Shown: piece after piece, positions 1 through 64,000 of the stretch
Numbering within the stretch: position 1 is the stretch's first letter
Layout: the number at the start of each line of letters is the position of its first letter
From: Antonospora locustae
Taxonomy: Eukaryota; Microsporidia
DNA: 64,000 bases
Reading direction: 5' to 3'
Assembly: GCA_007674295.1 (NCBI GenBank)
Contig: CM017457.1
Location: 84,922-148,921, forward strand
Notes under the pieces: model-generated
Database searches by the model: none
What the model was told of the DNA's origin: nothing
What the model saw: only the letters and a program-made list of their open reading frames with translations
Position numbers and translations under genes: made by a program

Positions 1-58
1 ATAACTTATAACCCATCTGAATGTGTGTGCAAAGTAGCAAATATCCCATAAACACCCC

Positions 59-1180
59 ATGAAAAGAATAAGAGACTACAAGAAGCCTCAATGCACAGAA
101 TACATTGACATTAAACGTCCTGTAAAAAAGGATTTGGTAAAAATAAAGCTTCCCTATGACCTGACAACACTTTTGATTAAGTACAACACAAAGTTTCTAA
201 GTATCAGAAATTATAAGAACGAGGAATTTTGTGCGTTTAAAAAAAACATAAAAAACGTAGATAAAAAGAGCTGTGAAAGAAATTTATACACAAATGATAG
301 AAATCCTTTTGTAACCCCAATTGTGAATTTCAACAGTTTGGAATCTCTTGAATTGAACTCACACGACAAAATTGATGTGAATGTATTAAATAGCAGCACA
401 CTGAAAGAGTTGTCAATGCATGGCATCGGGCGCATAGAAAAAAAAGGTCGGATGAAGCTAAAAGCATTGAAAAAGCTTGTAATAAGCAACAGCATTATTT
501 CCTTTAAGGCGTTTAAATCCTTTCTGGTGCAGAAGACTCTTGTAGATCTTGAAGTGACTCAAATAAGGTTCAGAAAGAAAGTGAGAAACGAAAAAATCTT
601 GCGCATCTTCAAAAGGACGCAAGGACTACGCAGACTTGTAATTGATAACTGCAATATCAGTGATGCGATTTACTATCCGATTGCAACATCACTCAATCTC
701 AATAATTTCAGTTTTACAACATCTGAAGGGAAGGTCTCATTCAATATTTCCATCGCTTCCTCTCTAGAAATCGTTCTTTCCAACTTCGATAGAAGATTCT
801 ATGGATACAACTGTGCTTACATTCAATCAGTTGTATGTCTGGATAAGTTTCTCGATCCTGACAACTTGTGTAGATTGCAGATAGTGAATCTCAAAGAATT
901 TCACACATGCAACACGAGGGTTGAGAAGATCTTTGTAGAGAATTTTTTATTTCGCTTTGATTCTTTAAAAAAACTCTCTTTTACAAGGTGTCATATAGAT
1001 AGTGTTCTTCTTTACAGCATGATACGGAAATACAGCAAGACTCTTAGGCACTTGGACGTGTCACACGTAGTTGTTCCCTTTGATTTCTTAAACACGTGCA
1101 GGTGCTTTCTGCAGAAGTGTCTGGTCATATATGGTGGAGTGCCAAGCACAATCTATATAAATCAGAATGGTCTCTTCTAA
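59..1180 (+). CDS. Leucine-rich-repeat-like protein (hypothetical)
   Basis: A 373-residue protein with no named family that I recognise. Residues from about 90 to the end carry irregular leucine-rich-repeat phrases (SLESLELNS, LKELSMHGIG, LKKLVISN, LRRLVIDNCNIS, LRHLDVSH), as in an LRR solenoid; the first 60 residues are basic (11 Lys/Arg in the first 27). No signal peptide or membrane segment is visible. The start is well supported because four C bases lie directly before the ATG (CACCCCATG). LRR families are common in microsporidia and often expanded, but this copy does not share the 49-residue units of the two LRR genes at 58-63 kb. The role is unknown; protein interaction is an inference from the fold. 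Confidence 0.75.
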   Translation: MKRIRDYKKPQCTEYIDIKRPVKKDLVKIKLPYDLTTLLIKYNTKFLSIRNYKNEEFCAFKKNIKNVDKKSCERNLYTNDRNPFVTPIVNFNSLESLELNSHDKIDVNVLNSSTLKELSMHGIGRIEKKGRMKLKALKKLVISNSIISFKAFKSFLVQKTLVDLEVTQIRFRKKVRNEKILRIFKRTQGLRRLVIDNCNISDAIYYPIATSLNLNNFSFTTSEGKVSFNISIASSLEIVLSNFDRRFYGYNCAYIQSVVCLDKFLDPDNLCRLQIVNLKEFHTCNTRVEKIFVENFLFRFDSLKKLSFTRCHIDSVLLYSMIRKYSKTLRHLDVSHVVVPFDFLNTCRCFLQKCLVIYGGVPSTIYINQNGLF

Positions 1181-2095
1181 TGGAAGGGTTAAAGGGAAAT
1201 ATTTTCAAATAAACCAGGCTGTTTTTGTATAATCTTAGTTATAAATCACAGCTTTATTTGTATAAGCCAGCATAAAGAGCTCCAATGATAGAAGATACGC
1301 ATTATCAGTTCAGCATATATAGTTTTGTAGGATAAGTACAGAGAGAGATCACCTTACAGCATTATTATGAATGCATCTTTCTGCTCTTACTGATTGAATT
1401 ATTCATTCAATCTTAGCAGTAACAAATTAGGTTATAATCGTAGAACTCATTTTGCACCTTGAATCTCCATATAAATATAAATATCTTCTTAGGTTAATTT
1501 CACATGCACAAAATAACCCCAAAATTTCTCATGTTTTCAATTTGTGTAAATGTTAAACAAGGTATGGAAACATCCTATCGTGGGTTTGTCTTCCCTTATA
1601 TCGAAGTTTTTCTTTATTCACATAACATTATGGCCATGAGGTTTCAACGTTACAAAGATATCAGCTCATATTTTTAATTTTTTTCGTTCCTAGCTTCTCC
1701 ACTTTGAAATCCACAATTCCTTGAGAATATCGGCGTACATTTTCTTGCAAGAATTAAAATTAAGATAGTAATTTCACTTGAGCAGTAACTTTCATTGATT
1801 TCTTGTGCATAGGTGAAAAATACAACATTCTTCACGCTTAGCGTCATTTTCTCTTTCATCTTTATTATGATCAGAGAATGACGCTGCCAGTTTTAAACGG
1901 AAAACGGATGCTGTGCATTATTGCTGCAATACATTCATTAATGAGAGATAGTTTCAGAGTTTTCAAGACGTATTCTGTGTTCAAATCTGTGATCGTGCTC
2001 TTTCAGGATATTTGATACCTTTTGGGTAACAAACTTGATATTTTATTATGACAGTAAACATTTATTATATAAAAGGATTCCAGCTTAATCCCATA
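1181..2095. other. Gene-poor AT-rich spacer
   Basis: About 0.9 kb with no convincing gene. A 48-codon frame at 1531-1677 follows a CCCC run 17 nt upstream but has no other support. An antisense 61-codon frame at 1674-1859 has no upstream CCC box and low-complexity content. No tRNA-like B box was seen. Confidence 0.5.
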
Positions 2096-2653
2096 ATGAA
2101 ATACTTGTTTCTTATTGTGTTATGTAGAAGCTGCTGCATTGCAACTGAAACCGCAGACATCTCGATGCAAATTGCAGAGCTTGCAAAGATGTTTCGAGAG
2201 CAGATGATCGAAACAAAGGACTTTGAACAAAATGAAGCGTCAATAAGATGTGCTGAGATAAACGAAATTATCGTGCTCTCAAAAGCCTTAGAAGAGAATG
2301 TTAACAAATCACATCTGTTCTGGGAAAAGTTGTGGAAGAAAGAAATGCTTGGCGAAGTGGAGATTCAGGAAGAACTGATAAGAATGACGGATTTAATCTG
2401 TTTTATCGAGAAAGTGCTGGTGTTTTTCGAAATAGACAAGTATCTAGGAAAGGAGAAGATAATTTGCATAAAGACGCTAAAAGATGTAAAAAAGTGCTTC
2501 TTCTGGCTTGATGAGATATTTAAAAACCTGAACGAGGAAGATTGCGGTCTCAAGCGAATGGATTTCCATGCAGTGAAGAAAACTCTTTTGTATTACGTCG
2601 ACTGTATTACATTTTTGAATTTGAATATCGTGCTTTTTAGTTCATCTGGGTAA
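2096..2653 (+). CDS. Small secreted protein (hypothetical)
   Basis: The open frame runs from 2048, but the ATG at 2096 directly follows a CCC box (AATCCCATAATG) and gives a protein that begins with a clear signal peptide: MKYLFLIVLCRSCCIATETA, basic at residue 2 and then hydrophobic. The mature part (about 165 residues) is helical and rich in Lys/Glu with six scattered cysteines, and has no recognised domain. It is presumably secreted or placed on the spore wall, plasma membrane or host interface; this is inferred only from the signal peptide. The frame ends at TAA 2651-2653, but coding-like sequence continues in other frames (see the next entry), so the annotated C-terminus may be a truncation. 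Confidence 0.6.
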   Translation: MKYLFLIVLCRSCCIATETADISMQIAELAKMFREQMIETKDFEQNEASIRCAEINEIIVLSKALEENVNKSHLFWEKLWKKEMLGEVEIQEELIRMTDLICFIEKVLVFFEIDKYLGKEKIICIKTLKDVKKCFFWLDEIFKNLNEEDCGLKRMDFHAVKKTLLYYVDCITFLNLNIVLFSSSG

Positions 2654-2977
2654 TTTATTTCCGGAGCTCACGAATAACTTAAGTAAAACTTTCAGGACAT
2701 TTATGCAGACGTGTTTCAGAATGGCTTTGAGTTTATTCTGTGATGAGTACTGCAGCATTTTTGACAATTCGAACGAGTGTCGGCAAAAGGAACACGCATC
2801 TCTGTTGAAAGGCTGAAAACGGATGAATTCTTTGTGGAAGATCTTCGAGTTGATGAGTGCAGAGAACAATGCAGAGACACGTTAACAGCCGTACTACTAA
2901 AATGCCACCATGCTTCTCCTTTTCGTTTCACATTCAGATTGAAACCTGAACTTCGAGTGGTGCGAGGTTTCTGCTAA
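2654..2977 (+). pseudogene. Frame-shifted continuation of the secreted protein gene
   Basis: Immediately after the stop at 2653 the next frame is open and protein-like for about 50 codons (phrases FMQTCFRMALSLFCDEYCSI and NECRQKEHASLL). A further frame then takes over (DEFFVEDLRVDECREQCRDT) and runs to a stop at 2975-2977. The cysteine- and acid-rich style matches the upstream secreted protein. Either the gene has decayed by two indels, or the first shift is a short intron: GTAATT at 2650 and AATAACTTAAG ending at 2683 would remove 34 nt and restore the frame. The second shift has no obvious intron. Sequencing error cannot be excluded. Confidence 0.4.
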
Positions 2978-4141
2978 TTCATGCGCTTTGTAATTTTTTA
3001 TCGCTAAGAATCGTTTAAAAAGATGTAGTTCCCGCTATTTTCTCTCGGTAATATGTCTGCAGCTCCAACAAATTAAAGGGCTGCCAGTGACCGTCTTGTC
3101 TCACTGATTGCTGTTAATACAGTACAGATGTCAGTCACTCTAAAACAGCTAAAGAAAAAGTTATTCACAACATATTTCCCATATCGCTGTCTTCGCTTTG
3201 AATGTACGTGTCTACAAGGAGAGTACTTGAGCATCAGTTGTAATTAAGCAGTTGGAAGTCAACAGACAGTTCGAACATAAGTCAGCTACTCAGTGTCAAC
3301 ATTTCAGCTAGTTGCATTAGGAAATATCAAACTTGGAAAGAATTACGCTTCGTCGCACATTGAGATAAATCTCAAATATCTTATTTACTTTATTGAATCT
3401 TTTCCTGCACTACAACGAAAGGAGCCCGCTTAGAGCGGAGAACCTGAAAAATGAACAATACAACAATACACGTAGAGTAGCTGACATACTATCGACCAGA
3501 AAATCTTGTGAAAACGCATCAGCCATTTTCAATGTGCAATCCATACAACACTGCCAAATAACATGTAGATTTTCCTGTATTCTATGCCAATGGCATTTGG
3601 AAATTCGTTTGCCGTTCGGTTTGCGAATTTATAACCCTTACTGATTCTTCTGGGCACTTATTGGGACTATAATGAGTCTTACTCTCATTAAACATCCAGT
3701 TTTCGAGAGGTACACAAGCAATGATGACAATTGGTACTTGCTCTGCCACTCACAGTAGTTGGCAGACGGAAACTCGCCATTCTGCGTAAGGCGGTTGACC
3801 TCGCTGTAGAGTCTCTTGTTTTATTGGACAATGACCTCGTATGAACGCGTGTCAATGATCTCCGCAAGGCATACAAAATGTCGTTTCCACAGCCGTAGCT
3901 GATTGCAGCACAAGCTTCTCTGGACACTCGAAATCTTGCATTCCAAGATCATTCGGTGATACGTAGCAAATCGTGATGGAGCACAACTACGTTTATAAGC
4001 ACAAAATCCTAATGACTACAGTTGCAAACCTTTCCACAAAAATAACCACTTCAACCGTTGTATTGCACATTATCGAAGTGTGGTTTCTTCTTTCTGCACA
4101 TAAGTCAAGTTCACGTTCACCACAAAGAAAGCCATGCACAG
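2978..4141. other. Gene-poor region with antisense coding debris
   Basis: No intact gene. On the minus strand, 3660-3965 has three short frames that read like fragments of one protein: QDFECPEKLVLQSATAVETT, then SYEVIVQ, then RLYSEVNRLTQNGEFPSANY followed by CEWQSKYQLSSLLVYLSKTG. They are separated by shifts and a stop, suggesting a decayed gene of unknown family. The remainder is AT-rich with no recognisable RNA gene or repeat. Confidence 0.35.
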
Positions 4142-5908
4142 CTACTTCTCGCGGCTTGTTCTCCTATGCATCTCACGGTCCATGTCTCTCAGGCGCTCAG
4201 TGCCGACGCTTCTCACGTCGTCTGGGAGCGTCACAATTATCGTGTTGTTCTCTCCGAAGCCAAAGCTGTCTGCAACAACGGTGTCTCCGTACTTCTTAAT
4301 TGTGTACGCGTAGAGCTTTCCACGCAGCACGTCTCTCAGACTCCATGATACAACGTAATGACCTGTTGATGTGACAACCTGCTCCTCAAAGAGATCCGTG
4401 CTGAATTTGGCAGGAGTGAAGTTCACCTCCTCGTTTATAAAAGCAAGATGCTCAGGCTTCAACTGCAGTCTCTTTGGAACAGGCTTCGCCTTTCCAAGTG
4501 GCACTCCGTAGTCTTCGTTAACCGAAAGCAGCATCAGGTAGCTCTTGCACGTGCATATCACGTACTTTCCATTTGTTGTGATGTCGATGCCCTTGATCTC
4601 GTCTCCAAAGCCCGGAAGAAGGCTCTTCGCTCGCTTGTCAATCTTGTCGTAGAGACGCAGGTCGCCCTTTCGTGACGCAACCGCAACGTGTCCTGCTTTG
4701 GTCGCCATTCCGCAGCTGAATTCGTTTTTCGTCTTGTATTTCTTTCCCTCGCAGGTCACCTTCTCCTTTGTCCGCGGGTCGATGCGAAACAGACTGCTAT
4801 CGTCAATTGCTACAAGCGTTCCGTTGTCTATGAGCTTGTTCGAGTCGAAGTAGTCGTTCACGGGTCTTCCAAAGTCCCACGTTTCGACGACCTCCCCGCG
4901 ACTAAGATCAAGCTTCTTCATCCGCGTGCGGTCATTGTCGCTTGTGAAAAGAAGCGTGTTTCCGTTGTCGTGTGTTATCATCTTTCTCATCTGAGCGTGC
5001 TCATCGACGTTTTTTATCGTTGTCTGGAACTCTAGCTGGTCTGCATCGCTCTTGAACACGCCGACGGAGCTTCCGCGCGCTACAAAGGCCCGGTTGTTGG
5101 GACCAACGACAAGATAGTTGTTCTTTACGTCTTCATCCGTCTTCTTCACGCTTTCTTCGTCATTCCATGGTGCGTCCTCCTCAGACACAGTGCTAAGTGA
5201 TGTATCTTCTTCTGATGACAAGCTGCAGTAGTTTTCAACTTCCATTCTCTCGAAGTACTTCTCTGAGTCTCTGTTGCCCTCTCCGCTTGCAGAACGGTAT
5301 TTGCTTCGTACGTGGTGTGCGACAAAGTCGAGAAACGCCAAGCTGTCACCAAAGCGCAGCGAAAACGTGCTGAAGCCTTCGTTCTGTCTCTCTGACCACA
5401 CAAACGAGAGGTTTTCTTGGTCCGCATAATGCTGCGTATCGCTCCGTATTTCTCCAAAGTACAAAATATCGTCTGCATCCTCTACGCGCAGAAATTTCTT
5501 GTCCTCGTCCTCTACAATCATGACTCGCGTCTTCCTGGCGCTTCCAAATGCTGCTCGCTCCGGCTCAAAGATCGCAAATGAGACACTGCGGTCGTCAAAG
5601 AGAGGTCGTGCGGACGTCAGAGGATGGAGCTGATGAAATGCGCTTTCAAGCTGCTTCTTCAGCTTTTCTTGCACAATGAACCTCATCGGGACATCTCCCG
5701 AGAGGAATCTCAGCACAGCATCATCCAGCGCAAGCTTCCTCACATTCTTCAGCGGAAAGTAGCGCTCGTCCTTGTTACTCGCAAAAAGGAGCTTGTCGTC
5801 CGACGAAAGCATCTTGCAACTCTCAAGCACAAGCTTCTCACTTTGATACAAGTCGCCCACAACTTGCTTTTCCCGCAGAAGAATCGACTTGAGGAATCCG
5901 AGGACCAT
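4142..5908 (-). CDS. VID27: VID27-like protein
   Basis: A 588-residue protein. The C-terminal half matches the VID27 family signature: NNRAFVARGSSVGVFKSDAD, then LEFQTTIKNV, a KLDLSRGEVVETWDF segment, KNEFSCGMATKAGHVAVASR followed by KGDLRLYDKI, and GIDITTNGKYVICTCKSYLM. This is a beta-propeller-like domain. The N-terminal half has the PH-like region (residues about 80-230) and an acidic Ser/Glu linker. Yeast Vid27 is a cytoplasmic protein linked to vacuolar import and degradation of fructose-1,6-bisphosphatase, but its molecular role is poorly known. At 588 residues it is shorter than the fungal protein (about 780), typical of reduced genomes. The start is supported by CCCC three nt before the ATG. 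It is the last of three minus-strand genes (after ISD11 and a small coiled-coil gene). Confidence 0.88.
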   Translation of the reverse strand: MVLGFLKSILLREKQVVGDLYQSEKLVLESCKMLSSDDKLLFASNKDERYFPLKNVRKLALDDAVLRFLSGDVPMRFIVQEKLKKQLESAFHQLHPLTSARPLFDDRSVSFAIFEPERAAFGSARKTRVMIVEDEDKKFLRVEDADDILYFGEIRSDTQHYADQENLSFVWSERQNEGFSTFSLRFGDSLAFLDFVAHHVRSKYRSASGEGNRDSEKYFERMEVENYCSLSSEEDTSLSTVSEEDAPWNDEESVKKTDEDVKNNYLVVGPNNRAFVARGSSVGVFKSDADQLEFQTTIKNVDEHAQMRKMITHDNGNTLLFTSDNDRTRMKKLDLSRGEVVETWDFGRPVNDYFDSNKLIDNGTLVAIDDSSLFRIDPRTKEKVTCEGKKYKTKNEFSCGMATKAGHVAVASRKGDLRLYDKIDKRAKSLLPGFGDEIKGIDITTNGKYVICTCKSYLMLLSVNEDYGVPLGKAKPVPKRLQLKPEHLAFINEEVNFTPAKFSTDLFEEQVVTSTGHYVVSWSLRDVLRGKLYAYTIKKYGDTVVADSFGFGENNTIIVTLPDDVRSVGTERLRDMDREMHRRTSREK

Positions 5909-5939
5909 TTGGGGCTAAAACACACAGACCGTGTTGTGC

Positions 5940-6242
5940 TCACTCGGGCACCGCTCTTCGCCAAAGATTGTGCTCCTGCACCGCCCTCTCGAGTTCCGAA
6001 ATTCGTTTGTGAATCTTCCGGTGTGTCCTCTCCAGGACATTCGTTTCCATTGTCTCCAGCGCCTTTCTGAAGCCAAGTTCCGACTCGCGCACAAGCGCCC
6101 TGATATCTGCAACAATATCCTCTGGAGACTCCCCTGTGCTCGTCTCTCTTTCGACAATTCGCTCTCCAAAGCAGAAGACCTCTGCGGGCACCTCGGGAAT
6201 TTGAGGGTTTTCATAGTGTGGGGGGCGAGGCCATTCATCCAT
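5940..6242 (-). CDS. Small coiled-coil protein (hypothetical)
   Basis: The open frame starts at 6263, but the ATG at 6242 directly follows CCC (GAGCCCATGG), giving 100 residues. The N-terminal 25 residues are proline-rich (DEWPRPPHYENPQIPEVP); the remainder is predicted helical and probably coiled-coil (ALVRESELGFRKALETMETN, then KIHKRISELERAVQEH). The gene sits 35 nt downstream of ISD11 and 31 nt upstream of the VID27 start, all on the minus strand. No family is recognised; a small complex subunit is plausible but not shown. Confidence 0.55.
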   Translation of the reverse strand: MDEWPRPPHYENPQIPEVPAEVFCFGERIVERETSTGESPEDIVADIRALVRESELGFRKALETMETNVLERTHRKIHKRISELERAVQEHNLWRRAVPE

Positions 6243-6277
6243 GGGCTCATTCCACTCTTGCATTCAACCTCCAGCAC

Positions 6278-6532
6278 CTATATGTTGTTCTCTTCGTCGT
6301 AGAACATGTTGTATATGACTGTCTGGCGCTTCATCGCATCGAGAAGTTCGCTCTGCTCCTTCATGTACTTTTTTATTGCGCATTCGTATTTTCCCTCGTC
6401 GATTTCTGACTGGAGCGACTTGTAGTCGTCATGCGACTTTCGAAGGAAGTACGTGCGAAAGGCGGGTGACTTAAACTTCTTTACGGTTTTGACAAGCTTC
6501 CTGTACAGATCGGTCGCCTGCTCAAGGGTCAT
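6278..6532 (-). CDS. ISD11: ISD11/LYRM4, LYR-motif partner of cysteine desulfurase
   Basis: An 84-residue protein with the LYR motif at residues 9-11 (TDLYRKLVKTVKKF), followed by the family pattern of aromatic and Arg residues (FRTYFLRKSHDDYKSL) and the C-terminal KRQTVIYNMFY, which corresponds to the LKRQxVIxQLY segment of ISD11. In eukaryotes Isd11 binds and stabilises the cysteine desulfurase Nfs1 in the mitochondrion, or mitosome in microsporidia, for Fe-S cluster assembly. NFS1 itself is encoded in this window at 46.9-48.3 kb. The start is supported by CCCC before AATG. The gene is divergent from NDC80 across about 110 bp, which must hold both promoters. Confidence 0.8.
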   Translation of the reverse strand: MTLEQATDLYRKLVKTVKKFKSPAFRTYFLRKSHDDYKSLQSEIDEGKYECAIKKYMKEQSELLDAMKRQTVIYNMFYDEENNI

Positions 6533-6640
6533 TGGGGCAGCTTTCGAACTGCGTCAAAACAGGAAACCTCTTTCCATCTGGCGCAGTAGGGCGCACTGCG
6601 ATCTGCACATCCAAAAGCACTAAAATAAGATCCCTTTGCA

Positions 6641-8251
6641 ATGAAGAGAATCACATTCACGCCAGGGACGAGGCGCCCAACGATATCAACTCCCACAAGA
6701 CCTTCACTTGCACCACGTGCCTCAGTTCTTGGCGACGAGGGAAGGCGTCGTGATGTCCGTAAGATCAGAGACGCGGCATACAAGCAACAGTGCATCGACG
6801 CCGTGTACAACTTTCTCACAGAGAACGGCTACGACCAGCCTCTCACTCCAAAGACTCTGCACAGCCCGTCAATCAGAGACTTTCAATCGATCTTCCGTTT
6901 TGTTTACTCGTTTGTAGAGCCGTTTGACTACGGCCAAAAATTTGAGGAGGACTTCATGGTGATTCTGAAGAGCCTGAAGTATCCCTTTGCAAACGAAATA
7001 ACGAGAAGCCAGCTCATAGCGGTGACGCCACACACGTGGCCCGTAATTCTGAGCATGCTGGCGTGGATGGTTGGGCTCATATATAAAAACTGCGACGAAA
7101 GCGCTGAAGACGTGGAGACGTTCTTCTACAACTTCGTGTGCAATGGATACCTGAAATTTATGGAGGGAAATGAGGACGACACTGAAATGGAGGCTGAGTT
7201 TGAGAGACAAGTGACTGCACTGTACAAGGAAAGCTTCAACGAGATGGACGAACTTCGAAAGAAACTTGATGCGGTAGAGAGCAACGTGAAGAGTGTTCAG
7301 GTGGACTTTGACGAAACTGAGAGCTTGAGAGTCAAGAAAAAAGAGATTAAGGAGGATATGGAAAGTGCAGAGCAGCAAGGTATTCTTCTTGATGAAAAGG
7401 CGAAGAAGTACACGAAGAGCATCGAGAGCACAAAGGAGGAGATATATGTGCTTGAGGAGCAGATTGGCGAGCTGAAAGCAGAGTTAAAGGGCCTGCAGGA
7501 GCAGATAGACGAACAGAAGATCAACCCTGAGGATGTGAAGGTGATGAATGCAGAGAAGATCGAGCTCTACAAGGAGCTTGAAAGACTGAAGCCCGAGAAG
7601 GAGGAGCTTTTCACCTCGCTGAATAAGCTCGAGCAGGAACTCTGGAAAAGGGTTGATGAGTTTGAAAAGCTGAATTTCGATCTCCAGACGCTTATGAAGA
7701 GCACGAAGATAAAAGTGATCAAGGACCAGAACGTTGTCGAGGATGTGGAGGTTGAGGGGGATCTTGACGAGATTCAGCAGGAGCTGGCAGACGCTACGGA
7801 GGCAAGAAGGGGCGAGGTGCTCTATCTGACTGAGCTGAAGAGCAAGCTGGAGGAAAAGCGCACGGAAAACAGCTCCTTGCTAGCTGACTATGAGGAGAAG
7901 ATCAGGCACATGAACGACAAGCTGTTTCGCACAGGGAAGCTCTACATCGAGAAAAAGGAAGTTTCGGAGATCGAGCAGAGAAAGAGTCAGAAGGAGATGG
8001 AAAAAATCGAAGACGAGCTTCTAAAGTTGAGTCTTGAGTCAAACAGCTCGCTGTTACTGAGCGAGCAGAACCTGCAGAGAGCAAAGATAATGCTGGACAG
8101 GACGGTGTCTGCGATATGCTACGAGCGGGAAGAGATCGGAAAGCTCGTGTCGGGGTTTCGCCAGAAGCTAGAAAGCATGTTCAGAGCAGTGGATGTGCAG
8201 CAACGCGAGCTCAGAAAGCTCCTTGACGAGTGGGGATCCACGTTTAGCTAG
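6641..8251 (+). CDS. NDC80: Kinetochore protein NDC80/HEC1
   Basis: A 536-residue protein. Residues 1-50 form a basic, Thr/Pro-rich tail (MKRITFTPGTRRPTISTPTR). Residues about 50-170 are the NDC80 calponin-homology domain (AYKQQCIDAVYNFLTENGYD, SIRDFQSIFRFVYSFVEP, DFMVILKSLKYPFANEITRS, HTWPVILSMLAWMVGLI). The remainder to about 525 is continuous coiled coil. Ndc80 binds microtubules at the outer kinetochore with Nuf2, Spc24 and Spc25. The length is slightly below the usual 600-690. CCC lies 9 nt before the ATG. The short distance to ISD11 suggests a shared divergent promoter. Confidence 0.95.
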   Translation: MKRITFTPGTRRPTISTPTRPSLAPRASVLGDEGRRRDVRKIRDAAYKQQCIDAVYNFLTENGYDQPLTPKTLHSPSIRDFQSIFRFVYSFVEPFDYGQKFEEDFMVILKSLKYPFANEITRSQLIAVTPHTWPVILSMLAWMVGLIYKNCDESAEDVETFFYNFVCNGYLKFMEGNEDDTEMEAEFERQVTALYKESFNEMDELRKKLDAVESNVKSVQVDFDETESLRVKKKEIKEDMESAEQQGILLDEKAKKYTKSIESTKEEIYVLEEQIGELKAELKGLQEQIDEQKINPEDVKVMNAEKIELYKELERLKPEKEELFTSLNKLEQELWKRVDEFEKLNFDLQTLMKSTKIKVIKDQNVVEDVEVEGDLDEIQQELADATEARRGEVLYLTELKSKLEEKRTENSSLLADYEEKIRHMNDKLFRTGKLYIEKKEVSEIEQRKSQKEMEKIEDELLKLSLESNSSLLLSEQNLQRAKIMLDRTVSAICYEREEIGKLVSGFRQKLESMFRAVDVQQRELRKLLDEWGSTFS

Positions 8252-8308
8252 CGGCCGAGACCCTTTGTCATCCACGGCCTGCAAATAAAAAACTGTCGTC
8301 TGTAGGGG

Positions 8309-9145
8309 ATGTACGGTTACCTTTCAGTCCACGGCGGAAAGCTCTTCTGCGCAGATGGCTGCGACGTGATTGTCTACGACGGAGCGGTGCGGAGAATCCG
8401 CCACAGCGTGCAAATATGCCACGTTGCGTACAACATCGTCGTTGACGCGTCGAAGATTCTTTTTGAGGTGAGAGACACGATGGTCCCCATTGTCAGGCTG
8501 CCAAAGGCCGTCTCTGCGATTGCAAAAAGGGGACGCATCGCATACGTCGCAGACAGGTTTGGCGACGTGCACAGAATCGATATTGAACAGAGGCAGCACG
8601 TCCTGCTGCTTGGAAACATGTGCTACAACACATCGCTGTGCGTTAGCGACAGCAGAATTGTCACTGCAGACAAATACGGAAGGCTGCGTGTCTCGCAGCA
8701 CTGCGGGAGAATTGAGAAATACGCTTTTAATGACAATGTGCTGGTTGTGTCGATTGTCTGGGGAAGGCGCCTTGCGGTGGCCTTGCGCCAGGAGGTTCGA
8801 ATGCTGGACGAGAAACTGCAGGCTGTCGAAACAGTGCCATTTCCGGGCGAGAGCATTCGAAAGCTTGTCGAAATCGACGAGGACCGCTTTCTTGTGCTCG
8901 GAGAGCGGACTTTCGTGATGCATGGTTGCAAAGTCATCTGCGTTCACAGAAAGGCGGACGATGCCGCCTGGTTCAACGGTAAAATCGCGCTAATAGCGGA
9001 CGGAGTGCTTCTGCTCGGAGGTGAGAAACTTTGCTCGTTGCAGACAGTCTGCGATGACTTTCTGAGACACGTAGAAAGGATGCCGCTGCGCACAGAGACA
9101 TTCAGCGAGTCTCCCCACCCAGTCTCTCGTCAATCATCCGAATGA
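8309..9145 (+). CDS. TRM82: TRM82/WDR4-like subunit of tRNA m7G46 methyltransferase
   Basis: A 278-residue WD-repeat-like beta-propeller protein. The key match is AYVADRFGDVHRIDIE, then HVLLLGN, then SRIVTADKYGRLRVSQHCGR, which follows the TRM82/WDR4 pattern (AD+xGDVY, LLGHxS, IITADRDExIRVS). Trm82 scaffolds the catalytic Trm8 to make N7-methylguanosine-46 in tRNA. The protein is shorter than yeast Trm82 (444 aa), and the C-terminal blades are diverged. The start is preceded by GGGG instead of CCC. The gene begins 57 nt after the NDC80 stop, and its 3' end overlaps the convergent NSP1 gene by 44 bp. Confidence 0.65.
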   Translation: MYGYLSVHGGKLFCADGCDVIVYDGAVRRIRHSVQICHVAYNIVVDASKILFEVRDTMVPIVRLPKAVSAIAKRGRIAYVADRFGDVHRIDIEQRQHVLLLGNMCYNTSLCVSDSRIVTADKYGRLRVSQHCGRIEKYAFNDNVLVVSIVWGRRLAVALRQEVRMLDEKLQAVETVPFPGESIRKLVEIDEDRFLVLGERTFVMHGCKVICVHRKADDAAWFNGKIALIADGVLLLGGEKLCSLQTVCDDFLRHVERMPLRTETFSESPHPVSRQSSE

Positions 9146-9683
9146 GACTCATATTTTCGTTTACAAGCGCCATCACCTCGTCGTCCTCGTCTCGGATCTG
9201 CTGCAATGTACTGTTGAACTCGTCCGAGAGCTTTTCGACCTCCCGAATGATGTTCACCGCGCTCGTGTCTCCCTCGGTGGGCTTTTCCATGTCTCGAACG
9301 TACTGCAAAAAGAAGTCCACGTTCTCCTCAAGCTCGTCAAGCTTTTGCGTCTCCGCCTTCACCATCTGCAGAATCCGTGCGTAGTTGTTTCGCGCCTTGA
9401 TGATCTTCTCGTCGTATGCAAACGTCTCAAGCGCCTTCTTTCGAAACTCGCGGACGTCATCCTCAAGCTGCTTCTTTAGTGACGACAGAAGCTCGCCAAA
9501 GGACTTCTGGCGAATTGATACCGGCACGTCTTTCAGAAGCCCCCCGTCCATCGCCTGCTTGTTGTCAGGTGTCTGCGGTTGATGCTCCTTTGCAGCATCA
9601 CTTGCATTCTGTGCACCAAAAAGACCAACGTCACCACTACCAAAAAGCCCTACATTCTTTTCCTTTTGGTCGAATATCGACAT
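9102..9683 (-). CDS. NSP1: NSP1/NUP62-type nucleoporin, C-terminal coiled-coil
   Basis: The ATG at 9683 follows CCC directly (CAGCCCATGTCG) and gives 193 residues; the longer frame begins at a GTG. The N-terminus has only two FG-type repeats (VGLFGSGDVGLFGAQN) and a short polar linker. Residues about 55-190 are the Nsp1/Nup62 C-terminal coiled-coil domain (FRKKALETFAYDEKIIKARN, ILQMVKAETQKLDELEENVD, FFLQYVRDMEKP). In other fungi this subunit anchors the central FG channel of the nuclear pore through the Nup62-58-54 trimer. The FG region is almost completely lost here, as in other reduced pores. The gene ends inside the TRM82 coding sequence on the opposite strand. Confidence 0.8.
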   Translation of the reverse strand: MSIFDQKEKNVGLFGSGDVGLFGAQNASDAAKEHQPQTPDNKQAMDGGLLKDVPVSIRQKSFGELLSSLKKQLEDDVREFRKKALETFAYDEKIIKARNNYARILQMVKAETQKLDELEENVDFFLQYVRDMEKPTEGDTSAVNIIREVEKLSDEFNSTLQQIRDEDDEVMALVNENMSLIRMIDERLGGETR

Positions 9684-9763
9684 GGGCTGCCAATTTCCTG
9701 AAATGGAGACGCTCCCCACAGCATTCTCTAGCTAGTTACCAAGAACATTTATAGAACGCCCCC

Positions 9764-10735
9764 ATGATTGGGCACACAGAGAAAAGTAGGGAAGTTGCGC
9801 AAGTGCTGAATACGATTTTAATGTCTGCAAAGCGCAGAGACGAACTTCTGAAAGACACCGACCTCGTCGTCCGTACTGGACGCTACTCGCCGCGGGAAAT
9901 CAGAGAGGTTGAAGCAGCTGTTTCAGACTTTCTCAGGGAAAACAACCTCAAAATAGAGAGTCTTCACGACTATGTCACATACACCTCAAAGGACTTTCCT
10001 TTTAAAGACCTTGCCGTCCATGTTGCGTCGACTACAAGGCACAGGTCGCTTTTCTCCGTCTATCTCTTCATTCACTACCGCTACCACCCAACGTTTTCGC
10101 AGGCGTGGACGCTGAAATCAGACGTTGAGCTTCTGGAGCACGTCAAAAACCACGGAAAGCGGTGGGTCCTCATCGCTCGGGAGATGAACAAGGCGCAGCG
10201 GTACATCAGGTCCAAATACTTTGACCTGATCAGTGAGAGAATGAAGCCAGAGCACATCAGAAAGCTCTGCAAGGGCTATGGCATCGATGCAAGCAGCGAG
10301 GCAATCGAAGAATTCAGAAAGTGGCCGCAGAAAACACTGATTCGACGTGTTGAGGCGTTTGCAAGCAGACGTGCACTGGCTGTGTGGTCATCCGAGACCG
10401 AGATCGAGCTGTGCAGTTATGTGCTCTACCTCAACTACTACGCAGACGAAAGCTTCAAGAGCCTCCTTGTGGGTGGAGAGTGCGCACACAGTGAATTTTT
10501 TGACCTGAAAATCGAAGCAGAGGACGTCTTCTGGAGCAACATAAAAAAAAAAATGAGACTTCCCACAAGATTCATCACGGCGAGGTTCAAAGTTCTACAG
10601 AAGACAAACGGAATCAAAACGTTTGGCGACCTGATTGTACACATCTTCAGGCTCAGAGACACTGCAGAGATGCAGAGAAAGCGAAACTCACTCGTTTCGG
10701 AGCTGAGGACAGGAAGCACTTCACAAAAGACGTAG
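9764..10735 (+). CDS. REB1/TTF1-like Myb DNA-binding protein
   Basis: A 323-residue protein with Myb-like repeats. Residues about 37-60 (RTGRYSPREIREVEAAVSDF) match the first half of the Reb1/TTF-I Myb region. Residues about 105-150 (HYRYHPTFSQAWTLKSDVEL, then LLEHVKNHGKRWVLIAREMN) match the RRRYHP-W-T-ED-LL-V-HG-W-I core. A third SANT-like segment begins at about 205 (AVWSSETEIELCSYVL). In fungi this family terminates RNA polymerase I transcription and acts as a general regulatory factor. CCCCC lies directly before the ATG. The gene is divergent from NSP1 across about 80 bp. Other Myb-type factors are possible. Confidence 0.6.
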   Translation: MIGHTEKSREVAQVLNTILMSAKRRDELLKDTDLVVRTGRYSPREIREVEAAVSDFLRENNLKIESLHDYVTYTSKDFPFKDLAVHVASTTRHRSLFSVYLFIHYRYHPTFSQAWTLKSDVELLEHVKNHGKRWVLIAREMNKAQRYIRSKYFDLISERMKPEHIRKLCKGYGIDASSEAIEEFRKWPQKTLIRRVEAFASRRALAVWSSETEIELCSYVLYLNYYADESFKSLLVGGECAHSEFFDLKIEAEDVFWSNIKKKMRLPTRFITARFKVLQKTNGIKTFGDLIVHIFRLRDTAEMQRKRNSLVSELRTGSTSQKT

Positions 10736-10764
10736 TGCAGCCCTACATGTCAATAAACAAACGG

Positions 10765-12192
10765 TCATATCTCGCCAGACCACTCCCACACTTTTGTTTG
10801 CTTTCCGTCAACGATGCCACTTCTCTCAACCACATGCACTTTGATTCTTCTAAGCACCTCCGCCCAGACTCGCCCGTCCGTACCGTACAGCTTCTTTGCA
10901 ACTGATACGGGCATGAGCCTCCCCTCTCTGCAACGGCTTCTCAGCACTTTTTCGAGCTCCTCTGTGCAACGCACGGCCTCATGCTCCACCGCACGTCTTA
11001 TTCGCGCATTTCTGACGCGCCAGTTTGCAATGCTTGACAGAAAAAGCAGCACCAAAACAGGCACCTCAGAGACCGCAAAGATGTTCTCTGCGCTCCGCAC
11101 AAGCGCCTCCACTCCGCTCTCCTCAATTTTTGCGATTCCCGAATGCACGTGCACGCCTCTGAGGCGCAAAGCACGCGGATCAAGCTTCTCTACGCTCACA
11201 CCGTGACGCAGCTCGTCAACAAGCGTATCCTCGCACCGAGTGTGTAGTCCGCGTCTCAGCACAAAGCCGCTCCTGCACTTCAGCGCACCATCCACTAGCT
11301 GCGCATTTGGCGGCACAGGGACACATAAAATCTTCCCCTCTGTGCAGTACGGACAGAGAAACCTGAAATACACGTATACGAGAATTGCCACGTGCAGAAG
11401 AAGCTCCCTCCATGTGCTTTTTTCTATGGATGCCGTGGTAAACTTTGATTTCTTCACACGCGAAGGCGTGCTTACAAGATACGCATGGTCAAGAGCCTCC
11501 TCAAAAACAACCGAGCTCTCCGTAGAAATGGATGCATCTGCCCTCTGTGCACTGGGTCGCTTGTCGCTCTTCAAGTTTCTCTCTCCTTTCTCGTTTTGAG
11601 GCGAAGTCGCCTCCTTTGCACATGACTTCTGCTGCTTCATATCGCTGTGCACCTGGTCTTCGGCAACGTCTGCCATCTGCGCTCTTCTGAATTGAGACGA
11701 CGTTTCAGGTCGCCCACACGCACGCATACCGCTTTCCCTGCTGGTGCTTTGCGGATCCTTCTTCAGTGAGTCTCTTTTTATGTTGAGAACGAGTCTGCTG
11801 CTGGGCTTCGAGCTCATGTCGATTGTTCTTTCTGGAGCCCCTCCAAAAAACTCTCTTCGGTCCGTGCCTAAAGCGGGCGACTCAGGCGCAATGCTGATAT
11901 TCTTTTTGATGTCGACGCTCATTCTCTTTGGTGACTGAAAGATATTTTCGCTTGAGAAGTGAGACACGTATCGAATGTCCGACCCATCAGGCTCAACGGG
12001 CCTGCACAGTTCATCTATTTTGCTGTGTATCTCCCTCCTGTACGCGTCAAGGTAAGCTGATTTCTTTTCGGTTATTGGGGGAATGTTCTGAACACCGTTC
12101 TCAAAAAGAATCGATCTGAGCTGCTCCTTTGTGAGCTTCGTATAGTCAAAGTTCTTGTCAAGATACGTAGATCTGTCAACATCCTTTGCCAT
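10765..12192 (-). CDS. SRC1: Inner nuclear membrane protein, SRC1/HEH1 (LEM2/MAN1) type
   Basis: The ATG at 12192 follows CCC directly, giving 475 residues. The N-terminus is a HeH/LEM-like helix-extension-helix (FDYTKLTKEQLRSILFENGV, then ITEKKSAYLDAYRREI). Residues about 60-260 are a disordered, Ser/Lys-rich nucleoplasmic linker. Two membrane segments flank a lumenal loop: ELLLHVAILVYVYFRFLC and VPVLVLLFLSSIANWRV. The C-terminus is the Man1-Src1 winged-helix domain ending in WAEVLRRIKVHVVERSG and KVWEW. Members tether chromatin and rDNA to the envelope and recruit ESCRT for pore quality control. The gene lies 128 bp downstream of UAP1. Confidence 0.85.
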   Translation of the reverse strand: MAKDVDRSTYLDKNFDYTKLTKEQLRSILFENGVQNIPPITEKKSAYLDAYRREIHSKIDELCRPVEPDGSDIRYVSHFSSENIFQSPKRMSVDIKKNISIAPESPALGTDRREFFGGAPERTIDMSSKPSSRLVLNIKRDSLKKDPQSTSRESGMRACGRPETSSQFRRAQMADVAEDQVHSDMKQQKSCAKEATSPQNEKGERNLKSDKRPSAQRADASISTESSVVFEEALDHAYLVSTPSRVKKSKFTTASIEKSTWRELLLHVAILVYVYFRFLCPYCTEGKILCVPVPPNAQLVDGALKCRSGFVLRRGLHTRCEDTLVDELRHGVSVEKLDPRALRLRGVHVHSGIAKIEESGVEALVRSAENIFAVSEVPVLVLLFLSSIANWRVRNARIRRAVEHEAVRCTEELEKVLRSRCREGRLMPVSVAKKLYGTDGRVWAEVLRRIKVHVVERSGIVDGKQTKVWEWSGEI

Positions 12193-12319
12193 GGGCTTTA
12201 TTTTTAGATAAAAATCAGGGTTGACCGGCATCAGAAGTTGTATCGCAGCGCCTGCTGAATGTGTCTCCTGTGGGCGGCCACGTTACTGCACACCATGCGC
12301 TCCTCTGCGGACAGCCAAG

Positions 12320-13402
12320 TCACCTCTTTTCATGAAGGTTGTCAAGCATAGGACGCTCTTCATGATTGGAAAGAGCTCCAAAATCATCCAAAAGTGTCGG
12401 TGACAACGCCTTCTCCAAAATGAGAGCTCTTGCATAGTCCCTTGCACATGTCCTTGGATTGTCAGTTTCCGCATCCACTCCGTTCTTGAGAGGGCTGAAC
12501 TCAAGCTCCCTGGGAACGCACATCACTGCACTGTTTGTTGTGTACTTGAAGCTATCGAAGATAAAGAGCTCCTTCTTGTATCCGTTTGGCTTACATGGCA
12601 TGACCTCCTTCTCTCCGTCTGTGTACCTGATCTTCTTATGTGCATAGTGGTATTCAAGCTGCTTGTCCTTCATCTCCAAGAGAAACTTGGTACTGAACAG
12701 GTGGTTGAGAATGTTTGCCTGTGCACCTTCTACTGCACACCTCATCTCGCTGTACTCGCGAACCTCGATTCTGTCTGTGAACACGAAAACACCTGCGTTC
12801 TCGCCCTTTCGCCGTGTGACAGACTTCGAGAGGACATCAAAGCGCCCGGAAACAAGGCATCCGATTGCAACCGGATCAAAAATCTTTGCTAGGACATTGT
12901 CAACAGACACAACATTCACTATCTCGTAGGGGCTCAGGTCGATGTTTCGAACTGCTTTGTACATTCCTCCGTTGCCGTTGGGTGCCCTGGCATAGCTTCC
13001 GTGAAAGGGAATGAAGTTGTTGTTCTCGTCGAGACAGAACTCAGACTCCTGCTTGAACAGTTCAACGCCTGTGCCCTGAAAAAAGCGCTCGGTCTTCTCA
13101 TGCGTGAACTCCGAAGTCATCACAAACGTCTTGAGCTCAGTTTCGTGCACCTGGCGGAGCATCCCTATCTTTTTCTGAAGAACACCAAACAGAGAGCCAA
13201 TTCCCTCAAGCTCGTAGAGCCCCTTTGGTCCGTCAAATCCAAGCCTTGACCCCTGGCCACCTGCAAGGACAATCAGGCATACCTTCCCTCTCTTGAGAGT
13301 GTCAACCCCCAGACTCCAGAACTTGGTTCCAAGGCAGTTAAGTTTTCCGTTAGTGTAGGGCTTTACAACCTTTGTATCATTCTCACAAAGAACACGCATC
13401 AT
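12320..13402 (-). CDS. UAP1: UDP-N-acetylglucosamine pyrophosphorylase
   Basis: The tandem ATGATG at 13402 follows ACCC, giving 360 residues; a longer frame starts at 13426. The pyrophosphorylase signature is intact (VLAGGQGSRLGFDGPKGLYE), followed by LKTFVMTSEFTHEKT, the substrate loop FIPFHGSYARAPNGNGGMYK, the NVVSVDNVLAK metal/uridine segment, and the lysine region KSVTRRKGENAGVF. The enzyme makes UDP-GlcNAc from GlcNAc-1-phosphate and UTP in the cytosol, feeding chitin synthesis for the spore wall. It is shorter than yeast Qri1 (477 aa), having lost N- and C-terminal extensions. Confidence 0.95.
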   Translation of the reverse strand: MMRVLCENDTKVVKPYTNGKLNCLGTKFWSLGVDTLKRGKVCLIVLAGGQGSRLGFDGPKGLYELEGIGSLFGVLQKKIGMLRQVHETELKTFVMTSEFTHEKTERFFQGTGVELFKQESEFCLDENNNFIPFHGSYARAPNGNGGMYKAVRNIDLSPYEIVNVVSVDNVLAKIFDPVAIGCLVSGRFDVLSKSVTRRKGENAGVFVFTDRIEVREYSEMRCAVEGAQANILNHLFSTKFLLEMKDKQLEYHYAHKKIRYTDGEKEVMPCKPNGYKKELFIFDSFKYTTNSAVMCVPRELEFSPLKNGVDAETDNPRTCARDYARALILEKALSPTLLDDFGALSNHEERPMLDNLHEKR

Positions 13403-13585
13403 GGGTTTGTAAACAAATCGCAACATTATATTCTACCAGGCATCCAATAACGTGTGTTTCTATTCCACATTTCCTAAAAAGGGAATAACCACGCTTGGAA
13501 GCTATTGGTATGCAAAACATTCAGTGTGACACACATGGTGGCACTTGATATTCTCTAAACTCTCTGTGCAGCCACAAAGCAAGCA

Positions 13586-14869
13586 TCAGCAAATCTTAGC
13601 TTGTCTTCTTATGCCTGGGAGGTTGCTTCCTAGAACACACTGCTTAAAGAACAACATGGCAACTGCAGTAACAATCACACCAATGTTAAGTTTGTAGAAC
13701 ATCATGAACTCGCGCTCAACATCGCCTTCTCTGAAAACAACCCCACCCACAAACCCCCCAAGTAGAGAACCAAGTGCAGCATATGTTCCGTTGTATATCA
13801 TCTGAGACGTAAATTTGACATCTGGAGGACACATCTCACCAGCTAGACGGCTTCCGCAGCTGTGTACCATGCCGAAGCAGAAGCCTTTCAGCAGCTCTGT
13901 CAAAAACACATGCAAAAAGATGTTCTGGCTCTGCCAGTTGATTGACGAGTAAATAACAAGCCTCAGAAGCTGTGCAACCATTCCCAGCAATATTGGCCAA
14001 TACAGTCCGAGGAACTCAACAATTCTATTTGTGAAAAAGAACACAACAATCTCGCCCACTGTTCCTGCAATTGTGCAGGCAGTGAAGGGTTTGCTGTTCA
14101 GAAAGCTTATAGGAAATGGAAGTCCTTTTTTAGGGTTATCAAGGCCTAGAATGTTCTTGTAGAATACTGGCAGGTAGATTGCCATGTTTCCTCGAACAAT
14201 ACCATTCAAAAGAATTATCAGGAGAAAGAAGCAGTACGAGGGAGAAAACAGAGAGACCGAAAGCACAAACCGTGTCTTCTTTCGGCCACTAGACATGCCT
14301 CTCATCAGTAACGCACAGGCAACGAAGGCAGCCAACGCCACCGCAACGTGGTACCACTGCATTCTCACAAAATCCCAACCACCTTTGTGTTTGATTATGG
14401 TCTCGACAAATGCTATGGATAGAATGTAGCCCAGCGAGTCGAATATGCGCTGCGTTCCGTAGAATGCGCCACAGCGCTCCAAAGCTACACTGTCAACAAG
14501 TGGCGGTACTGCAGAGTTGAATATGAGGTAGGTGCCCATCACTGCCCAAAACCCAGGTTCTCCGCTGTGCTGGACCGCCGGCAGAAAAAAGAGTTGGAGA
14601 GACACGGACGAAACAACAATCGCCGCAAGAATCGTAGCTTTGTATCTATTGTACTTGTCTGTGACCGCTGCTATCAGCACGTTGGTGAAGAACGTTATGA
14701 AATACAGAAATCCAAAGTAGTATCCCAGATCTTTTTTCTTGATATTGAAGACATTCTCTGCAAACACACTCCGAAACTGATACAGAACGTAGTGCTGGAG
14801 CGCAACAGTAAGGTAGATTATCTTTAGCGATAAAAAGTATCTTGTGTCTAGCTTCTTGAGCCATTTCAT
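13586..14869 (-). CDS. MFS transporter, purine-nucleotide-transporter-like (paralogue 1)
   Basis: A 427-residue protein with about 12 hydrophobic segments. The C-terminal half carries the MFS_1-like signature ELLKGFCFGMVHSCGSRLAG, then PPDVKFTSQMIYNGTYAALG followed by SLLGGFVGG. An N-terminal loop-2/3 motif DKYNRYKA is present. It is clearly paralogous to the gene at 16.2-17.7 kb (shared LHQFRSLFA/LYQFRSVFAENVF, ILLNGI.R..M..YL, FELLKG.NFG) and more distantly to the one at 40.8 kb. Members of such an MFS family in microsporidia have been shown to carry purine nucleotides across the parasite plasma membrane; that substrate is inferred here. CCCC lies just before AATG. The gene is divergent from the DPB2-like gene. 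Confidence 0.82.
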   Translation of the reverse strand: MKWLKKLDTRYFLSLKIIYLTVALQHYVLYQFRSVFAENVFNIKKKDLGYYFGFLYFITFFTNVLIAAVTDKYNRYKATILAAIVVSSVSLQLFFLPAVQHSGEPGFWAVMGTYLIFNSAVPPLVDSVALERCGAFYGTQRIFDSLGYILSIAFVETIIKHKGGWDFVRMQWYHVAVALAAFVACALLMRGMSSGRKKTRFVLSVSLFSPSYCFFLLIILLNGIVRGNMAIYLPVFYKNILGLDNPKKGLPFPISFLNSKPFTACTIAGTVGEIVVFFFTNRIVEFLGLYWPILLGMVAQLLRLVIYSSINWQSQNIFLHVFLTELLKGFCFGMVHSCGSRLAGEMCPPDVKFTSQMIYNGTYAALGSLLGGFVGGVVFREGDVEREFMMFYKLNIGVIVTAVAMLFFKQCVLGSNLPGIRRQAKIC

Positions 14870-14979
14870 TGGGGTGTCTTAAAAATATATTGAAGGTCAG
14901 CTTCCAGATGGAAACAGATGTTCCTTTCCAATGTGTATACAATTCAAGCAAGAAATTGGTATGTGCCCCGAGCGTGTTG

Positions 14980-16134
14980 ATGAAGAAGCTGTTATATAAG
15001 ACACTTACAATTCAAAACGGAATAATAATAAATAGCGATGCGCTTGACTATTTATCCAAGTACGTGTCTGCAGACGACATGGCTGTAATTGTTGCAGAGG
15101 TAAAAAGACATGCAACTTCTGTTGTGGACATTGAAGCTGCCAAGGACATACTGCTGAGGACTCTGGACGCTCAGAGCGAAACGTTGTCCAAAGGACTTTG
15201 TGAAGTTAAAAACATTGCATACAAGAAACGTGATGGTGTCTCGAGACTCAAGTTCCTGAGAAAGCATGTTCCAAAAGTGACGCAGCCAATATATTCACTG
15301 GATGAGGGCAATGATGCCGTAGTGTTTGGTGTGTATCGCAGAAACCATCTGGGCGAAGAGGTTATAGAGGATGACCAGGGAGTTGTGAAGACCGACTTTT
15401 CGCTGTGTGAAAGCGAAGTGTTTCTTTGCGAACATGTGTTTTTGGGGCTCAGGGGCGTCCTAAGGCAGAACGTGTTCTACGCGTCCGAAGTGTTCCATCC
15501 AAACATCTTTCAGAATGCACATTCAGGCACGCATAGGAAAAAGCTAAAACACAGCTTCCTGGTCTTCAGAGACTTTGAGTGGAACACACACATGGTTGAG
15601 AAGCTGCGTAGCATTATTGACGGTATGGCCAATCTTGCATTCGTGATATTCGTAGGCCAGCCTAGGGCAAACCGCCACGTTTCTGATGTCCTGAAAGCAC
15701 ACAAGGATGTTACGTTTGTGTTTTTGCCTTCTGATTGCGACAGAAGCATGGCTCTGCTTCCCAAAAAGCTCGACTACGTGTACACAGAATACAACTACAG
15801 ATCAGCTACAAACCCAGTTGAGATACACACTGAGGAGAGAAAAGTGGGCGTACTTGTAGACGAGATGTTCGAGGTAAAGACACGTGGACGCTACATTGGG
15901 ACATCCTACCTGGAGTCGCTTGTGCGTACGTTTCTGTCGCAATACTCGTTCAATCCCTTTTCAGGCGGAAACATGTGCACTTCAGGCCATATGGATCTGA
16001 TGGTTGTTGTGCAGAATACCTCTTCCTGTGTTCTTGAGGTGCACGGGACGACATTCGTTTCTCTTGGAAAAAACAGCGGTAGCCCTGCTTACCTCAGGTA
16101 CAACTGCGGAGTAGCGTCACTGGTTAAGATCTGA
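14980..16134 (+). CDS. DPB2: DNA polymerase epsilon subunit B (DPB2)-like
   Basis: The open frame reaches back to 14869, overlapping the divergent MFS start, but the ATG at 14980 has CCCC 10 nt upstream and begins just at the conserved N-terminal helical domain (TIQNGIIINSDALDYLSKYV). This gives 384 residues; 14908 is an alternative start. The C-terminal half resembles the inactive phosphoesterase domain of B subunits (FLVFRDFEWNTHMVEKLRSI, VIFVGQPRANRHVSDVL, FVFLPSDCDRSMALLP, NPVEIHTEERKVGVLVDEMF). DPB2 binds the catalytic Pol2 and the CMG helicase at replication forks. The protein is much shorter than yeast Dpb2 (689 aa). A polymerase delta small subunit is the main alternative. Confidence 0.6.
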   Translation: MKKLLYKTLTIQNGIIINSDALDYLSKYVSADDMAVIVAEVKRHATSVVDIEAAKDILLRTLDAQSETLSKGLCEVKNIAYKKRDGVSRLKFLRKHVPKVTQPIYSLDEGNDAVVFGVYRRNHLGEEVIEDDQGVVKTDFSLCESEVFLCEHVFLGLRGVLRQNVFYASEVFHPNIFQNAHSGTHRKKLKHSFLVFRDFEWNTHMVEKLRSIIDGMANLAFVIFVGQPRANRHVSDVLKAHKDVTFVFLPSDCDRSMALLPKKLDYVYTEYNYRSATNPVEIHTEERKVGVLVDEMFEVKTRGRYIGTSYLESLVRTFLSQYSFNPFSGGNMCTSGHMDLMVVVQNTSSCVLEVHGTTFVSLGKNSGSPAYLRYNCGVASLVKI

Positions 16135-16209
16135 AATAAAGAAGACGTCTGTCATTCTCTGCAAACTACATTGTACACAATGTCAGAGCAAGCCATGGCT
16201 TTATTCTAT

Positions 16210-17670
16210 CTATACATTACCCTCAACTTTGATTGGTTCTTTTTCATCTTTCGTCTCGTCAGTTACCGCAGCTATGTTGTCCTCTTTCTCAATCTTTTCC
16301 TCCTCAGTCGTGTGTGTCCTCCAGGGCGTAAGACTCAGGGATCTGTCGACAATACCATACTTGACCACAAAGGCGATCATCGCTGCAATGGTCAGAAGAA
16401 TGTTTATCATGTAAAACCTTTGGTACACAAGCTTCTTGTCGCCATCGGACACACTATCGTCGTCCATAGAAACCTCCTTGAAAATTCTCTCAAACAAAAA
16501 GCCCGATACCATCGATGCCAGGCCAACAAACGTCCCGCTGTAGAACATCTGGGACGTGGCCTTCACCTCTGGAGAGCAGAGAATTGCAGCAAGCTGGACG
16601 CCCACCATGTGCGTGAAGCCGAAGTTCACACCCTTCAGAAGCTCGAAGATACAGGATAGGGCAAACACATGCGGCGTATTAGGACTCACGTAGTAGTATG
16701 CCATGAACCTCACAAGAGACGCAACCTGTGAAAAGAGAAGAGGCCAATACAGTCCAAATGTTGCAGTGAGCGGCTCGGAGAAAAAGAAGATAACTATTTC
16801 GAGTGACACGCCTGCCACAGAAAAGGCAAAGAGCGGGTTTCTATTGAAAACTTCGATCGGATATTTGAGAAAAAATGGAATTATAGAGGGAATATTGTAC
16901 GATTCTACCTTGAGGTAGTGCTTTTGAAATATAGACAAGTATGTTGTCATGGACGCTCTTGAGATTCCGTTCAGGAGAATGATGCCGATGAAAAACATGT
17001 AGTTGAAGTTCGACAGAAGGTTTCTGAATCCGCTTCTTATGTTTTGTCTCGTAGTTGTTCCTGCAGTGCCCTGTCCTATCAGAAAACATGCTGAAAAAAA
17101 CGCAATTGCAGTTGTAACAAGCTGAAACCCCTTCAGAAGAGTGAAGTCATACTTGTTTTTCTTGGTCTTTGACTTTACAAGCTCCTCCACAAACAAGTTC
17201 ACAGTGAGGTATCCAACCGTTCCAAACAGCCTCTGTCTTCCGTATGTTTTTGACCCTAGTCCTGGTATCCTAGAGAGATGCTCAAGGGTTATCTTGTCCA
17301 ATATTGAGATGATAGGTGTATTCACCATCATGTACAGAAACATGACAACCAAAAAAGTGATGGTGCCCTTGTCCAGAAAGTATTGAATGTAGAAGAACTG
17401 AAACGCAACCGCAGAAAGCACAACAAGCGTCATGAGCAGCGTTTTTGGTCTATTGAACTTGTCGTTGATTGCAGCTATGCCCAAGTTTGTGAAGAAAGTC
17501 AAGAAGTATATGAGTCCCATGTACATTCCCAGCTTTGCCTCGTTTATCTTGAATACCTCTTTTGCAAAGAGCGACCTAAACTGGTGCAATGTGTAGAACT
17601 GCATGCTCAATACAAAGTATAGAATTTTGGGCGATATGATATATTTCCTTTCCAGACTTTCAAAGCTCAT
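16210..17670 (-). CDS. MFS transporter, purine-nucleotide-transporter-like (paralogue 2)
   Basis: A 486-residue protein with about 12 membrane segments, paralogous to the gene at 13.6-14.9 kb. It shares FYTLHQFRSLFAKEVFKINE, DKFNRPKTLLM, IILLNGISRASMTTYLSIFQ, and FELLKGVNFGFTHMVGVQLA followed by SPEVKATSQMFYSGTFVGLA. It has a longer cytosolic C-terminal tail of about 50 residues rich in Glu, Lys and Asp. CCC lies 2 nt before the ATG (ACCCTTATG). The two copies flank the DPB2-like gene rather than lying head to tail, so the duplication is not a simple recent tandem. Import of host nucleotides is the likely role, by analogy with characterised microsporidian MFS carriers. Confidence 0.82.
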   Translation of the reverse strand: MSFESLERKYIISPKILYFVLSMQFYTLHQFRSLFAKEVFKINEAKLGMYMGLIYFLTFFTNLGIAAINDKFNRPKTLLMTLVVLSAVAFQFFYIQYFLDKGTITFLVVMFLYMMVNTPIISILDKITLEHLSRIPGLGSKTYGRQRLFGTVGYLTVNLFVEELVKSKTKKNKYDFTLLKGFQLVTTAIAFFSACFLIGQGTAGTTTRQNIRSGFRNLLSNFNYMFFIGIILLNGISRASMTTYLSIFQKHYLKVESYNIPSIIPFFLKYPIEVFNRNPLFAFSVAGVSLEIVIFFFSEPLTATFGLYWPLLFSQVASLVRFMAYYYVSPNTPHVFALSCIFELLKGVNFGFTHMVGVQLAAILCSPEVKATSQMFYSGTFVGLASMVSGFLFERIFKEVSMDDDSVSDGDKKLVYQRFYMINILLTIAAMIAFVVKYGIVDRSLSLTPWRTHTTEEEKIEKEDNIAAVTDETKDEKEPIKVEGNV

Positions 17671-18384
17671 AAGGGTTATTACTTTTTCTCGCCTGTTTAT
17701 TTGTCACAGCTATTTTAGGACAAATTGAAATGCTATTGACAGCCTTTACATTATAGATATGATTCTGCGCCTTAAGCAAGGCTAGCTTTTGCTACGCATG
17801 TGATGCGGTGTGTTCTGCTTAGATTTCGTCAATTCAGCGAGCAGATGATTTAAATTTACAATTCAAATATAGTATTGAATGTGTATTGACATGTAAGGAA
17901 ATGTAAACATTCCACAGAGAGCCCACAGACCAATTGGCTTGCATACACTTCCATATGTTGAAACACCCTATGTGTGTGGGCGTAGCATGCACACATGCAA
18001 AAACATGCTTCTGTTGTCAAACAGCTCGAAAACTGCGTTTTGCAACAACATCTGAAGAGCTGTTCTGCTTAGGGATGTATGTTGGAATTTTTCCTGCATT
18101 TACGCATATACAGCACATGTAGAACAACCTCAACATTGCATGAAAATATTTGAGTAGAATACCAAACGGTATGCTTTCCCGCTTGTTTATATTGTCAAAC
18201 ATACTGTGTCTCGTTTCTCTATTCCTGTTTCTTGCAACTATGCTTATTTTCTTGTGCGTTTGGGAAGCTTTGTACAATGAAAAGCACATTCCTTCTTGGT
18301 ATTTGTTAACCGTTTTCTATCAACCTCCACAGCAACCGAACCGTACGAAAAGGCCAAAGTCGGAGAACTCGTGTGCCAGTGTTT
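17671..18384. other. Gene-poor spacer
   Basis: About 0.7 kb without a supported gene. A short plus frame, 18171-18407, encodes 78 residues with a hydrophobic stretch (LFILSNILCLVSLFLFLATM) but has no CCC box and overlaps decayed antisense coding sequence. A frame at 17970-18122 follows CCC but is Cys/His-rich and unconvincing. Confidence 0.4.
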
Positions 18385-19090
18385 TCAAACGACCCGCTTG
18401 TGAGTAACATTCATAACCCTGGGCTTTCCGTCTAATCTAAAGTCGTTGAAGTTGAAGTAGCTGTGATCAAGTGTGCATTTTCTGAATTGCTTGCTGGCCT
18501 TAGAATCATTCGTACCGTCTCAACACACCTCTTTTGCACCTCTTGTACATGTTGTCGAAAAAGACCAGATTATGGAGATTTCTGCATATATACAGAAGAC
18601 TCAAGAGTGCTGTAGTCTCTGATGACAGCATGTTAGCTAGTGTGTAAAGAGCATCATCTGGTCAAACTATGCTTGGTCTTCAAGAATTGAATATCTAGCC
18701 CAAACGTAGGGCCATCGAAGTCCCCAAGAAGTTGCATAATCGCTTTGCACCAAACCTGGCTTGCATCTACATGCAAAGGTATTTAGCTTTCTGTTTCCAG
18801 TACTCTGCAGAAATTCGTATTGTCTCCAAAGTAGGTTTACGGCATTCTATCATATGTGGTCTTGTCAGGACCAAACGTGTCGTTATTTCTTTGTACATCA
18901 TACAAGGACCTACAAACGCCTTTGTTATTTCGAAGTAGGCCCAAAAATCATCTTCACAAATATTAAGCTGCAGACTTAAAGGCGCACCATTCATGATGTC
19001 TCGGGTATGCACAAAAAAGTTGGCTTCAGTGCGTTAACTTCGTTTACCAGCTCAGGGTAGCCTCTGTTGTTCAAAAATCCTTGTGTGTGG
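18385..19090 (-). pseudogene. Decayed endonuclease/exonuclease/phosphatase (EEP) fold nuclease
   Basis: Four protein-like fragments follow each other on the minus strand in different frames, spanning about 230 codons, the size of an EEP domain. In order: GFLNNRGYPELVNEV then ALKPTFLCIPET (19084-18996), matching the N-terminal (N)xxGxxNK...PDxLCxQET motif with the metal-binding Glu; a middle segment at 18994-18767 (ICEDDFWAYFEITKAFVGPC); WCKAIMQLLGDFDGPTFGLD (about 18760-18650), matching GDFN; and KCTLDHSYFNFNDFRLDG (about 18510-18385), matching the SDHxxI end motif. Three ordered EEP motifs make chance unlikely. At least three frameshifts show that it is dead. It could derive from an AP endonuclease, a deadenylase or a LINE-type endonuclease; no reverse-transcriptase motif was found downstream. 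Confidence 0.5.
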
Positions 19091-19473
19091 GTTATATGAG
19101 TGTCAGTATATGAATAAAATATAATAAGTCTTCGCTTCTATTTGATGTTGTTCTTTTTTGCATAGGACAGGCATTCCGCTCTCGAAAGACGCGTACATCT
19201 TTCTGAAAAACATGTAGCAACACATATACATAAGCACCATAACGCTTCTTCAGAATCACGAGTACGTTTTCATGAAGAAATAGTAAATATACATAAATCA
19301 CCATATTACCCTAACAGCACCTGCTGATATAATGCGATTTTATCGTTCATGCTGCGCATTTCCTAAGCTTAGCCTGTTTCTTTACTTATACCTTCTATTC
19401 TGCACAGTGACTTATGGCTGTTTCCAAATTGCATGTCTGTCCAGGTAAACACCAAACTTTTAAAGGACCCTTT

Positions 19474-22400
19474 ATGATTTGCGACAGAGAAGTTGAGGAG
19501 AAGCTCAGATCCAAGTGCTATAAAACCCGTATAGAGGCTTATGAGCAATTAAAATCGTGCTGGAAGAGGGGAGACTATGTGTGCACCCATCTTCATCCAC
19601 TCATGGCCAGGGAAACCAACATACCAGCACTTGAGGTGCTGCTTGACGCACTAGAATACCACAATGATCTTGGCGAGATGCTTCCTCTCCTGGGGTTTCT
19701 TGGCAATTCCAGAACAAGTCTGAAGAAAAAACTAAGGACTCTTGCAGTTCGCATCGCAAAGAAAGACCCAGCCGTTCTCTGCGAGGAGCTTGTTGGTCTG
19801 TGCTCACACAAGAACACCAAGCTCGCACTAAATGCAGCAGACATGATAAAGGAGCTTGTTCGCAGCAACACTCTTGTGGACGTGATAAGAGTGCTTCCTA
19901 TTTTGTTCAAGCACCAAGACGCAGGAATAAGGAGGGAGGGGCTTGAAATAGCCTTGGAGTTGCACAAGCGCGTGGGAGAGAAGATATTCACAGTACTTGG
20001 AGACCTCAAACCGATACAGCTTAACGAAATAAAGGAGCGATGTTCTGCGTCCAAGGTAGTGCCAGCAGGAAGCAGTGTTATGCAAAGCAATCCAGAAACA
20101 TCATGCACTAGGCAGAACGTCTCAGTATCTAGCGCCTCAGCAAGGCGAAGCAGGTTTTCCGCTTCAGACGTGGCGAGCAGCAACAGATATGCACTCCCGA
20201 GCAGCAGCGTGCTAAAAGTACCTACCAGTGACGAAGAGAAAAGCGCCCTGGCGTATTTCTACAGCAAGTATCCTTTTTTAGGGGAAAGAGAATGGAAAAA
20301 GAGACTAGAAGGTCTGGAAGAAAACCTGGAATCTGTGAAGAGAGAAGACCCTCGAGTTCTGAATACATTCATATATGCCTACAAGGAGCCTGTGTTTCAG
20401 ATCAGCCTAAGGCTTCTTGAGTGTGCAAGCATGGAGGAAAGAAGTATTCTCTGCGCATACTGTATAAAAAAAATAACAGAGACTAAGATGCGCGATGCAA
20501 TATACGCCGTGCTATCGAAACTTGACTATGGATTTGTCATTTCTTGCTTGATAGAGAGTCTTGATGGAAAAAACGGAAAAGTGTTTGTGGAAACAGTGAA
20601 TGCATTGATTCATCTGGGAAAGACGGGCTGCGAAAAGATAAAGGTCTTTGTGGATGGTTGCAGCGCCTCTGGAAGAATAGAAAAGGAGGCTATCAAAAGG
20701 CTGAGAGAAGAACAGCTTGTTGGAGAATGCGAGGCCTCTTTCAGCCAGCTGAGTATCGTACCAGGCAATGTAGAAGCCAAGGCAACAAATGAAAGATTGA
20801 GTGAAGAGAAAAGGGGAGAGAGTGCTAGCAGTATATCCGCGGAGACTCTTTGCAACAAGACAAGGCCTCATGATGCAGAACCGCAACGCAAAGAACTAAT
20901 TTCAGATAAAATGCGGTACCCAGAGAGCCGGAATACAGTGTATGCACAGAGTCTCCATGCAAATCAAGCAACCGCATCTTACACAGACACACCATGCTCA
21001 CTGTCTATGGAGGTTCAGCAAACATCTGATACAAATTGTATACCTCAAGACACATATAACCGCAGTAACAACACAGTACCTTTTCAGGTGAATGAGAGTT
21101 CAAGGACAATCTCCAGGTTCAAGGAAGGTGATATTTTGCTTCCTGGAGTATCTAAGATGCGCATCAAAAATGGAAAGGATATTGAGAAAGTATTTACAAA
21201 GGAATTTCTCAGAATCATGCGCGAGGAGAAGCCTCAGACGGTGCTTTGCGAGCTTAGCGCTGTAGACATTATTTCTATCAGCGACTTTGTGATTAAGTTC
21301 TACCTCGACAATCATCTTGACATCGGGTCGCTGGCTGCATACTTCATTGAGAAAAAATATATATTGAAAGACTATGAAATCAGAATTCTGCTTGAGCATC
21401 TGATCAAGTCAGAGACCATCATGGACGTAGACAAGCTTTACCCTATTTCCAAGCTATTCATAATGTACCAGAGACTGATGCACCTGAACACAGAGTTTGT
21501 TATACAACGAATAGACAGCCTTATAAAGAAGTACGGAGTATTTCGAGGAGATAAATATGGATACTACAATGTGCTCAAGGGTCTAGGCAAGGACGAGTAT
21601 ATTGGTTCTCTTATAAAAGTATGTCCAGAGCTTCTACAAACAGCAAACGAATCCTTTCTGTCACCAGTTCCCAAGCGACGAAACGACCGAATTGCCGGTG
21701 GAATGAGCTCAGATACACAAAACAGACAAGAAGGGTTAGACAATCTCGGATACAAAATGTGCGAAACAAGCCTAGACTCTAGACACAGTGCTGGGCTTTC
21801 TGTGTCTGGAGAAACCAAGAGGAATTTTTGTGGAAGTCTTGTTTCTCACAAGAGAATGCACAAGGGATATACACAAGAGCAGAATCTGAACGGTGGAATG
21901 CTAGACACCTTGCATCTCGAGAACGAAGAAGGAGCGCCAAGAGAGTACCAACTTCACCCCTCATTTGAGGCATTTGTTTTTGAGGAGCGAAGTAAGAGAG
22001 ACCCGAGATTTAGGTCCAGAATAGAGCAGTGCAGAAGAGAGTTTGAAGAGGATGTCTCAATAGGAAAAGTCCCAAGTTTGATTGGTGAAGACCTGCAAAA
22101 GTCAAAGGAGGACTTCATTTCTCTGAACAGCATCATTGACAACAGCGTTTCGGCCCTGCTTTTCTCTGCAAACTCAATTATAAGCAAGAGTCTTATGCAA
22201 CTCTGTGTGGCACGCGATAAAGAAAACATGGAGCTGTTTGAGCTGATAGTAAGGACTTTGATCAAACTGACTGGATGCAAGGCGTTTGTAAACGAGCTAA
22301 GCTACAAATCGCTGCATCTGATAAACGTGGAGCTTATAAAGGTGGTCAGATTCAACAGTTTGGTTGGAGACGTACTAATAAACACATGCCTGAACACAGA

Positions 22401-22758
22401 CCCGCTGACAATACTCAGTATATATCTTGATCTAGTGGAGAACAGAAGTCTGAAAGAAATATGTATGAAGCTGATATGGCGTCACTCCAAAATAAGAAAT
22501 TACATAAAGGATCCACAGCCTATACTGGATCTGATACACCGTTTCTACGAGAAGAACTTGTACAGAATCAGCGAGGACGTGGTTTTGCACAAAACATGCC
22601 AGCTGCATCTGAACGAGCTTGTGAGTTTCTACCGGGAGGAGATCTTCCAGTTTGATCTGAAGGGAATAGTGAAAGAGTATGCAAAGAATACACTGACCAA
22701 GGATGCAGACATCAGAAAGTTGAGGGAGAGCATCAAGAAAGTACGCGACTCTCTCTAG
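19474..22758 (+). CDS. STU2: XMAP215/Dis1/Stu2-like TOG-domain microtubule protein
   Basis: The open frame starts at 19414, but the ATG at 19474 has CCC 3 nt upstream, giving 1094 residues. The N-terminus is a TOG domain of HEAT-like helices (EKLRSKCYKTRIEAYEQLKS, LGEMLPLLGFLGNSRTSLKK, LCSHKNTKLALNAADMIKEL). A second TOG-like array follows at about 245-430 (KSALAYFYSKYPFLGEREWK onward). A long Ser/Thr-rich linker with SxIP-like stretches follows. The remaining 350 residues are helical, as in the C-terminal region of the family. Such proteins act as microtubule polymerases at kinetochores and spindle poles, consistent with NDC80 in the same window. CLASP is a less likely alternative. Confidence 0.7.
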   Translation: MICDREVEEKLRSKCYKTRIEAYEQLKSCWKRGDYVCTHLHPLMARETNIPALEVLLDALEYHNDLGEMLPLLGFLGNSRTSLKKKLRTLAVRIAKKDPAVLCEELVGLCSHKNTKLALNAADMIKELVRSNTLVDVIRVLPILFKHQDAGIRREGLEIALELHKRVGEKIFTVLGDLKPIQLNEIKERCSASKVVPAGSSVMQSNPETSCTRQNVSVSSASARRSRFSASDVASSNRYALPSSSVLKVPTSDEEKSALAYFYSKYPFLGEREWKKRLEGLEENLESVKREDPRVLNTFIYAYKEPVFQISLRLLECASMEERSILCAYCIKKITETKMRDAIYAVLSKLDYGFVISCLIESLDGKNGKVFVETVNALIHLGKTGCEKIKVFVDGCSASGRIEKEAIKRLREEQLVGECEASFSQLSIVPGNVEAKATNERLSEEKRGESASSISAETLCNKTRPHDAEPQRKELISDKMRYPESRNTVYAQSLHANQATASYTDTPCSLSMEVQQTSDTNCIPQDTYNRSNNTVPFQVNESSRTISRFKEGDILLPGVSKMRIKNGKDIEKVFTKEFLRIMREEKPQTVLCELSAVDIISISDFVIKFYLDNHLDIGSLAAYFIEKKYILKDYEIRILLEHLIKSETIMDVDKLYPISKLFIMYQRLMHLNTEFVIQRIDSLIKKYGVFRGDKYGYYNVLKGLGKDEYIGSLIKVCPELLQTANESFLSPVPKRRNDRIAGGMSSDTQNRQEGLDNLGYKMCETSLDSRHSAGLSVSGETKRNFCGSLVSHKRMHKGYTQEQNLNGGMLDTLHLENEEGAPREYQLHPSFEAFVFEERSKRDPRFRSRIEQCRREFEEDVSIGKVPSLIGEDLQKSKEDFISLNSIIDNSVSALLFSANSIISKSLMQLCVARDKENMELFELIVRTLIKLTGCKAFVNELSYKSLHLINVELIKVVRFNSLVGDVLINTCLNTDPLTILSIYLDLVENRSLKEICMKLIWRHSKIRNYIKDPQPILDLIHRFYEKNLYRISEDVVLHKTCQLHLNELVSFYREEIFQFDLKGIVKEYAKNTLTKDADIRKLRESIKKVRDSL

Positions 22759-22910
22759 AAAAGGCTCTGCACAGGCAGATTTACGCAGCAGGATAACCGT
22801 ATACTTAAGCACTCTGGCACCTTTCATTGCGGACACTGTAGAAAGCAGCACTCAGACAGCTAATTTTTTGTCATGACACTTGCCTCTGGTGCCGGGAGGA
22901 CAAAGCCCCC

Positions 22911-23660
22911 ATGAGCAACAAGAAGAAAGCCATACACGAGTACTTGCGCAGAAAAGAAGCAGAGCAGGTGCAAAATGAGATAGAGACAAAGAAAAAAGCC
23001 ATACACGAAGCATATGCAGCACATGAAAAAATCCCCCACCATCTTCGCGAGGAGGCGCAGGAGGTTCTCACACAGATTATATACGATATACAGGAAGCTC
23101 CAGACGAGAAGCCGCATCCGTATGTTCTGGTTACAACAAGCCGTGAGCCATCTTCCATGCTCAGGGCATTCGCAAAGAGAATATCTCTGATATTTAACGG
23201 AAAACTTATAAGCAGAGGAAGTATGGGCCTCCTTGATGTAAAAAATCTGTGTGAGACAAGCGGAGCAACTTCGCTCATAATAGTGGGTGAGGCACATGGA
23301 AGGCCGTCTTCGATGTCCTTTTCGTTCCATCCAGCAGGGCCCTCCTTCAACTTCACGATCATAAGCCACAAAATGTCAAAAACAAACAAGTTCAGCACAC
23401 TTGCAGGATTTATTGCAGAAGGGTTTGTGAGCGAACGTGATGTGAAGATTAAAACCTTTTTCAGCCTGCTTTTTCCAAGGGAAAAGAAGTACAAGCGCTA
23501 TCTGATGATGCTCAACAAAGGAGAAACCGTGGTGGTCAAGCATTTTAATATGGAGGAGGACCTTTGCTTGGTGATGAAACTCTATGAGGTGAAAACCGAC
23601 GAGTTTGACAAGGAGTGCGTAATAAGACCATTTATAAATGCCGGCAAAGAGAAGACGTAG
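22911..23660 (+). CDS. IMP4: IMP4, Brix-domain U3 snoRNP protein
   Basis: A 249-residue protein close to the usual length (290 in yeast). The N-terminus has the family RRKEAEQ helix followed by HLREEAQEVLTQIIYD. The Brix domain spans about 70-240: YVLVTTSREPSSMLRAFAKR, GRPSSMSFSFHPAGPSFNFT, HPAGPSF/ISHKM and FSLLFPREKK. Imp4 joins Imp3 and Mpp10 on U3 snoRNA to cleave pre-rRNA for the 40S subunit in the nucleolus. CCCCC directly precedes the ATG. The gene begins 152 bp after the TOG-protein gene. Confidence 0.93.
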   Translation: MSNKKKAIHEYLRRKEAEQVQNEIETKKKAIHEAYAAHEKIPHHLREEAQEVLTQIIYDIQEAPDEKPHPYVLVTTSREPSSMLRAFAKRISLIFNGKLISRGSMGLLDVKNLCETSGATSLIIVGEAHGRPSSMSFSFHPAGPSFNFTIISHKMSKTNKFSTLAGFIAEGFVSERDVKIKTFFSLLFPREKKYKRYLMMLNKGETVVVKHFNMEEDLCLVMKLYEVKTDEFDKECVIRPFINAGKEKT

Positions 23661-23790
23661 AATATGTTTGCAGAGCTTTTGACGATTTAAATGGCAAAAA
23701 ACAGTGCCATGTCCCTTAAACCTGGAGCCACAAGAACATGCAACATGTGATTCTAGACTTCCTTATTTGTAAAAAATTTATTGCCATCCC

Positions 23791-24843
23791 ATGGCAGAGA
23801 ATCTCATTGTGGAAATCGTAAGGTCAATACCACCGATCACGCGCCTCATTGCAATTTCCATCTTTGTTGTGTGTTTTTTAGTGTACACAGAAGCAATATC
23901 CCCCTACAAACTTACATTCTCAAAGCCATACATCAATCGCCTTGAGCTACATAGAGTCTTCACGTCCTTTCTGTACTTTGGACCTCCCAATCTTGATACA
24001 ATTCTCCACATCATATTTCTCATACGATACTCAAAGATGCTTGAGGAGTCCTTCATGAACACATGTGACTACGTGTACTTTCTGCTCATAATCAAGATTC
24101 TTGTGCTCGTTATGGCTCTCTTGTGGAAAATAACTGTCCTTGGCCCTGTTTTCTCGTCTGTGATCACATATGTATGGACAAGAAAGAACCCAAACATTCC
24201 CATTCAACTTCTTGGGTGCTTTATATTCCCTGCGTTCTACCTTCCATTTGTTCTTCCGCTTTTCTCCCTAGTGAATGAGAGAAAGATACTGAAAAACGAG
24301 GTACTGGGCATATTCGTGGGACATGTGTACTATTTCTTCAAGTTTGTATTTCCTCGGTTTGGATGCGATCCTCTGCGTACGCCTGTTTTCTTTCAAAAGC
24401 TCTTTGGAGAGTACAATCCAAATAAAGATGCGTCAAGCAGCAGCGCAACAAACATGGAAATTTCTCGAACAGAAGAGTGTTCAGAAGAGCAGGAGCTTGA
24501 TGGTAAAGACAATGCCGTTGTGGAAGACAGGTTACACTCAGTAAGTGCACCCAGACATTCTGCGTCCACAATAAACACAAATGAGAAGCCATCCGGCATC
24601 GATAACATCTCTGCTGTCTGCAGAAAACACGAGGATGATGTGTCTGCTGCAGGTGGTTCTCGCAACGATCAAAACCATTTTGAGCCTGAATACAATGAAC
24701 GGTCTATAAGCTACGAAATAGAGAACTCAACATTGAAGGATGTGCGCACACATGTGAACGAGAACAGTGCAGATACAAACGAGGACTCGTACTTGGACAT
24801 CAAGGAGATTGAGAGGATACAGCGCCACAAAGAGGAGAAGTAG
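23791..24843 (+). CDS. DER1: Derlin (DER1-like ERAD protein) with acidic tail
   Basis: A 350-residue protein. Residues 1-205 are the Derlin rhomboid-pseudoprotease fold with about six hydrophobic segments: SIPPITRLIAISIFVVCFLV, RLELHRVFTSFLYFGPPNLD, IIFLIRYSKMLEESF, PNIPIQLLGCFIFPAFYLPF, and GIFVGHVYYFFKFVFPRFGC followed by DPLRTPVFFQKLFG. Derlins thin the ER membrane and pass misfolded proteins to Cdc48. The C-terminal about 140 residues form a Ser/Glu/Asp-rich, low-complexity cytosolic tail ending in ERIQRHKEEK; no clear SHP box (FxGxGQxL) is visible. CCC directly precedes the ATG. Confidence 0.88.
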   Translation: MAENLIVEIVRSIPPITRLIAISIFVVCFLVYTEAISPYKLTFSKPYINRLELHRVFTSFLYFGPPNLDTILHIIFLIRYSKMLEESFMNTCDYVYFLLIIKILVLVMALLWKITVLGPVFSSVITYVWTRKNPNIPIQLLGCFIFPAFYLPFVLPLFSLVNERKILKNEVLGIFVGHVYYFFKFVFPRFGCDPLRTPVFFQKLFGEYNPNKDASSSSATNMEISRTEECSEEQELDGKDNAVVEDRLHSVSAPRHSASTINTNEKPSGIDNISAVCRKHEDDVSAAGGSRNDQNHFEPEYNERSISYEIENSTLKDVRTHVNENSADTNEDSYLDIKEIERIQRHKEEK

Positions 24844-25020
24844 AGAGGTGCAACAAGCAGGTCACACTGAGGACCTGTTTGATATCTTGCAGACTGTCAC
24901 TGTAGAAGGCATGCTACAGCATGTGCTTGTCAGAATTTCAAAAAGATCACGTCGTGTGCGGAGTGGATGTGAAAATCCAGAGGCAAATAAAACAAAATAA
25001 ACGAAGCTGTTTTAATACAC

Positions 25021-26733
25021 TCATGGTATCTTTGTTATTGAGCCAAAGGGGACGCTGATGAAGCTTCCGTCGCAGGCTCTTATGACGCTTGCATCATTGT
25101 TGACAGCAATCAGAACACCCGACTTTCCGGCATCATCTCCCTCAAGGACACAAACCTTGTCATACTTTGCCGGGGCAACGCATTCAACCTCGTCTCTGCC
25201 AAACGCACCTGCCTCTGTGATGTACTTTCCATCCTGAATGTCCTTCAGCACGTACTCGCTCTCACCAACCAATATAGCAGCTCCGCTGAACTTCGGACCC
25301 GAGTCACCTGTCCACTGCAAAATTCTTTCTCCGTATGCACGCGGTGTCTTGTATCCTGGCGTTTTGTATGCTGGTGTCTTATACCCCGGTGTTTTAAATC
25401 CGGGTGTCTTGTACCCTGGAGTCTTGTAGACAGGCGTCTTGTATTCTGACTCTCTAAACTCGTACGCAGGCGTCTCGCCTTGCACCTGTGCAAGGTCATT
25501 GCGCATTATATTTACGTTTCTCATATCTGTGCTAAGCTGGACTCTGCAGCTTTCTCTATACACATCTCGCACAATTCCTCTATATCCCTTGTACTCTCCG
25601 GCTTTTATCTCGACCTCCTTATTGTACAGCGGATCTCTCCTGATGCGTGGTCTTTTGTTCAGGTTTACTTTGTGCTCTGCGCCAAAGACAGGTGGCTTCA
25701 GCTCCTCTATTGTTGCCTTTATCTCCTTATCAAATCCAATGAGAACAACACACTCGCCCATACCCATGTTGACCACAACACCGTTCTGACCTTTGTAGCT
25801 TACCTCATCGCCTATGTCAAAGTACTTTTCAAGAACATGGCTACTCACCTGGTACTCTCCAGTGTCTGTCTTCAGCGTCACATTCTCCTCAAAGATGTTC
25901 TTAACTGTACCCACCATGTTTTTAAGATCTCCTCTTGTTATTCTAATTTTGTCTCCAATGCAGATCACAGGTTTTCTAACACCAAAGAGACTTGTCTCGT
26001 CAGCGCTAAGGTCGGCAGTAGGTGTCAGGTTTCTGGCAAGCATCTCTTTTTCCAAAAAGCCGTCCTTGTAACAATCTCTCTTGAATATGTAGTAGCCTTT
26101 TGACTTTGCACACTTGTATTTTTTGGAGTCAAAAAGCTCTCTCACACCATTGATTCTGGGAACCAGCCTCACTCTTACCAGGTCTGCACTCATGACTTCA
26201 ATAATCTGCACAATATCGTCCTTGTATTTTCCACTTCTAACCCTTGCAAACTTGTTTTCCTCCAGGTCAGGCAGTGTCTCACTAAATACGTCGATCATTT
26301 CAGATACTGGAATTAGCGTAACCCGTGTTCTGTTCACATATCTTATGTCATCCAGAGCCTCTATCACCTTCTGCTTTGCAAAAGACTCCACATATATGTA
26401 TCCATGAAGATCATCCTTGCATACAACGCTGATTGGCTGCGTTTTTGCCGATAGCTTGAGCATAGCATACCTCTCCTTGCCACTTTTGACGCGTATCAGC
26501 CAGAGCTTTGGCGAAAATTTGCTTGGAAGAAGATTATGCTGGCTTACTGCCTCCTCTGCTGCACTGGCAGACACCGCCTCACTTGGCTCCTCTTCCACAT
26601 AGCTTGGCGCTTTCTCCCAGCTAGTTTCCTCGCTTGGCCCTGGTCCTACATCTTCCGACGAATACCCAGAAGACTCTGATTCGCTGGCTTCGATATCAAT
26701 ATATTGCGATATTCTGTTGTGCTTCTTCTTCAT
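25021..26733 (-). CDS. SPT5: Transcription elongation factor SPT5
   Basis: The ATG at 26733 follows CCCCA, giving 570 residues (the frame opens at 26757). The N-terminus is acidic and Ser-rich (EASESESSGYSSEDVGPGPS). The NGN domain follows (KLWLIRVKSGKERYAMLKLS). Several KOW motifs come next (RVRSGKYKDDIVQIIEV, ICIGDKIRITRGDLKNMVGT, FDIGDEVSYKGQNGVVVNMG, EIKAGEYKGYRGIVRDVYRE), then a C-terminal YKTPG repeat region and a last KOW (KYDKVCVLEGDDAGKSGVLI). Spt5 with Spt4 clamps RNA polymerase II and couples elongation to capping and termination. It is half the yeast length but has all parts. Confidence 0.95.
   Translation of the reverse strand: MKKKHNRISQYIDIEASESESSGYSSEDVGPGPSEETSWEKAPSYVEEEPSEAVSASAAEEAVSQHNLLPSKFSPKLWLIRVKSGKERYAMLKLSAKTQPISVVCKDDLHGYIYVESFAKQKVIEALDDIRYVNRTRVTLIPVSEMIDVFSETLPDLEENKFARVRSGKYKDDIVQIIEVMSADLVRVRLVPRINGVRELFDSKKYKCAKSKGYYIFKRDCYKDGFLEKEMLARNLTPTADLSADETSLFGVRKPVICIGDKIRITRGDLKNMVGTVKNIFEENVTLKTDTGEYQVSSHVLEKYFDIGDEVSYKGQNGVVVNMGMGECVVLIGFDKEIKATIEELKPPVFGAEHKVNLNKRPRIRRDPLYNKEVEIKAGEYKGYRGIVRDVYRESCRVQLSTDMRNVNIMRNDLAQVQGETPAYEFRESEYKTPVYKTPGYKTPGFKTPGYKTPAYKTPGYKTPRAYGERILQWTGDSGPKFSGAAILVGESEYVLKDIQDGKYITEAGAFGRDEVECVAPAKYDKVCVLEGDDAGKSGVLIAVNNDASVIRACDGSFISVPFGSITKIP
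25339..25443 (-). repeat. SPT5 CTR: seven 15-bp units coding YKTPx
   Basis: Seven head-to-tail 15-bp units encode YKTPV, YKTPG, YKTPG, FKTPG, YKTPA, YKTPG and YKTPR. The array takes the place of the C-terminal repeat region of other Spt5 proteins, in which a TP dipeptide is phosphorylated by the P-TEFb/Bur1 kinase. The threonine-proline of every unit is kept. Codons vary at third positions, so the array is not brand new. Confidence 0.9.
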
Positions 26734-27009
26734 TGGGGATCTGCCATAATTCTTCAATTATCAGGTGGGGCCAGATAAAAATGCAGTCATAAGCAAGGTA
26801 GAGAGTGCTAACACTAGATCTTCAATGCCAAGGCTTCGCTTTATGAAAACAGCTATGCACTTTTGAGATGCAGAACCAGATTACAATCGCAACAGTGTTG
26901 TAGAGTAACATGGTATAAGCGTCTTATGTATCTAAGACTAAAGGAAAGATAGATACAATACTGGCTAGCTTCAAACTTTCTTGAGCTCTATGCATACTCC
27001 AGCATTATG

Positions 27010-28257
27010 TCACAGTAGCTTTCTTTCAAGCCCCTTTTGGGGTCCTCTCGTGTGAAATATCTTGGGACGAAAGCTATCTTTTTCCTGCATTACACTGCTA
27101 TTTCTGAACTTGTTAACCAGCTTGGAAAACCCCTGTATCGAAGCATATGTCAGCTCGCATATTTTGTTGCTGGTGAATCGCTTCCAAGTTTTTCCGTGCA
27201 CTTTCTTATAGAAGCTTACAATTGACATGCAGTTTGCAAAATTTACAAAGGCATAGCCCACGTTGCACTTGTTTTTAAAGTCCATGCGCAAGTACACAAA
27301 GTTGTATGTGCCGCGATGGTCCTCGTCAAGCAACTCGATTAACATTTTCAAAGAATACTTGTTTGGTATGTTTTTTATCATACATGTGGTTCGTCTGTCT
27401 ATACCCAGGAGTATGTCCTCCACGTATATCTCAAAATTTCCCTCGTGTCTGTACTGTTGTCGTTGCCGGATCAAATTGTTCTCCTTATTTTCCAAATACG
27501 ATGCCTCTAGGTACCATACATGTCGAATATGGCCGCCAACATGCTCCTGCTTTTGCAAATTTGTGTGGCTGCAGCCCTCTTTCTGCAGTTCGTGCATGTT
27601 GCGAACATGACATATGCTCTCCTTGCCACTCCAATGCATCACTTGAAAAGGCGGGAACCACTTACAGCTATCTCTTCTTTCCAATGCCTGATACTTACTA
27701 GAAAGACGTAGCCTGCATTCAGATGTGTGGCCTATTTGTACAGTTGGTTTGTAGGTAACTGTACAGTCGCTTTCAGACAAGCAACTACTGCAAACGTCAT
27801 CCTGTGCTTCTATGGTCTCACTCTGCAAATCAGTCCCAAAACGCCTGTTTCTCTGAGTCTCGTATGTGGGAAACTCACTGGGTTTGCGGCACTTGTCGTA
27901 TGTGATAGGAATGCTGTTGAAACGCAGCTCATGCTTGTCTATCAAGGCATTGTAGTCTGCTCTTGTCTGGTCCTTTCCATACATCAAGGCCCATATTGAC
28001 AAACTGCATGTGAAGTATGCGTCCTTCTCGTCTTCGCATCTTCTTCTTACTGCGTCTGAAACCATGTACCTTCGTTTATGCAATAAGGCTACTTTAAGTA
28101 CACTATATATGCTTTCTCTTTCTCCAAGACCTCTTGCTGCAGAAAAAGACGCAGTCTTGCTCGATCTCTGAAGGGCACTGCCTCTAAAACAGCTACACAT
28201 GGTCAATGCACAATGGCATGTCTGCAGTTTCTCTGCGGGCTTTCTCGAGCCCTTCAT
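27010..28257 (-). CDS. Mei2-like RNA-binding protein
   Basis: The ATG at 28257 has CCC 8 nt upstream, giving 415 residues; a longer frame from 28281 would overlap the CDC73 stop by 4 nt. The C-terminal about 130 residues match the Mei2-type RRM (GIDRRTTCMIKNIPNKYSLK, ELLDEDHRGTYNFVYLRMDF followed by KNKCNVGYAFVNFANCMSIV, FYKKVHGKTWKRFTSNKICE). The N-terminal 280 residues are Cys/Arg-rich and unrecognised. In fission yeast Mei2 is an RNA-binding switch for meiosis; other Mei2-like proteins act in development. A role in sporogony or meiosis is only an inference. The gene begins 20 bp after CDC73 and may be co-regulated with it. Confidence 0.82.
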   Translation of the reverse strand: MKGSRKPAEKLQTCHCALTMCSCFRGSALQRSSKTASFSAARGLGERESIYSVLKVALLHKRRYMVSDAVRRRCEDEKDAYFTCSLSIWALMYGKDQTRADYNALIDKHELRFNSIPITYDKCRKPSEFPTYETQRNRRFGTDLQSETIEAQDDVCSSCLSESDCTVTYKPTVQIGHTSECRLRLSSKYQALERRDSCKWFPPFQVMHWSGKESICHVRNMHELQKEGCSHTNLQKQEHVGGHIRHVWYLEASYLENKENNLIRQRQQYRHEGNFEIYVEDILLGIDRRTTCMIKNIPNKYSLKMLIELLDEDHRGTYNFVYLRMDFKNKCNVGYAFVNFANCMSIVSFYKKVHGKTWKRFTSNKICELTYASIQGFSKLVNKFRNSSVMQEKDSFRPKIFHTRGPQKGLERKLL

Positions 28258-28277
28258 CTCCTGATGGGATGATTGTG

Positions 28278-29054
28278 TCATAACTTCTTGTCAACCTTTG
28301 AGTTTATTCGTGCCCACATCATCTTGAACGTGCTATCATCTATTTTTGTGCCGTCCTTCACTTTGATCGACATGATATCTGCGCTTGCAAACCTTTGTTC
28401 CTCGCCATCTCGAGTGTACAGAAAAAACACCGCTACATCGTTAGTCATACTGTTCAGAGAACTCCACTTCCAGTCTCTGTACTGCCACTTACTTCCGTCC
28501 AAGAATACAGCAACAACATCCTCCCAGTCGTCAACTTTGTTCTGATATACTACATATCTGTCCTTCACCTTGACCTCCCGGTCCTCTTCTAGTGAAAGAT
28601 AGCTTTGCTTAAAAAAACCCTCCACTAGAAAAACTTTGGCATTTTCTATGTTTATTAAGGACTGATAGCTACTAGGTACTATTATCTTGTAGCTCTCCTT
28701 TCTCAAGAAGTACCTACTTATAAACGAGTAGTCGTACTCTCGTCGATGTCTCTCTGCAGGATCGAAGTCGATGACCGCACTAGCTGGCTCGTAACTTTTT
28801 ATTTCGTCGATGAGTTTTCTCTGATCGATGTAACTTACCTGCTGTATGTTGTTTGCCTTGCATTTTTTCAAGTATTCAGTGTAGGCCATGTCGATATTTA
28901 TGAGGTAAAAGCACAGCTGGTCAAGAGTGTACTGCTTGGACAATGAAAGAGGAACTACCGTGTCTCTTGGCAAAGAAAACGTGTCGATGGATACGTGTGT
29001 GGCGGTTATGTTGCATCTTGTGGGAGCCATATATGTTCTTTTTAGAATATCCAT
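28278..29054 (-). CDS. CDC73: CDC73, PAF1-complex subunit
   Basis: The ATG at 29054 follows CCC directly (TTGCCCATGG), giving 258 residues; the open frame begins at 29111. The N-terminal region matches Cdc73 (SKQYTLDQLCFYLINIDMAY, SYIDQRKLIDEI). The C-terminal Ras-like domain is clear: YKIIVPSSYQSLINIENAKV, then FLVEGFF, DRYVVYQNKVDDWEDVVAVF and LDGSKWQYRDWKWSSLNSM. Cdc73 helps the PAF1 complex ride elongating RNA polymerase II and promotes histone marks. It joins SPT5 and SUS1 in this window as part of the elongation set. Confidence 0.9.
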   Translation of the reverse strand: MDILKRTYMAPTRCNITATHVSIDTFSLPRDTVVPLSLSKQYTLDQLCFYLINIDMAYTEYLKKCKANNIQQVSYIDQRKLIDEIKSYEPASAVIDFDPAERHRREYDYSFISRYFLRKESYKIIVPSSYQSLINIENAKVFLVEGFFKQSYLSLEEDREVKVKDRYVVYQNKVDDWEDVVAVFLDGSKWQYRDWKWSSLNSMTNDVAVFFLYTRDGEEQRFASADIMSIKVKDGTKIDDSTFKMMWARINSKVDKKL

Positions 29055-29160
29055 GGGCAAAAAAATCGCAGAATATATATAAGCTTTGACCAAGATATCT
29101 GTGCTCTCCACATGTATATGCCTGATGCTAGCGCTGTCACTGGTGAAAATATACTCCTCG

Positions 29161-30735
29161 CTACATTCTACTCAGCTCTCGGTTGTTCTCATATCGATCA
29201 AGAACTTCGCCACTAACCATATTTGTGTCTTTTATACGGATCATTTGTGGTCTCAGACATTCTAGATTGAAAGGCTGCTTAGCGTACAAGTTCGTCACAA
29301 GTTTGACGAACACAAGTGCTTCTTTTTTGCTCTGTGGCCAAAATTTTAAAAGAAATGCGAAGTCAAACACAAACCCTTTGGACACAAAGTACCTGTAGCA
29401 GTCTAAAAGGGCAAATTTCTCATCTACAATATTCATCATTTCCTGAAGACACTTTTCAATGGCCTTGCCTTCTCTCAAAGACGGAGATTTTATATTTTCC
29501 AATATGACTTCGCACTGGTACTTACCAAGAACGCCCTCAACGCCTGCATAATTTATGTCCCTATATGTATAGTATGGTTTTTCCTTCTTGAAATTTTTCT
29601 TTATAAACTCAACAATATCTTCCCTGTACTGCTCGTTCAGCTTGTGGTGTTTTAAAAAGCGATCTGCCACGTCAAATACATTTTCATTATCATTAAATGA
29701 GAGCTGAAGATACCTTCCTTCAACTTCAACATTAAAAGTGTGGTCAAACTTCTGCACAACTTCTCCAAAAAGCACCCACTCGTTGTTCACAAGCGTGTAA
29801 ACCTTGCCATTCACAACCTTTTTTTTATGGCGAGGTGAGGTGTTTTCTGCACTGAGATCTCGAGAAAGACTGCTTTTTTCCATCTCCTTTCTCACACTTT
29901 CAGACTGTGCAGCCTCCATCTTGTTCTCTTGATCTTCACCGCTGTCATCCTTCTCTTCAAACACATAGACCTTTCCGTCGCTTCCAGCAGCATAGACTCT
30001 TTCATTCCATTTCACAGCTTTCCAAAATGTCTGTACGGGAAAGCTGAAAGTCTTACCATTCACTATTACGGCGCCATTATCTCCGCATAGAAGCACCGTG
30101 CTGTCGTCCGCATATACCGAGTAGATAAGTTCGGAGTGATTTTCGTACCGAACTAGCTCTCCATCCGTGCTGTTCTGTATGAAAAGTCCTTCGTTAGACA
30201 CAGAGTACATGTCCTTGTGTATCCATAGGCTTCGAACACAGTGCAGATGATGAACAAGCTCTACCTTAAGAACATGGTTTTCAAAGACACGTATTCTAGT
30301 GTCTGCACATGCAGTTGCAAATGATGCTTCGGTAATGTACTTGCAGGACCACACTGTAGACGGATGTGTAAAGGTGAATATAGAGACACCATTCTCCCAT
30401 TCTTTCAGAGCGTGGTCCCAGGATCCTGACAACAGGCGAGATCTGTAGTCAAGCGTACAAACGTTTGATACGTGGCCCAAAAGTCGAATAGGCTCCGTCT
30501 TGTGTGATTCATAGAACATTATCACTCCATTCTGGCACCCTGCATAGAGACCGAAAGATGGTGTAAGTGCCATGCAGTTGACATACCCGCATTCAGGATA
30601 CAGTGTGTGGATCTCGCCATCCACCTGAATCTTGATGGTCGTATCTCTACTGCACGTTGCACGAAAGTTGGGGCGCAATATGATGTCCTTGATATCTTCT
30701 GAATGCAGGTTTAATGTCTGCTCTAGCTTAAGCAT
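29161..30735 (-). CDS. DOA1: DOA1/PLAA, ubiquitin-binding Cdc48 cofactor
   Basis: A 524-residue protein. Residues 1-260 are a seven-bladed WD40 propeller starting with LHSEDIKDIILRPNFRATCS (others: LLGHVSNVCTLDYRSRLLSG, STVWSCKYITEASFATACAD). The PFU domain is clear (KFDHTFNVEVEGRYLQLSFN, ADRFLKHHKLNEQYREDIVE followed by FIKKNF). The C-terminal PUL-type region is short (about 100 residues against about 250). In yeast Doa1 recruits ubiquitinated clients to Cdc48. CCCC lies 3 nt before the ATG. With the Derlin above, this gives two parts of a Cdc48-linked protein-quality pathway. Confidence 0.92.
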   Translation of the reverse strand: MLKLEQTLNLHSEDIKDIILRPNFRATCSRDTTIKIQVDGEIHTLYPECGYVNCMALTPSFGLYAGCQNGVIMFYESHKTEPIRLLGHVSNVCTLDYRSRLLSGSWDHALKEWENGVSIFTFTHPSTVWSCKYITEASFATACADTRIRVFENHVLKVELVHHLHCVRSLWIHKDMYSVSNEGLFIQNSTDGELVRYENHSELIYSVYADDSTVLLCGDNGAVIVNGKTFSFPVQTFWKAVKWNERVYAAGSDGKVYVFEEKDDSGEDQENKMEAAQSESVRKEMEKSSLSRDLSAENTSPRHKKKVVNGKVYTLVNNEWVLFGEVVQKFDHTFNVEVEGRYLQLSFNDNENVFDVADRFLKHHKLNEQYREDIVEFIKKNFKKEKPYYTYRDINYAGVEGVLGKYQCEVILENIKSPSLREGKAIEKCLQEMMNIVDEKFALLDCYRYFVSKGFVFDFAFLLKFWPQSKKEALVFVKLVTNLYAKQPFNLECLRPQMIRIKDTNMVSGEVLDRYENNRELSRM

Positions 30736-30842
30736 TTAGGGGCTCCTGGTTAGTCACAAAAGAAAACATCGGTTCTGTGTTGTGTGCTTTCTTACAAACA
30801 CACGCAAGTTCTGCAAACGCATGCTTGTATACAAACATACCA

Positions 30843-31181
30843 CTAGTCATGGGCTCGCATGGGCTTTCTAAGACCCTTTTCACCCCTCAACACAAACCTT
30901 CGTGCAGACCCGCACATTCTGCATCTGGACACAAGCCCAAGACCAGAGATGCTTCTTTCTATGGACGTATCCGAAGTTACAAGAGGAACCTGCAGAGACC
31001 AGCACACTTTACATATGGACCTCTTTATCTCAGCAGAGAGTCTCAATTGATACTTTTTTGCAATCACAACAAGCTGCTTGATTATCAACCTAGATATTTC
31101 TGGGTACCTCAACAGACTAAAGGACAGAGAGTAAAGGTACCTTATATGCGCAGTTATTGGCTGTGTTTTACGGCAGCTCAT
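30843..31181 (-). CDS. RPR2: RNase P protein subunit RPR2/RPP21
   Basis: A 112-residue zinc-ribbon protein. The family core is LVVIAKKYQLRLSAEIKRSI, then CKVCWSLQVPLVTSD, then SRCRMCGSARRFVL, with four cysteine ligands at residues 57, 60, 87 and 90, in the Rpr2/Rpp21 pattern (ARKYxxRLxxxIKRxxCKxCxxLLxPG...CxxCGxxRRF). The ATG directly follows CCC (TTAGCCCATGAG). The subunit binds RNase P RNA for 5' maturation of tRNA; the related MRP subunit Snm1 is a close alternative. The gene is divergent from GID8 across about 150 bp and tail-adjacent to the DOA1 5' side. A larger plus-strand frame over it is its shadow. Confidence 0.78.
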   Translation of the reverse strand: MSCRKTQPITAHIRYLYSLSFSLLRYPEISRLIIKQLVVIAKKYQLRLSAEIKRSICKVCWSLQVPLVTSDTSIERSISGLGLVSRCRMCGSARRFVLRGEKGLRKPMRAHD

Positions 31182-31333
31182 GGGCTAATTGAATTAATGT
31201 AAGTGATAGATACCCATTAATTTGTGACAGCAAAACAAACGTGTATTGATAGCGCATACTGTGTGCGCCTGCTTTTCAGAATGTGCGTCCTGCCATGCCT
31301 ACTCTTCACATATACACCACCGAGCCTACCCCC

Positions 31334-31957
31334 ATGCCCGAAAAACAAAACATACCATGTATTACAAAGAACGAGTGGATGAACGGGTGGGATTCTTTTC
31401 CAAAGGAATACATGAACAAGCTTGTGTGCGACTACTTCTATTTCGAGGGCTATGCAGACCTCCTCAAGACATTTTGTGAAGAAGTGAACGTTAAGTACGC
31501 ATCAGACACAGTGGTTGAGCATCGTTCCGAGATAAGAAAGCTCATAGAAAGCGGCCGAGTTGAGGAAGCAAGGTCGCTTCTCATTGATTTTGATGTTGAG
31601 TTGGTTGATTCTGACAAAACAATCAATTACTTTCTGCTGTGCCAGCAGGCCATGGAAATTCTCAACCAAACAGAGGACGACGAGTCTGTGCTTCACTTCA
31701 TAAGTGAAAAGATATATCCGATCACAGATGAAGAGTTACGAGAAAGCTTGAAGGACCTGCTTGAGTACCTTGTTTTTAAAACAGGAGACTCAATAGAGGT
31801 CAGAAGAAAAAAGCTTGCCTCGTTCATAAACGGAAAGATTCTGAGTAAGTACAACTGCAGGCCAAACAAGCTTAAGGACATTGTAAAGGGGATTTTGGAG
31901 GGCGAAAGCAAGCTACAAAATAAGTACAAGTTCCCTATGTTTAGAAGCTACTTATAG
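31334..31957 (+). CDS. GID8: GID8/TWA1-like LisH-CTLH protein
   Basis: The ATG at 31334 follows CCCCC directly, giving 207 residues. The LisH motif is MNKLVCDYFYFEGYADLLKT, followed by a CTLH domain (EHRSEIRKLIESGRVEEARS, LLIDFDVELVDSDKTINYFL, LCQQAMEIL) and a CRA-like C-terminus (LRESLKDLLEYLVFK). Gid8 is the scaffold of the GID/CTLH E3 ubiquitin ligase, which in yeast degrades gluconeogenic enzymes. The protein is shorter than yeast Gid8 (455 aa) and near human TWA1 (228 aa). VID27 in this window was found in the same yeast pathway, but a functional link here is inference. Confidence 0.82.
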   Translation: MPEKQNIPCITKNEWMNGWDSFPKEYMNKLVCDYFYFEGYADLLKTFCEEVNVKYASDTVVEHRSEIRKLIESGRVEEARSLLIDFDVELVDSDKTINYFLLCQQAMEILNQTEDDESVLHFISEKIYPITDEELRESLKDLLEYLVFKTGDSIEVRRKKLASFINGKILSKYNCRPNKLKDIVKGILEGESKLQNKYKFPMFRSYL

Positions 31958-32008
31958 CACGTCTCTATGGGACCCATTCTTTCGAGCTATATGCACGTAG
32001 TGTACAAG

Positions 32009-32380
32009 TCACTTCTGTTTCTGACAAGGCAGGCCGTGTATTATTGAATACAAGTTGCACACAAAGTTGTTTTCGATTTTGCTGTCTCCAAAGCGTGCAT
32101 TCTGCTTTACCTCGTTCACAGCCTTTAGAAAAACGCCCTTGCTGAACTTGTGAACCTTTAGAAAGGGGCTTGTCTTGAGTCCAAAGAAGCAGCAAAAAAA
32201 CGCAAACTCATATGTCTTTAACATCTGTGCATCAACAAAGTCAAGACAATCTATGTGTTTTTTTTTGAACTGTAGAAATTCCGCAGTTATTCTATCTAGA
32301 AAGCTATGTACCTTGTGCAATGTGCAAAGCTCCTCTAGATGTGATGGGCTGTATTCACACGATGTAGGCATCGTTTGCAT
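32009..32380 (-). CDS. Hypothetical protein
   Basis: A 123-residue, largely helical protein with no recognised family. The start is supported by CCCC three nt before the ATG (GCCCCTTCATG). Recognisable phrases are DRITAEFLQFKKKHIDCLDF and VDAQMLKTYEFAFFCCFFGL; no signal peptide or membrane segment is evident. It is convergent with GID8, 51 bp apart. Confidence 0.6.
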   Translation of the reverse strand: MQTMPTSCEYSPSHLEELCTLHKVHSFLDRITAEFLQFKKKHIDCLDFVDAQMLKTYEFAFFCCFFGLKTSPFLKVHKFSKGVFLKAVNEVKQNARFGDSKIENNFVCNLYSIIHGLPCQKQK

Positions 32381-32828
32381 GAAGGGGCTGCTAGTTACAG
32401 TTCATGTTTGCACATGACAGTTTCATCGAATACGTCTTCTTGAAGCACGAGACTCAAATTGAGTACAAACTGTGGCATGGCATAACATTTAATGACTCAC
32501 AAGTCGCCTTTTTCCACATGCAAATGTTACCTGCAAAAAGTAATGTTTAGGTTTTCAAATAGCTCACATGCTAGCTGAAAGAGCCTCAAAATCCATGTGT
32601 TCATTACATATTTTGCTTGAAATTGTATAAAACTGCATCCTTTCTATTTTGAGGTTATAAGGGTTGGTTGAGTAGGGTAAAGCGAAAACGCAGAGCATTG
32701 CCAATTAATTAATGCTCAAGTGATATTGCTTGTAATTTATTTATTCATTTCGAAAAGTAATGCTATTGGTCCGAAGAATTTCCTTTTTTTTTAGTTTTAG
32801 ATATATAAACACAACTTTTCGCACCCTT
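32381..32828. other. Spacer with possible 48-residue micro-ORF
   Basis: The 5' intergenic region of acetyl-CoA synthetase. A plus-strand frame at 32404-32550 encodes 48 residues that read like protein (FIEYVFLKHETQIEYKLWHG), starting 24 bp from the divergent hypothetical gene, but it has no CCC box and no recognised family. The rest is AT-rich with no other signal. Confidence 0.25.
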
Positions 32829-34718
32829 ATGGCCGGATATTTTGATGAGCACAAAATGAGTCTTGAAAGAAGGGCAGACTTTTTTGGTAAAAAGGCAAAA
32901 GAGATGCTAACCTGGGACGCTCCATTCACAAATGTCCATAACGGCCTACTATATGGTGCAAAGTGGTTTGAAGACGGAAAGCTTAATGCGTGCTACAATG
33001 CAGTGGATAGAAATGCAGAGAAAAACCCTGAAAAGGTTGGCATGATATATAGCGGAAATGACGGAGAGATCATGGTGTTCAATTACAGGCAAATGTTGAG
33101 CAGAGTGTGCGAGGTTGCAACTGTCCTTAGAAAGTTCAAGGTTGAGAAGGGAGACCGCGTGACAATATACCTCCCTATGTCGCCTGAAGCCTGCTTTTCT
33201 GCATTGGCATGTGCAAGGCTGGGTGTCATCCATAACGTTGTGTTTGGCGGGTACAGCTCGGAAAGCCTTGCAAAGAGAATAGACGACTCGGAGTCCAAGT
33301 TGCTAATTACATGCGAATCTGCAAAACGCGATACAAAGAACATCAAGTTCTTTGAAAATGCAAGTGCTGCTGTTAGGCTTCTTAAAAACAATACTCTGCA
33401 GCGCATCTTGGTCTTTAACAGTACTTCCAAAAGCCTTGCAGCAGATGTAGACGTACACTACTTCAGCAAAGAGGTACAGAGAGATGTGTTTGTAGAATGT
33501 GTGTCTGTGGATGCCGAACACCCTCTCTTCTGCCTCTACACAAGCGGGTCTACTGGAAGACCAAAGGGAATAATACATACAACGGCAGGATACCTGCTAT
33601 ATGTCTCCATGACACTGAAAACGTGCTTTGACTTTCAAGAAGACGATGTTATGGGGTGCACCGCAGATCTGGGGTGGATTACAGGCCACTCATACTCGAT
33701 GTATGCCCCACTTCTATTGAACGGCACAACAATCATCTTTGGGGGAAGCCCGCTGTTTCCATCTGAGTTTAGGTTATTTGAAATGATAGATAAGCACCGT
33801 GTAACGCATCTCTACACTGCACCCACGGCAATACGTGTTCTAAAAAAGGTATTTGCCGAAAAGGGACTTGGACATGATCTGATCTCCAGTAACTTTGACA
33901 CGAGCTCGTTGCGGTTTCTGGGATCTGTTGGAGAGCCGATCAACCAGGAGGCGTACGAGTGGTTCTCTGCAGCTTTCGGAAAGGGAAAAGCACCGATTAT
34001 AGACACATATTTCCAGACAGAAACTGGCGGCTTTATGTTCACGCCAATACCAAACGTGTCTGAATACATTCCTGAGTGTGCAACACTGCCCCTTTTTGGG
34101 TTCAAGGCCTTTATAGCAACAAAGGACTCGGACGAAAACAACATAGTTGAGGCAAAACAGGGCGAGCTTGGCGTTCTTCTTATACAAGGCGCCTGGCCAG
34201 GCATGGCAAGAGACATCATAAAAGATCATGAGCGGTACAGGAAATCATACTTTGACAAGTATCCCGGCTTTTTCTTCACGGGAGACGAAGCATTCATAGA
34301 CGAAAAAGGCTATCTCTGGGTGAGAGGCCGTGCGGACGACGTGCTAAATGTCTCTGGACATAGGTTCAGCACTGCCGAGATCGAAAGCGCCGTCTGTTCC
34401 GACGCCAATGTCGACGAGGCTGCTGTTGTTGGTGTGAGCGACAGCACAACAGGCCAAGCAATACATATCTTTGTAGTGTGCCACGGAAATGTGGCAGGCA
34501 AGGAAATAGATTCAAGCATCAGAGCAACACTGAGGAGAAAAATAGGGCCGATAGCTAACCCCAAGGGCATTATTGTTTGTAAAAGTATGCCCAAAACAAG
34601 AACAGGTAAGATCATGAGAAGAGTGCTCCGTGGAATTTTAATGAAGGAGACCCTGGGCGACGTGTCCACATGCGCAAATGTGGATTCCATAGAAAGCCTG
34701 AGGGCCCTTGCGGGCTAA
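32829..34718 (+). CDS. ACS: Acetyl-CoA synthetase (acetate-CoA ligase)
   Basis: The ATG at 32829 follows ACCCTT, giving 629 residues, near the usual 640-710. The N-terminal ACAS domain (MSLERRADFFGKKAKEMLTW) is followed by the AMP-binding core: LYTSGSTGRPKGIIHTTAGY (P-loop-like motif), DDVMGCTADLGWITGHSYSM, and DTYFQTETGGFM. Hinge and C-terminal motifs are FFTGDEAFIDEKGYLWVRGR, DDVLNVSGHRFSTAEIESAV and the catalytic lysine in PKTRTGKIMRR. The enzyme activates acetate to acetyl-CoA using ATP in the cytosol or nucleus, for lipid synthesis and acetylation in an organism expected to lack a TCA cycle. Confidence 0.96.
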   Translation: MAGYFDEHKMSLERRADFFGKKAKEMLTWDAPFTNVHNGLLYGAKWFEDGKLNACYNAVDRNAEKNPEKVGMIYSGNDGEIMVFNYRQMLSRVCEVATVLRKFKVEKGDRVTIYLPMSPEACFSALACARLGVIHNVVFGGYSSESLAKRIDDSESKLLITCESAKRDTKNIKFFENASAAVRLLKNNTLQRILVFNSTSKSLAADVDVHYFSKEVQRDVFVECVSVDAEHPLFCLYTSGSTGRPKGIIHTTAGYLLYVSMTLKTCFDFQEDDVMGCTADLGWITGHSYSMYAPLLLNGTTIIFGGSPLFPSEFRLFEMIDKHRVTHLYTAPTAIRVLKKVFAEKGLGHDLISSNFDTSSLRFLGSVGEPINQEAYEWFSAAFGKGKAPIIDTYFQTETGGFMFTPIPNVSEYIPECATLPLFGFKAFIATKDSDENNIVEAKQGELGVLLIQGAWPGMARDIIKDHERYRKSYFDKYPGFFFTGDEAFIDEKGYLWVRGRADDVLNVSGHRFSTAEIESAVCSDANVDEAAVVGVSDSTTGQAIHIFVVCHGNVAGKEIDSSIRATLRRKIGPIANPKGIIVCKSMPKTRTGKIMRRVLRGILMKETLGDVSTCANVDSIESLRALAG

Positions 34719-34744
34719 ATGCTTGTTCATAGAGTGTTTGGACG

Positions 34745-35272
34745 TCAGAGTGTTTCAAGCACATACTTCTCACCGTTGATGCAAACACCATCCTCTAGGT
34801 ACTTTCTAAAGCAAGCCTCACACAGATTCTTATCAATAAAGTCTATCAGAGCAATTTTCTTGACAGGTACATGTCTTATTCTAATTACTCCTTTTTCGTC
34901 CTTAAATACTGCCTCTAGCACGGCGCTGGAAATGTTATTGCCCAGTTTCTGGATAACTAGCGTTTTGGTTGGGCGAAAGACAAGCTCTTGCTTGGTTTTG
35001 TATCTTCTGCTGACATTTTTTGCAAAATGAATTTTCATTGAAGTGCCTAGAAAAAAGAAGTTATCGAGAATGGATTTTATCTTTGCAGCATCGTCTGTTG
35101 TTTTGAAGGTAACAAACGCCTGCCCTCGGAGCCTCATTGTATTCCATATCGTCACATCAACAACGTAGGCATAACGTGATACAAGCATTTTCAGACGTCT
35201 TGCAAGCTCGCTTTTGTTCATTTTTTCGTTTAAATTTTGAAAATAAAGTGTTCTACACGGCCTGTTGTTCAT
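34745..35272 (-). CDS. U1A/U2B''-type snRNP protein
   Basis: A 175-residue protein with two RRMs. RRM1 matches U1A/U2B'' closely: CRTLYFQNLNEKMNKSELAR, then RRLKMLVSRY, YVVDVTIWNTMRLRGQAFVT followed by FKTTDDAAKI, and SMKIHFAKNVSRRY. The second RRM (residues about 100-175, PTKTLVIQKLGNNISSAVLE) is divergent. The protein binds U1 or U2 snRNA loops in the spliceosome; one gene may serve both. The start has GGG instead of CCC about 9 nt upstream. It is convergent with ACS, only 26 bp apart. Its presence agrees with the intron found at 55.3 kb. Confidence 0.9.
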   Translation of the reverse strand: MNNRPCRTLYFQNLNEKMNKSELARRLKMLVSRYAYVVDVTIWNTMRLRGQAFVTFKTTDDAAKIKSILDNFFFLGTSMKIHFAKNVSRRYKTKQELVFRPTKTLVIQKLGNNISSAVLEAVFKDEKGVIRIRHVPVKKIALIDFIDKNLCEACFRKYLEDGVCINGEKYVLETL

Positions 35273-35319
35273 AGTAGTTGCCCAACTAACATGGGTGGAG
35301 AATTTCCAAAAGTACTCTC

Positions 35320-35526
35320 TTATTTATGAATGTAAATAGCCGTAACGTCTAACAGAGCAGCGGAGGTTATAATAAAGGAGGTGTCGTGATGCATATACAA
35401 CAATACAGACTGGTTGTCTTTCCTTGATTGCACCATTTTTGTCTGCATATCCTCGGTAGCACGAGTGAGAGAAGTGAAATATTGGAGCGTGAAGGGAAGT
35501 TTGGTGAGTCGGGTGAGTGCAGGCAT
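35320..35526 (-). CDS. Possible small membrane protein
   Basis: A 68-residue frame from the ATG at 35526, with a GGG box 5 nt upstream as in the TRM82 and U2B'' genes (a longer frame starts at 35583). The sequence reads like a real protein: FTLQYFTSLTRATEDMQTKM, then VQSRKDNQSVLLYM, then SFIITSAALLDVTAIYI, a possible C-terminal membrane segment. No family is recognised. It lies upstream of the U2B'' start on the same strand. Confidence 0.4.
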   Translation of the reverse strand: MPALTRLTKLPFTLQYFTSLTRATEDMQTKMVQSRKDNQSVLLYMHHDTSFIITSAALLDVTAIYIHK

Positions 35527-35676
35527 GAAATGCCCTATATGTTCATACAAACACATGCACATGTGTCGCACCAGAAATAGCATGTTTCACACGTCATTTG
35601 TATGTGTGTTGCGATTGCCAGAATACATATGTTCAAACCTGGTAATGAGACATGCGGTTGCAGCGAACATCAAACG

Positions 35677-35946
35677 TTAAAGAACAGAGTGGACATTTTC
35701 GTCTATGAACTTGCATACCTCTCTCTCAAATATACTGCGTGCTTTCTCAGGCATATTCTCGTATACATATTCACTGAGAATCGCGCAGAGTTCCTCGTGG
35801 CTTTCTTTGGAATTTTCAAGAAGCTTCTCTGACTCTTTCACCACCTCCACATAAAAGTTAGTTTCCTTGAGCAATCGGTCAAGTACATCTATCAAATACT
35901 GTCTCTTGTTAGTTGAATTCAATATCATGTTCACTCTTTCCTCCAT
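35677..35946 (-). CDS. SUS1/ENY2-like small helical protein
   Basis: An 89-residue, all-helical protein. The spacing of hydrophobic residues fits Sus1/ENY2: QYLIDVLDRLLKETNFYVEV (LxxxLxxxLxExGWxDE), then VKESEKLLENSKESHEELCA, then ILSEYVYENMPEKARSIFER followed by EVCKFIDE (ITPKARxxVPxxVKxELLxxIxxFL). Sus1 links the SAGA deubiquitinase with the TREX-2 mRNA export complex at nuclear pores. CCCC lies one nt before the ATG. The match is by pattern and size, not by a unique motif. Confidence 0.5.
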   Translation of the reverse strand: MEERVNMILNSTNKRQYLIDVLDRLLKETNFYVEVVKESEKLLENSKESHEELCAILSEYVYENMPEKARSIFEREVCKFIDENVHSVL

Positions 35947-36274
35947 CGGGGTGTCTTTATTCAGGGTGTATGGGCTCTCTGCTGGTTGGTTTGTGTTTCA
36001 GAAACCCAGCAGCCTTCTGTGATAAGGAAGCCACTGGGTGGCTAGAGTGAAGAAAGCCTGAAATACAGCACAGCGTGCTTGCTTTACGGTGGAGGTAAGA
36101 AAGAGGCCGCACAACATACATAATGCAAGAAACACTAGCAGAAGAGAAGACAGACATATAAGCTGTAGGTCATTTTGTGGACGTGCTGCAGCATTGCAAG
36201 TAATTATAGAAAAAGACTCTTGTTTTGCAGGTTTTATGTTAATTCATCTTGATGGCACAGCAGTATACCCTTAA
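35947..36274. other. Intergenic promoter region
   Basis: A 328-bp divergent spacer between the SUS1-like gene and VMA4. Nothing coding is seen. A weak stem (CTGCTGG at about 35976 with CCAGCAG near 36007) is present but short. The VMA4 CCC box is at the right edge. Confidence 0.5.
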
Positions 36275-36877
36275 ATGGATGATGAGGTGAAGCAGGATGT
36301 GGACAGAATGATAGCATTTATATACTACGAATCAAGAGAGAAAATAAAGGAGCTAGAAATAGAAGCTAGAGAGAAATACAACACAGAAAAAGCAAGAATC
36401 ATAGACGAAAAGACAAGAATACTAAGGACAGAGTTCGAAGAGAAGCTTAAGCTTCTGAAGCATAGAAAAGTGATTGAGCTTAGCAAGGTAAGGAGGCAGC
36501 AGAGAATGGCCATACTGAAGGAGAAGGAGCATATAGTTAGCACACTGTTCGAAATTGTGGAGAATAGACTCCGAAGCACAAAGATTACGAAGGAAATGTG
36601 CAGGGAATGTCCTGAAATGTTGGAGCCTGTAGTTTTCTGTAGGAACGATGACAGATCCACTGTGAAGAAGTACATCAATGGCGATATAAAAAAGATAGAC
36701 GACGAATTTATTGGTGGATTAGTGTTGTGTAGCAAGGATGGAAGAGAAGTATGCGACAACAGTTTTTTGACAAGAATGGATGTTATGAAGAAGCGCTATA
36801 TGAAGCACATTTCAAGGTGCATTTTTGAGAGGACGGGAACATCTGAAAGACTTGAAAGTCAGTGTCAAGATGGCTGA
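36275..36877 (+). CDS. VMA4: V-type ATPase subunit E
   Basis: A 200-residue protein (yeast Vma4: 233). The N-terminal long helix is typical: VKQDVDRMIAFIYYESREKI followed by KELEIEAREKYNTEKARIID, and RILRTEFEEKLKLL followed by KHRKVIELSKVRRQQRMAIL. The globular C-terminus is present but reduced (DDEFIGGLVLCSKDGREVCD). Subunits E and G form the peripheral stalks of the vacuolar proton pump. CCC lies 4 nt before the ATG (ACCCTTAAATG). Confidence 0.9.
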   Translation: MDDEVKQDVDRMIAFIYYESREKIKELEIEAREKYNTEKARIIDEKTRILRTEFEEKLKLLKHRKVIELSKVRRQQRMAILKEKEHIVSTLFEIVENRLRSTKITKEMCRECPEMLEPVVFCRNDDRSTVKKYINGDIKKIDDEFIGGLVLCSKDGREVCDNSFLTRMDVMKKRYMKHISRCIFERTGTSERLESQCQDG

Positions 36878-37092
36878 AAGCTGTTAGGTGGCTGTATTTT
36901 GCTCACTCAGCACCTTCTTTTTCAATTTAGTTCAAGATTCAGCTGTGCAGGCAACTTTTCTCATGCAGAGGGGAACTTGTCCATATTCTTAGGAATGTAT
37001 GCTCCTGTTGTTTGATAAACTTGCATGCTGTTACTGGTTGTGTCTGTAGACCAATCTCTGTTTTGTACTTCTTGCACCAAGATAACTGGTTG

Positions 37093-37148
37093 GCAAGTCC
37101 TGCATGGCACATAAAAGAACCTAAATTGTGGAGGCATGCAGGACTTGC
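37093..37148. repeat. 14-bp perfect inverted repeat over the myosin start codon
   Basis: GCAAGTCCTGCATG at 37093-37106 is the exact reverse complement of CATGCAGGACTTGC at 37135-37148, with a 28-nt loop. The right arm contains the ATG of the myosin gene (37136). The transcript could fold into a stable hairpin burying the start codon, if transcription begins upstream of 37093. This gene also lacks the CCC box that most genes here have. Confidence 0.75.
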
Positions 37149-40100
37149 AGGCTTCTTTTTTGGAATCGCCCACGGAAAACAGCACGTTAGAAGCGCTGGA
37201 AAGAAGCTACACAAAAGGAAAGATATATCTTCAATGCGATATCATACTGTTGTCCATAAATCCGTTTACCACAGTGAATATATATGGTGCTGGTGCAATG
37301 AAAGCATACTTAAAGAACTACGGACATGTAGAGCCGCACATATACTCTGTTTCAGAATCTGCAGTACAGAACCTTGGAATAGGTGGCAACCAGACGATAA
37401 TTGTAAGTGGAGAGTCAGGTGCAGGAAAAACAATAAGTGCCAGACATCTACTTGAGTATCTTGTCTGGAGAAATAAGGGCACTGAAAAGCTGCAGAAGCT
37501 GCTTCTTGAGTCGCATCTCATACTGGAAAGCTTCGGAAATGCAAAGACACAGATAAACAGCAACTCGTCTCGATTTGGAAAATTCCTAACGTTGAAGTTT
37601 GAAGGAGACAGAATAGTTGGCGGAAAGATAGCAGGATACTTGCTGGAGAAGAGCCGTGTGACGCACCAGACAAAGGGAAACAGGAACTTCCATGTTTTCT
37701 ACATGGTATGCGCCTCTGAAAGGCTAAATATCACAAATGACTACATAGACTACAGATGGACGGCATCTGACCAGCAGAAGTGTAAGATGCTTGAGAATGC
37801 GTTCAGAGAGCTTGGTATTGCAAATTTCCAGAGCATTAAAACACTGCTTCTTGCGGTACTTCACATGGGCTCGCTGTGCTTTGTTAACGAGAACGAGTGC
37901 ACGGTGCTGCAAAGCAACAAAAGTCTTGATGTTGTGTGCAACGCCTTAAACACAAAAAAAGAGGACCTGGAGCGTATTCTTCTGAAGGGCAGCTTTGTGT
38001 ACAAGACAGAGTATCTAGAGACTCTAAACACCATTGAGAAGGCAAGAATCATACGCGACACGCTTGCAAGGAACATTTATTCACGAGTATTTCAATACGT
38101 CATAGATCTTTTGAACAAAAACATGGAATGCAATTGTAGCACCAGAAGCATATCCATTCTAGACATCTACGGATTTGAGGCATTTGAGAGAAACAGCTTT
38201 GACCAGTTCTGCATAAACTGGGCCAACGAAAGAATTCAGAACGAGTTCGTAAAGAGGATGTTCTTCGACCGCCAAGGATTCTATGAGAGACAGGGTATAG
38301 AATGGCCGGACATCGACTTTCCAACGAACGACGCCATTCTCCGCCTGATTGAAAAGAAGTGCGGCTTGGCGGACCTAATTGAGGAGGAGAGCTGGAACCC
38401 ATGTGGTACTGTTGAGAGCTTGCTTGTGAAGATGCATAAGTACAACAGAAACGAGCCGCACTTTGTAAACACAAACGCCCGAAATACAATCAAGATAAAC
38501 CACTTTGCGCATCCTGTTGAGTATTGCGTGGACGATTTTCTCGAGAAAAACACAGAGGGGGGACAAGTTCTCCCCATCGGAGACCTTGGGCTCAACCTAG
38601 AGAACACATGCATGGGTGTGCCAGATACAGAGGGAAAGCGGCGAAGCTTCATACGGTATTTTAAGGACTCCATGAGCCATCTCTTCAATGAAATCAACAG
38701 AACCGAGATTCACTACGTGCGATGTATAAGGCCAAATGAGGAATGCAGGCCATGGTGCTTTGACGTAGACTATGTAAGGAGACAGATAAAGTCCTGCGGT
38801 GTTGTGGAAACAATAAGATTATCGCAGCTTACATACCCCCATGTGATTCCTATACAAAGGTTTGAGGAGCGGTACAAGTTCGTGCAGATAAGTGCAGAGG
38901 ATGTAAAAGACTACAGGGTTGGAAGAAACTTCTACTTTGTGAAAAAAAATCTTCTGAGAGAGCTTGAAGGAAGAAGAAGTATTCTGTTGCACCAGTGCCG
39001 CATGTACATACATCAGAGTATAATGAAAGCTATATTCAGAAGAACAATAGTCTCTCTCAGAATGCTTTTGAGAGACAGAATGCACACTTGTGAGCGCAAC
39101 GGTGTGACTAGAAGTGATCTTCAGAATAAAAAGCCGTTTTGTACGCAAATTTCGCATACAAATCGAAAAGAAAGTGCATGTTTCAGCAGAAAGTTGGACG
39201 AAAAGAGTGTAGGTGAAGACGAGACCAGCATGCTTTGCACTCCAGAGGCACAGGCGGCACTGAGGGCTGAGGCAGGTGATGTGGAGAACAGATATGAAAT
39301 CAACATGAAAAACGTTTTTCCAGGAGAAGAAGAGTGCAGAACAGCTGAGCCACAAAGAATGTGTTCCAGAAGTCTTGCATCGCCAGGGTCCTCAGAAGAC
39401 AAAAATTGCTCCATAGAGCATATACGTGCTGTGCAACTTCTAGATAGTCCTGCAGTGTCCTGCAACAACTGCAGAATTCTTGAAACAAAGTACAGATACC
39501 AGTCTGAGGCCTTAAAGAGAAAAAAAACACTTGAGTCTGAGCTTGAGTCCATGCATTTACTTGTGAAGAAGTACGAGTCAGAGGTTGCTCTGTACAAAGA
39601 GCTTGTAAAAGACATGACGATCTCTGCAAACCAGATACGTCTAGAGGACCAGAGTCTATGTTCTTCGTCCTCTGAACGGACACTCCATGTAAACTTTTCA
39701 AATCCACACGACATCTTTAGCTGCTTGATTGATGTGTACATAGAGTATGCCCCCGCATTCACAGAGAAACACATACCCAAGGATGAAATGCTCTCCTTTG
39801 CACACGTGTCGTACAAAGCAATAACAGAGCTGGCTGCACGTGCGCAGTGTTCTGAGTTTCTCTATCTGGAAATGCTTGTGCATGAAATGACAGACAAGGT
39901 ACAGCAATTTGGGCAGAATGCATACAAAGTCGCATTCATGATCTCAAACCTTCTAGAGCTCAGACGCCTGCTAAAAAGACTAGACAGAGAAAAGTCGCTG
40001 CAGGTACTGGACACACTGGTTGGCATGCTATTTGAGCATTTCTGTGAGCTTAAAAGGGAGGCTATGGCAAGCATGCTTCCAGACGCTGTGATATATTACC

Positions 40101-40708
40101 AGGCTGTAGATGCATTTAAGTGCGAAAACAGTTTCTATAAGAGATTCTTCACAAAGACACCATCTATTCTGAAACTTGTGAACTATCTTGATTATGTGTG
40201 CTCATTGATGGTATATTTTGTGTTTCCTGATACTTACATACGCGAATCGCTGCGATACATTCTAAAGGGAATTAACTCCACCTGCTTCAACAGAGTGCTT
40301 GTTGAGAAGAACTTCCTCTCGTTCAATCGCAGCACACAGATTAACTTCAATATGAATGAAATTCAGAAGTTCTGCCAGGAGATAGGTTTCATGGAGGGAA
40401 TTTTTGAGCTTCGACACATACAAGACATTATCAGGCTAGTCAACCTGGCCAAAAACGGAAACAGCGCCTCAATCATACAGCAAGAATGTGTGTTTCTCAA
40501 CCACTCACAGCTTGTAATGCTGGCTACAAAGCTGGAGGGTCTTCAAGTGGAAATAGACATAGAAGACAAGCTAGAGGATTCTGTATTGTTTCTACCGGAG
40601 CCCAAGGTCCTTCTTCCTCCATACGAGGATGAATGTACAAACTTTACATTTTGTATTCCCCGCTACGTTCCCTCTAAGTACATAACAACAATTCTTTCTT
40701 CGATATAA
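37136..40708 (+). CDS. MYO2: Class V-type myosin heavy chain
   Basis: A 1190-residue protein. The motor domain (about 1-625) begins directly at the core with no SH3-like N-terminal barrel. It has the P-loop GESGAGKT at residues 92-99, switch I NSNSSRFGK at 141-149, switch II DIYGFEAFERNSFDQFCINW and the actin-side HYVRCIRPNEE. The neck holds one degenerate IQ motif (HQSIMKAIFRR) against six in typical class V. A short coiled coil (about 775-820) leads to a DIL/globular tail (ending with the LVEKNFLSFNRSTQINFNMN region). Class V myosins carry vesicles on actin. The likely light chain is the EF-hand protein at 46.2 kb. The start codon lies in a hairpin. Confidence 0.9.
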   Translation: MQDLQASFLESPTENSTLEALERSYTKGKIYLQCDIILLSINPFTTVNIYGAGAMKAYLKNYGHVEPHIYSVSESAVQNLGIGGNQTIIVSGESGAGKTISARHLLEYLVWRNKGTEKLQKLLLESHLILESFGNAKTQINSNSSRFGKFLTLKFEGDRIVGGKIAGYLLEKSRVTHQTKGNRNFHVFYMVCASERLNITNDYIDYRWTASDQQKCKMLENAFRELGIANFQSIKTLLLAVLHMGSLCFVNENECTVLQSNKSLDVVCNALNTKKEDLERILLKGSFVYKTEYLETLNTIEKARIIRDTLARNIYSRVFQYVIDLLNKNMECNCSTRSISILDIYGFEAFERNSFDQFCINWANERIQNEFVKRMFFDRQGFYERQGIEWPDIDFPTNDAILRLIEKKCGLADLIEEESWNPCGTVESLLVKMHKYNRNEPHFVNTNARNTIKINHFAHPVEYCVDDFLEKNTEGGQVLPIGDLGLNLENTCMGVPDTEGKRRSFIRYFKDSMSHLFNEINRTEIHYVRCIRPNEECRPWCFDVDYVRRQIKSCGVVETIRLSQLTYPHVIPIQRFEERYKFVQISAEDVKDYRVGRNFYFVKKNLLRELEGRRSILLHQCRMYIHQSIMKAIFRRTIVSLRMLLRDRMHTCERNGVTRSDLQNKKPFCTQISHTNRKESACFSRKLDEKSVGEDETSMLCTPEAQAALRAEAGDVENRYEINMKNVFPGEEECRTAEPQRMCSRSLASPGSSEDKNCSIEHIRAVQLLDSPAVSCNNCRILETKYRYQSEALKRKKTLESELESMHLLVKKYESEVALYKELVKDMTISANQIRLEDQSLCSSSSERTLHVNFSNPHDIFSCLIDVYIEYAPAFTEKHIPKDEMLSFAHVSYKAITELAARAQCSEFLYLEMLVHEMTDKVQQFGQNAYKVAFMISNLLELRRLLKRLDREKSLQVLDTLVGMLFEHFCELKREAMASMLPDAVIYYQAVDAFKCENSFYKRFFTKTPSILKLVNYLDYVCSLMVYFVFPDTYIRESLRYILKGINSTCFNRVLVEKNFLSFNRSTQINFNMNEIQKFCQEIGFMEGIFELRHIQDIIRLVNLAKNGNSASIIQQECVFLNHSQLVMLATKLEGLQVEIDIEDKLEDSVLFLPEPKVLLPPYEDECTNFTFCIPRYVPSKYITTILSSI

Positions 40709-40784
40709 GTGTCGATGAGCGCCTTTCAAGTTCCCTAAAATAAAGTGTTGTACACCTGACTAAAGACGGCTTGTCGGCCCAGAA

Positions 40785-42092
40785 TCAATGCTTAATGCTT
40801 CTTGCAACCTTAGCCCAGGGCTTGGACTCCATCACTATAAGGTAGACAACAGGAACAATTCCAACTATTCCAACAACTGATGAAACAAGGAGAAACATGT
40901 GAAAGTCATCCTTCTTTTGCATGTCGTCTGGCTGAATGGTGCAGTACCCAATCATGCCACTGATTGCACCACCAACTGCATTGTACATTCCGTTGTAGAG
41001 GCCCTGGGCAGATGTCTGTATTTCTGGAGGGTTGTAGTACTTTGTGAGTTTTGTGCATCCGTAGCTCATGAATGACGAAAACAGGGCCTTGAAGCTCTCA
41101 AAAAAGATGAAATAGAGCAGCTTAAGAGTCTGGCTGATGTTTTTGGGTTGGTAGGCATAGGCAAGTGCCTTTGTTATTCCCGCAGTGCTGCCAATTACCA
41201 CCATCCAGAATGCGCCAACAATTCTTTCGACATACGGTGCAGAAAGCTCTATTAGAAGTTCCGGTAAACAGCGAACAGCAGGAACAAGTCTAGTTTTCAG
41301 AATGCTTTTGTCGCTGTCCTCAAAAGCACTTTTAAGCATGAGCTGCTGATAGTTTGTGACTACTGTTCTGTGTACACCTTGGCACCCAACAAATATCAGT
41401 ATCAACGCATATTCAGAGAAGATGATTCTTCTTAGGCTCCTCAAAAATATTCTTTTCTTTGGATTTTTCACAACAACCTCGCGCTCCTCTGCATCCACCT
41501 TTGCAACACTCGCCAATGCAAAAAAGGGAACACTCAGCACAAAATACAACAACGAAACGCTGACCATGATGATGCACTCATCGATAGGTTGCTTGCCTTT
41601 TTTGTATCCAAAGATCATGTTGGTGATCTGAGGTAGGGTTCTTCCTATTACAGTAGAAAAGCGCATGTAGCTGTAGGTTCTTTTGCTACATCCCTTGAGA
41701 ATGGACGCGTTTATAACAAGCGTCTCCATGACAGGAAATATTCCAGAGTCAAAGACCTTGATAAGAACATCTATAACTACGATAACCGGCTTTTTCCAGA
41801 ACTCAAGACTGCTTATAAGCCGGTAGCATAAACACATAACAGATATTGTTGATACGTATCCTGCCAAGCATAAAACAACAACTGAAAAATGTCTTTGCGT
41901 GCGATCGGCGATGTTACTTATGATGTATGCGGACGCCAATCTCACAATTGTAAGTACATCAAGGAGACTAAGAAATCTACAATTAGCACCAAGCATGTTG
42001 TTATAAAGAACTTTCAGAAAATGATGTACAGAATACACAGACGAACAGACCAACATATTTGCCAGAAAGATAAAAATAACATACCTTTTCAT
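40785..42092 (-). CDS. MFS transporter (paralogue 3)
   Basis: A 435-residue polytopic protein with about 12 hydrophobic segments. The late-half pattern FFESFKALFSSFMSYGCTKL, then PPEIQTSAQGLYNGMYNAVG followed by GAISGMIG, follows that of the two transporters at 13.6 and 16.2 kb (LLKGxxFGxxH...PPxxxxTSQxxYNGxYxxLG), but identity is low and the N-half differs. A CCCC run lies 8 nt before the ATG. Nucleotide or nucleoside transport is possible by family, with the substrate unknown. The gene ends 76 bp from the myosin 3' end, in convergent orientation. Confidence 0.75.
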   Translation of the reverse strand: MKRYVIFIFLANMLVCSSVYSVHHFLKVLYNNMLGANCRFLSLLDVLTIVRLASAYIISNIADRTQRHFSVVVLCLAGYVSTISVMCLCYRLISSLEFWKKPVIVVIDVLIKVFDSGIFPVMETLVINASILKGCSKRTYSYMRFSTVIGRTLPQITNMIFGYKKGKQPIDECIIMVSVSLLYFVLSVPFFALASVAKVDAEEREVVVKNPKKRIFLRSLRRIIFSEYALILIFVGCQGVHRTVVTNYQQLMLKSAFEDSDKSILKTRLVPAVRCLPELLIELSAPYVERIVGAFWMVVIGSTAGITKALAYAYQPKNISQTLKLLYFIFFESFKALFSSFMSYGCTKLTKYYNPPEIQTSAQGLYNGMYNAVGGAISGMIGYCTIQPDDMQKKDDFHMFLLVSSVVGIVGIVPVVYLIVMESKPWAKVARSIKH

Positions 42093-42331
42093 CTATCTAG
42101 GGGCCTCAAATATTTTTGGGCTTTATTAAAATACCCCATTAGACAAAGTAGTCTTAGTAAAAGAATAGCGGTAAAGGGGAGAAATGGCTCTTATGTTTGC
42201 ATTCATCGACAAAGGAGCATGTATATTGCTCTTTGTGTCCAAATGCGGAAAATATTTTAGCACAATGGAGGGTTCTGCACAAATATGTAATTAAGCAAGC
42301 AAGAAACCATGATGCAGAAAGAAGGGCTTTT

Positions 42332-44560
42332 TTATGTACATGCACCTTCCGCTGTATCAACACATGTCTTTGTCTCCATCCAGAACTGTTCATCGGAAAT
42401 TATGCTCACGTTGTAAAACCTTCTCCATGGCAGCTTGAACATGGCGTTTCCCTTGCAGACACGCATGTGCTGATAGCCCAGCAAGATTTTGTCGGAGACG
42501 TCTGTGACAAACACATGAACTCGAGAAAATCGGGCGACACTGAAAAGCACCATAAGGGCCACATGCGTCTCCTTTTCTTTCCAATCGCTTTTCTCTATTC
42601 TAATGTTGCCTGTCTTGTTTCTGAACGGCTCGGAAAGGCATGCGAAGCACTTGTTCTCGATCGACTTGTAGCACTTCAAAACAACCTTCGCAGCAGCAAG
42701 CTTCAGGTCAATGCAGACATGAAACAGTGCCGCAAGTAGCTTGAGGGCCTTTGCTTCTTGCGGGTCCTTTCTGACCATCATAAACTGAAGCAATTTACCC
42801 GTGCGTGTTGGAATTGGTGTATCCCCCTCACAATTAAAAGAGTGTATCTTGCACATCAACTCAAGTACTTTGTACTCTGTCGCAGACACACTTACTCCAT
42901 AAAGCACATCTAGCTCTCTGAACTTCACATTGTATCTTGCTGCTATGCATCCCTTAGAGGTTGGTTCAAAGCCTCTTCTGAAGCATACAAGACCATGTCT
43001 CTGCAGATTCACCAAGGCAGCCTTTGTGTCTACAGTAAAAAACATGCTCAGAAAAGTCGACTCAACCCATTGTACACACTCAGAAAAAGTTTGCATGCCA
43101 TAAAATATCTCGAAGTTCAGTGATTCATGCAAGGAGTCCAGAAGGTTTGACCTAAGAACAGGAGTGTCGAGATAAAAGTCGACCTTACCTCTGGAGGTAA
43201 TGATTACGACGTTTTGCACATCCCGTGTCTTCATGCTAAAGCTTTCTGCAATTTTTCCATAAATTTCGCTATGGGACATGTTCCCTGTTCCCTTCATGAT
43301 CAAAGACCTGCATCGTCTGCGAAGGCTTAGCCGACTCTCGACTATATAAAATTCCATTCCCTCTGCAATATACTCGTTAAGTGATATTCTGTGGCTAAGA
43401 AAGTTCTGTATTTCCTTTGGATAGCTGCCCCCAACCTCTATGGGCGCGTTTTCTAGCAGCTTTCGAAACATAAAGCGTGCACAGGACCATGCTTCGTCGG
43501 AAGACTGCGCAACAATCATCACTGGTCTTGGAAGTCTGCTTGCATGGTCCCAAACAACACTGTTTATCTCTGCATCAGAGCCTGCATTAGCTTGTTCTCC
43601 GCATGGTGTTGTAGTGCTCATGTGTTTACTGTTTGAACTATGTTCAAGAAACACAAATATTATGTCAAAGGTTGGGTCGTTGAACACCAGCACATCATCT
43701 ATCTTCAAAAACCGTGCTACTGCCCTCAGGTTTTTTACGCCGTGACGCATAAATGCAACGACACGGCATCTTCGCGACACAAGTCTCATCAGCACAGCCT
43801 CCTTCTTCTCAACTAGAGTACAGATGTCGCACAACACAATAAGACAGGCGCCCTCATTTCTTGTCAGTCTCTCCACCTCTTCAACGGCTCCGCATTGCAG
43901 TCCATGTTGCAAATCCAATGCACCAACCACATAGATACTTTTTTCTCTGTAGGCTGCGATGGCAGCAAGAGCTGAGGGGTTGAATCCCGGTGGTAGAACT
44001 ATCAGGGCGCTTTTATCTGTGCTGAGTAGGCGATAGGACTTTGACTCGACATAGCTCCAGACAAAGGAGTCTCCAAAGACTTTCTTGAGAAACACGGGCG
44101 TTTTCTTCTTTGAACTTCCTTTTCTGCCCATAACCTTTGCAATCAATGTGTTATCTACCTCGTATCTTACAACACTTTGTAACATTGCGTGATGTGCCAC
44201 AGAATCCTCGCATTTCACACCCAAAATCAGATCTGCGTCACCAGACACTACCACTTCATCAATGTATCCAAGAACCACAAGTCGCTTTCTGGCCTCCTCT
44301 CTTTCAAAAGCATAATGCACGTCTTGTTCCTCCTTAAAGAACTTTATCCCGTCCATGAGCACGTCTCTCATGTCAACTACCCGCTGTACAGTATTCACAT
44401 CACGGAATATTGCAAACAACTCTGTTTCTGACCTTAAGCTTCCATCCAAAAGACGTTGCTTGTCATAAACACGGAGAAGTGTCTCGAAAAACTCGATTTT
44501 GGCTGGTGCTGCATGGAGGTTGCGCAGACTCTCTAAGTGTAGTGCAACGTCTTCAAGCAT
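42332..44560 (-). CDS. Catalytically dead Ski2/Brr2-like helicase cassette
   Basis: A 742-residue protein with the order of a Brr2/Slh1-type cassette but without ATPase motifs. At residues about 186-200 the Walker A site is replaced by VLPPGFNPSALAA (no Lys-Thr). Motif Ia is echoed by SIYVVGALDLQHGLQ. The DEIH box is missing. The SAT motif position reads VVAFMRHGVKNLRAVARFLK. The winged-helix/ratchet region is recognisable (NVVIITSRGKVDFYLDTPVL, SLNFEIFYGMQTFSECVQWV, ALVNLQRHGLVCFRRGFEPT followed by SKGCIAARYNV). A Sec63-like tail with a C2/FN3-type end follows (FSRVHVFVTDVSDKILLGYQ). In Brr2 the C-terminal cassette is such a pseudo-helicase scaffold. CCC directly precedes the ATG. Confidence 0.6.
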   Translation of the reverse strand: MLEDVALHLESLRNLHAAPAKIEFFETLLRVYDKQRLLDGSLRSETELFAIFRDVNTVQRVVDMRDVLMDGIKFFKEEQDVHYAFEREEARKRLVVLGYIDEVVVSGDADLILGVKCEDSVAHHAMLQSVVRYEVDNTLIAKVMGRKGSSKKKTPVFLKKVFGDSFVWSYVESKSYRLLSTDKSALIVLPPGFNPSALAAIAAYREKSIYVVGALDLQHGLQCGAVEEVERLTRNEGACLIVLCDICTLVEKKEAVLMRLVSRRCRVVAFMRHGVKNLRAVARFLKIDDVLVFNDPTFDIIFVFLEHSSNSKHMSTTTPCGEQANAGSDAEINSVVWDHASRLPRPVMIVAQSSDEAWSCARFMFRKLLENAPIEVGGSYPKEIQNFLSHRISLNEYIAEGMEFYIVESRLSLRRRCRSLIMKGTGNMSHSEIYGKIAESFSMKTRDVQNVVIITSRGKVDFYLDTPVLRSNLLDSLHESLNFEIFYGMQTFSECVQWVESTFLSMFFTVDTKAALVNLQRHGLVCFRRGFEPTSKGCIAARYNVKFRELDVLYGVSVSATEYKVLELMCKIHSFNCEGDTPIPTRTGKLLQFMMVRKDPQEAKALKLLAALFHVCIDLKLAAAKVVLKCYKSIENKCFACLSEPFRNKTGNIRIEKSDWKEKETHVALMVLFSVARFSRVHVFVTDVSDKILLGYQHMRVCKGNAMFKLPWRRFYNVSIISDEQFWMETKTCVDTAEGACT

Positions 44561-44778
44561 GGGTCGTTCGAGATGCTCCTAGAGAAGAAAAAAGACACAG
44601 GGGTGTTCTTTGAAAGTTGCTATGCGGCGCACTGCTCATAGATATCCATTTGGTGTGTAGGCTTTCGTCTCCGTTTGTGGACACTGCGGAGAGCTGACCA
44701 ATACGAGCCTTGCGTGCAGCACCAGTCAGATCTTGTGTTTATGCTATTTATTGAATTCAAAATTTGTTTACCCATAAG

Positions 44779-45333
44779 ATGGACAAAATTAGAAGGGAGG
44801 CGGACAGGTTTCCATTTCTAGCTAAGCTTGAGGAAATGTCAAACGGCCGTTTGCATAGAGAGCACATCATGGTTGCAATAGTGATTGCTCTCCTTCTTGT
44901 TGCAATAACAACACCTGTAGGTGCAATACTGACAAGCACTATTGGAATTGTAATTCCCCTAAAGGAAACCTTGACAGTGCTAAGACAGGTGAAAAGAAAT
45001 GAAAACGAGGTCAAGCACATAATTGTGTTTTGGATGCTGTTTTCTGCAATCACAGGTGTCGAGGCCTATGTGAGCTGGTTCATAAGATGGGTTCCCTTCT
45101 ACTATGCATTCAAGTTTGCGTTTCTACTCTGGGTGGGTCCTCTGAAGTTCCATGGTGGAGAGTTTGTGTACGACAACTTTATTGCAAAGATTCCGGAGTC
45201 CTACTATGCCTGCGATGCACCAGAAAGAACTCTAGACTCTGCCGCAAAAAAGGTTTCAGAGGCTGTGAAAAAGTCAAATGTCGACAAGCAGGTATTTGAA
45301 AAAGTAGAGGAGAACCTTCCCAAGGATAAATAA
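44779..45333 (+). CDS. YOP1: YOP1/DP1/REEP-family ER-shaping protein
   Basis: The ATG at 44779 has CCC 5 nt upstream (ACCCATAAGATG), giving 184 residues. The TB2/DP1/HVA22 domain is clear: VGAILTSTIGIVIPLKETLT, then KHIIVFWMLFSAITGVEAYV and VPFYYAFKFAFLLWVGPLKF, with hydrophobic hairpins, then HGGEFVYDNFI. These proteins wedge into and curve tubular ER. Length equals yeast Yop1 (180). The C-terminus is a short amphipathic/charged helix. Confidence 0.92.
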   Translation: MDKIRREADRFPFLAKLEEMSNGRLHREHIMVAIVIALLLVAITTPVGAILTSTIGIVIPLKETLTVLRQVKRNENEVKHIIVFWMLFSAITGVEAYVSWFIRWVPFYYAFKFAFLLWVGPLKFHGGEFVYDNFIAKIPESYYACDAPERTLDSAAKKVSEAVKKSNVDKQVFEKVEENLPKDK

Positions 45334-46183
45334 ACACGGTGAAGCAATTTTTGTGACTTTTGGCGTCATGTTAAGCACAGATGATGCTATAGGTAGAGAG
45401 CAAAGATGAGCCCACTTACAGAGGTCCAGTGCAAATGGAGTTTCTGAGTGGAATTTATGTATGGGGACTTACTGGACTTTGTTACACACTCTGAGCTTTT
45501 GAAAAGAGCAGTTGTCTTTGCCGATGTCTTGGTAGATAGTAAAGTGTTCCTTATACGCTACAAATCCACTGTCACCTTTGTGTCGTTTATTTAATCTGCA
45601 TAGTAGCTCTGCATGCTTGGGCTTTTGCGCTACCTATGTTTGAGAATGCGCGTGCCTTGTGCGGCCCGTAAGCACACTTATAATTTGCTGCAAAAAAACC
45701 TCAGACAGATGCAAAAGGGAGGAACACTAGGTATCTGCATTGAATAGGCTTTGTCATTTAACGATGGCAATGTGCATGGATATTTACTGTTGGTTTGTGT
45801 GCAACACAGTCTGCATCTGTCAAACAAAGAAACACCAACGAATACAGCTGGTCTGGACACATGTTTGAAGTCACAGGTCCAAACACCGTCACTAATAAAA
45901 CATCTGTGTGTTCTTGTTTATTTCATGATTTATCTTGCACTAAAGAGAGTATATCATGCGGTACGCTCTATTTTCCTTTTTGCATTGCTTGACTAGAAGG
46001 TCTTCGCTACTGTTGCTTCGTAAGGTGACAACAAAGTAAGTGCTGGTACAGACACATATCAATAACATATCGGCTGCTTTACTATACTTACACCTCTTTT
46101 GTGATGTCCGGAAAGAGACTTCGCGCCTTGCTGGGCTTGGCAAGCCTGCTCAGCAGAGAGTATCTGCGTACGCAGCCCCTATA
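45334..46183. other. Gene-poor spacer with one possible micro-ORF
   Basis: About 0.85 kb. A plus-strand frame at 45457-45594 encodes 45 residues with a protein-like text (YGDLLDFVTHSELLKRAVVF, then VDSKVFLIRYKSTVTFV). It lacks a CCC box and may be a fragment of a decayed gene. The rest holds nothing recognisable apart from AT-rich DNA. Confidence 0.3.
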
Positions 46184-46627
46184 ATGAATTCCGAGCAGAT
46201 AAACAGACACGAAAAGATATTTGACTTGTTTTCACAGTCACAAACAAAGACAGTGGAGGTTGCGGACCTTAACAAGCTTCTGCTCCTTGCAGGACACACG
46301 GTCACGGCATCCGAGGTGGAAAAAATTGCCTCCTCTATTTGCAAGGAGAGAATAACGTTAGATGAATTTCTTGATATATGCTCCAAGCTAAGTAAAACGG
46401 ATGTCGTGCGAGAGGAGCTGAAGAAAGCGTTTCGTGTTCTGGATTCCGAGGACAACGGATATGTTTCTGTGCAGCAGCTGGTCAAAATGCTGCAGGAGGG
46501 TGAAAACAAACTGAGCACAGGGGAGATCGAGGAGCTGGTGGAAATACTGGAACCGGACGCAAATGGATATGTAAACTACGGAGCATTTATAAAGAGCCTA
46601 TACAATCATTCTCCTGCGGACTGTTAA
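46184..46627 (+). CDS. Calmodulin-like EF-hand protein, probable myosin light chain
   Basis: The ATG at 46184 has CCCC 5 nt upstream, giving 147 residues, the calmodulin length. The four-lobed plan is kept (RHEKIFDLFSQSQTKTVEVA, ITLDEFLDICSKL, LKKAFRVLDSEDNGYVSVQQ, VEILEPDANGYVNYGAFIKS). Loop 3 (DSEDNGYVSVQQ) and loop 4 (EPDANGYVNYGA) both lack the position-12 Glu, and loops 1-2 are degenerate, so calcium binding is probably lost. This is the pattern of Mlc1/Cdc4-type light chains rather than calmodulin. A partnership with the class V myosin at 37.1 kb is inferred. Confidence 0.7.
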   Translation: MNSEQINRHEKIFDLFSQSQTKTVEVADLNKLLLLAGHTVTASEVEKIASSICKERITLDEFLDICSKLSKTDVVREELKKAFRVLDSEDNGYVSVQQLVKMLQEGENKLSTGEIEELVEILEPDANGYVNYGAFIKSLYNHSPADC

Positions 46628-46691
46628 CTTTGCGTGGAACTGTTTACTACTCTCGAACGTTTCTGCTGTCTGAGAACATAACACATTGCGC

Positions 46692-46802
46692 ATGGTGTTG
46701 TACGGTGCATATCTTCTGCTGAAAACGTTGTGCGATGTGCACAAGGAGCATGTCAATCCTTTTGAATTATCCTATAAGGACTATCTGCAAAAGAGCATAT
46801 AG
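46692..46802 (+). CDS. Possible 36-residue micro-protein
   Basis: A frame of 36 codons (VLYGAYLLLKTLCDVHKEHV, then NPFELSYKDYLQKSI) lies between the EF-hand gene and NFS1. It has a hydrophobic N-terminus that could be a membrane anchor, as in tiny organelle-translocon or ER subunits. No CCC box is present and no family is recognised. Confidence 0.25.
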   Translation: MVLYGAYLLLKTLCDVHKEHVNPFELSYKDYLQKSI

Positions 46803-46904
46803 AAAGAGAAAAAACGTCGCAACAGCCAAAGCAGACGCTCGCATGAAAAGAAGATGGGTCCTTCATTGCGCCATCTGTTGGAAGCCTCCGTTGATTTAAC
46901 CCTT

Positions 46905-48278
46905 ATGATCCCATCAGTAGCATCCACTGGAGTTCCTCGCAGAATATATATGGACTTTCAAGCAACAACACCTATGGATCCACGTGTATTGGACGCAATG
47001 ATTCCGTACTACACAACTGCGTTTGGAAATGCGCATTCACGCACACACACGTATGGGTGGAATGCAGAAAAGGGTGTTGAAGAAGCACGTGCAAAGCTAG
47101 CACAATTGATAAACTGCGACCCGAGAGAGATTATTTTTACGAGCGGAGCCACTGAAAGCAACAATCTTGCACTCAAGGGCCTTGTGGAGTTTCGTGTGAG
47201 GGAGAAGCTTGCAAGTGCCATAGAAGAGAGCACCAAGCACAACAGATTGGAATCAGAAGTTAAAGAAGAGGAACATGCCGAACACTCTCGCGAGGCCCAA
47301 GTCAATGACAACACTCTTTCTGCGATAATAAAGAAGCACAGTGGAACCTGGAGACCACACATAATAACAACACAGACAGAGCACAAGTGTGTACTGGACA
47401 CATGTCGGTATCTTGAGGAGATGGGGTGTGACGTAACCTACCTTCCTGTCAACGAGGAGGGCGTGGTATCACTCGAAGACCTCGAAAAGGCCATAAGAAA
47501 AGACACCGTTCTAATCTCAATCATGGCTGTGAACAACGAAATAGGAACCATTCAACCTCTCACTGAAATAGGTGCTATTGCGAAGAAGCACAACGTACCC
47601 TTTCACTGCGATGCAGCACAAGCTGTGGGCAAAATTGAGATTGATGTGAACAGAATGAACATAGGGATGATGTCGATATCAGGACACAAAATGTATGGGC
47701 CCAAGGGTGTAGGAGCGCTGTTTATTCGAAAAAGGCCACGCATACGAATATCGCCTCTCATGAGCGGAGGTGGCCAGGAGAGGGGCCTGAGAAGCGGAAC
47801 AATTCCTGTGCCGCTTGTTGTGGGCCTAGGAAAGGCTGCTGAGATATGCAAGCAGGAGATGGGACGTGATCTGCTTCATCTGAAAAGGCTGTCCAAGAAG
47901 CTGTTTGTGTATCTGAAGAGAAAACTGAAGGACATCAAGCGCAATGGCGGTGGGTATCCTGGGTGTCTCAACATATCGTTTCCGTATGTGGAGGGCGAGT
48001 CATTGTTGATGAAGTTGAGTGACATTGCATTGAGCAGCGGCAGCGCATGCACATCTGCAAGTCTTGAGCCCTCATACGTTATCAGGGCTCTTGGCACAAA
48101 AGAGGACCTTGCACATTCGTCGATAAGGTTTGGCATGGGACGCTTCACAACACGAAAGGAAGTCAGAGAAGTTGGAAAAAGAACAGAGTCTGGTGTCAAA
48201 AGTCTAAGGGAACTAAGTCCTCTTTACGAGATGGCTAAAGAGGGTGTTGACCTTGACGCTATCAAATGGGGTGAATAA
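46905..48278 (+). CDS. NFS1: Cysteine desulfurase NFS1 (mitosomal Fe-S assembly)
   Basis: The ATG at 46905 has CCC 2 nt upstream (AACCCTTATG), giving 457 residues. The aminotransferase class V fold is complete: IYMDFQATTPMDPRVLDAMI, IIFTSGATESNNLALKGLVE, HIITTQTEHKCVLDTCRYLE, MAVNNEIGTIQPLTEIG, and the PLP lysine in SISGHKMYGPKGVGALF. The catalytic-loop cysteine lies in SSGSACTSASLEPSYVIRAL. An insertion of about 50 charged residues after LKG is unusual. The N-terminus is short and has no strong targeting peptide, common for mitosomal proteins. It forms the desulfurase complex with ISD11, encoded at 6.3 kb. Confidence 0.96.
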   Translation: MIPSVASTGVPRRIYMDFQATTPMDPRVLDAMIPYYTTAFGNAHSRTHTYGWNAEKGVEEARAKLAQLINCDPREIIFTSGATESNNLALKGLVEFRVREKLASAIEESTKHNRLESEVKEEEHAEHSREAQVNDNTLSAIIKKHSGTWRPHIITTQTEHKCVLDTCRYLEEMGCDVTYLPVNEEGVVSLEDLEKAIRKDTVLISIMAVNNEIGTIQPLTEIGAIAKKHNVPFHCDAAQAVGKIEIDVNRMNIGMMSISGHKMYGPKGVGALFIRKRPRIRISPLMSGGGQERGLRSGTIPVPLVVGLGKAAEICKQEMGRDLLHLKRLSKKLFVYLKRKLKDIKRNGGGYPGCLNISFPYVEGESLLMKLSDIALSSGSACTSASLEPSYVIRALGTKEDLAHSSIRFGMGRFTTRKEVREVGKRTESGVKSLRELSPLYEMAKEGVDLDAIKWGE

Positions 48279-48431
48279 CTTCACATCAGGTAGGCACTGT
48301 ATAAAAACAAGTGCTTTCTCCTATGCAGTTGTATGCCATATATGCATGCGTCCTCAGCATGTCATGTAATATCAAGTGCATCTATATCTCTCTAAGCACT
48401 CTCATATATGGAGATAATGCCTATCCCTTGC

Positions 48432-48953
48432 ATGAGAGAGGATATTGAGAACCTGCTTTCCAGTCCGCAATCGTTTGCGACAGAGGAGGATCTGCGTCAA
48501 TACGTAAACAATGTCAAGCAGAAGATAATTGAGTATGAGCAGCTGTTGTTGGAAGAGGGACAGTACACAGAAAGCGTGGAGTCGCAGGTCGGAGAGTGGC
48601 GTCGAAGAATATGGGGCATGATATCAGAGAACAAGAAAAGAATCGGCAGTAAAAGTATCACAGAAAAACATAACGAGGTTTTTGAGACGGTCAAGCTCGC
48701 GTCCAGGCAGGTGGACAAAGCAAACGTGAACCTGCAGCTGCTTGACAAGTCAACACTGAAGCTTGTTGGCCTGAACTATAGCAGCAGGGACATAGAGAAC
48801 GAGCTTAGAAAGGCCCGAGATGCCATTATGAAAAACAGAGCTGAGGAAAGGAAGGAGGTGTGGATGATTTACGTAGGCGTTCTTTTGCTGGCTGTTGTGT
48901 GCCTGGCCATTTTAACTGACAAGCTTTTTGCCAGCTGGATTTCTTCATGGTGA
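48432..48953 (+). CDS. SEC20: SEC20-like tail-anchored SNARE
   Basis: The ATG at 48432 has CCC 4 nt upstream (ATCCCTTGCATG), giving 173 residues. The middle is helical; residues about 100-145 form a SNARE-like heptad region (VKLASRQVDKANVNLQLLDK followed by STLKLVGLNYSSRDIENELR). The C-terminal membrane anchor is WMIYVGVLLLAVVCLAILTD followed by a short lumenal tail. Sec20/BNIP1 works in retrograde Golgi-to-ER fusion with Ufe1 and Use1. The assignment rests on layout and on the TLKxxxxxYxxxxxxLxxSRxxI-like pattern; Use1 is an alternative. Confidence 0.55.
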   Translation: MREDIENLLSSPQSFATEEDLRQYVNNVKQKIIEYEQLLLEEGQYTESVESQVGEWRRRIWGMISENKKRIGSKSITEKHNEVFETVKLASRQVDKANVNLQLLDKSTLKLVGLNYSSRDIENELRKARDAIMKNRAEERKEVWMIYVGVLLLAVVCLAILTDKLFASWISSW

Positions 48954-49125
48954 TGCACGATGGAAGACATGCACGTTTCTGTTCAACAAGTGGTGCCTGG
49001 CTCTACTCATCACGCCTTTTTTGCGCACACAAACGTTCTGTTTGTCGCTATCTGGAACATATTGCACGACGTTTCACCGGATTGTTTCAAAAAATGCATT
49101 TAAAAGAACTGCAGCAGAAGCTCTA

Positions 49126-49716
49126 ATGATTTCATTTATTATTTCAATAATTAACCTGCTAGTGTCCCTTGCAATACTCTACATTCTTCTGGACTCCAAC
49201 ATATCAAAAAGCACCACGTCTGCAGTGTCTTCCATAGGAGGCCCCAGCCCACAGCAGCAGCCTGGCCAAGAAGCTGCTGCGCACTTAAAGTACGACTCGC
49301 TGCTTGGTGCGCATACGCCTAGAAAAGAAGTTCTATCCAGCAATCTTGCCGCAGACAAGGCAAAGTCTGAAAACAAAAAGGAACATAAGAGCAGCCAACA
49401 GATGTCCTCGCTCCACCAACACGTTGGAAATCTTGACATCGAATCTGGTGCATCTACCAACTTCATGTTTTCAACACTTCCAAGAGATTATGGGAAAGCG
49501 GCTTCTCTGAAAGATGATGCAAATCACATAGTCTTTATCGGTCCTCCTCTGAAAGAGAACGAAGACAATAGAGGCAAGAGAGATCAAAAAAGCACTTCAA
49601 ACTCGGAAGATGACGTAAGAACAAATGATACAAGTGACTGGGATGACACGTATGGAGATGTGCGTCTTTCGCCTGCAAAGAAAGCCGTGTCAGGCAAGCC
49701 AGCATCGCTCAAATAA
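49126..49716 (+). CDS. Single-pass membrane protein (hypothetical)
   Basis: The open frame starts at 48928 inside SEC20, but the ATG at 49126 begins with a membrane anchor (MISFIISIINLLVSLAILYI) and gives 196 residues. The rest is a Ser/Lys/Asp-rich, low-complexity tail with many SxE and SDW acidic clusters (NDTSDWDDTYGDVRLSPAKK), probably disordered. No family is recognised, and no CCC box precedes this ATG, so the start is uncertain. Confidence 0.55.
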   Translation: MISFIISIINLLVSLAILYILLDSNISKSTTSAVSSIGGPSPQQQPGQEAAAHLKYDSLLGAHTPRKEVLSSNLAADKAKSENKKEHKSSQQMSSLHQHVGNLDIESGASTNFMFSTLPRDYGKAASLKDDANHIVFIGPPLKENEDNRGKRDQKSTSNSEDDVRTNDTSDWDDTYGDVRLSPAKKAVSGKPASLK

Positions 49717-49989
49717 AGGGATTTTCTCATCTGCAAAGGTCTTTTCTACTTGGCTGGGTTCTCCACGGCATCTGAGCACAGACAAGCTAGGGGTGTTGTA
49801 ACAGTATTGCCCGTCAGTCTTGCATGCTGCAGAGCACGCAGAAATATCTGACACGCGGCATTGATCAGTAATGCGCACATGCAAAGAAAAGTAGCCGCAG
49901 AGTTGCGAGGGGAGCTTTGTGTGTCACATGTATCACTTCTGAGACAAATGCAACAGGACATGCATATAAACAAGTGCAGTACACGCAGA

Positions 49990-50676
49990 ATGGCAAGTCT
50001 TCTATTCTTTGTGCACATAGCATGTGCCTTAGTAAGCGTAAGCGGAGACTATAGCATGAATAGAGGACTTATAATTGGCCAACCCTACTACATCCAGAAG
50101 AGCGAGTCGGATTCTGGCGGCCGCGAGGCCTCCTCCAGCGAGAGCGAGTCCGCACAGCAGCAGGATGACGTCTTTATACCTTACGGCATAGAGCGCTTTC
50201 GCACGAGACCAGAAAGGTTCAACAGATCAATAAGTCAGGGCAAGTTCAAGGCAAACCCAAGCAACGTTCGAGCGATTCTGATGCAGGAGTTCGACGACAT
50301 AAGCAAGGAGCTTAGAAACCGGCTTATGGGACAAATTGAGCACGTGCAGGATGCAGGATATGATAAAATGAGGTTCAAGCAAGTATTTGTCATTCGAAAG
50401 CACATTGTCAGCGACGGGAAAAAGAAGGTCGTGAATATCAGCGTCAAGGAACACATTGTTCCAAGAGACAGACTTGCAGGCGACACCTACGGCAGCAGCG
50501 GAGACATGGGCACGTATGCACTTCTGGGATGCATACTGTTTCTACTTGCAGGGCTGGTGTTCACAACGACAATAAAGATGTACCAGAATATCATACGCAA
50601 GGGATACACAAGGGGAAAGGCTGTTGAGCCTCCCATACGCAGCTGTGAAATAGCGTATGCACCAAATGCACTGTAA
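49990..50676 (+). CDS. Type I membrane protein with signal peptide (hypothetical)
   Basis: The ATG at 49990 starts a signal peptide (MASLLFFVHIACALVSVSG) and gives 228 residues; upstream codons to 49861 are open but have no hydrophobic start. The lumenal or extracellular part has a Ser/Glu/Gln-rich stretch followed by a conserved-looking basic/helical domain (NPSNVRAILMQEFDDISKEL, RFKQVFVIRKHIVSDGKKKV). A C-terminal membrane segment (TYALLGCILFLLAGLVFTTT) leaves a 33-residue basic tail. No family is recognised. It is convergent with the Hsp110 gene, 34 bp apart. A TATAAA-like stretch lies about 24 nt upstream of the ATG. Confidence 0.65.
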   Translation: MASLLFFVHIACALVSVSGDYSMNRGLIIGQPYYIQKSESDSGGREASSSESESAQQQDDVFIPYGIERFRTRPERFNRSISQGKFKANPSNVRAILMQEFDDISKELRNRLMGQIEHVQDAGYDKMRFKQVFVIRKHIVSDGKKKVVNISVKEHIVPRDRLAGDTYGSSGDMGTYALLGCILFLLAGLVFTTTIKMYQNIIRKGYTRGKAVEPPIRSCEIAYAPNAL

Positions 50677-50710
50677 AACCGTAAGGCAGGGTTTATAAAA
50701 TATTATTTAC

Positions 50711-52669
50711 TCAGGATACGTTTTGCTTGGCGCCAGCCTCGGGCACAGGGCCTGCTTCATTATGCTCTTGGCCTCTCCTGCTCTCGGCTGCGCACTTTGC
50801 ATCTGCTTCCGCACGCTTTGTCTTCTCGGCCTCTTCCTCCTTAAGCTTCTCGGCGGCCTCTGCGTCGGCTTTCTCAAGAAGCCCAGAGACTCTTTTTTTG
50901 AACGTCTCAACAGACTCGGGGTCGTAGTTCATGATCGACTCAATGTCTAAATGAAAAGTGCCTTCCCACTTCTCGATCATAAAAAGCTCGCCTCTTAGCT
51001 GGTACAGCCCTGGAGTGTACAACTTACTGTACTTAGTTGACACTTCTCGGGCTTTCTTCTTCATGTCGTCGATGTCAGACCTTATTCTTGCCTCTACAGC
51101 GCTCAGCTTGTCTGTGATGGGCCTCAGGCGGCCAAGAAACTCTGCATATATGCCCTCCTCCTCAGAAAGCGTCTCCGAGGTGCGGTAGCACATCAGTTCG
51201 TCTGCCGTTACATTTATGAGGTCCTTGTACCCAGAGAACTCATCTCCAAACTTCCTGAGGTTCTGGTCAAGACTCATCAGAAGCGTCTCAAGTGCGCTTC
51301 TCTTGGTCTTTATGTGTTCCATCTCAACCTCCTTAACTCGAAACTCATCCTCGTACCTCTTGATGGCCTCCAGCTCCTCGCTGCTGAGCCCCGCCATGTT
51401 CACGCTTACTTCTCCGCGAGACAATGTCTTTTCCCCATCTGCAGTGCCATCTCCCTTAGACTCCGAGCATACTTCCAGAACGCCCTTGCGATTTATGCTG
51501 AATGCTATTGTCACGGGAACGGGCTCCTCAGCCTTTACCTTGACGCTGATTTCCCCAATCCGCACGTCGTTCTCAAAAATCTCTACAGCAAAGTCATCTT
51601 TCTTCTTATACGTGACTTTAACGCTGTCACTGGGCACCTCTTGTGCAGAAAACAACACAGACGGCTTTACTGTACTTCCCTTCAGCTTGACAGAATACGT
51701 GGAGCTCAGATCTCGGAAAGTCACCTTCGAGCGCTTTATAAGGGACATCAGCGAGCATCCTATTGCAGTGCTTTCAGTTGGATTAAGAGACCTGCCCACG
51801 TTCTTTGGAAGAAGCATCTTAATTGCATAGCTGTTGCTGTTTCCGCCGACAACCTCAACAGCAGTCTTCTCATTCTCACTGTTGCTGCACTCGCTGAGCT
51901 GCTCATCAATAAAAGCCTTGATCTTTGCAAGATCTTCGCCAATTATTTTCTCATATTCCTCCTTGCTTACCTCAAGAACAACATCTTCGTCCACATGCAG
52001 ACGCACACTGTCGGTTGTATTCAGTATCGTCTTGAGGTAATCTATCTTGCTCATCAGCACTTCTCTCCAGTACATGCTGTTCTCAAGACTGTTTTTCTGG
52101 AGAAAATGGCGGATCAGCTTCTCGTCAAAGTCACATGCACCAACCATGATCTCTGCAACTCTCTCCGCCTTCAGAACATTGTTTTTGAAGGTAAAGTGGC
52201 CTGCAGTTGTCTTTGAGTATCCAAAGTCAAGAATAATGAAAGACTGCGGAATGTTTCCCTGCTTTACGAGACACAGAGAGGTGGCAGAGACATCGTGCAC
52301 AATGCTTTCCACCTCGATGCCGAGCAAAGATGCCAAGTCAGCAAGCTTTCTCTTGTGGGTGTCTGTGTACCAGTGTGGAACGGCAAACGAGACGTGGCGA
52401 AGATTCGCCATTCTTTTAAGGTATCCAAGAAACATGAACATGTGGCGGTAGTCCTCGTCCGACTTCAACATTGTGAACCTGCGCTGTCTCACTTGTATAG
52501 ACTTCCTGTTGTCTGCCCTTATACAATTTCCAAATAGTCTGGGCTGCAGCAAGTCAACAACCGTACGTATGGCTCTTCTGTTCATCTCGTCTTCAAGCAT
52601 GGTGCCCTTTTCCTTTGAGCTGCAGACAAATGTCGAGTATGTCCCTAGGTCTATTCCGATGTGATCCAT
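50711..52669 (-). CDS. SSE1: Hsp110/SSE1-like Hsp70 nucleotide-exchange factor
   Basis: The ATG at 52669 follows CCCC directly, giving 652 residues. The ATPase domain starts MDHIGIDLGTYSTFVCSSKE and continues with VSFAVPHWYTDTHKRKLADL, then ASLLGIEVESIVHDVSATSL, and FIILDFGYSKTTAGHF. The VEVVGGNSNSYAIKMLLP segment and a diverged beta-sandwich follow. The helical C-terminal lid has a low-complexity Glu/Ala/Lys end and no EEVD or HDEL. YTDxxRxxxxDAxxLAGLxxxxLxxxxxA-type sequence and long acidic insertions point to Hsp110 rather than canonical Hsp70. It would act as nucleotide-exchange factor for cytosolic Hsp70. Confidence 0.8.
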   Translation of the reverse strand: MDHIGIDLGTYSTFVCSSKEKGTMLEDEMNRRAIRTVVDLLQPRLFGNCIRADNRKSIQVRQRRFTMLKSDEDYRHMFMFLGYLKRMANLRHVSFAVPHWYTDTHKRKLADLASLLGIEVESIVHDVSATSLCLVKQGNIPQSFIILDFGYSKTTAGHFTFKNNVLKAERVAEIMVGACDFDEKLIRHFLQKNSLENSMYWREVLMSKIDYLKTILNTTDSVRLHVDEDVVLEVSKEEYEKIIGEDLAKIKAFIDEQLSECSNSENEKTAVEVVGGNSNSYAIKMLLPKNVGRSLNPTESTAIGCSLMSLIKRSKVTFRDLSSTYSVKLKGSTVKPSVLFSAQEVPSDSVKVTYKKKDDFAVEIFENDVRIGEISVKVKAEEPVPVTIAFSINRKGVLEVCSESKGDGTADGEKTLSRGEVSVNMAGLSSEELEAIKRYEDEFRVKEVEMEHIKTKRSALETLLMSLDQNLRKFGDEFSGYKDLINVTADELMCYRTSETLSEEEGIYAEFLGRLRPITDKLSAVEARIRSDIDDMKKKAREVSTKYSKLYTPGLYQLRGELFMIEKWEGTFHLDIESIMNYDPESVETFKKRVSGLLEKADAEAAEKLKEEEAEKTKRAEADAKCAAESRRGQEHNEAGPVPEAGAKQNVS

Positions 52670-52887
52670 GGGGAGGGCTTGGCGCCTTTTTAAATGCCCG
52701 ATATTTTCTAGAAAATACCACGCTAGAAGCAACATGCACTACGACAGATGCCGACATGCAAGCGGCTCGCGCACAATGCATCATGCATCACGAATGCATG
52801 CACATTGCAGTCACAAATTGCAGCCGCAGCGCTGCAAGAGGATCATCCTATTTGTAAAAAACATTATTGTTGCCCATAAACAAAATA

Positions 52888-53547
52888 ATGTGGCATATCG
52901 AGTCTATGAACTTAGCAATGAACACACTATGCATCGTGGCCCCTGCAATTGGATTCATATCCCAGATAGTGAAAGGAAAGATACTGTACTCGCCGCTTCT
53001 CTCGTTTCTCATCATTCAGTCAAACATACTAAGAATATACTACTGGCACCTTGAGCCATTTGAGTTCTATCTGGTGATTCAATCAGTGTGCATCATCATC
53101 CTCCACAACCTTTTGATTGCTATGTATGATGAGGAGCTTTCCTACTACGAGTCCAGGCTCTTCAAGATGCCGATGACACGCAAGCTGTACAAAAGAAGGG
53201 GGCTTTTTGTGACACATCTCCAGATAATGATCAGTGCGGGCGTCGGGTTCTACATGTTGCGCTACGTGATCTCTCCGGATTCTGTTCTTCTGATATCCAA
53301 GTACGCAAACTTTGTCCTGGACACATTCATCGGCGTGTTTCAGTACCTCCTTACAAAGTATGATAGAAGGTCAGAGACGCTTTTCCTGAAGAGAAAGAAA
53401 CTACCACAAGGGCTGCTCTTCTTCTGGGTCTTTGGCGACATTGTAAAGTGCATCTTTTTCATGCGGACAAATGCACCGCCCCAGATTGTGCTATCCGCTT
53501 GTTTCCAGTTCGTAATCAACTGTATTCTATTTAGACAGAACCAATGA
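52888..53547 (+). CDS. PQ-loop membrane protein, ANY1/SLC66A2-like
   Basis: The ATG at 52888 gives 219 residues; CCC lies about 14 nt upstream. There are about seven hydrophobic segments in two PQ-loop-like halves: CIVAPAIGFISQIVKGKILY, LLSFLIIQSNILRIYYWHLE followed by PFEFYLVIQSVCIIILHNLL; then LFFWVFGDIVKCIFFM and IVLSACFQFVINCILF. The PQ dipeptide itself reads SQ in the first half. The arrangement matches Any1/Cfs1 (SLC66A2), which opposes the phospholipid flippase Neo1 at the Golgi and endosome. Confidence 0.65.
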   Translation: MWHIESMNLAMNTLCIVAPAIGFISQIVKGKILYSPLLSFLIIQSNILRIYYWHLEPFEFYLVIQSVCIIILHNLLIAMYDEELSYYESRLFKMPMTRKLYKRRGLFVTHLQIMISAGVGFYMLRYVISPDSVLLISKYANFVLDTFIGVFQYLLTKYDRRSETLFLKRKKLPQGLLFFWVFGDIVKCIFFMRTNAPPQIVLSACFQFVINCILFRQNQ

Positions 53548-53926
53548 TACCTATTCTGCTCATTGAAACATTGTCTTCTCTAAGCCCCGTCATCGGCCTA
53601 TGCAGTCGGCTTTCTGAATCATGCATTTGTATATGTCTCTTGTGTCAGGAAACAAGCTTGTAAAGACCTCCATGTAAAAACTCTGGCATATTCAGAGAAA
53701 CTAGTTATACTTAGAAACTGCCAATGCACTTGCTGTGACCAACTTGATGTATATGCTATCCAACGAGACGCTTTTTGCAGCATGCCAGAACTTGTGCAGT
53801 CTGGTTTGCATTTACAAAATACTACTATATTCTGAGACTATTGGCTCTTTCAATCTGAAAAGTAGTGTAGGAGCAATGATCCGCATTCAAGTAACTTGCT
53901 GCTGCATGACACAGAATGGGTCTACA
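53548..53926. other. Gene-poor spacer
   Basis: No supported gene. A plus frame at 53747-53992 (81 residues, LFAACQNLCSLVCIYKILLY) has hydrophobic character but no CCC box, no recognised family and a poor C-terminus. Confidence 0.35.
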
Positions 53927-54720
53927 TTAACCAGAGGGACTAAGGGCAATAAGCACCGTGATCTCCATAATAATCATGCCGAATACGGTTGAACTGCAGC
54001 ATAAGGACGGCGGGTCTATGCTTCTGATGTGGTAGCGGTTTGGATTTCGAGAGTTACACTGGTGTGAATAGCATTGCTGATTGTACTGCAGCAGCTCTTC
54101 CTGTCTTTTCATCGACTCTCCTATCTCGCAATTTGTAGTTTGCTCATTATTTTTGAGAGAACCCTCTTAAGCGAAAAAATAGGAGATGTATTCTCATCGT
54201 TATCGCTTCTTACCGATGCACCACATTTGGTCACTTCAAGTTGCTTGCTGTTGTTTTCAAGTAACACAAGATAGCCCTTGATACATGCTATCAGCCACTG
54301 CTTCTGCCTCATATCCCTCTTGAAACACCCCACATTGTCTTTAGACAGACTCTTTAACGCATGGCTTACTTCTATGCCTTTCATAAATGTCTCTATCGTT
54401 CTGAAATCTCTGTTTACAACCCTTTTGATACTCTTGGTTCTCTCTAGTTCTGCCTTTTAGGACAATCAACTCCTTCTCAAGGCACTACTCCCCTCATACG
54501 AAAGTACATCTCGAATTTCACCAACAATGCTTGACAATTCTACATTGCAATTTTTTATTTCTTCTACAGCTGTTTTGCTGTTTGAATATACCTTTTATCT
54601 CGTTTATTCTTTTTCTCGCCTTCAAGCTACCTGAGCAAAGATGATATATCACTACCGCTAAAATGAAAAAACAACTAACACTATGAAGAGTACTTCATTC
54701 AGACCAACATCATACATATA
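53927..54720 (-). pseudogene. Decayed gene: membrane segment plus coiled coil
   Basis: On the minus strand a chain of open segments reads like one protein. An N-terminal hydrophobic stretch at about 54717-54660 (NEVLFIVLVVFSF) is followed by stops. Then AVEEIKNCNVELSSIVGEIR followed by DVLSYEGSSALR, two stops, LERTKSIKRVVNRDFRTIET, the frame to 54121 (KGIEVSHALKSLSKDNVGCF, KQWLIACIKGYLVLLENNSK), a stop, and MKRQEELLQYNQQCY. These segments after the anchor are largely in one frame, broken by TGA, TAA and TAG stops. No family is recognised. It looks like a gene dead for a moderate time. Confidence 0.4.
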
Positions 54721-54879
54721 AACTATTTGTAAAAGGCTTCATTTCTTTTTATTTATGACTTGTGGCTGTTGCATAGACGTGCTCCATTTGAGGTACAATG
54801 ATAACTCCAGTGCCTTGCGTTAGAAAAGACATCTGAACTCTGCCACATAGCGAGACCTTTCAACCACGCTCCAGGAAAC

Positions 54880-55723
54880 CTACCTGTCGACCTCATACAG
54901 CACCTTCAGGCCTGTGCCGTAGTGTAAGTAGTCAAGAAGCGAGAAGAGGAGGTAGATCAGCGCCCTTGCGATGTCAAGAATGAGAAGACCCAGCGCGTTC
55001 TCCGTGAAGTCAGTGATGAACCATGCAAAGACGATGGACATGTACACTATCATTGCAGCAGTCAGGGCCAGAGACACAAGCTTGCACAGAACAATCTCTC
55101 TGGCCTCGTAGAAGCAGCAGAGGGCGTCCAGCAGGGCAATAACGTAGAAGTACTGAGCAACATGTCTGACCTCCTGCATTCTGCTGTATGTGACAACGAA
55201 CACCCAGAACCTCACAACAAGATACATGTAGAAAATAAAGCGCGCAACACGCAGAAGCGTCCGAATCTAGTTAGCTTTGACTTACGTTGTGTGCGTTCTG
55301 GAGCGTGGGAGACGACCCAACGGACCTGTAGTACTTCCACAGCGCATTGCGAATGATCACATCGTAGTTGACAACCACAAACACGATCTGTGCGACAAGC
55401 GGAACCAGGTAGAAAATGAACACGTACCTGAAGCTGTGAGAAAGCGGAATGTCGATGAGCAGCAGAACAACAATCGAGAGCTTCAGTCCGATGAAGACGT
55501 AGAACGACTCGAAGCTGTCGTTTAGAATCGTGTTGAACAGAGCCAGGACACAGAGAACACGCGTTACAGATATGCACAGCTCGCCGAAAAGAATGTTTAT
55601 GGCCATGCCCGGATATTGTTCGTGGTAGTGTTTGATTATGTCGTATGTGTAGTAGACATAAAGCCCCATTTCTGCTGCGGACAGGGCAAGGTACTGAATC
55701 ACAAGCGACTTCTGTACAATCAT
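54880..55723 (-). CDS. Polytopic membrane protein, two exons joined across a 19-nt intron
   Basis: Exon 1 is 55723-55286 and exon 2 is 55266-54880, giving 274 residues. The ATG at 55723 follows CCCC directly. Removing the intron joins the two frames in phase 0 and restores a continuous membrane protein with about seven hydrophobic segments (SLVIQYLALSAAEMGLYVYY, FIGLKLSIVVLLLIDIPLSH, YVFIFYLVPLVAQIVFVVVN, LVSLALTAAMIVYMSIVFAW). The junction falls inside the motif LWKYYRSVGSSPTLQNAHN plus IRTLLRVARFIFYMYLVV. This resembles a WxxYKxxGxDxxLxxxYxxxxxLLKxxxFF pattern that I associate with uncharacterised fungal membrane proteins. Function unknown. Confidence 0.75.
55267..55285 (-). other. 19-nt spliceosomal intron
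   Basis: The minus-strand sequence is GTAAGTCAAAGCTAACTAG: a perfect GTAAGT 5' site, a CTAAC branch-point-like motif, and the 3' AG two nt after it. Unspliced, the frame stops at TAA within the intron. Splicing out exactly 19 nt keeps the frame (phase 0) into a second long open segment of consistent membrane-protein character. Microsporidian introns are short and carry the branch point next to the 3' end, but 19 nt is at or below the shortest known class. Confidence 0.75.
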
Positions 55724-55783
55724 GGGGCTTGCTTGCGGTCTTCTCTGTCCTGAGGGTCTGCACACAAAGCAGAGAGACAGCAT

Positions 55784-57660
55784 GCGCCTTCGCCAGATGA
55801 AGACAAGACAAGCAGCTGTTCACTGTGTTTCGTCAATGCAGCGTGCATGCGCAGATGCACATTCCACCAGGGCAAGACAATCGGCCGGGTGAAGAAAGTG
55901 TGCATCGTTGTCTGTGCCACTTTGTTGATGCTCGGCTGCAAGCAGCAGTTGCAGCCATTTTCAAAGACAGCAACTAAGCCAGAGAAGCAGAGTGGGACTC
56001 CAGACAATGCCGCTGCACAGAGACATAGAAAGGGCCTTGGCGACTTCTACCAGAGCTCACACATAGGGCGTGTCTGGTGCTTGCAGAGAAGCCCGCATGC
56101 GCTGCTGCTATCAGAAGAAGGACGCAAATGTCAAAACAGCCTTTGTCCACGGCCTTGTGCAGAAGCACAGTGTGCTTGTGGGCAGAAGCCAGACAAATTG
56201 TCATTGGCAGAACAATGTTGGAGGGACTGTGAGCATGTGCATCTGATTTGAAACGTGCTATTGCTTTTTCGCCGCATGGATGTCGCCAGGTCTTTGAGTA
56301 CGACGACGAACACACAGCCTCTTTTCGATGCTACAGCAGCGTGCACACAGAGCACTTTCTCACCAGTGAAGTGCCAAGGACACATGCAGAGGACATGCAG
56401 GCATCCTACCTGTACCGAGCCCAGCAGACAGCACGTGAGAGCACAAACACACAACAACTGCCTGGACTTGCACAGGGACATCGTGCTCTGGCGTTGGGCA
56501 CATGCACGAGCCACGGTGCGTCTGTTGAGGCGTCTTGGCCAGAATGCTGCTTGGGCATTCGCAAGCTGTTCTTGTGCAGAGACGTTCAAGTTGCCCGAAG
56601 AGATGTACAACAGAACCAAGGTGCAAGCACAGCCGCAGGAGCAGAGAATCCTTGCTCACAAGCCACGCTCTTGCACTGTCGTTCGGTCAGGCACACACTC
56701 CGATGAAGCAGTGTTCACACTGTATGGAGAACTGTTTCGAAGCCGCAAAGTGTCAAAAAGAAGTCCGATTCCTGCTAGAAGCAGTGCTTCTTTCCGACGG
56801 AGGGGCAGCAAGCTTTGTGCCGTCGGACCTGATGGAAAACGTCGAGGCAGCCACACTGGCGTGCTTCTGCAACGATGCGAGCCCGTGATCGCCAAACAAT
56901 GGACACGCTCGTCCCTCTGCGCCCTATCGATTTCTCGGGCAGCAGATAAGTGGGGCTTCCATTCTGCAAGCACTGCTGCGACCTCTTTGGCACAGAATGC
57001 CAGAGGACCCGGGACTTGCCAAAAGAGTCCAGAGGGCATGTATCTTGCAGTGGACATGCATGCACCTGTGTGCGGGTCGTCTGTCCTCGGAGCAGACATT
57101 GTATGTGGAGGCACAATATGCAGTTGCACACACCATGGTGCCATTGGAGGCGTGTGCACACATCGACGCGTATTCCACAGGACATGTTGTGCATGCGAGA
57201 GCGATAGCCAGCTCTACTCTGCGTGCACCTGGTGCAGAAGCTGCAGAGCAAGCTTTGCTCAGGGACACTCATGCTCGCGGCTACATAGTGCGCAAGCTGT
57301 TTGCAACGAGTACTGCGCGCATGCAGATGGTGCTCACTCACAAAGAGCACTACAGGTTGCCAACCGAGAAGAAAGAGCACGAAGACAAACAAAGACACAT
57401 ACGCGTCAGCTCTGCAGCGGAGACACGCGTCGCAAGCAGCGCAGAGGCCGCGAGACAGCCGCGCTGAAGTGCAGGGGTGCTTGGACCAAGTGGCACAGAA
57501 CGGAGAGGACTCGACGGAGACGTTTCTGTGTGCACATCTTGAGACCACAAGTGCATCGGACAGAATACAGAGCACCCACAGCTGCTGTGCATACATTAGG
57601 ACAGAGTGCGAGCGCCCCTTCGGAAAGCCAAACAATCAACCGCACAAGGACAGAGTGAGA
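55784..57660. pseudogene. GC-rich region of long overlapping broken frames
   Basis: Unlike the rest of the window, this 1.9 kb is rich in GC and in Cys/His/Arg codons and is open in several frames on both strands. On the plus strand one frame is open from 55847 to 57658 with a single TGA at 56249; its first part begins with a possible signal peptide (VCIVVCATLLMLGCK). Another plus frame, 56535-57467, reads more protein-like, with one TGA at 56886 (SGASILQALLRPLWHRMPED, AEQALLRDTHARGYIVRKLF). Yet another covers 56248-56703 (CRQVFEYDDEHTASFRCYSS). I cannot choose one real frame. A decayed or frame-shifted accessory gene is the best reading. Confidence 0.35.
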
Positions 57661-58086
57661 CCAGCAGAAATATCGCTGCAGGCGGCGTTGTTGTAACACA
57701 CGAGGAACGCAAACTGAGAACCACTGCAACACAAGTGAAAGCACACGTGGCTTGTCCGATTTTCTGACGTAGAGTTTGTCTCAATCAACGGTTACTGCAA
57801 AAGAAATGGACGATGATTCGTCAATGCTCGTGTAACACACATCGACATGATAGCAGTTGTTCGCGCAGATGCAACAAATAAAGGCAATTCATCTACACGC
57901 CACATTACCTCTGGATGTGCGGTGTCACAAGCACACAGAGGTATGACATGTCAAATGTGTTTGCTGACAACTGCAGTCCAAAAAGAGTGACAGCATTGCT
58001 AGGTACATCATCGAGTCTGTGCACGTGTGTGCACAAGCCAAGGAATAGTACCTTTACCACATTTACAGGCGATAGGGAAGCAGCCC

Positions 58087-60576
58087 ATGTATCTGCAGAG
58101 GACGGTGTGCATGGGAATGCATGTGCTGTGTTGCCTCGGCACAAGAGACAGCAGCGCGCAACCTGACGAGAGTGCACTCACAGTGTGCATCTCCAACGAG
58201 CGTGCAGTCAAGTTTTTGGACGATAACGGAGAATTTGTTGAGGAGAAAAGATACAGATTCGACATGCGTGTTCGGTGGGACAGAGAGGCATTTGGCAGGG
58301 CAGTCGAGATGCTTGGAGGACTGCAGAGCTGTATCGATGCTGAGAAGATGAAGGCGATTCTGAGAGCAATGGCCGGTCAGAGCACAGACACAGAGAGTGC
58401 ACACATGCACGACACAAGAGGTGCAGCGGAGATTCTATGGAACAGAGAGGTGTTTGACAGGGCAGTCCGAACTCATGGAGGAAGACTGCAGAGCAACGTC
58501 AATGCTGAGGAGATGGAGGCGATTCTGCATGCAATGGCCTACCAGAGCACAGACAAAATCGACATTCTGCAGGTGTCTGGCTATATGGAGGCAGTAGCAA
58601 AGCATAGCGGGGGGAGTTACGAGATCGCGTGGGACATAGAGATCTTTGATAAGGCATACAGCATACTGGTCGGAAAGGAACAGTACAAAGTGAATGCAGA
58701 CGAGATAGTGGAGATTGTGCATCTGATGGATTATCTGGGCATACAAAAGGAGTGGGAAGAGGCGTGCTATGGCAAGCTGGCAAGAAAGACAATGGAAGAC
58801 TACAAAGAGGCAGCAGGATCCATCGAGATGTTCATAAAGAAAGCAGCAATGCTATGGAAATTTTTGTTGTCGCATGTGCAGAATCTTCTGGGGCTGCATG
58901 TGGAAAGAAAGACAACAGATGACTGCAAAGAGACAGCAGTAGAGTACATCAAGAAGTTCAGGGAAAAAGCGGTGAAAGAGAACATAAAGCCACAAAGCTT
59001 CTTGCTGTACACGCAGCACCTTCTGAGGCTGTATGCAGAGGAGCACGGAATGCGTTTGACGGTGGACGAGAAGAGAAAGACACTCGATCTTTGGCGCACT
59101 AATAGCAAGAAAGAGCAGAGAGAGAACAGAACAGAAGACTGGGAGCTGAGATTGGAGGTGAGCGACGAGTACAGAAGACAGACAGAGGTGCAGCGAGTGG
59201 CAGAGGTGCTGATGGAGGTGATGGACACAGCAGTCAGGGTGGACGTAGAGGAGTGGAAGCCAGAAGACAAGATAATGGTGGAGAGGATCATTTCCAAGGC
59301 AAAGAAGACGGAGCTGAGAATAAAGAGCAGTAAAGTAGAGCCAGGAGCGATCGCACAGCACATGCGGAAGCTGAAGAACAATGTCGTGGAGCTGGGTGTT
59401 TCAGAAAACCATCTAAGCGACAAAGACTGGAAGACAATAGGAGAGATAACAAGTATCAAGAGACTGAACATGAGTCGTTGTAATCTTCAAGCAGGAAGCA
59501 TCGCAAAGCACATGCAGAAGCTGGACCTTGTGGAGCTGAATGTTTCAGAATACGAAAACCTGATCGAAATAGATTGGATAACAATGGGAAAAATGACAAA
59601 GCTTAAGAGACTGAACATAAGTGATTGTAACCTTCAGGCAGGGACGGTTGCACAGCACATGCAGAAGCTAGACCTTGTAGAGCTGAATGTCTCGTGGAAC
59701 AGAAACCTAAGCGACGAGGACTGGAAGACAGTGGGAGAGATGACAAGGCTTGAGAGGCTGAACATAAGCAATTGTAACATACGAGCAGGGGCAATCGCAC
59801 AGCACATGCAAAATCTGAACCTTGTGGAGCTGAATGTCTCGTGGAACAGAAACCTAAGCAACGAAGACTGGAAGAGAGTGGGAAGTATGACAAGGCTTGA
59901 GGGGTTATACATAAACTATTGTTACGTACAAACAGGAACAATCGCAGAGCACATGCAGAGTCTGAAGAACAATCTTGTAGATCTGAGTATTATGCGAAAC
60001 AGAAACCTGTGTAACAAAGACTGGAGAACAGTGGGAGAGATGACAAGGCTTGAGAGACTGAACATAGTGAACTGTGACATACAAGCAGGAACAGTCGCAC
60101 AATACATGCAGAAGCTGAACCTTGTAGATCTGAATATTGCGTGTAACAAAAACCTAAGCGACGAAGACTGGAGAACAGTGGGAGAGATGACAAGGCTTGA
60201 GAGGCTGAGCATAAGTGATTGTGACATACAAGCAGGGGCGGTTGCACAGCACATGCAGAAGCTGAACCTTGTAGATCTGAATATTGCGTGTAACAAAAAC
60301 CTAAGCGACGAAGACTGGAGAACAGTGGGAGAGATGACAAGGCTTGAGAGGCTGAGCATAAGTGATTGTGACATACAAGCAGGGGCGGTTGCACAGCACA
60401 TGCAGAAGCTGGACCTTGTGGAGCTGAATGTTTCAGAATACGAAAACCTGATCGAAATAGATTGGATAACAATAGGAAGAATGACAAAGCTTAAGAGGCT
60501 GAACACAAGGGGCTGTAAGATACAAGAAGAGCAGTTTTCGAGATACCTTGCAAGACTCAGATATCGCATATACTAA
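58087..60576 (+). CDS. Large LRR protein with N-terminal POZ/Skp1-like repeats (paralogue A)
   Basis: The frame opens at a GTG (58027), but the ATG at 58087 directly follows CCC (CAGCCCATG), giving 829 residues. Residues about 40-240 hold three repeats of a half-domain like the C-terminal part of BTB/Skp1 folds (REAFGRAVEMLGGLQS...KMKAILRAMAGQS; REVFDRAVRTHGGRLQS...EEMEAILHAMAYQS; EIFDKAYSILVGKEQ...EIVHLMDYLGIQKEWE). A basic, helical middle follows to about 425. The C-terminus has eight units of 49 residues, each two leucine-rich repeats (LVELNVSWNRNLSDEDWKTV, then GEMTRLERLNISNCNIRAGA). A substrate-adaptor or host-facing LRR role is an inference. Its paralogue lies 1.07 kb downstream. Confidence 0.8.
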   Translation: MYLQRTVCMGMHVLCCLGTRDSSAQPDESALTVCISNERAVKFLDDNGEFVEEKRYRFDMRVRWDREAFGRAVEMLGGLQSCIDAEKMKAILRAMAGQSTDTESAHMHDTRGAAEILWNREVFDRAVRTHGGRLQSNVNAEEMEAILHAMAYQSTDKIDILQVSGYMEAVAKHSGGSYEIAWDIEIFDKAYSILVGKEQYKVNADEIVEIVHLMDYLGIQKEWEEACYGKLARKTMEDYKEAAGSIEMFIKKAAMLWKFLLSHVQNLLGLHVERKTTDDCKETAVEYIKKFREKAVKENIKPQSFLLYTQHLLRLYAEEHGMRLTVDEKRKTLDLWRTNSKKEQRENRTEDWELRLEVSDEYRRQTEVQRVAEVLMEVMDTAVRVDVEEWKPEDKIMVERIISKAKKTELRIKSSKVEPGAIAQHMRKLKNNVVELGVSENHLSDKDWKTIGEITSIKRLNMSRCNLQAGSIAKHMQKLDLVELNVSEYENLIEIDWITMGKMTKLKRLNISDCNLQAGTVAQHMQKLDLVELNVSWNRNLSDEDWKTVGEMTRLERLNISNCNIRAGAIAQHMQNLNLVELNVSWNRNLSNEDWKRVGSMTRLEGLYINYCYVQTGTIAEHMQSLKNNLVDLSIMRNRNLCNKDWRTVGEMTRLERLNIVNCDIQAGTVAQYMQKLNLVDLNIACNKNLSDEDWRTVGEMTRLERLSISDCDIQAGAVAQHMQKLNLVDLNIACNKNLSDEDWRTVGEMTRLERLSISDCDIQAGAVAQHMQKLDLVELNVSEYENLIEIDWITIGRMTKLKRLNTRGCKIQEEQFSRYLARLRYRIY
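60115..60408 (+). repeat. Two identical 147-bp LRR units
   Basis: 60115-60261 and 60262-60408 are the same base for base by eye (49 codons each, LNLVDLNIACNKNLSDEDWR onward). Neighbouring units differ at many sites, so this is a very recent in-frame duplication. In addition, unit 2 (59521-59667) and unit 8 (from 60409) share a nearly identical first 100 bp (VELNVSEYENLIEIDWIT), which points to conversion or shuffling between non-adjacent units. Confidence 0.85.
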
Positions 60577-61480
60577 GATAGCATGTCAAAAGACAAAATA
60601 CAATAAGTGATGCCGGGACAGCCGTTCGAAAAGGCATTGTGTGGCATCAGCCAAGTGTCTGGATGTTGCTCTGTGTCTGTAGCTGGCGACAACCGCCAGC
60701 GAGGAGGAGATGCATGGCCAACAGCAGGCATGGATGCGCTGGACCGAGTGGCAGCTAAACCAGAGCCCTAATAAACGCAGCCTATATATCTCTTTTCACA
60801 CAGCCAAAGGATTGCACGTCAGACAGAGACCGCTCAGGCAGAGTCACACGAGTATCTGAATGCACTCTGTCCCGTCTTGTTGCACCGGCTCTGCAGACGC
60901 ATATTGTGACCCATTGTCTGCAGCTTTGAGCCGCGTGTTGTCATGGCAGTGTCCGTGCGGGGTGCCAGTGCATGTCTCTCTTTCCAGCCTAGCGGCCTCC
61001 TCGTGTATTCTGTGCACTAGAGATAGCTGCTGCGTCGAGCCGAAAAGGTCTCCAGGCGGTGTCCGATGAGCACTTTGCAGAGAACATCGTCATGCCACCT
61101 GAACTTGTGGCCCGTTCTCTTCGCACCGTGTTTGCGACTCGGCTTACCTGTCGCCTCGACATGGTTTCTTGACAAAACATTCTCCTCACTCATATACCGC
61201 ATTCCTTGGAAGAATAGGGAAGGTGGCCTAGGAGATCAACAAGGACACGAGAAGGCTGGGCGAGAAGAGTATGCAGAAGAGAGATACAGTGCACAAGAAC
61301 CCACAGAGAACCCGAGAAAAGCACAGAACAACTAAAAGAGAGTTTGTGGAAAGTCCTGAGGAAAACGGATGATTTGACACAAACGTTACCACAATACTCT
61401 AAACGGTCATGCAAGCTGACAGCATGGACAGCAGAGAAGAAGCACGTTCGAAAAGGCGTGGACACAGGGCAACAGCAGCA
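60577..61480. other. Spacer between LRR genes with coding debris
   Basis: About 0.9 kb with no intact gene. A plus-strand fragment at about 61025-61170 reads like protein (LQAVSDEHFAENIVMPPELV followed by ARSLRTVFATRLTCRLDMVS) and ends at a stop; upstream frames are broken (TAG at 61017 and again at 61023). No family is recognised. Confidence 0.35.
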
Positions 61481-63410
61481 CCAGGCGAATGAACAAATAA
61501 AGGATCTTTCTACATCTGTCACATTCTAGCACGAGTATCCACACGCACTGTCAACCTCAGTTCAAAGAGAGACAGACTGCTAGGTGCATCATCGAGTCTG
61601 CGGAGATGTGTGCACGAATGAAGTGACAGGACACACGGCAGAATGACAGCACTTTCACCACATTTACAGACGATAAAAAACAGCCTATGTGCAGTCAAGT
61701 TTATGGACGAGAAGAGAAACGTAGTCAAAGAGAAAAGATACAGATTCAACATGTGTTTTCAATGGGACAGATATGTGTTTGACAGGACAGTTGAGATGCT
61801 TGGAGGACAGCAGAGCCATGTAAGTGCCAGGGAGATGGAGACGATTCTGAGAGCAATGGCCAGTCTGAGCACAGACACAGAAAGTGCACACATGCACGAC
61901 ACAAGAGGTGCAGTGGAGGTTCAGTGGGACAGAGACAAGTTTGCCGAGGCAGTCAAGATGCTTGGAGGACAGCAGAGCAAGGTCGACGGCGAGGAGGTGG
62001 AGGCGATTCTGCATGCAATGGCATACCAGAGCACAGGGAAAGTCGACATGCTGCATGTGCCTGAATACAAAAATACAGGAACAAGGTGGGAAAGGAAGAC
62101 TTACGAGATCGTGTGTGAAAGAAATATCTTTGAGAAGACATGCAACATAATGATGGGAAAGGAGCAGGAGAAAGTGAATGCAAGCGACATGGTGGATATT
62201 CTGCATGTGATGGATTACCTGGGCATACGAAAAGAGTGGGAATGGGCGTGCTATGACAAGCTGGCAAGAAAGACAATGGAAGACCACAAGAGAGCAAGGC
62301 AGAAATCAGCAATAGAAGAGATCAGGGTGTCCAGAAAAGAAGAAAAGTCAGTGGGCAGAAGGCTATTGAACATCTTCTTGTTATGCATGCAGAATCTTCG
62401 ACGACTGTCTGTGAAAAGAAAGACAAAGGAAGACAACAGAGAGGCAGCAATAGGAGACATCGAGGAGATCGGAAAAGAGCTTGTGGCAGATCCCAACAAG
62501 ACAGACAACATCTTTTTGTACACACAACACCTTCTGAGACTGTATGCAGAGGAGCACGGAATGCATTTGACAGTGGACGAGAAGAGAAAGACACTCGATC
62601 TTCGGCGCAGTCATAGCAATAAAGATCGAAGAGAGAACGGGACAGAAGACTGGATTCTGAGAGTGGAGGTGAGCGAGGAGTACAGAAGACAGAGAGAAGT
62701 GCAGCGACTGGTGGAGGTGCTGATGGAGACGAAGGACATATCAGTCGAGATGGATGTAAGGGCATATAGGCCAGAAGACAAGCAAATGGTGGAGAGGATC
62801 GTATGCAAGGCAAAAAAGACTGGATTGAGAATAAAGTGTGGGAGAGTAAGGCCGAGAGCAATTGCAGAGCACATGCAGAGTCTGAAGAACAACATAGTAG
62901 AGCTCGATGTCTCGTCAAACGAAAACATGGACAATGATGACTGGAAGACAGTGGGAGAGATGACAGGGCTAGAGAGGCTGAATATAGGATATTGTAGCAT
63001 ACAAGCAGGAAAGATCGCACAGTACATGCAGAGTCTGAATCTAGTAGGGCTGGATTTATCATGGAGTAGAAACCTGAACGACGAGGACTGGAAGACAGTG
63101 GGAGAGATGACAAATCTCAAGAAGCTGAACATAAGTGGTTGTGATGTGCAAGAAGAGCAGTTTTCGAGATATCTTGGAGGACTCAGATGTCACATAGAAA
63201 GATAGCATCTCGAAAGAGAAAACCAACATGTGGTGCCATAACGGCCCGCCAAGAAGACACTGTGTTGGCCATGTACAGCCAAGGCCTGCAAGTCACACAG
63301 TGTCTCTGCACTTTGGTAACAGCCAGCGAGAAGACAGGTGTGTCCAAGAGCAGCAAGCGCGGATGCGCTGGACCAAATGGCAGCAAGAGCAGCACATCTA
63401 AATAAATTTT
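61480..63410 (+). repeat. Tandem duplication unit B (LRR gene plus flanks)
   Basis: The second copy of the unit described at 57.85 kb. Shared words occur in the same order: AACAAATAAAGG (61491), GCTAGGTGCATCATCGAGTC (61582), CACCACATTTACAGACGATA (61655), the LRR gene, and GATGCGCTGGACCAAATGGC (63362). It is shorter, mainly because the LRR array has two units instead of eight. Confidence 0.65.
61643..63205 (+). CDS. LRR protein with N-terminal POZ/Skp1-like repeats (paralogue B)
   Basis: A 520-residue paralogue of the gene at 58.1 kb. The three N-terminal repeats (RYVFDRTVEMLGGQQSHVSA; DKFAEAVKMLGGQQSKVDGE; NIFEKTCNIMMGKEQEKVNA) and the basic middle align along their length (shared LYTQHLLRLYAEEHGM, TVDEKRKTLDL). 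The LRR array has only two 49-residue units (DWKTVGEMTGLERLNIGYCS; LDLSWSRNLNDEDWKTVGEM), ending in the same EEQFSRYL. The region matching the paralogue A start codon and CCC box is deleted, so the start is either 61643 or the ATG at 61703. It may be expressed differently or be losing function. Confidence 0.7.
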   Translation: MTALSPHLQTIKNSLCAVKFMDEKRNVVKEKRYRFNMCFQWDRYVFDRTVEMLGGQQSHVSAREMETILRAMASLSTDTESAHMHDTRGAVEVQWDRDKFAEAVKMLGGQQSKVDGEEVEAILHAMAYQSTGKVDMLHVPEYKNTGTRWERKTYEIVCERNIFEKTCNIMMGKEQEKVNASDMVDILHVMDYLGIRKEWEWACYDKLARKTMEDHKRARQKSAIEEIRVSRKEEKSVGRRLLNIFLLCMQNLRRLSVKRKTKEDNREAAIGDIEEIGKELVADPNKTDNIFLYTQHLLRLYAEEHGMHLTVDEKRKTLDLRRSHSNKDRRENGTEDWILRVEVSEEYRRQREVQRLVEVLMETKDISVEMDVRAYRPEDKQMVERIVCKAKKTGLRIKCGRVRPRAIAEHMQSLKNNIVELDVSSNENMDNDDWKTVGEMTGLERLNIGYCSIQAGKIAQYMQSLNLVGLDLSWSRNLNDEDWKTVGEMTNLKKLNISGCDVQEEQFSRYLGGLRCHIER

Positions 63411-63782
63411 CACAACAGACCACAGTCCTTTTCGCGAGGCATTGTCCAGTCAACTGTCAGTGTTCTTCAACTCGTCCGGAGGAAGTCTGGCAAAGATGCG
63501 AGGATGGAAGCCATGTCAGATGACTGATCTGGACAACGAGCAGGGTCGCGCGATCCAGCACAAAAGAAGCGTGCACACCAAAGCAGGAGTCACGAGAACA
63601 GGAGATGACTGGAGAGAGCACAAAAAGAAGGTCGCGCAAACACGACAAGATCGAGAGGTGGACAGAAATGCAATGACATGCATTTATGAGAGTTGTCAAA
63701 AAAGGAGCACATAGCACGCAACAAGTGAAACGTATTCCAGGAATAGCACAACATAGAGAGGTATGCTGTTGATTTCCCTGGA
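63206..63782. other. Downstream flank of LRR gene B
   Basis: No gene is supported. It includes the 3' end of unit B with an AAATAAA at about 63399. A plus frame at 63442-63714 has no CCC box and an odd composition. Confidence 0.4.
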
Positions 63783-64000
63783 ATGATAGCATTCCAGTTC
63801 AAGCCGTTGGATGCGTCCTTGCACGTTCCCACCATGCAGCCAAAGAGCTCGGAACACCACACCAGTTTTTCAGCGTACCACCAGATGGAGCCGGGTGCAT
63901 TGAGGGGTTTTCGGGAAGTTTTCAGCTGGCAAGGTCAAGACATCAGTTCTTTGAGGACAGACACACGTTGTACACGGTCTAGACTGCAGCATATGCAGAG
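63783..64000 (+). CDS. Possible 5' end of a gene running off the window
   Basis: The ATG at 63783 has CCC 4 nt upstream (TTCCCTGGAATG) and the frame stays open for 72 codons to the window edge (MIAFQFKPLDASLHVPTMQP; GALRGFREVFSWQGQDISSL). A neighbouring frame is also open for about 65 codons, so this is uncertain. No family is recognised. Confidence 0.35.
   Translation, partial: MIAFQFKPLDASLHVPTMQPKSSEHHTSFSAYHQMEPGALRGFREVFSWQGQDISSLRTDTRCTRSRLQHMQ

Follow-up and report, generated by a model that had tools for sequence, protein, structure and literature searches.

A frame break in a membrane-protein gene

Can a stretch of only 19 nucleotides between two open frames be an intron, or does it mark a broken gene, a misassembly, a place where the ribosome changes frame, or simply the space between two neighbouring genes? 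The question is posed by two minus-strand frames in the window, as we call the whole 64,000-nucleotide stretch of DNA that was analysed here. The first answer appears to us a highly likely one: judged from its sequence, the segment would be a U2-type spliceosomal intron in the gene of a multi-pass membrane protein, in a genome of microsporidian type, and very probably the cell cuts it out.

The segment, GTAAGTCAAAGCTAACTAG, is 19 nt long and occupies positions 55285-55267 of the minus strand, exactly where an earlier sequence-only reading had placed an intron with GTAAGT, CTAAC and AG. Exon 1 (55286-55723, minus strand) comprises 146 codons and its translation starts MIVQKSL, the MIV start being common to the window protein and to its relatives P0004 and P0008. 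Directly 5' of the ATG stands CCCC (55724-55727, minus strand), also as described in that reading; it resembles the CCC-like motif that is reported to come just before the majority of E. cuniculi genes and to serve as a start marker in microsporidia (PMC2803860). Exon 2 (54880-55266, minus strand) has 128 codons followed by TAG. Each exon consists of whole codons, and exact removal of the segment joins the two in phase 0, as had been claimed, restoring an open and conserved protein of 274 amino acids plus stop, hydrophobic overall, its hydrophobic stretches lying both before and after the junction. The only Pfam family touched by the window exons is RseC_MucC, at E 0.46 and 10.8 bits against a cut-off of 24.4.

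The segment has the anatomy of a conventional intron on a very small scale. It opens with a consensus GT donor, within a GTAAGT (55280-55285, minus strand) whose full length is complementary to an ACUUAC close to the 5' end of the U1 match of this genome, and it closes with an AG acceptor (55267-55268, minus strand). The branch motif CTAAC (55270-55274, minus strand) can pair with the GUAGUA of the U2 that was found. The presumed branch adenosine, chosen by consensus, is intron position 15, which is 14 nt from the donor G, and the G of the acceptor lies 4 nt past it. Splicing would thus have U1 pair with GUAAGU and U2 with CUAAC, the spliceosome would cut at the AG that ends four bases past the branch adenosine, and codon 146 (AAC) would be joined to ATT in phase 0.

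A sequencing or assembly error has in its favour that assemblies commonly contain artefactual breaks in frame. Against it, no deletion of one or four bases and no insertion of two bases joins the frames anywhere within 60 bases on either side of the junction, because the TAA of the first frame adjoins the TAG that precedes the second (TAACTAG). In addition, a duplicate of the gene on contig C1 has identical letters at the intron, and the interruption appears to be common to homologues in other records. The likelihood of such an error therefore seems to us close to nil. The same TAACTAG weighs against a translational mechanism, in which the ribosome shifts frame or bypasses the 19 bases and no RNA is removed. 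Such a mechanism would also join the frames, though nothing specific recommends it; the frames do not overlap, neither being open across the end of the other, the gap to be bridged would need to measure 19 nt in the window but 20 nt in the relatives, and the presence of the GT, the branch motif and the AG would go unexplained. We give this mechanism practically no weight. Among GT-AG pairs of 10-90 nt, taken between 90 bases ahead of the donor and 60 past the acceptor, two restore the frame; the pair other than the intron itself begins GTTGGG and was rejected, as it would delete VGSSPTLQNAHN, which is mostly conserved in relatives.

The motif alone proves nothing. The pattern proposed in the sequence-only reading occurs once in the window against 0.07 expected (at least one occurrence in 7 of 100 shuffles), and this single occurrence does fall at the frame break; a scan of the whole genome (3.17 Mb), which that reading had recommended, found no enrichment, with 5 occurrences against 7 for a mirrored control, two of the five being the window intron and its duplicate. 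Other patterns gave 3 against 3, 12 against 33, 43 against 90 and 105 against 278, and only a TAAYTAG version was enriched over its mirrored control, at 18 against 9. Forward counts were thus not above the mirrored control in five of the six patterns, and motif scanning was dropped as evidence. Support comes instead from the position of the motif at the frame break and from its conservation in relatives.

Homologues with a longer interruption

A protein search with exon 1 returned P0004 (63% identity) and P0005 (59%), the third match, P0003, being exon 1 of the window gene itself, and an alignment search, which scored only the 7994 candidates sharing most words, returned P0009 (61% identical) and P0008 as well. 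P0004, P0005 and P0009 all run past the last exon-1 residue, with NA[HY]N-VS[QR] followed by sequence unlike exon 2. The VSQ or VSR at this point is the translation expected of a GTAAGT-type donor. We asked, offset by offset, whether codons can encode the tail of the homologue and, in another frame, exon 2 of the window. At an offset of 20 the fitting residues number 14 of 17 for P0004, 44 of 65 for P0005 and 21 of 24 for P0009, against 4 of 11, 18 of 60 and 9 of 27, respectively, at the next best offsets within 10-39; over a wider range of offsets the next best values are 5 of 10 for P0004 and 17 of 43 for P0005. In 1000 shuffles of exon 2 for each of the three homologues, none reached the observed fit. 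When P0007 takes the place of window exon 2, the P0005 tail shows no clear optimum (26 of 57 at 44, 22 of 58 at 41). P0007 is the exon-2 frame stored for the gene of P0004 and is 61% identical to exon 2 of the window over 94%; the records of P0004 and P0007 give the same longest-contig figure, 9334, and the two proteins overlap fully, at 10 of 10 residues, if GTG or a similar codon is allowed as the first.

Since the frames fit at an offset of 20, the loci of P0004, P0005 and P0009 very probably have an interruption of 20 nt at the very codon where the window has one of 19. The homologous proteins argue strongly for conservation of the donor and of both exons, and for the 20-nt length in the relatives. 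Behind a segment of 19 nt in the window and of 20 nt in the relatives, exon 2 can stay in frame only through removal of that segment. Ancestrally, the site would probably have held 20 nt, with one base lost inside the intron of the window gene, a loss that would be harmless because the whole segment is removed.

P0008 matches both exons as one stored protein, at 55% identity. In its model exon 1 ends at the corresponding point (NAYN), and 29 residues that follow there in the window protein are missing (245 against 274 amino acids), which suggests that the annotation took the same donor and a later acceptor, presumably because very short introns are not modelled. The protein comes from a 1.95-Mb contig in the assembly of the louse Menopon gallinae, where it is recorded as a contaminant, suggesting that the sample contained a microsporidian. 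Alignment of the joined protein to its homologues, proposed beforehand as a check on the intron, thus came out in its favour, with one relative covering both exons and three whose tails fit exon 2 at the shifted offset.

P0008 also bears on the view that these are two separate genes lying side by side. That view accords with the ORF finder's listing of the frames apart and with the storage of the window gene (P0003, P0006) and of one relative (P0004, P0007) as two proteins each. It is at odds with a single stored protein that matches both frames, and with an exon 2 that is open and conserved directly from the AG, upstream of its own first ATG. We consider it extremely unlikely.

Copies within the same genome

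The gene and its intron are carried on a subtelomeric segment (54872-62743; also L012 1-6984) that recurs at the start of contig C1 as two blocks, one at 54872-59621 that is 99.9% identical over 4751 bp and one at 60301-62743 that is 98.2% identical over 2450 bp. The intact copy on C1, with its intron at C1:6571-6589, agrees with the window at 1913 of 1914 bases, and the letters of the intron are the same; being a recent subtelomeric duplicate, it is not independent evidence. The similarity to C1 stops 8 bases past the stop codon of the gene. Leucine-rich-repeat protein genes lie at 58087-60576 and 61643-63205, near the contig end, and the stretch that contains them holds further matches, 76-81% identical, to the end of C1.

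Another copy, at C10:63379-63684 (L013 about 3380-3685), is truly decayed, with 33% identity and three stops inside the match. It reads ...AACGCATACAAT GTAAGTCAAATTTTAATTAG ATCCAGACG, so that a 20-nt intron-like sequence, GTAAGTCAAATTTTAATTAG, is present in the DNA at the same site (C10:63416-63435). Both the decay of this copy and the subtelomeric, duplicated location lend some colour to the idea that the window gene is itself a pseudogene, a once continuous gene broken by an insertion and by stops. Yet both of its exons are otherwise open, the inserted bases make up a consensus intron, and the comparison with P0004, P0005 and P0009 places an interruption of different length at the same codon, all of which leaves a pseudogene very unlikely.

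The spliceosome of this genome

The machinery that a U2-type intron needs is represented in the genome, most weakly by U1. A Prp8 PROCN domain occurs in an open frame of 1925 amino acids and in none of 14 control genomes. The U6 match scores 63.5 bits (47 of 366 candidates scored) and the U2 match 71.8 bits (46 of 90 candidates scored), both over the cut-off, and U2 carries GUGUAGUAUCUG / GUAGUA. The U1 match is full-length and has ACUUACCU near its 5' end, but at 45.2 bits (41 of 87 candidates scored) it stays below the Rfam gathering score of 69.5, and the U1 search, at E up to 1, also rings in 3 of the 14 control genomes, in none of them over the cut-off. The window itself encodes an RRM protein of 175 amino acids like U2B''/U1A (34745-35272, minus strand; Pfam RRM_1 2e-10), whose best PDB match is U2B'' at 1e-16; the sequence-only reading had cited a U1A/U2B'' protein in the window as a sign of a living spliceosome, and on the protein it was right. 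It had also named a Brr2-like pseudo-helicase, which was not recovered: of the 97 ORFs in the window with 90 amino acids or more, 49 were scanned with Pfam and none matched a helicase family, and a PDB sequence search of the 742-amino-acid window ORF found nothing. An RRM_2 protein (4e-40), which we take to be of Mei2 type, is encoded at 27010-28281 on the minus strand, beside Cdc73 and Spt5-like genes.

The sole U6 match found among the candidates scored (C3:143216-143314; L037 1501-1599) reads ACUGAGA in place of the ACAGAGA of the Rfam consensus. The base that differs is reported to be the target of METTL16 and to lie opposite donor position +4, in a box with 100% conservation across 240 species, of which 230 are Saccharomycotina (PMC10581693). 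The U found here is complementary to a donor +4A, and +4A is present in 7 of the 7 introns considered, a uniformity that is partly one of selection because GTAAGT or a close form was in the search patterns. The METTL16 family, PF05971, was not found in the genome (0 of 1) by a search that rings in 5 of the 14 controls, four over the cut-off, and that could miss a very divergent member; other U6 copies could similarly hide among the unscored candidates. No U6 with ACUGAGA was seen among the literature matches listed.

We offer, tentatively and at somewhat less than even odds, a broader proposal: that splicing has been rebuilt around minimal +4A introns. U6 would have changed from ACAGAGA to ACUGAGA, the A methylated by METTL16 giving way to a U that pairs with the +4A of GUAAGU, and the METTL16 family would have been lost. 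In such a system U1, U6 and U2 would form complete Watson-Crick pairs with the donor and branch of introns of 19-20 nt, and these would be read with neither a methylated U6 nor a pyrimidine tract. Should the U6 change prove general in the lineage, it would offer a natural test of the idea that methylation of U6 aids pairing with +4A donors.

Other candidate introns

A frame test was applied to 44 distinct GTAAGT...TAAY...AG sites in 71 loci, none of them from the pattern with counts of 105 against 278; 26 entries were checked, from the patterns with 5 against 7, 3 against 3, 12 against 33 and 18 against 9, and the sites of the 12 against 33, 18 against 9 and 105 against 278 patterns were examined in part. 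Nine of the 44 sites passed. As background, the same loci contain 5680 generic GT..AG segments of 19-23 nt, of which 114 pass as type A and 192 as type B; of 4252 arbitrary removals of 19 bases, 210 pass as type A and 205 as type B. The nine are five in Pfam-identified genes, the window gene, C14:18393, L039 (28 nt) and L055 (17 nt). The last two pass the frame test without other support and were not counted; L055 (C9:20903-20919) is a 17-nt GTAAGT...TTAACAG that stands three codons past an ATG and before a 435-codon frame, and has no independent support.

The candidate GTAAGT introns in Pfam-identified genes are those of S6e (23 nt), L37e (23 nt), S30 (22 nt), ThiF (21 nt) and L39 (20 nt). 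In S6e the Pfam match extends over the junction, as it does in ThiF, where the candidate sits in a glycine-rich loop; in L37e, S30 and L39 the intron comes directly after the ATG, and the Pfam match accordingly lies in exon 2 alone. Introns in S6 and L39 have also been reported from other microsporidia (PMC2803860, PMC3486916). Candidates of at most 21 nt are thus those of L39 and ThiF, together with a second one of 19 nt, GTAAGTGCAATTTAATTAG, at C14:18393-18411 (L032 1501-1519), in phase 2 of a gene for a hydrophobic protein that matches no Pfam family. This last is a plausible intron; by BLASTP its protein shows weak similarity to the window exons (E 0.027 and 1.3, a single pair).

In the seven introns considered (those of the window gene, C14:18393, S6e, L37e, S30, ThiF and L39) the distance from donor to branch, measured by eye, is smallest in the two 19-nt cases, at 14 in both. 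The 3' end is TAAYTAG in five of the seven, S6e having TAATTTAG and S30 TAACTTGAG. From this uniformity, and because the window intron has no room for a pyrimidine tract, we infer that branch and acceptor are probably read together, as one block (CTAAYTAG).

Splicing or retention

Short microsporidian introns are often poorly spliced, a point that counts against the intron reading: six of eight candidate introns of S. lophii are reported to be kept in transcripts (PMC3749934), and a median splicing efficiency of 25.3% is given for V. culicis (PMC4435813). Such figures favour a variant, compatible with the preferred explanation, in which the intron is genuine but mostly retained, splicing being inefficient or acting as a switch. 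The main product would then be the exon-1 protein of 150 amino acids, since a kept intron gives a stop after four intron codons and the ending NAHNVSQS. The two exons are conserved to about the same degree, however (61% for exon 2 with P0007, 63% for exon 1 with P0004), which speaks for the spliced form being of importance. Past NA[HY]N, moreover, read-through gives a tail of 4 residues in the window, 24 in P0004, 31 in P0009 and 72 in P0005, and with lengths so different there would be no conserved retained product. Predominant retention is possible, in our estimate, but rather unlikely.

Comparison with known short introns

If the window intron is spliced, as we believe, it shows how small a substrate a stripped-down splicing machine can handle, and it would be a comparatively supported intron of microsporidian type shorter than the 22-nt minimum that has been reported for E. 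cuniculi. The difference of 20 against 19 nt at one site amounts to a natural one-base difference, useful for finding out what restricts the size of introns when the spliceosome is reduced. We recognised no 19-nt microsporidian intron in print by title or abstract, and an earlier report is still possible. There is also a warning for annotation: an ORF finder, or a setting for minimum intron length, will split or trim genes of this kind, as happened to the window gene, to one relative and, with the loss of 29 residues, to P0008.

The sequence-only reading had ranked this intron among the shortest known. That holds against E. cuniculi, whose introns are given as 22-76 nt (PMC3629993), and does not hold among eukaryotes at large, where ultra-short introns are already a known class: 18-21 nt in nucleomorphs, 16-17 nt in mikrocytids and 15-16 nt in heterotrich ciliates (PMC10245619). 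As introns of these three groups reach 15-21 nt, one of 19 nt is short for microsporidia and no record. E. cuniculi resembles the present genome in having few introns, of GT-AG type, with a strict donor and branch motif, and in that many are in ribosomal-protein genes; the window intron differs in falling below its size range and in lying in the middle of a membrane-protein gene. Heterotrich ciliates share with it the ultra-short length (PMC10245619). Chlorarachniophyte nucleomorphs have introns of the same size class, also in a reduced genome, but these number more than 800 and, in B. natans, are described as having no identifiable 5' splice-site motif (PMC10245619, PMC6461891), whereas here the donor and branch are strong and few introns have been identified. 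Mikrocytids likewise combine a reduced spliceosome with tiny introns of narrow size, in their case 224 nearly uniform ones (PMC10245619), as against the few candidates of 19-23 nt in the genome described here.
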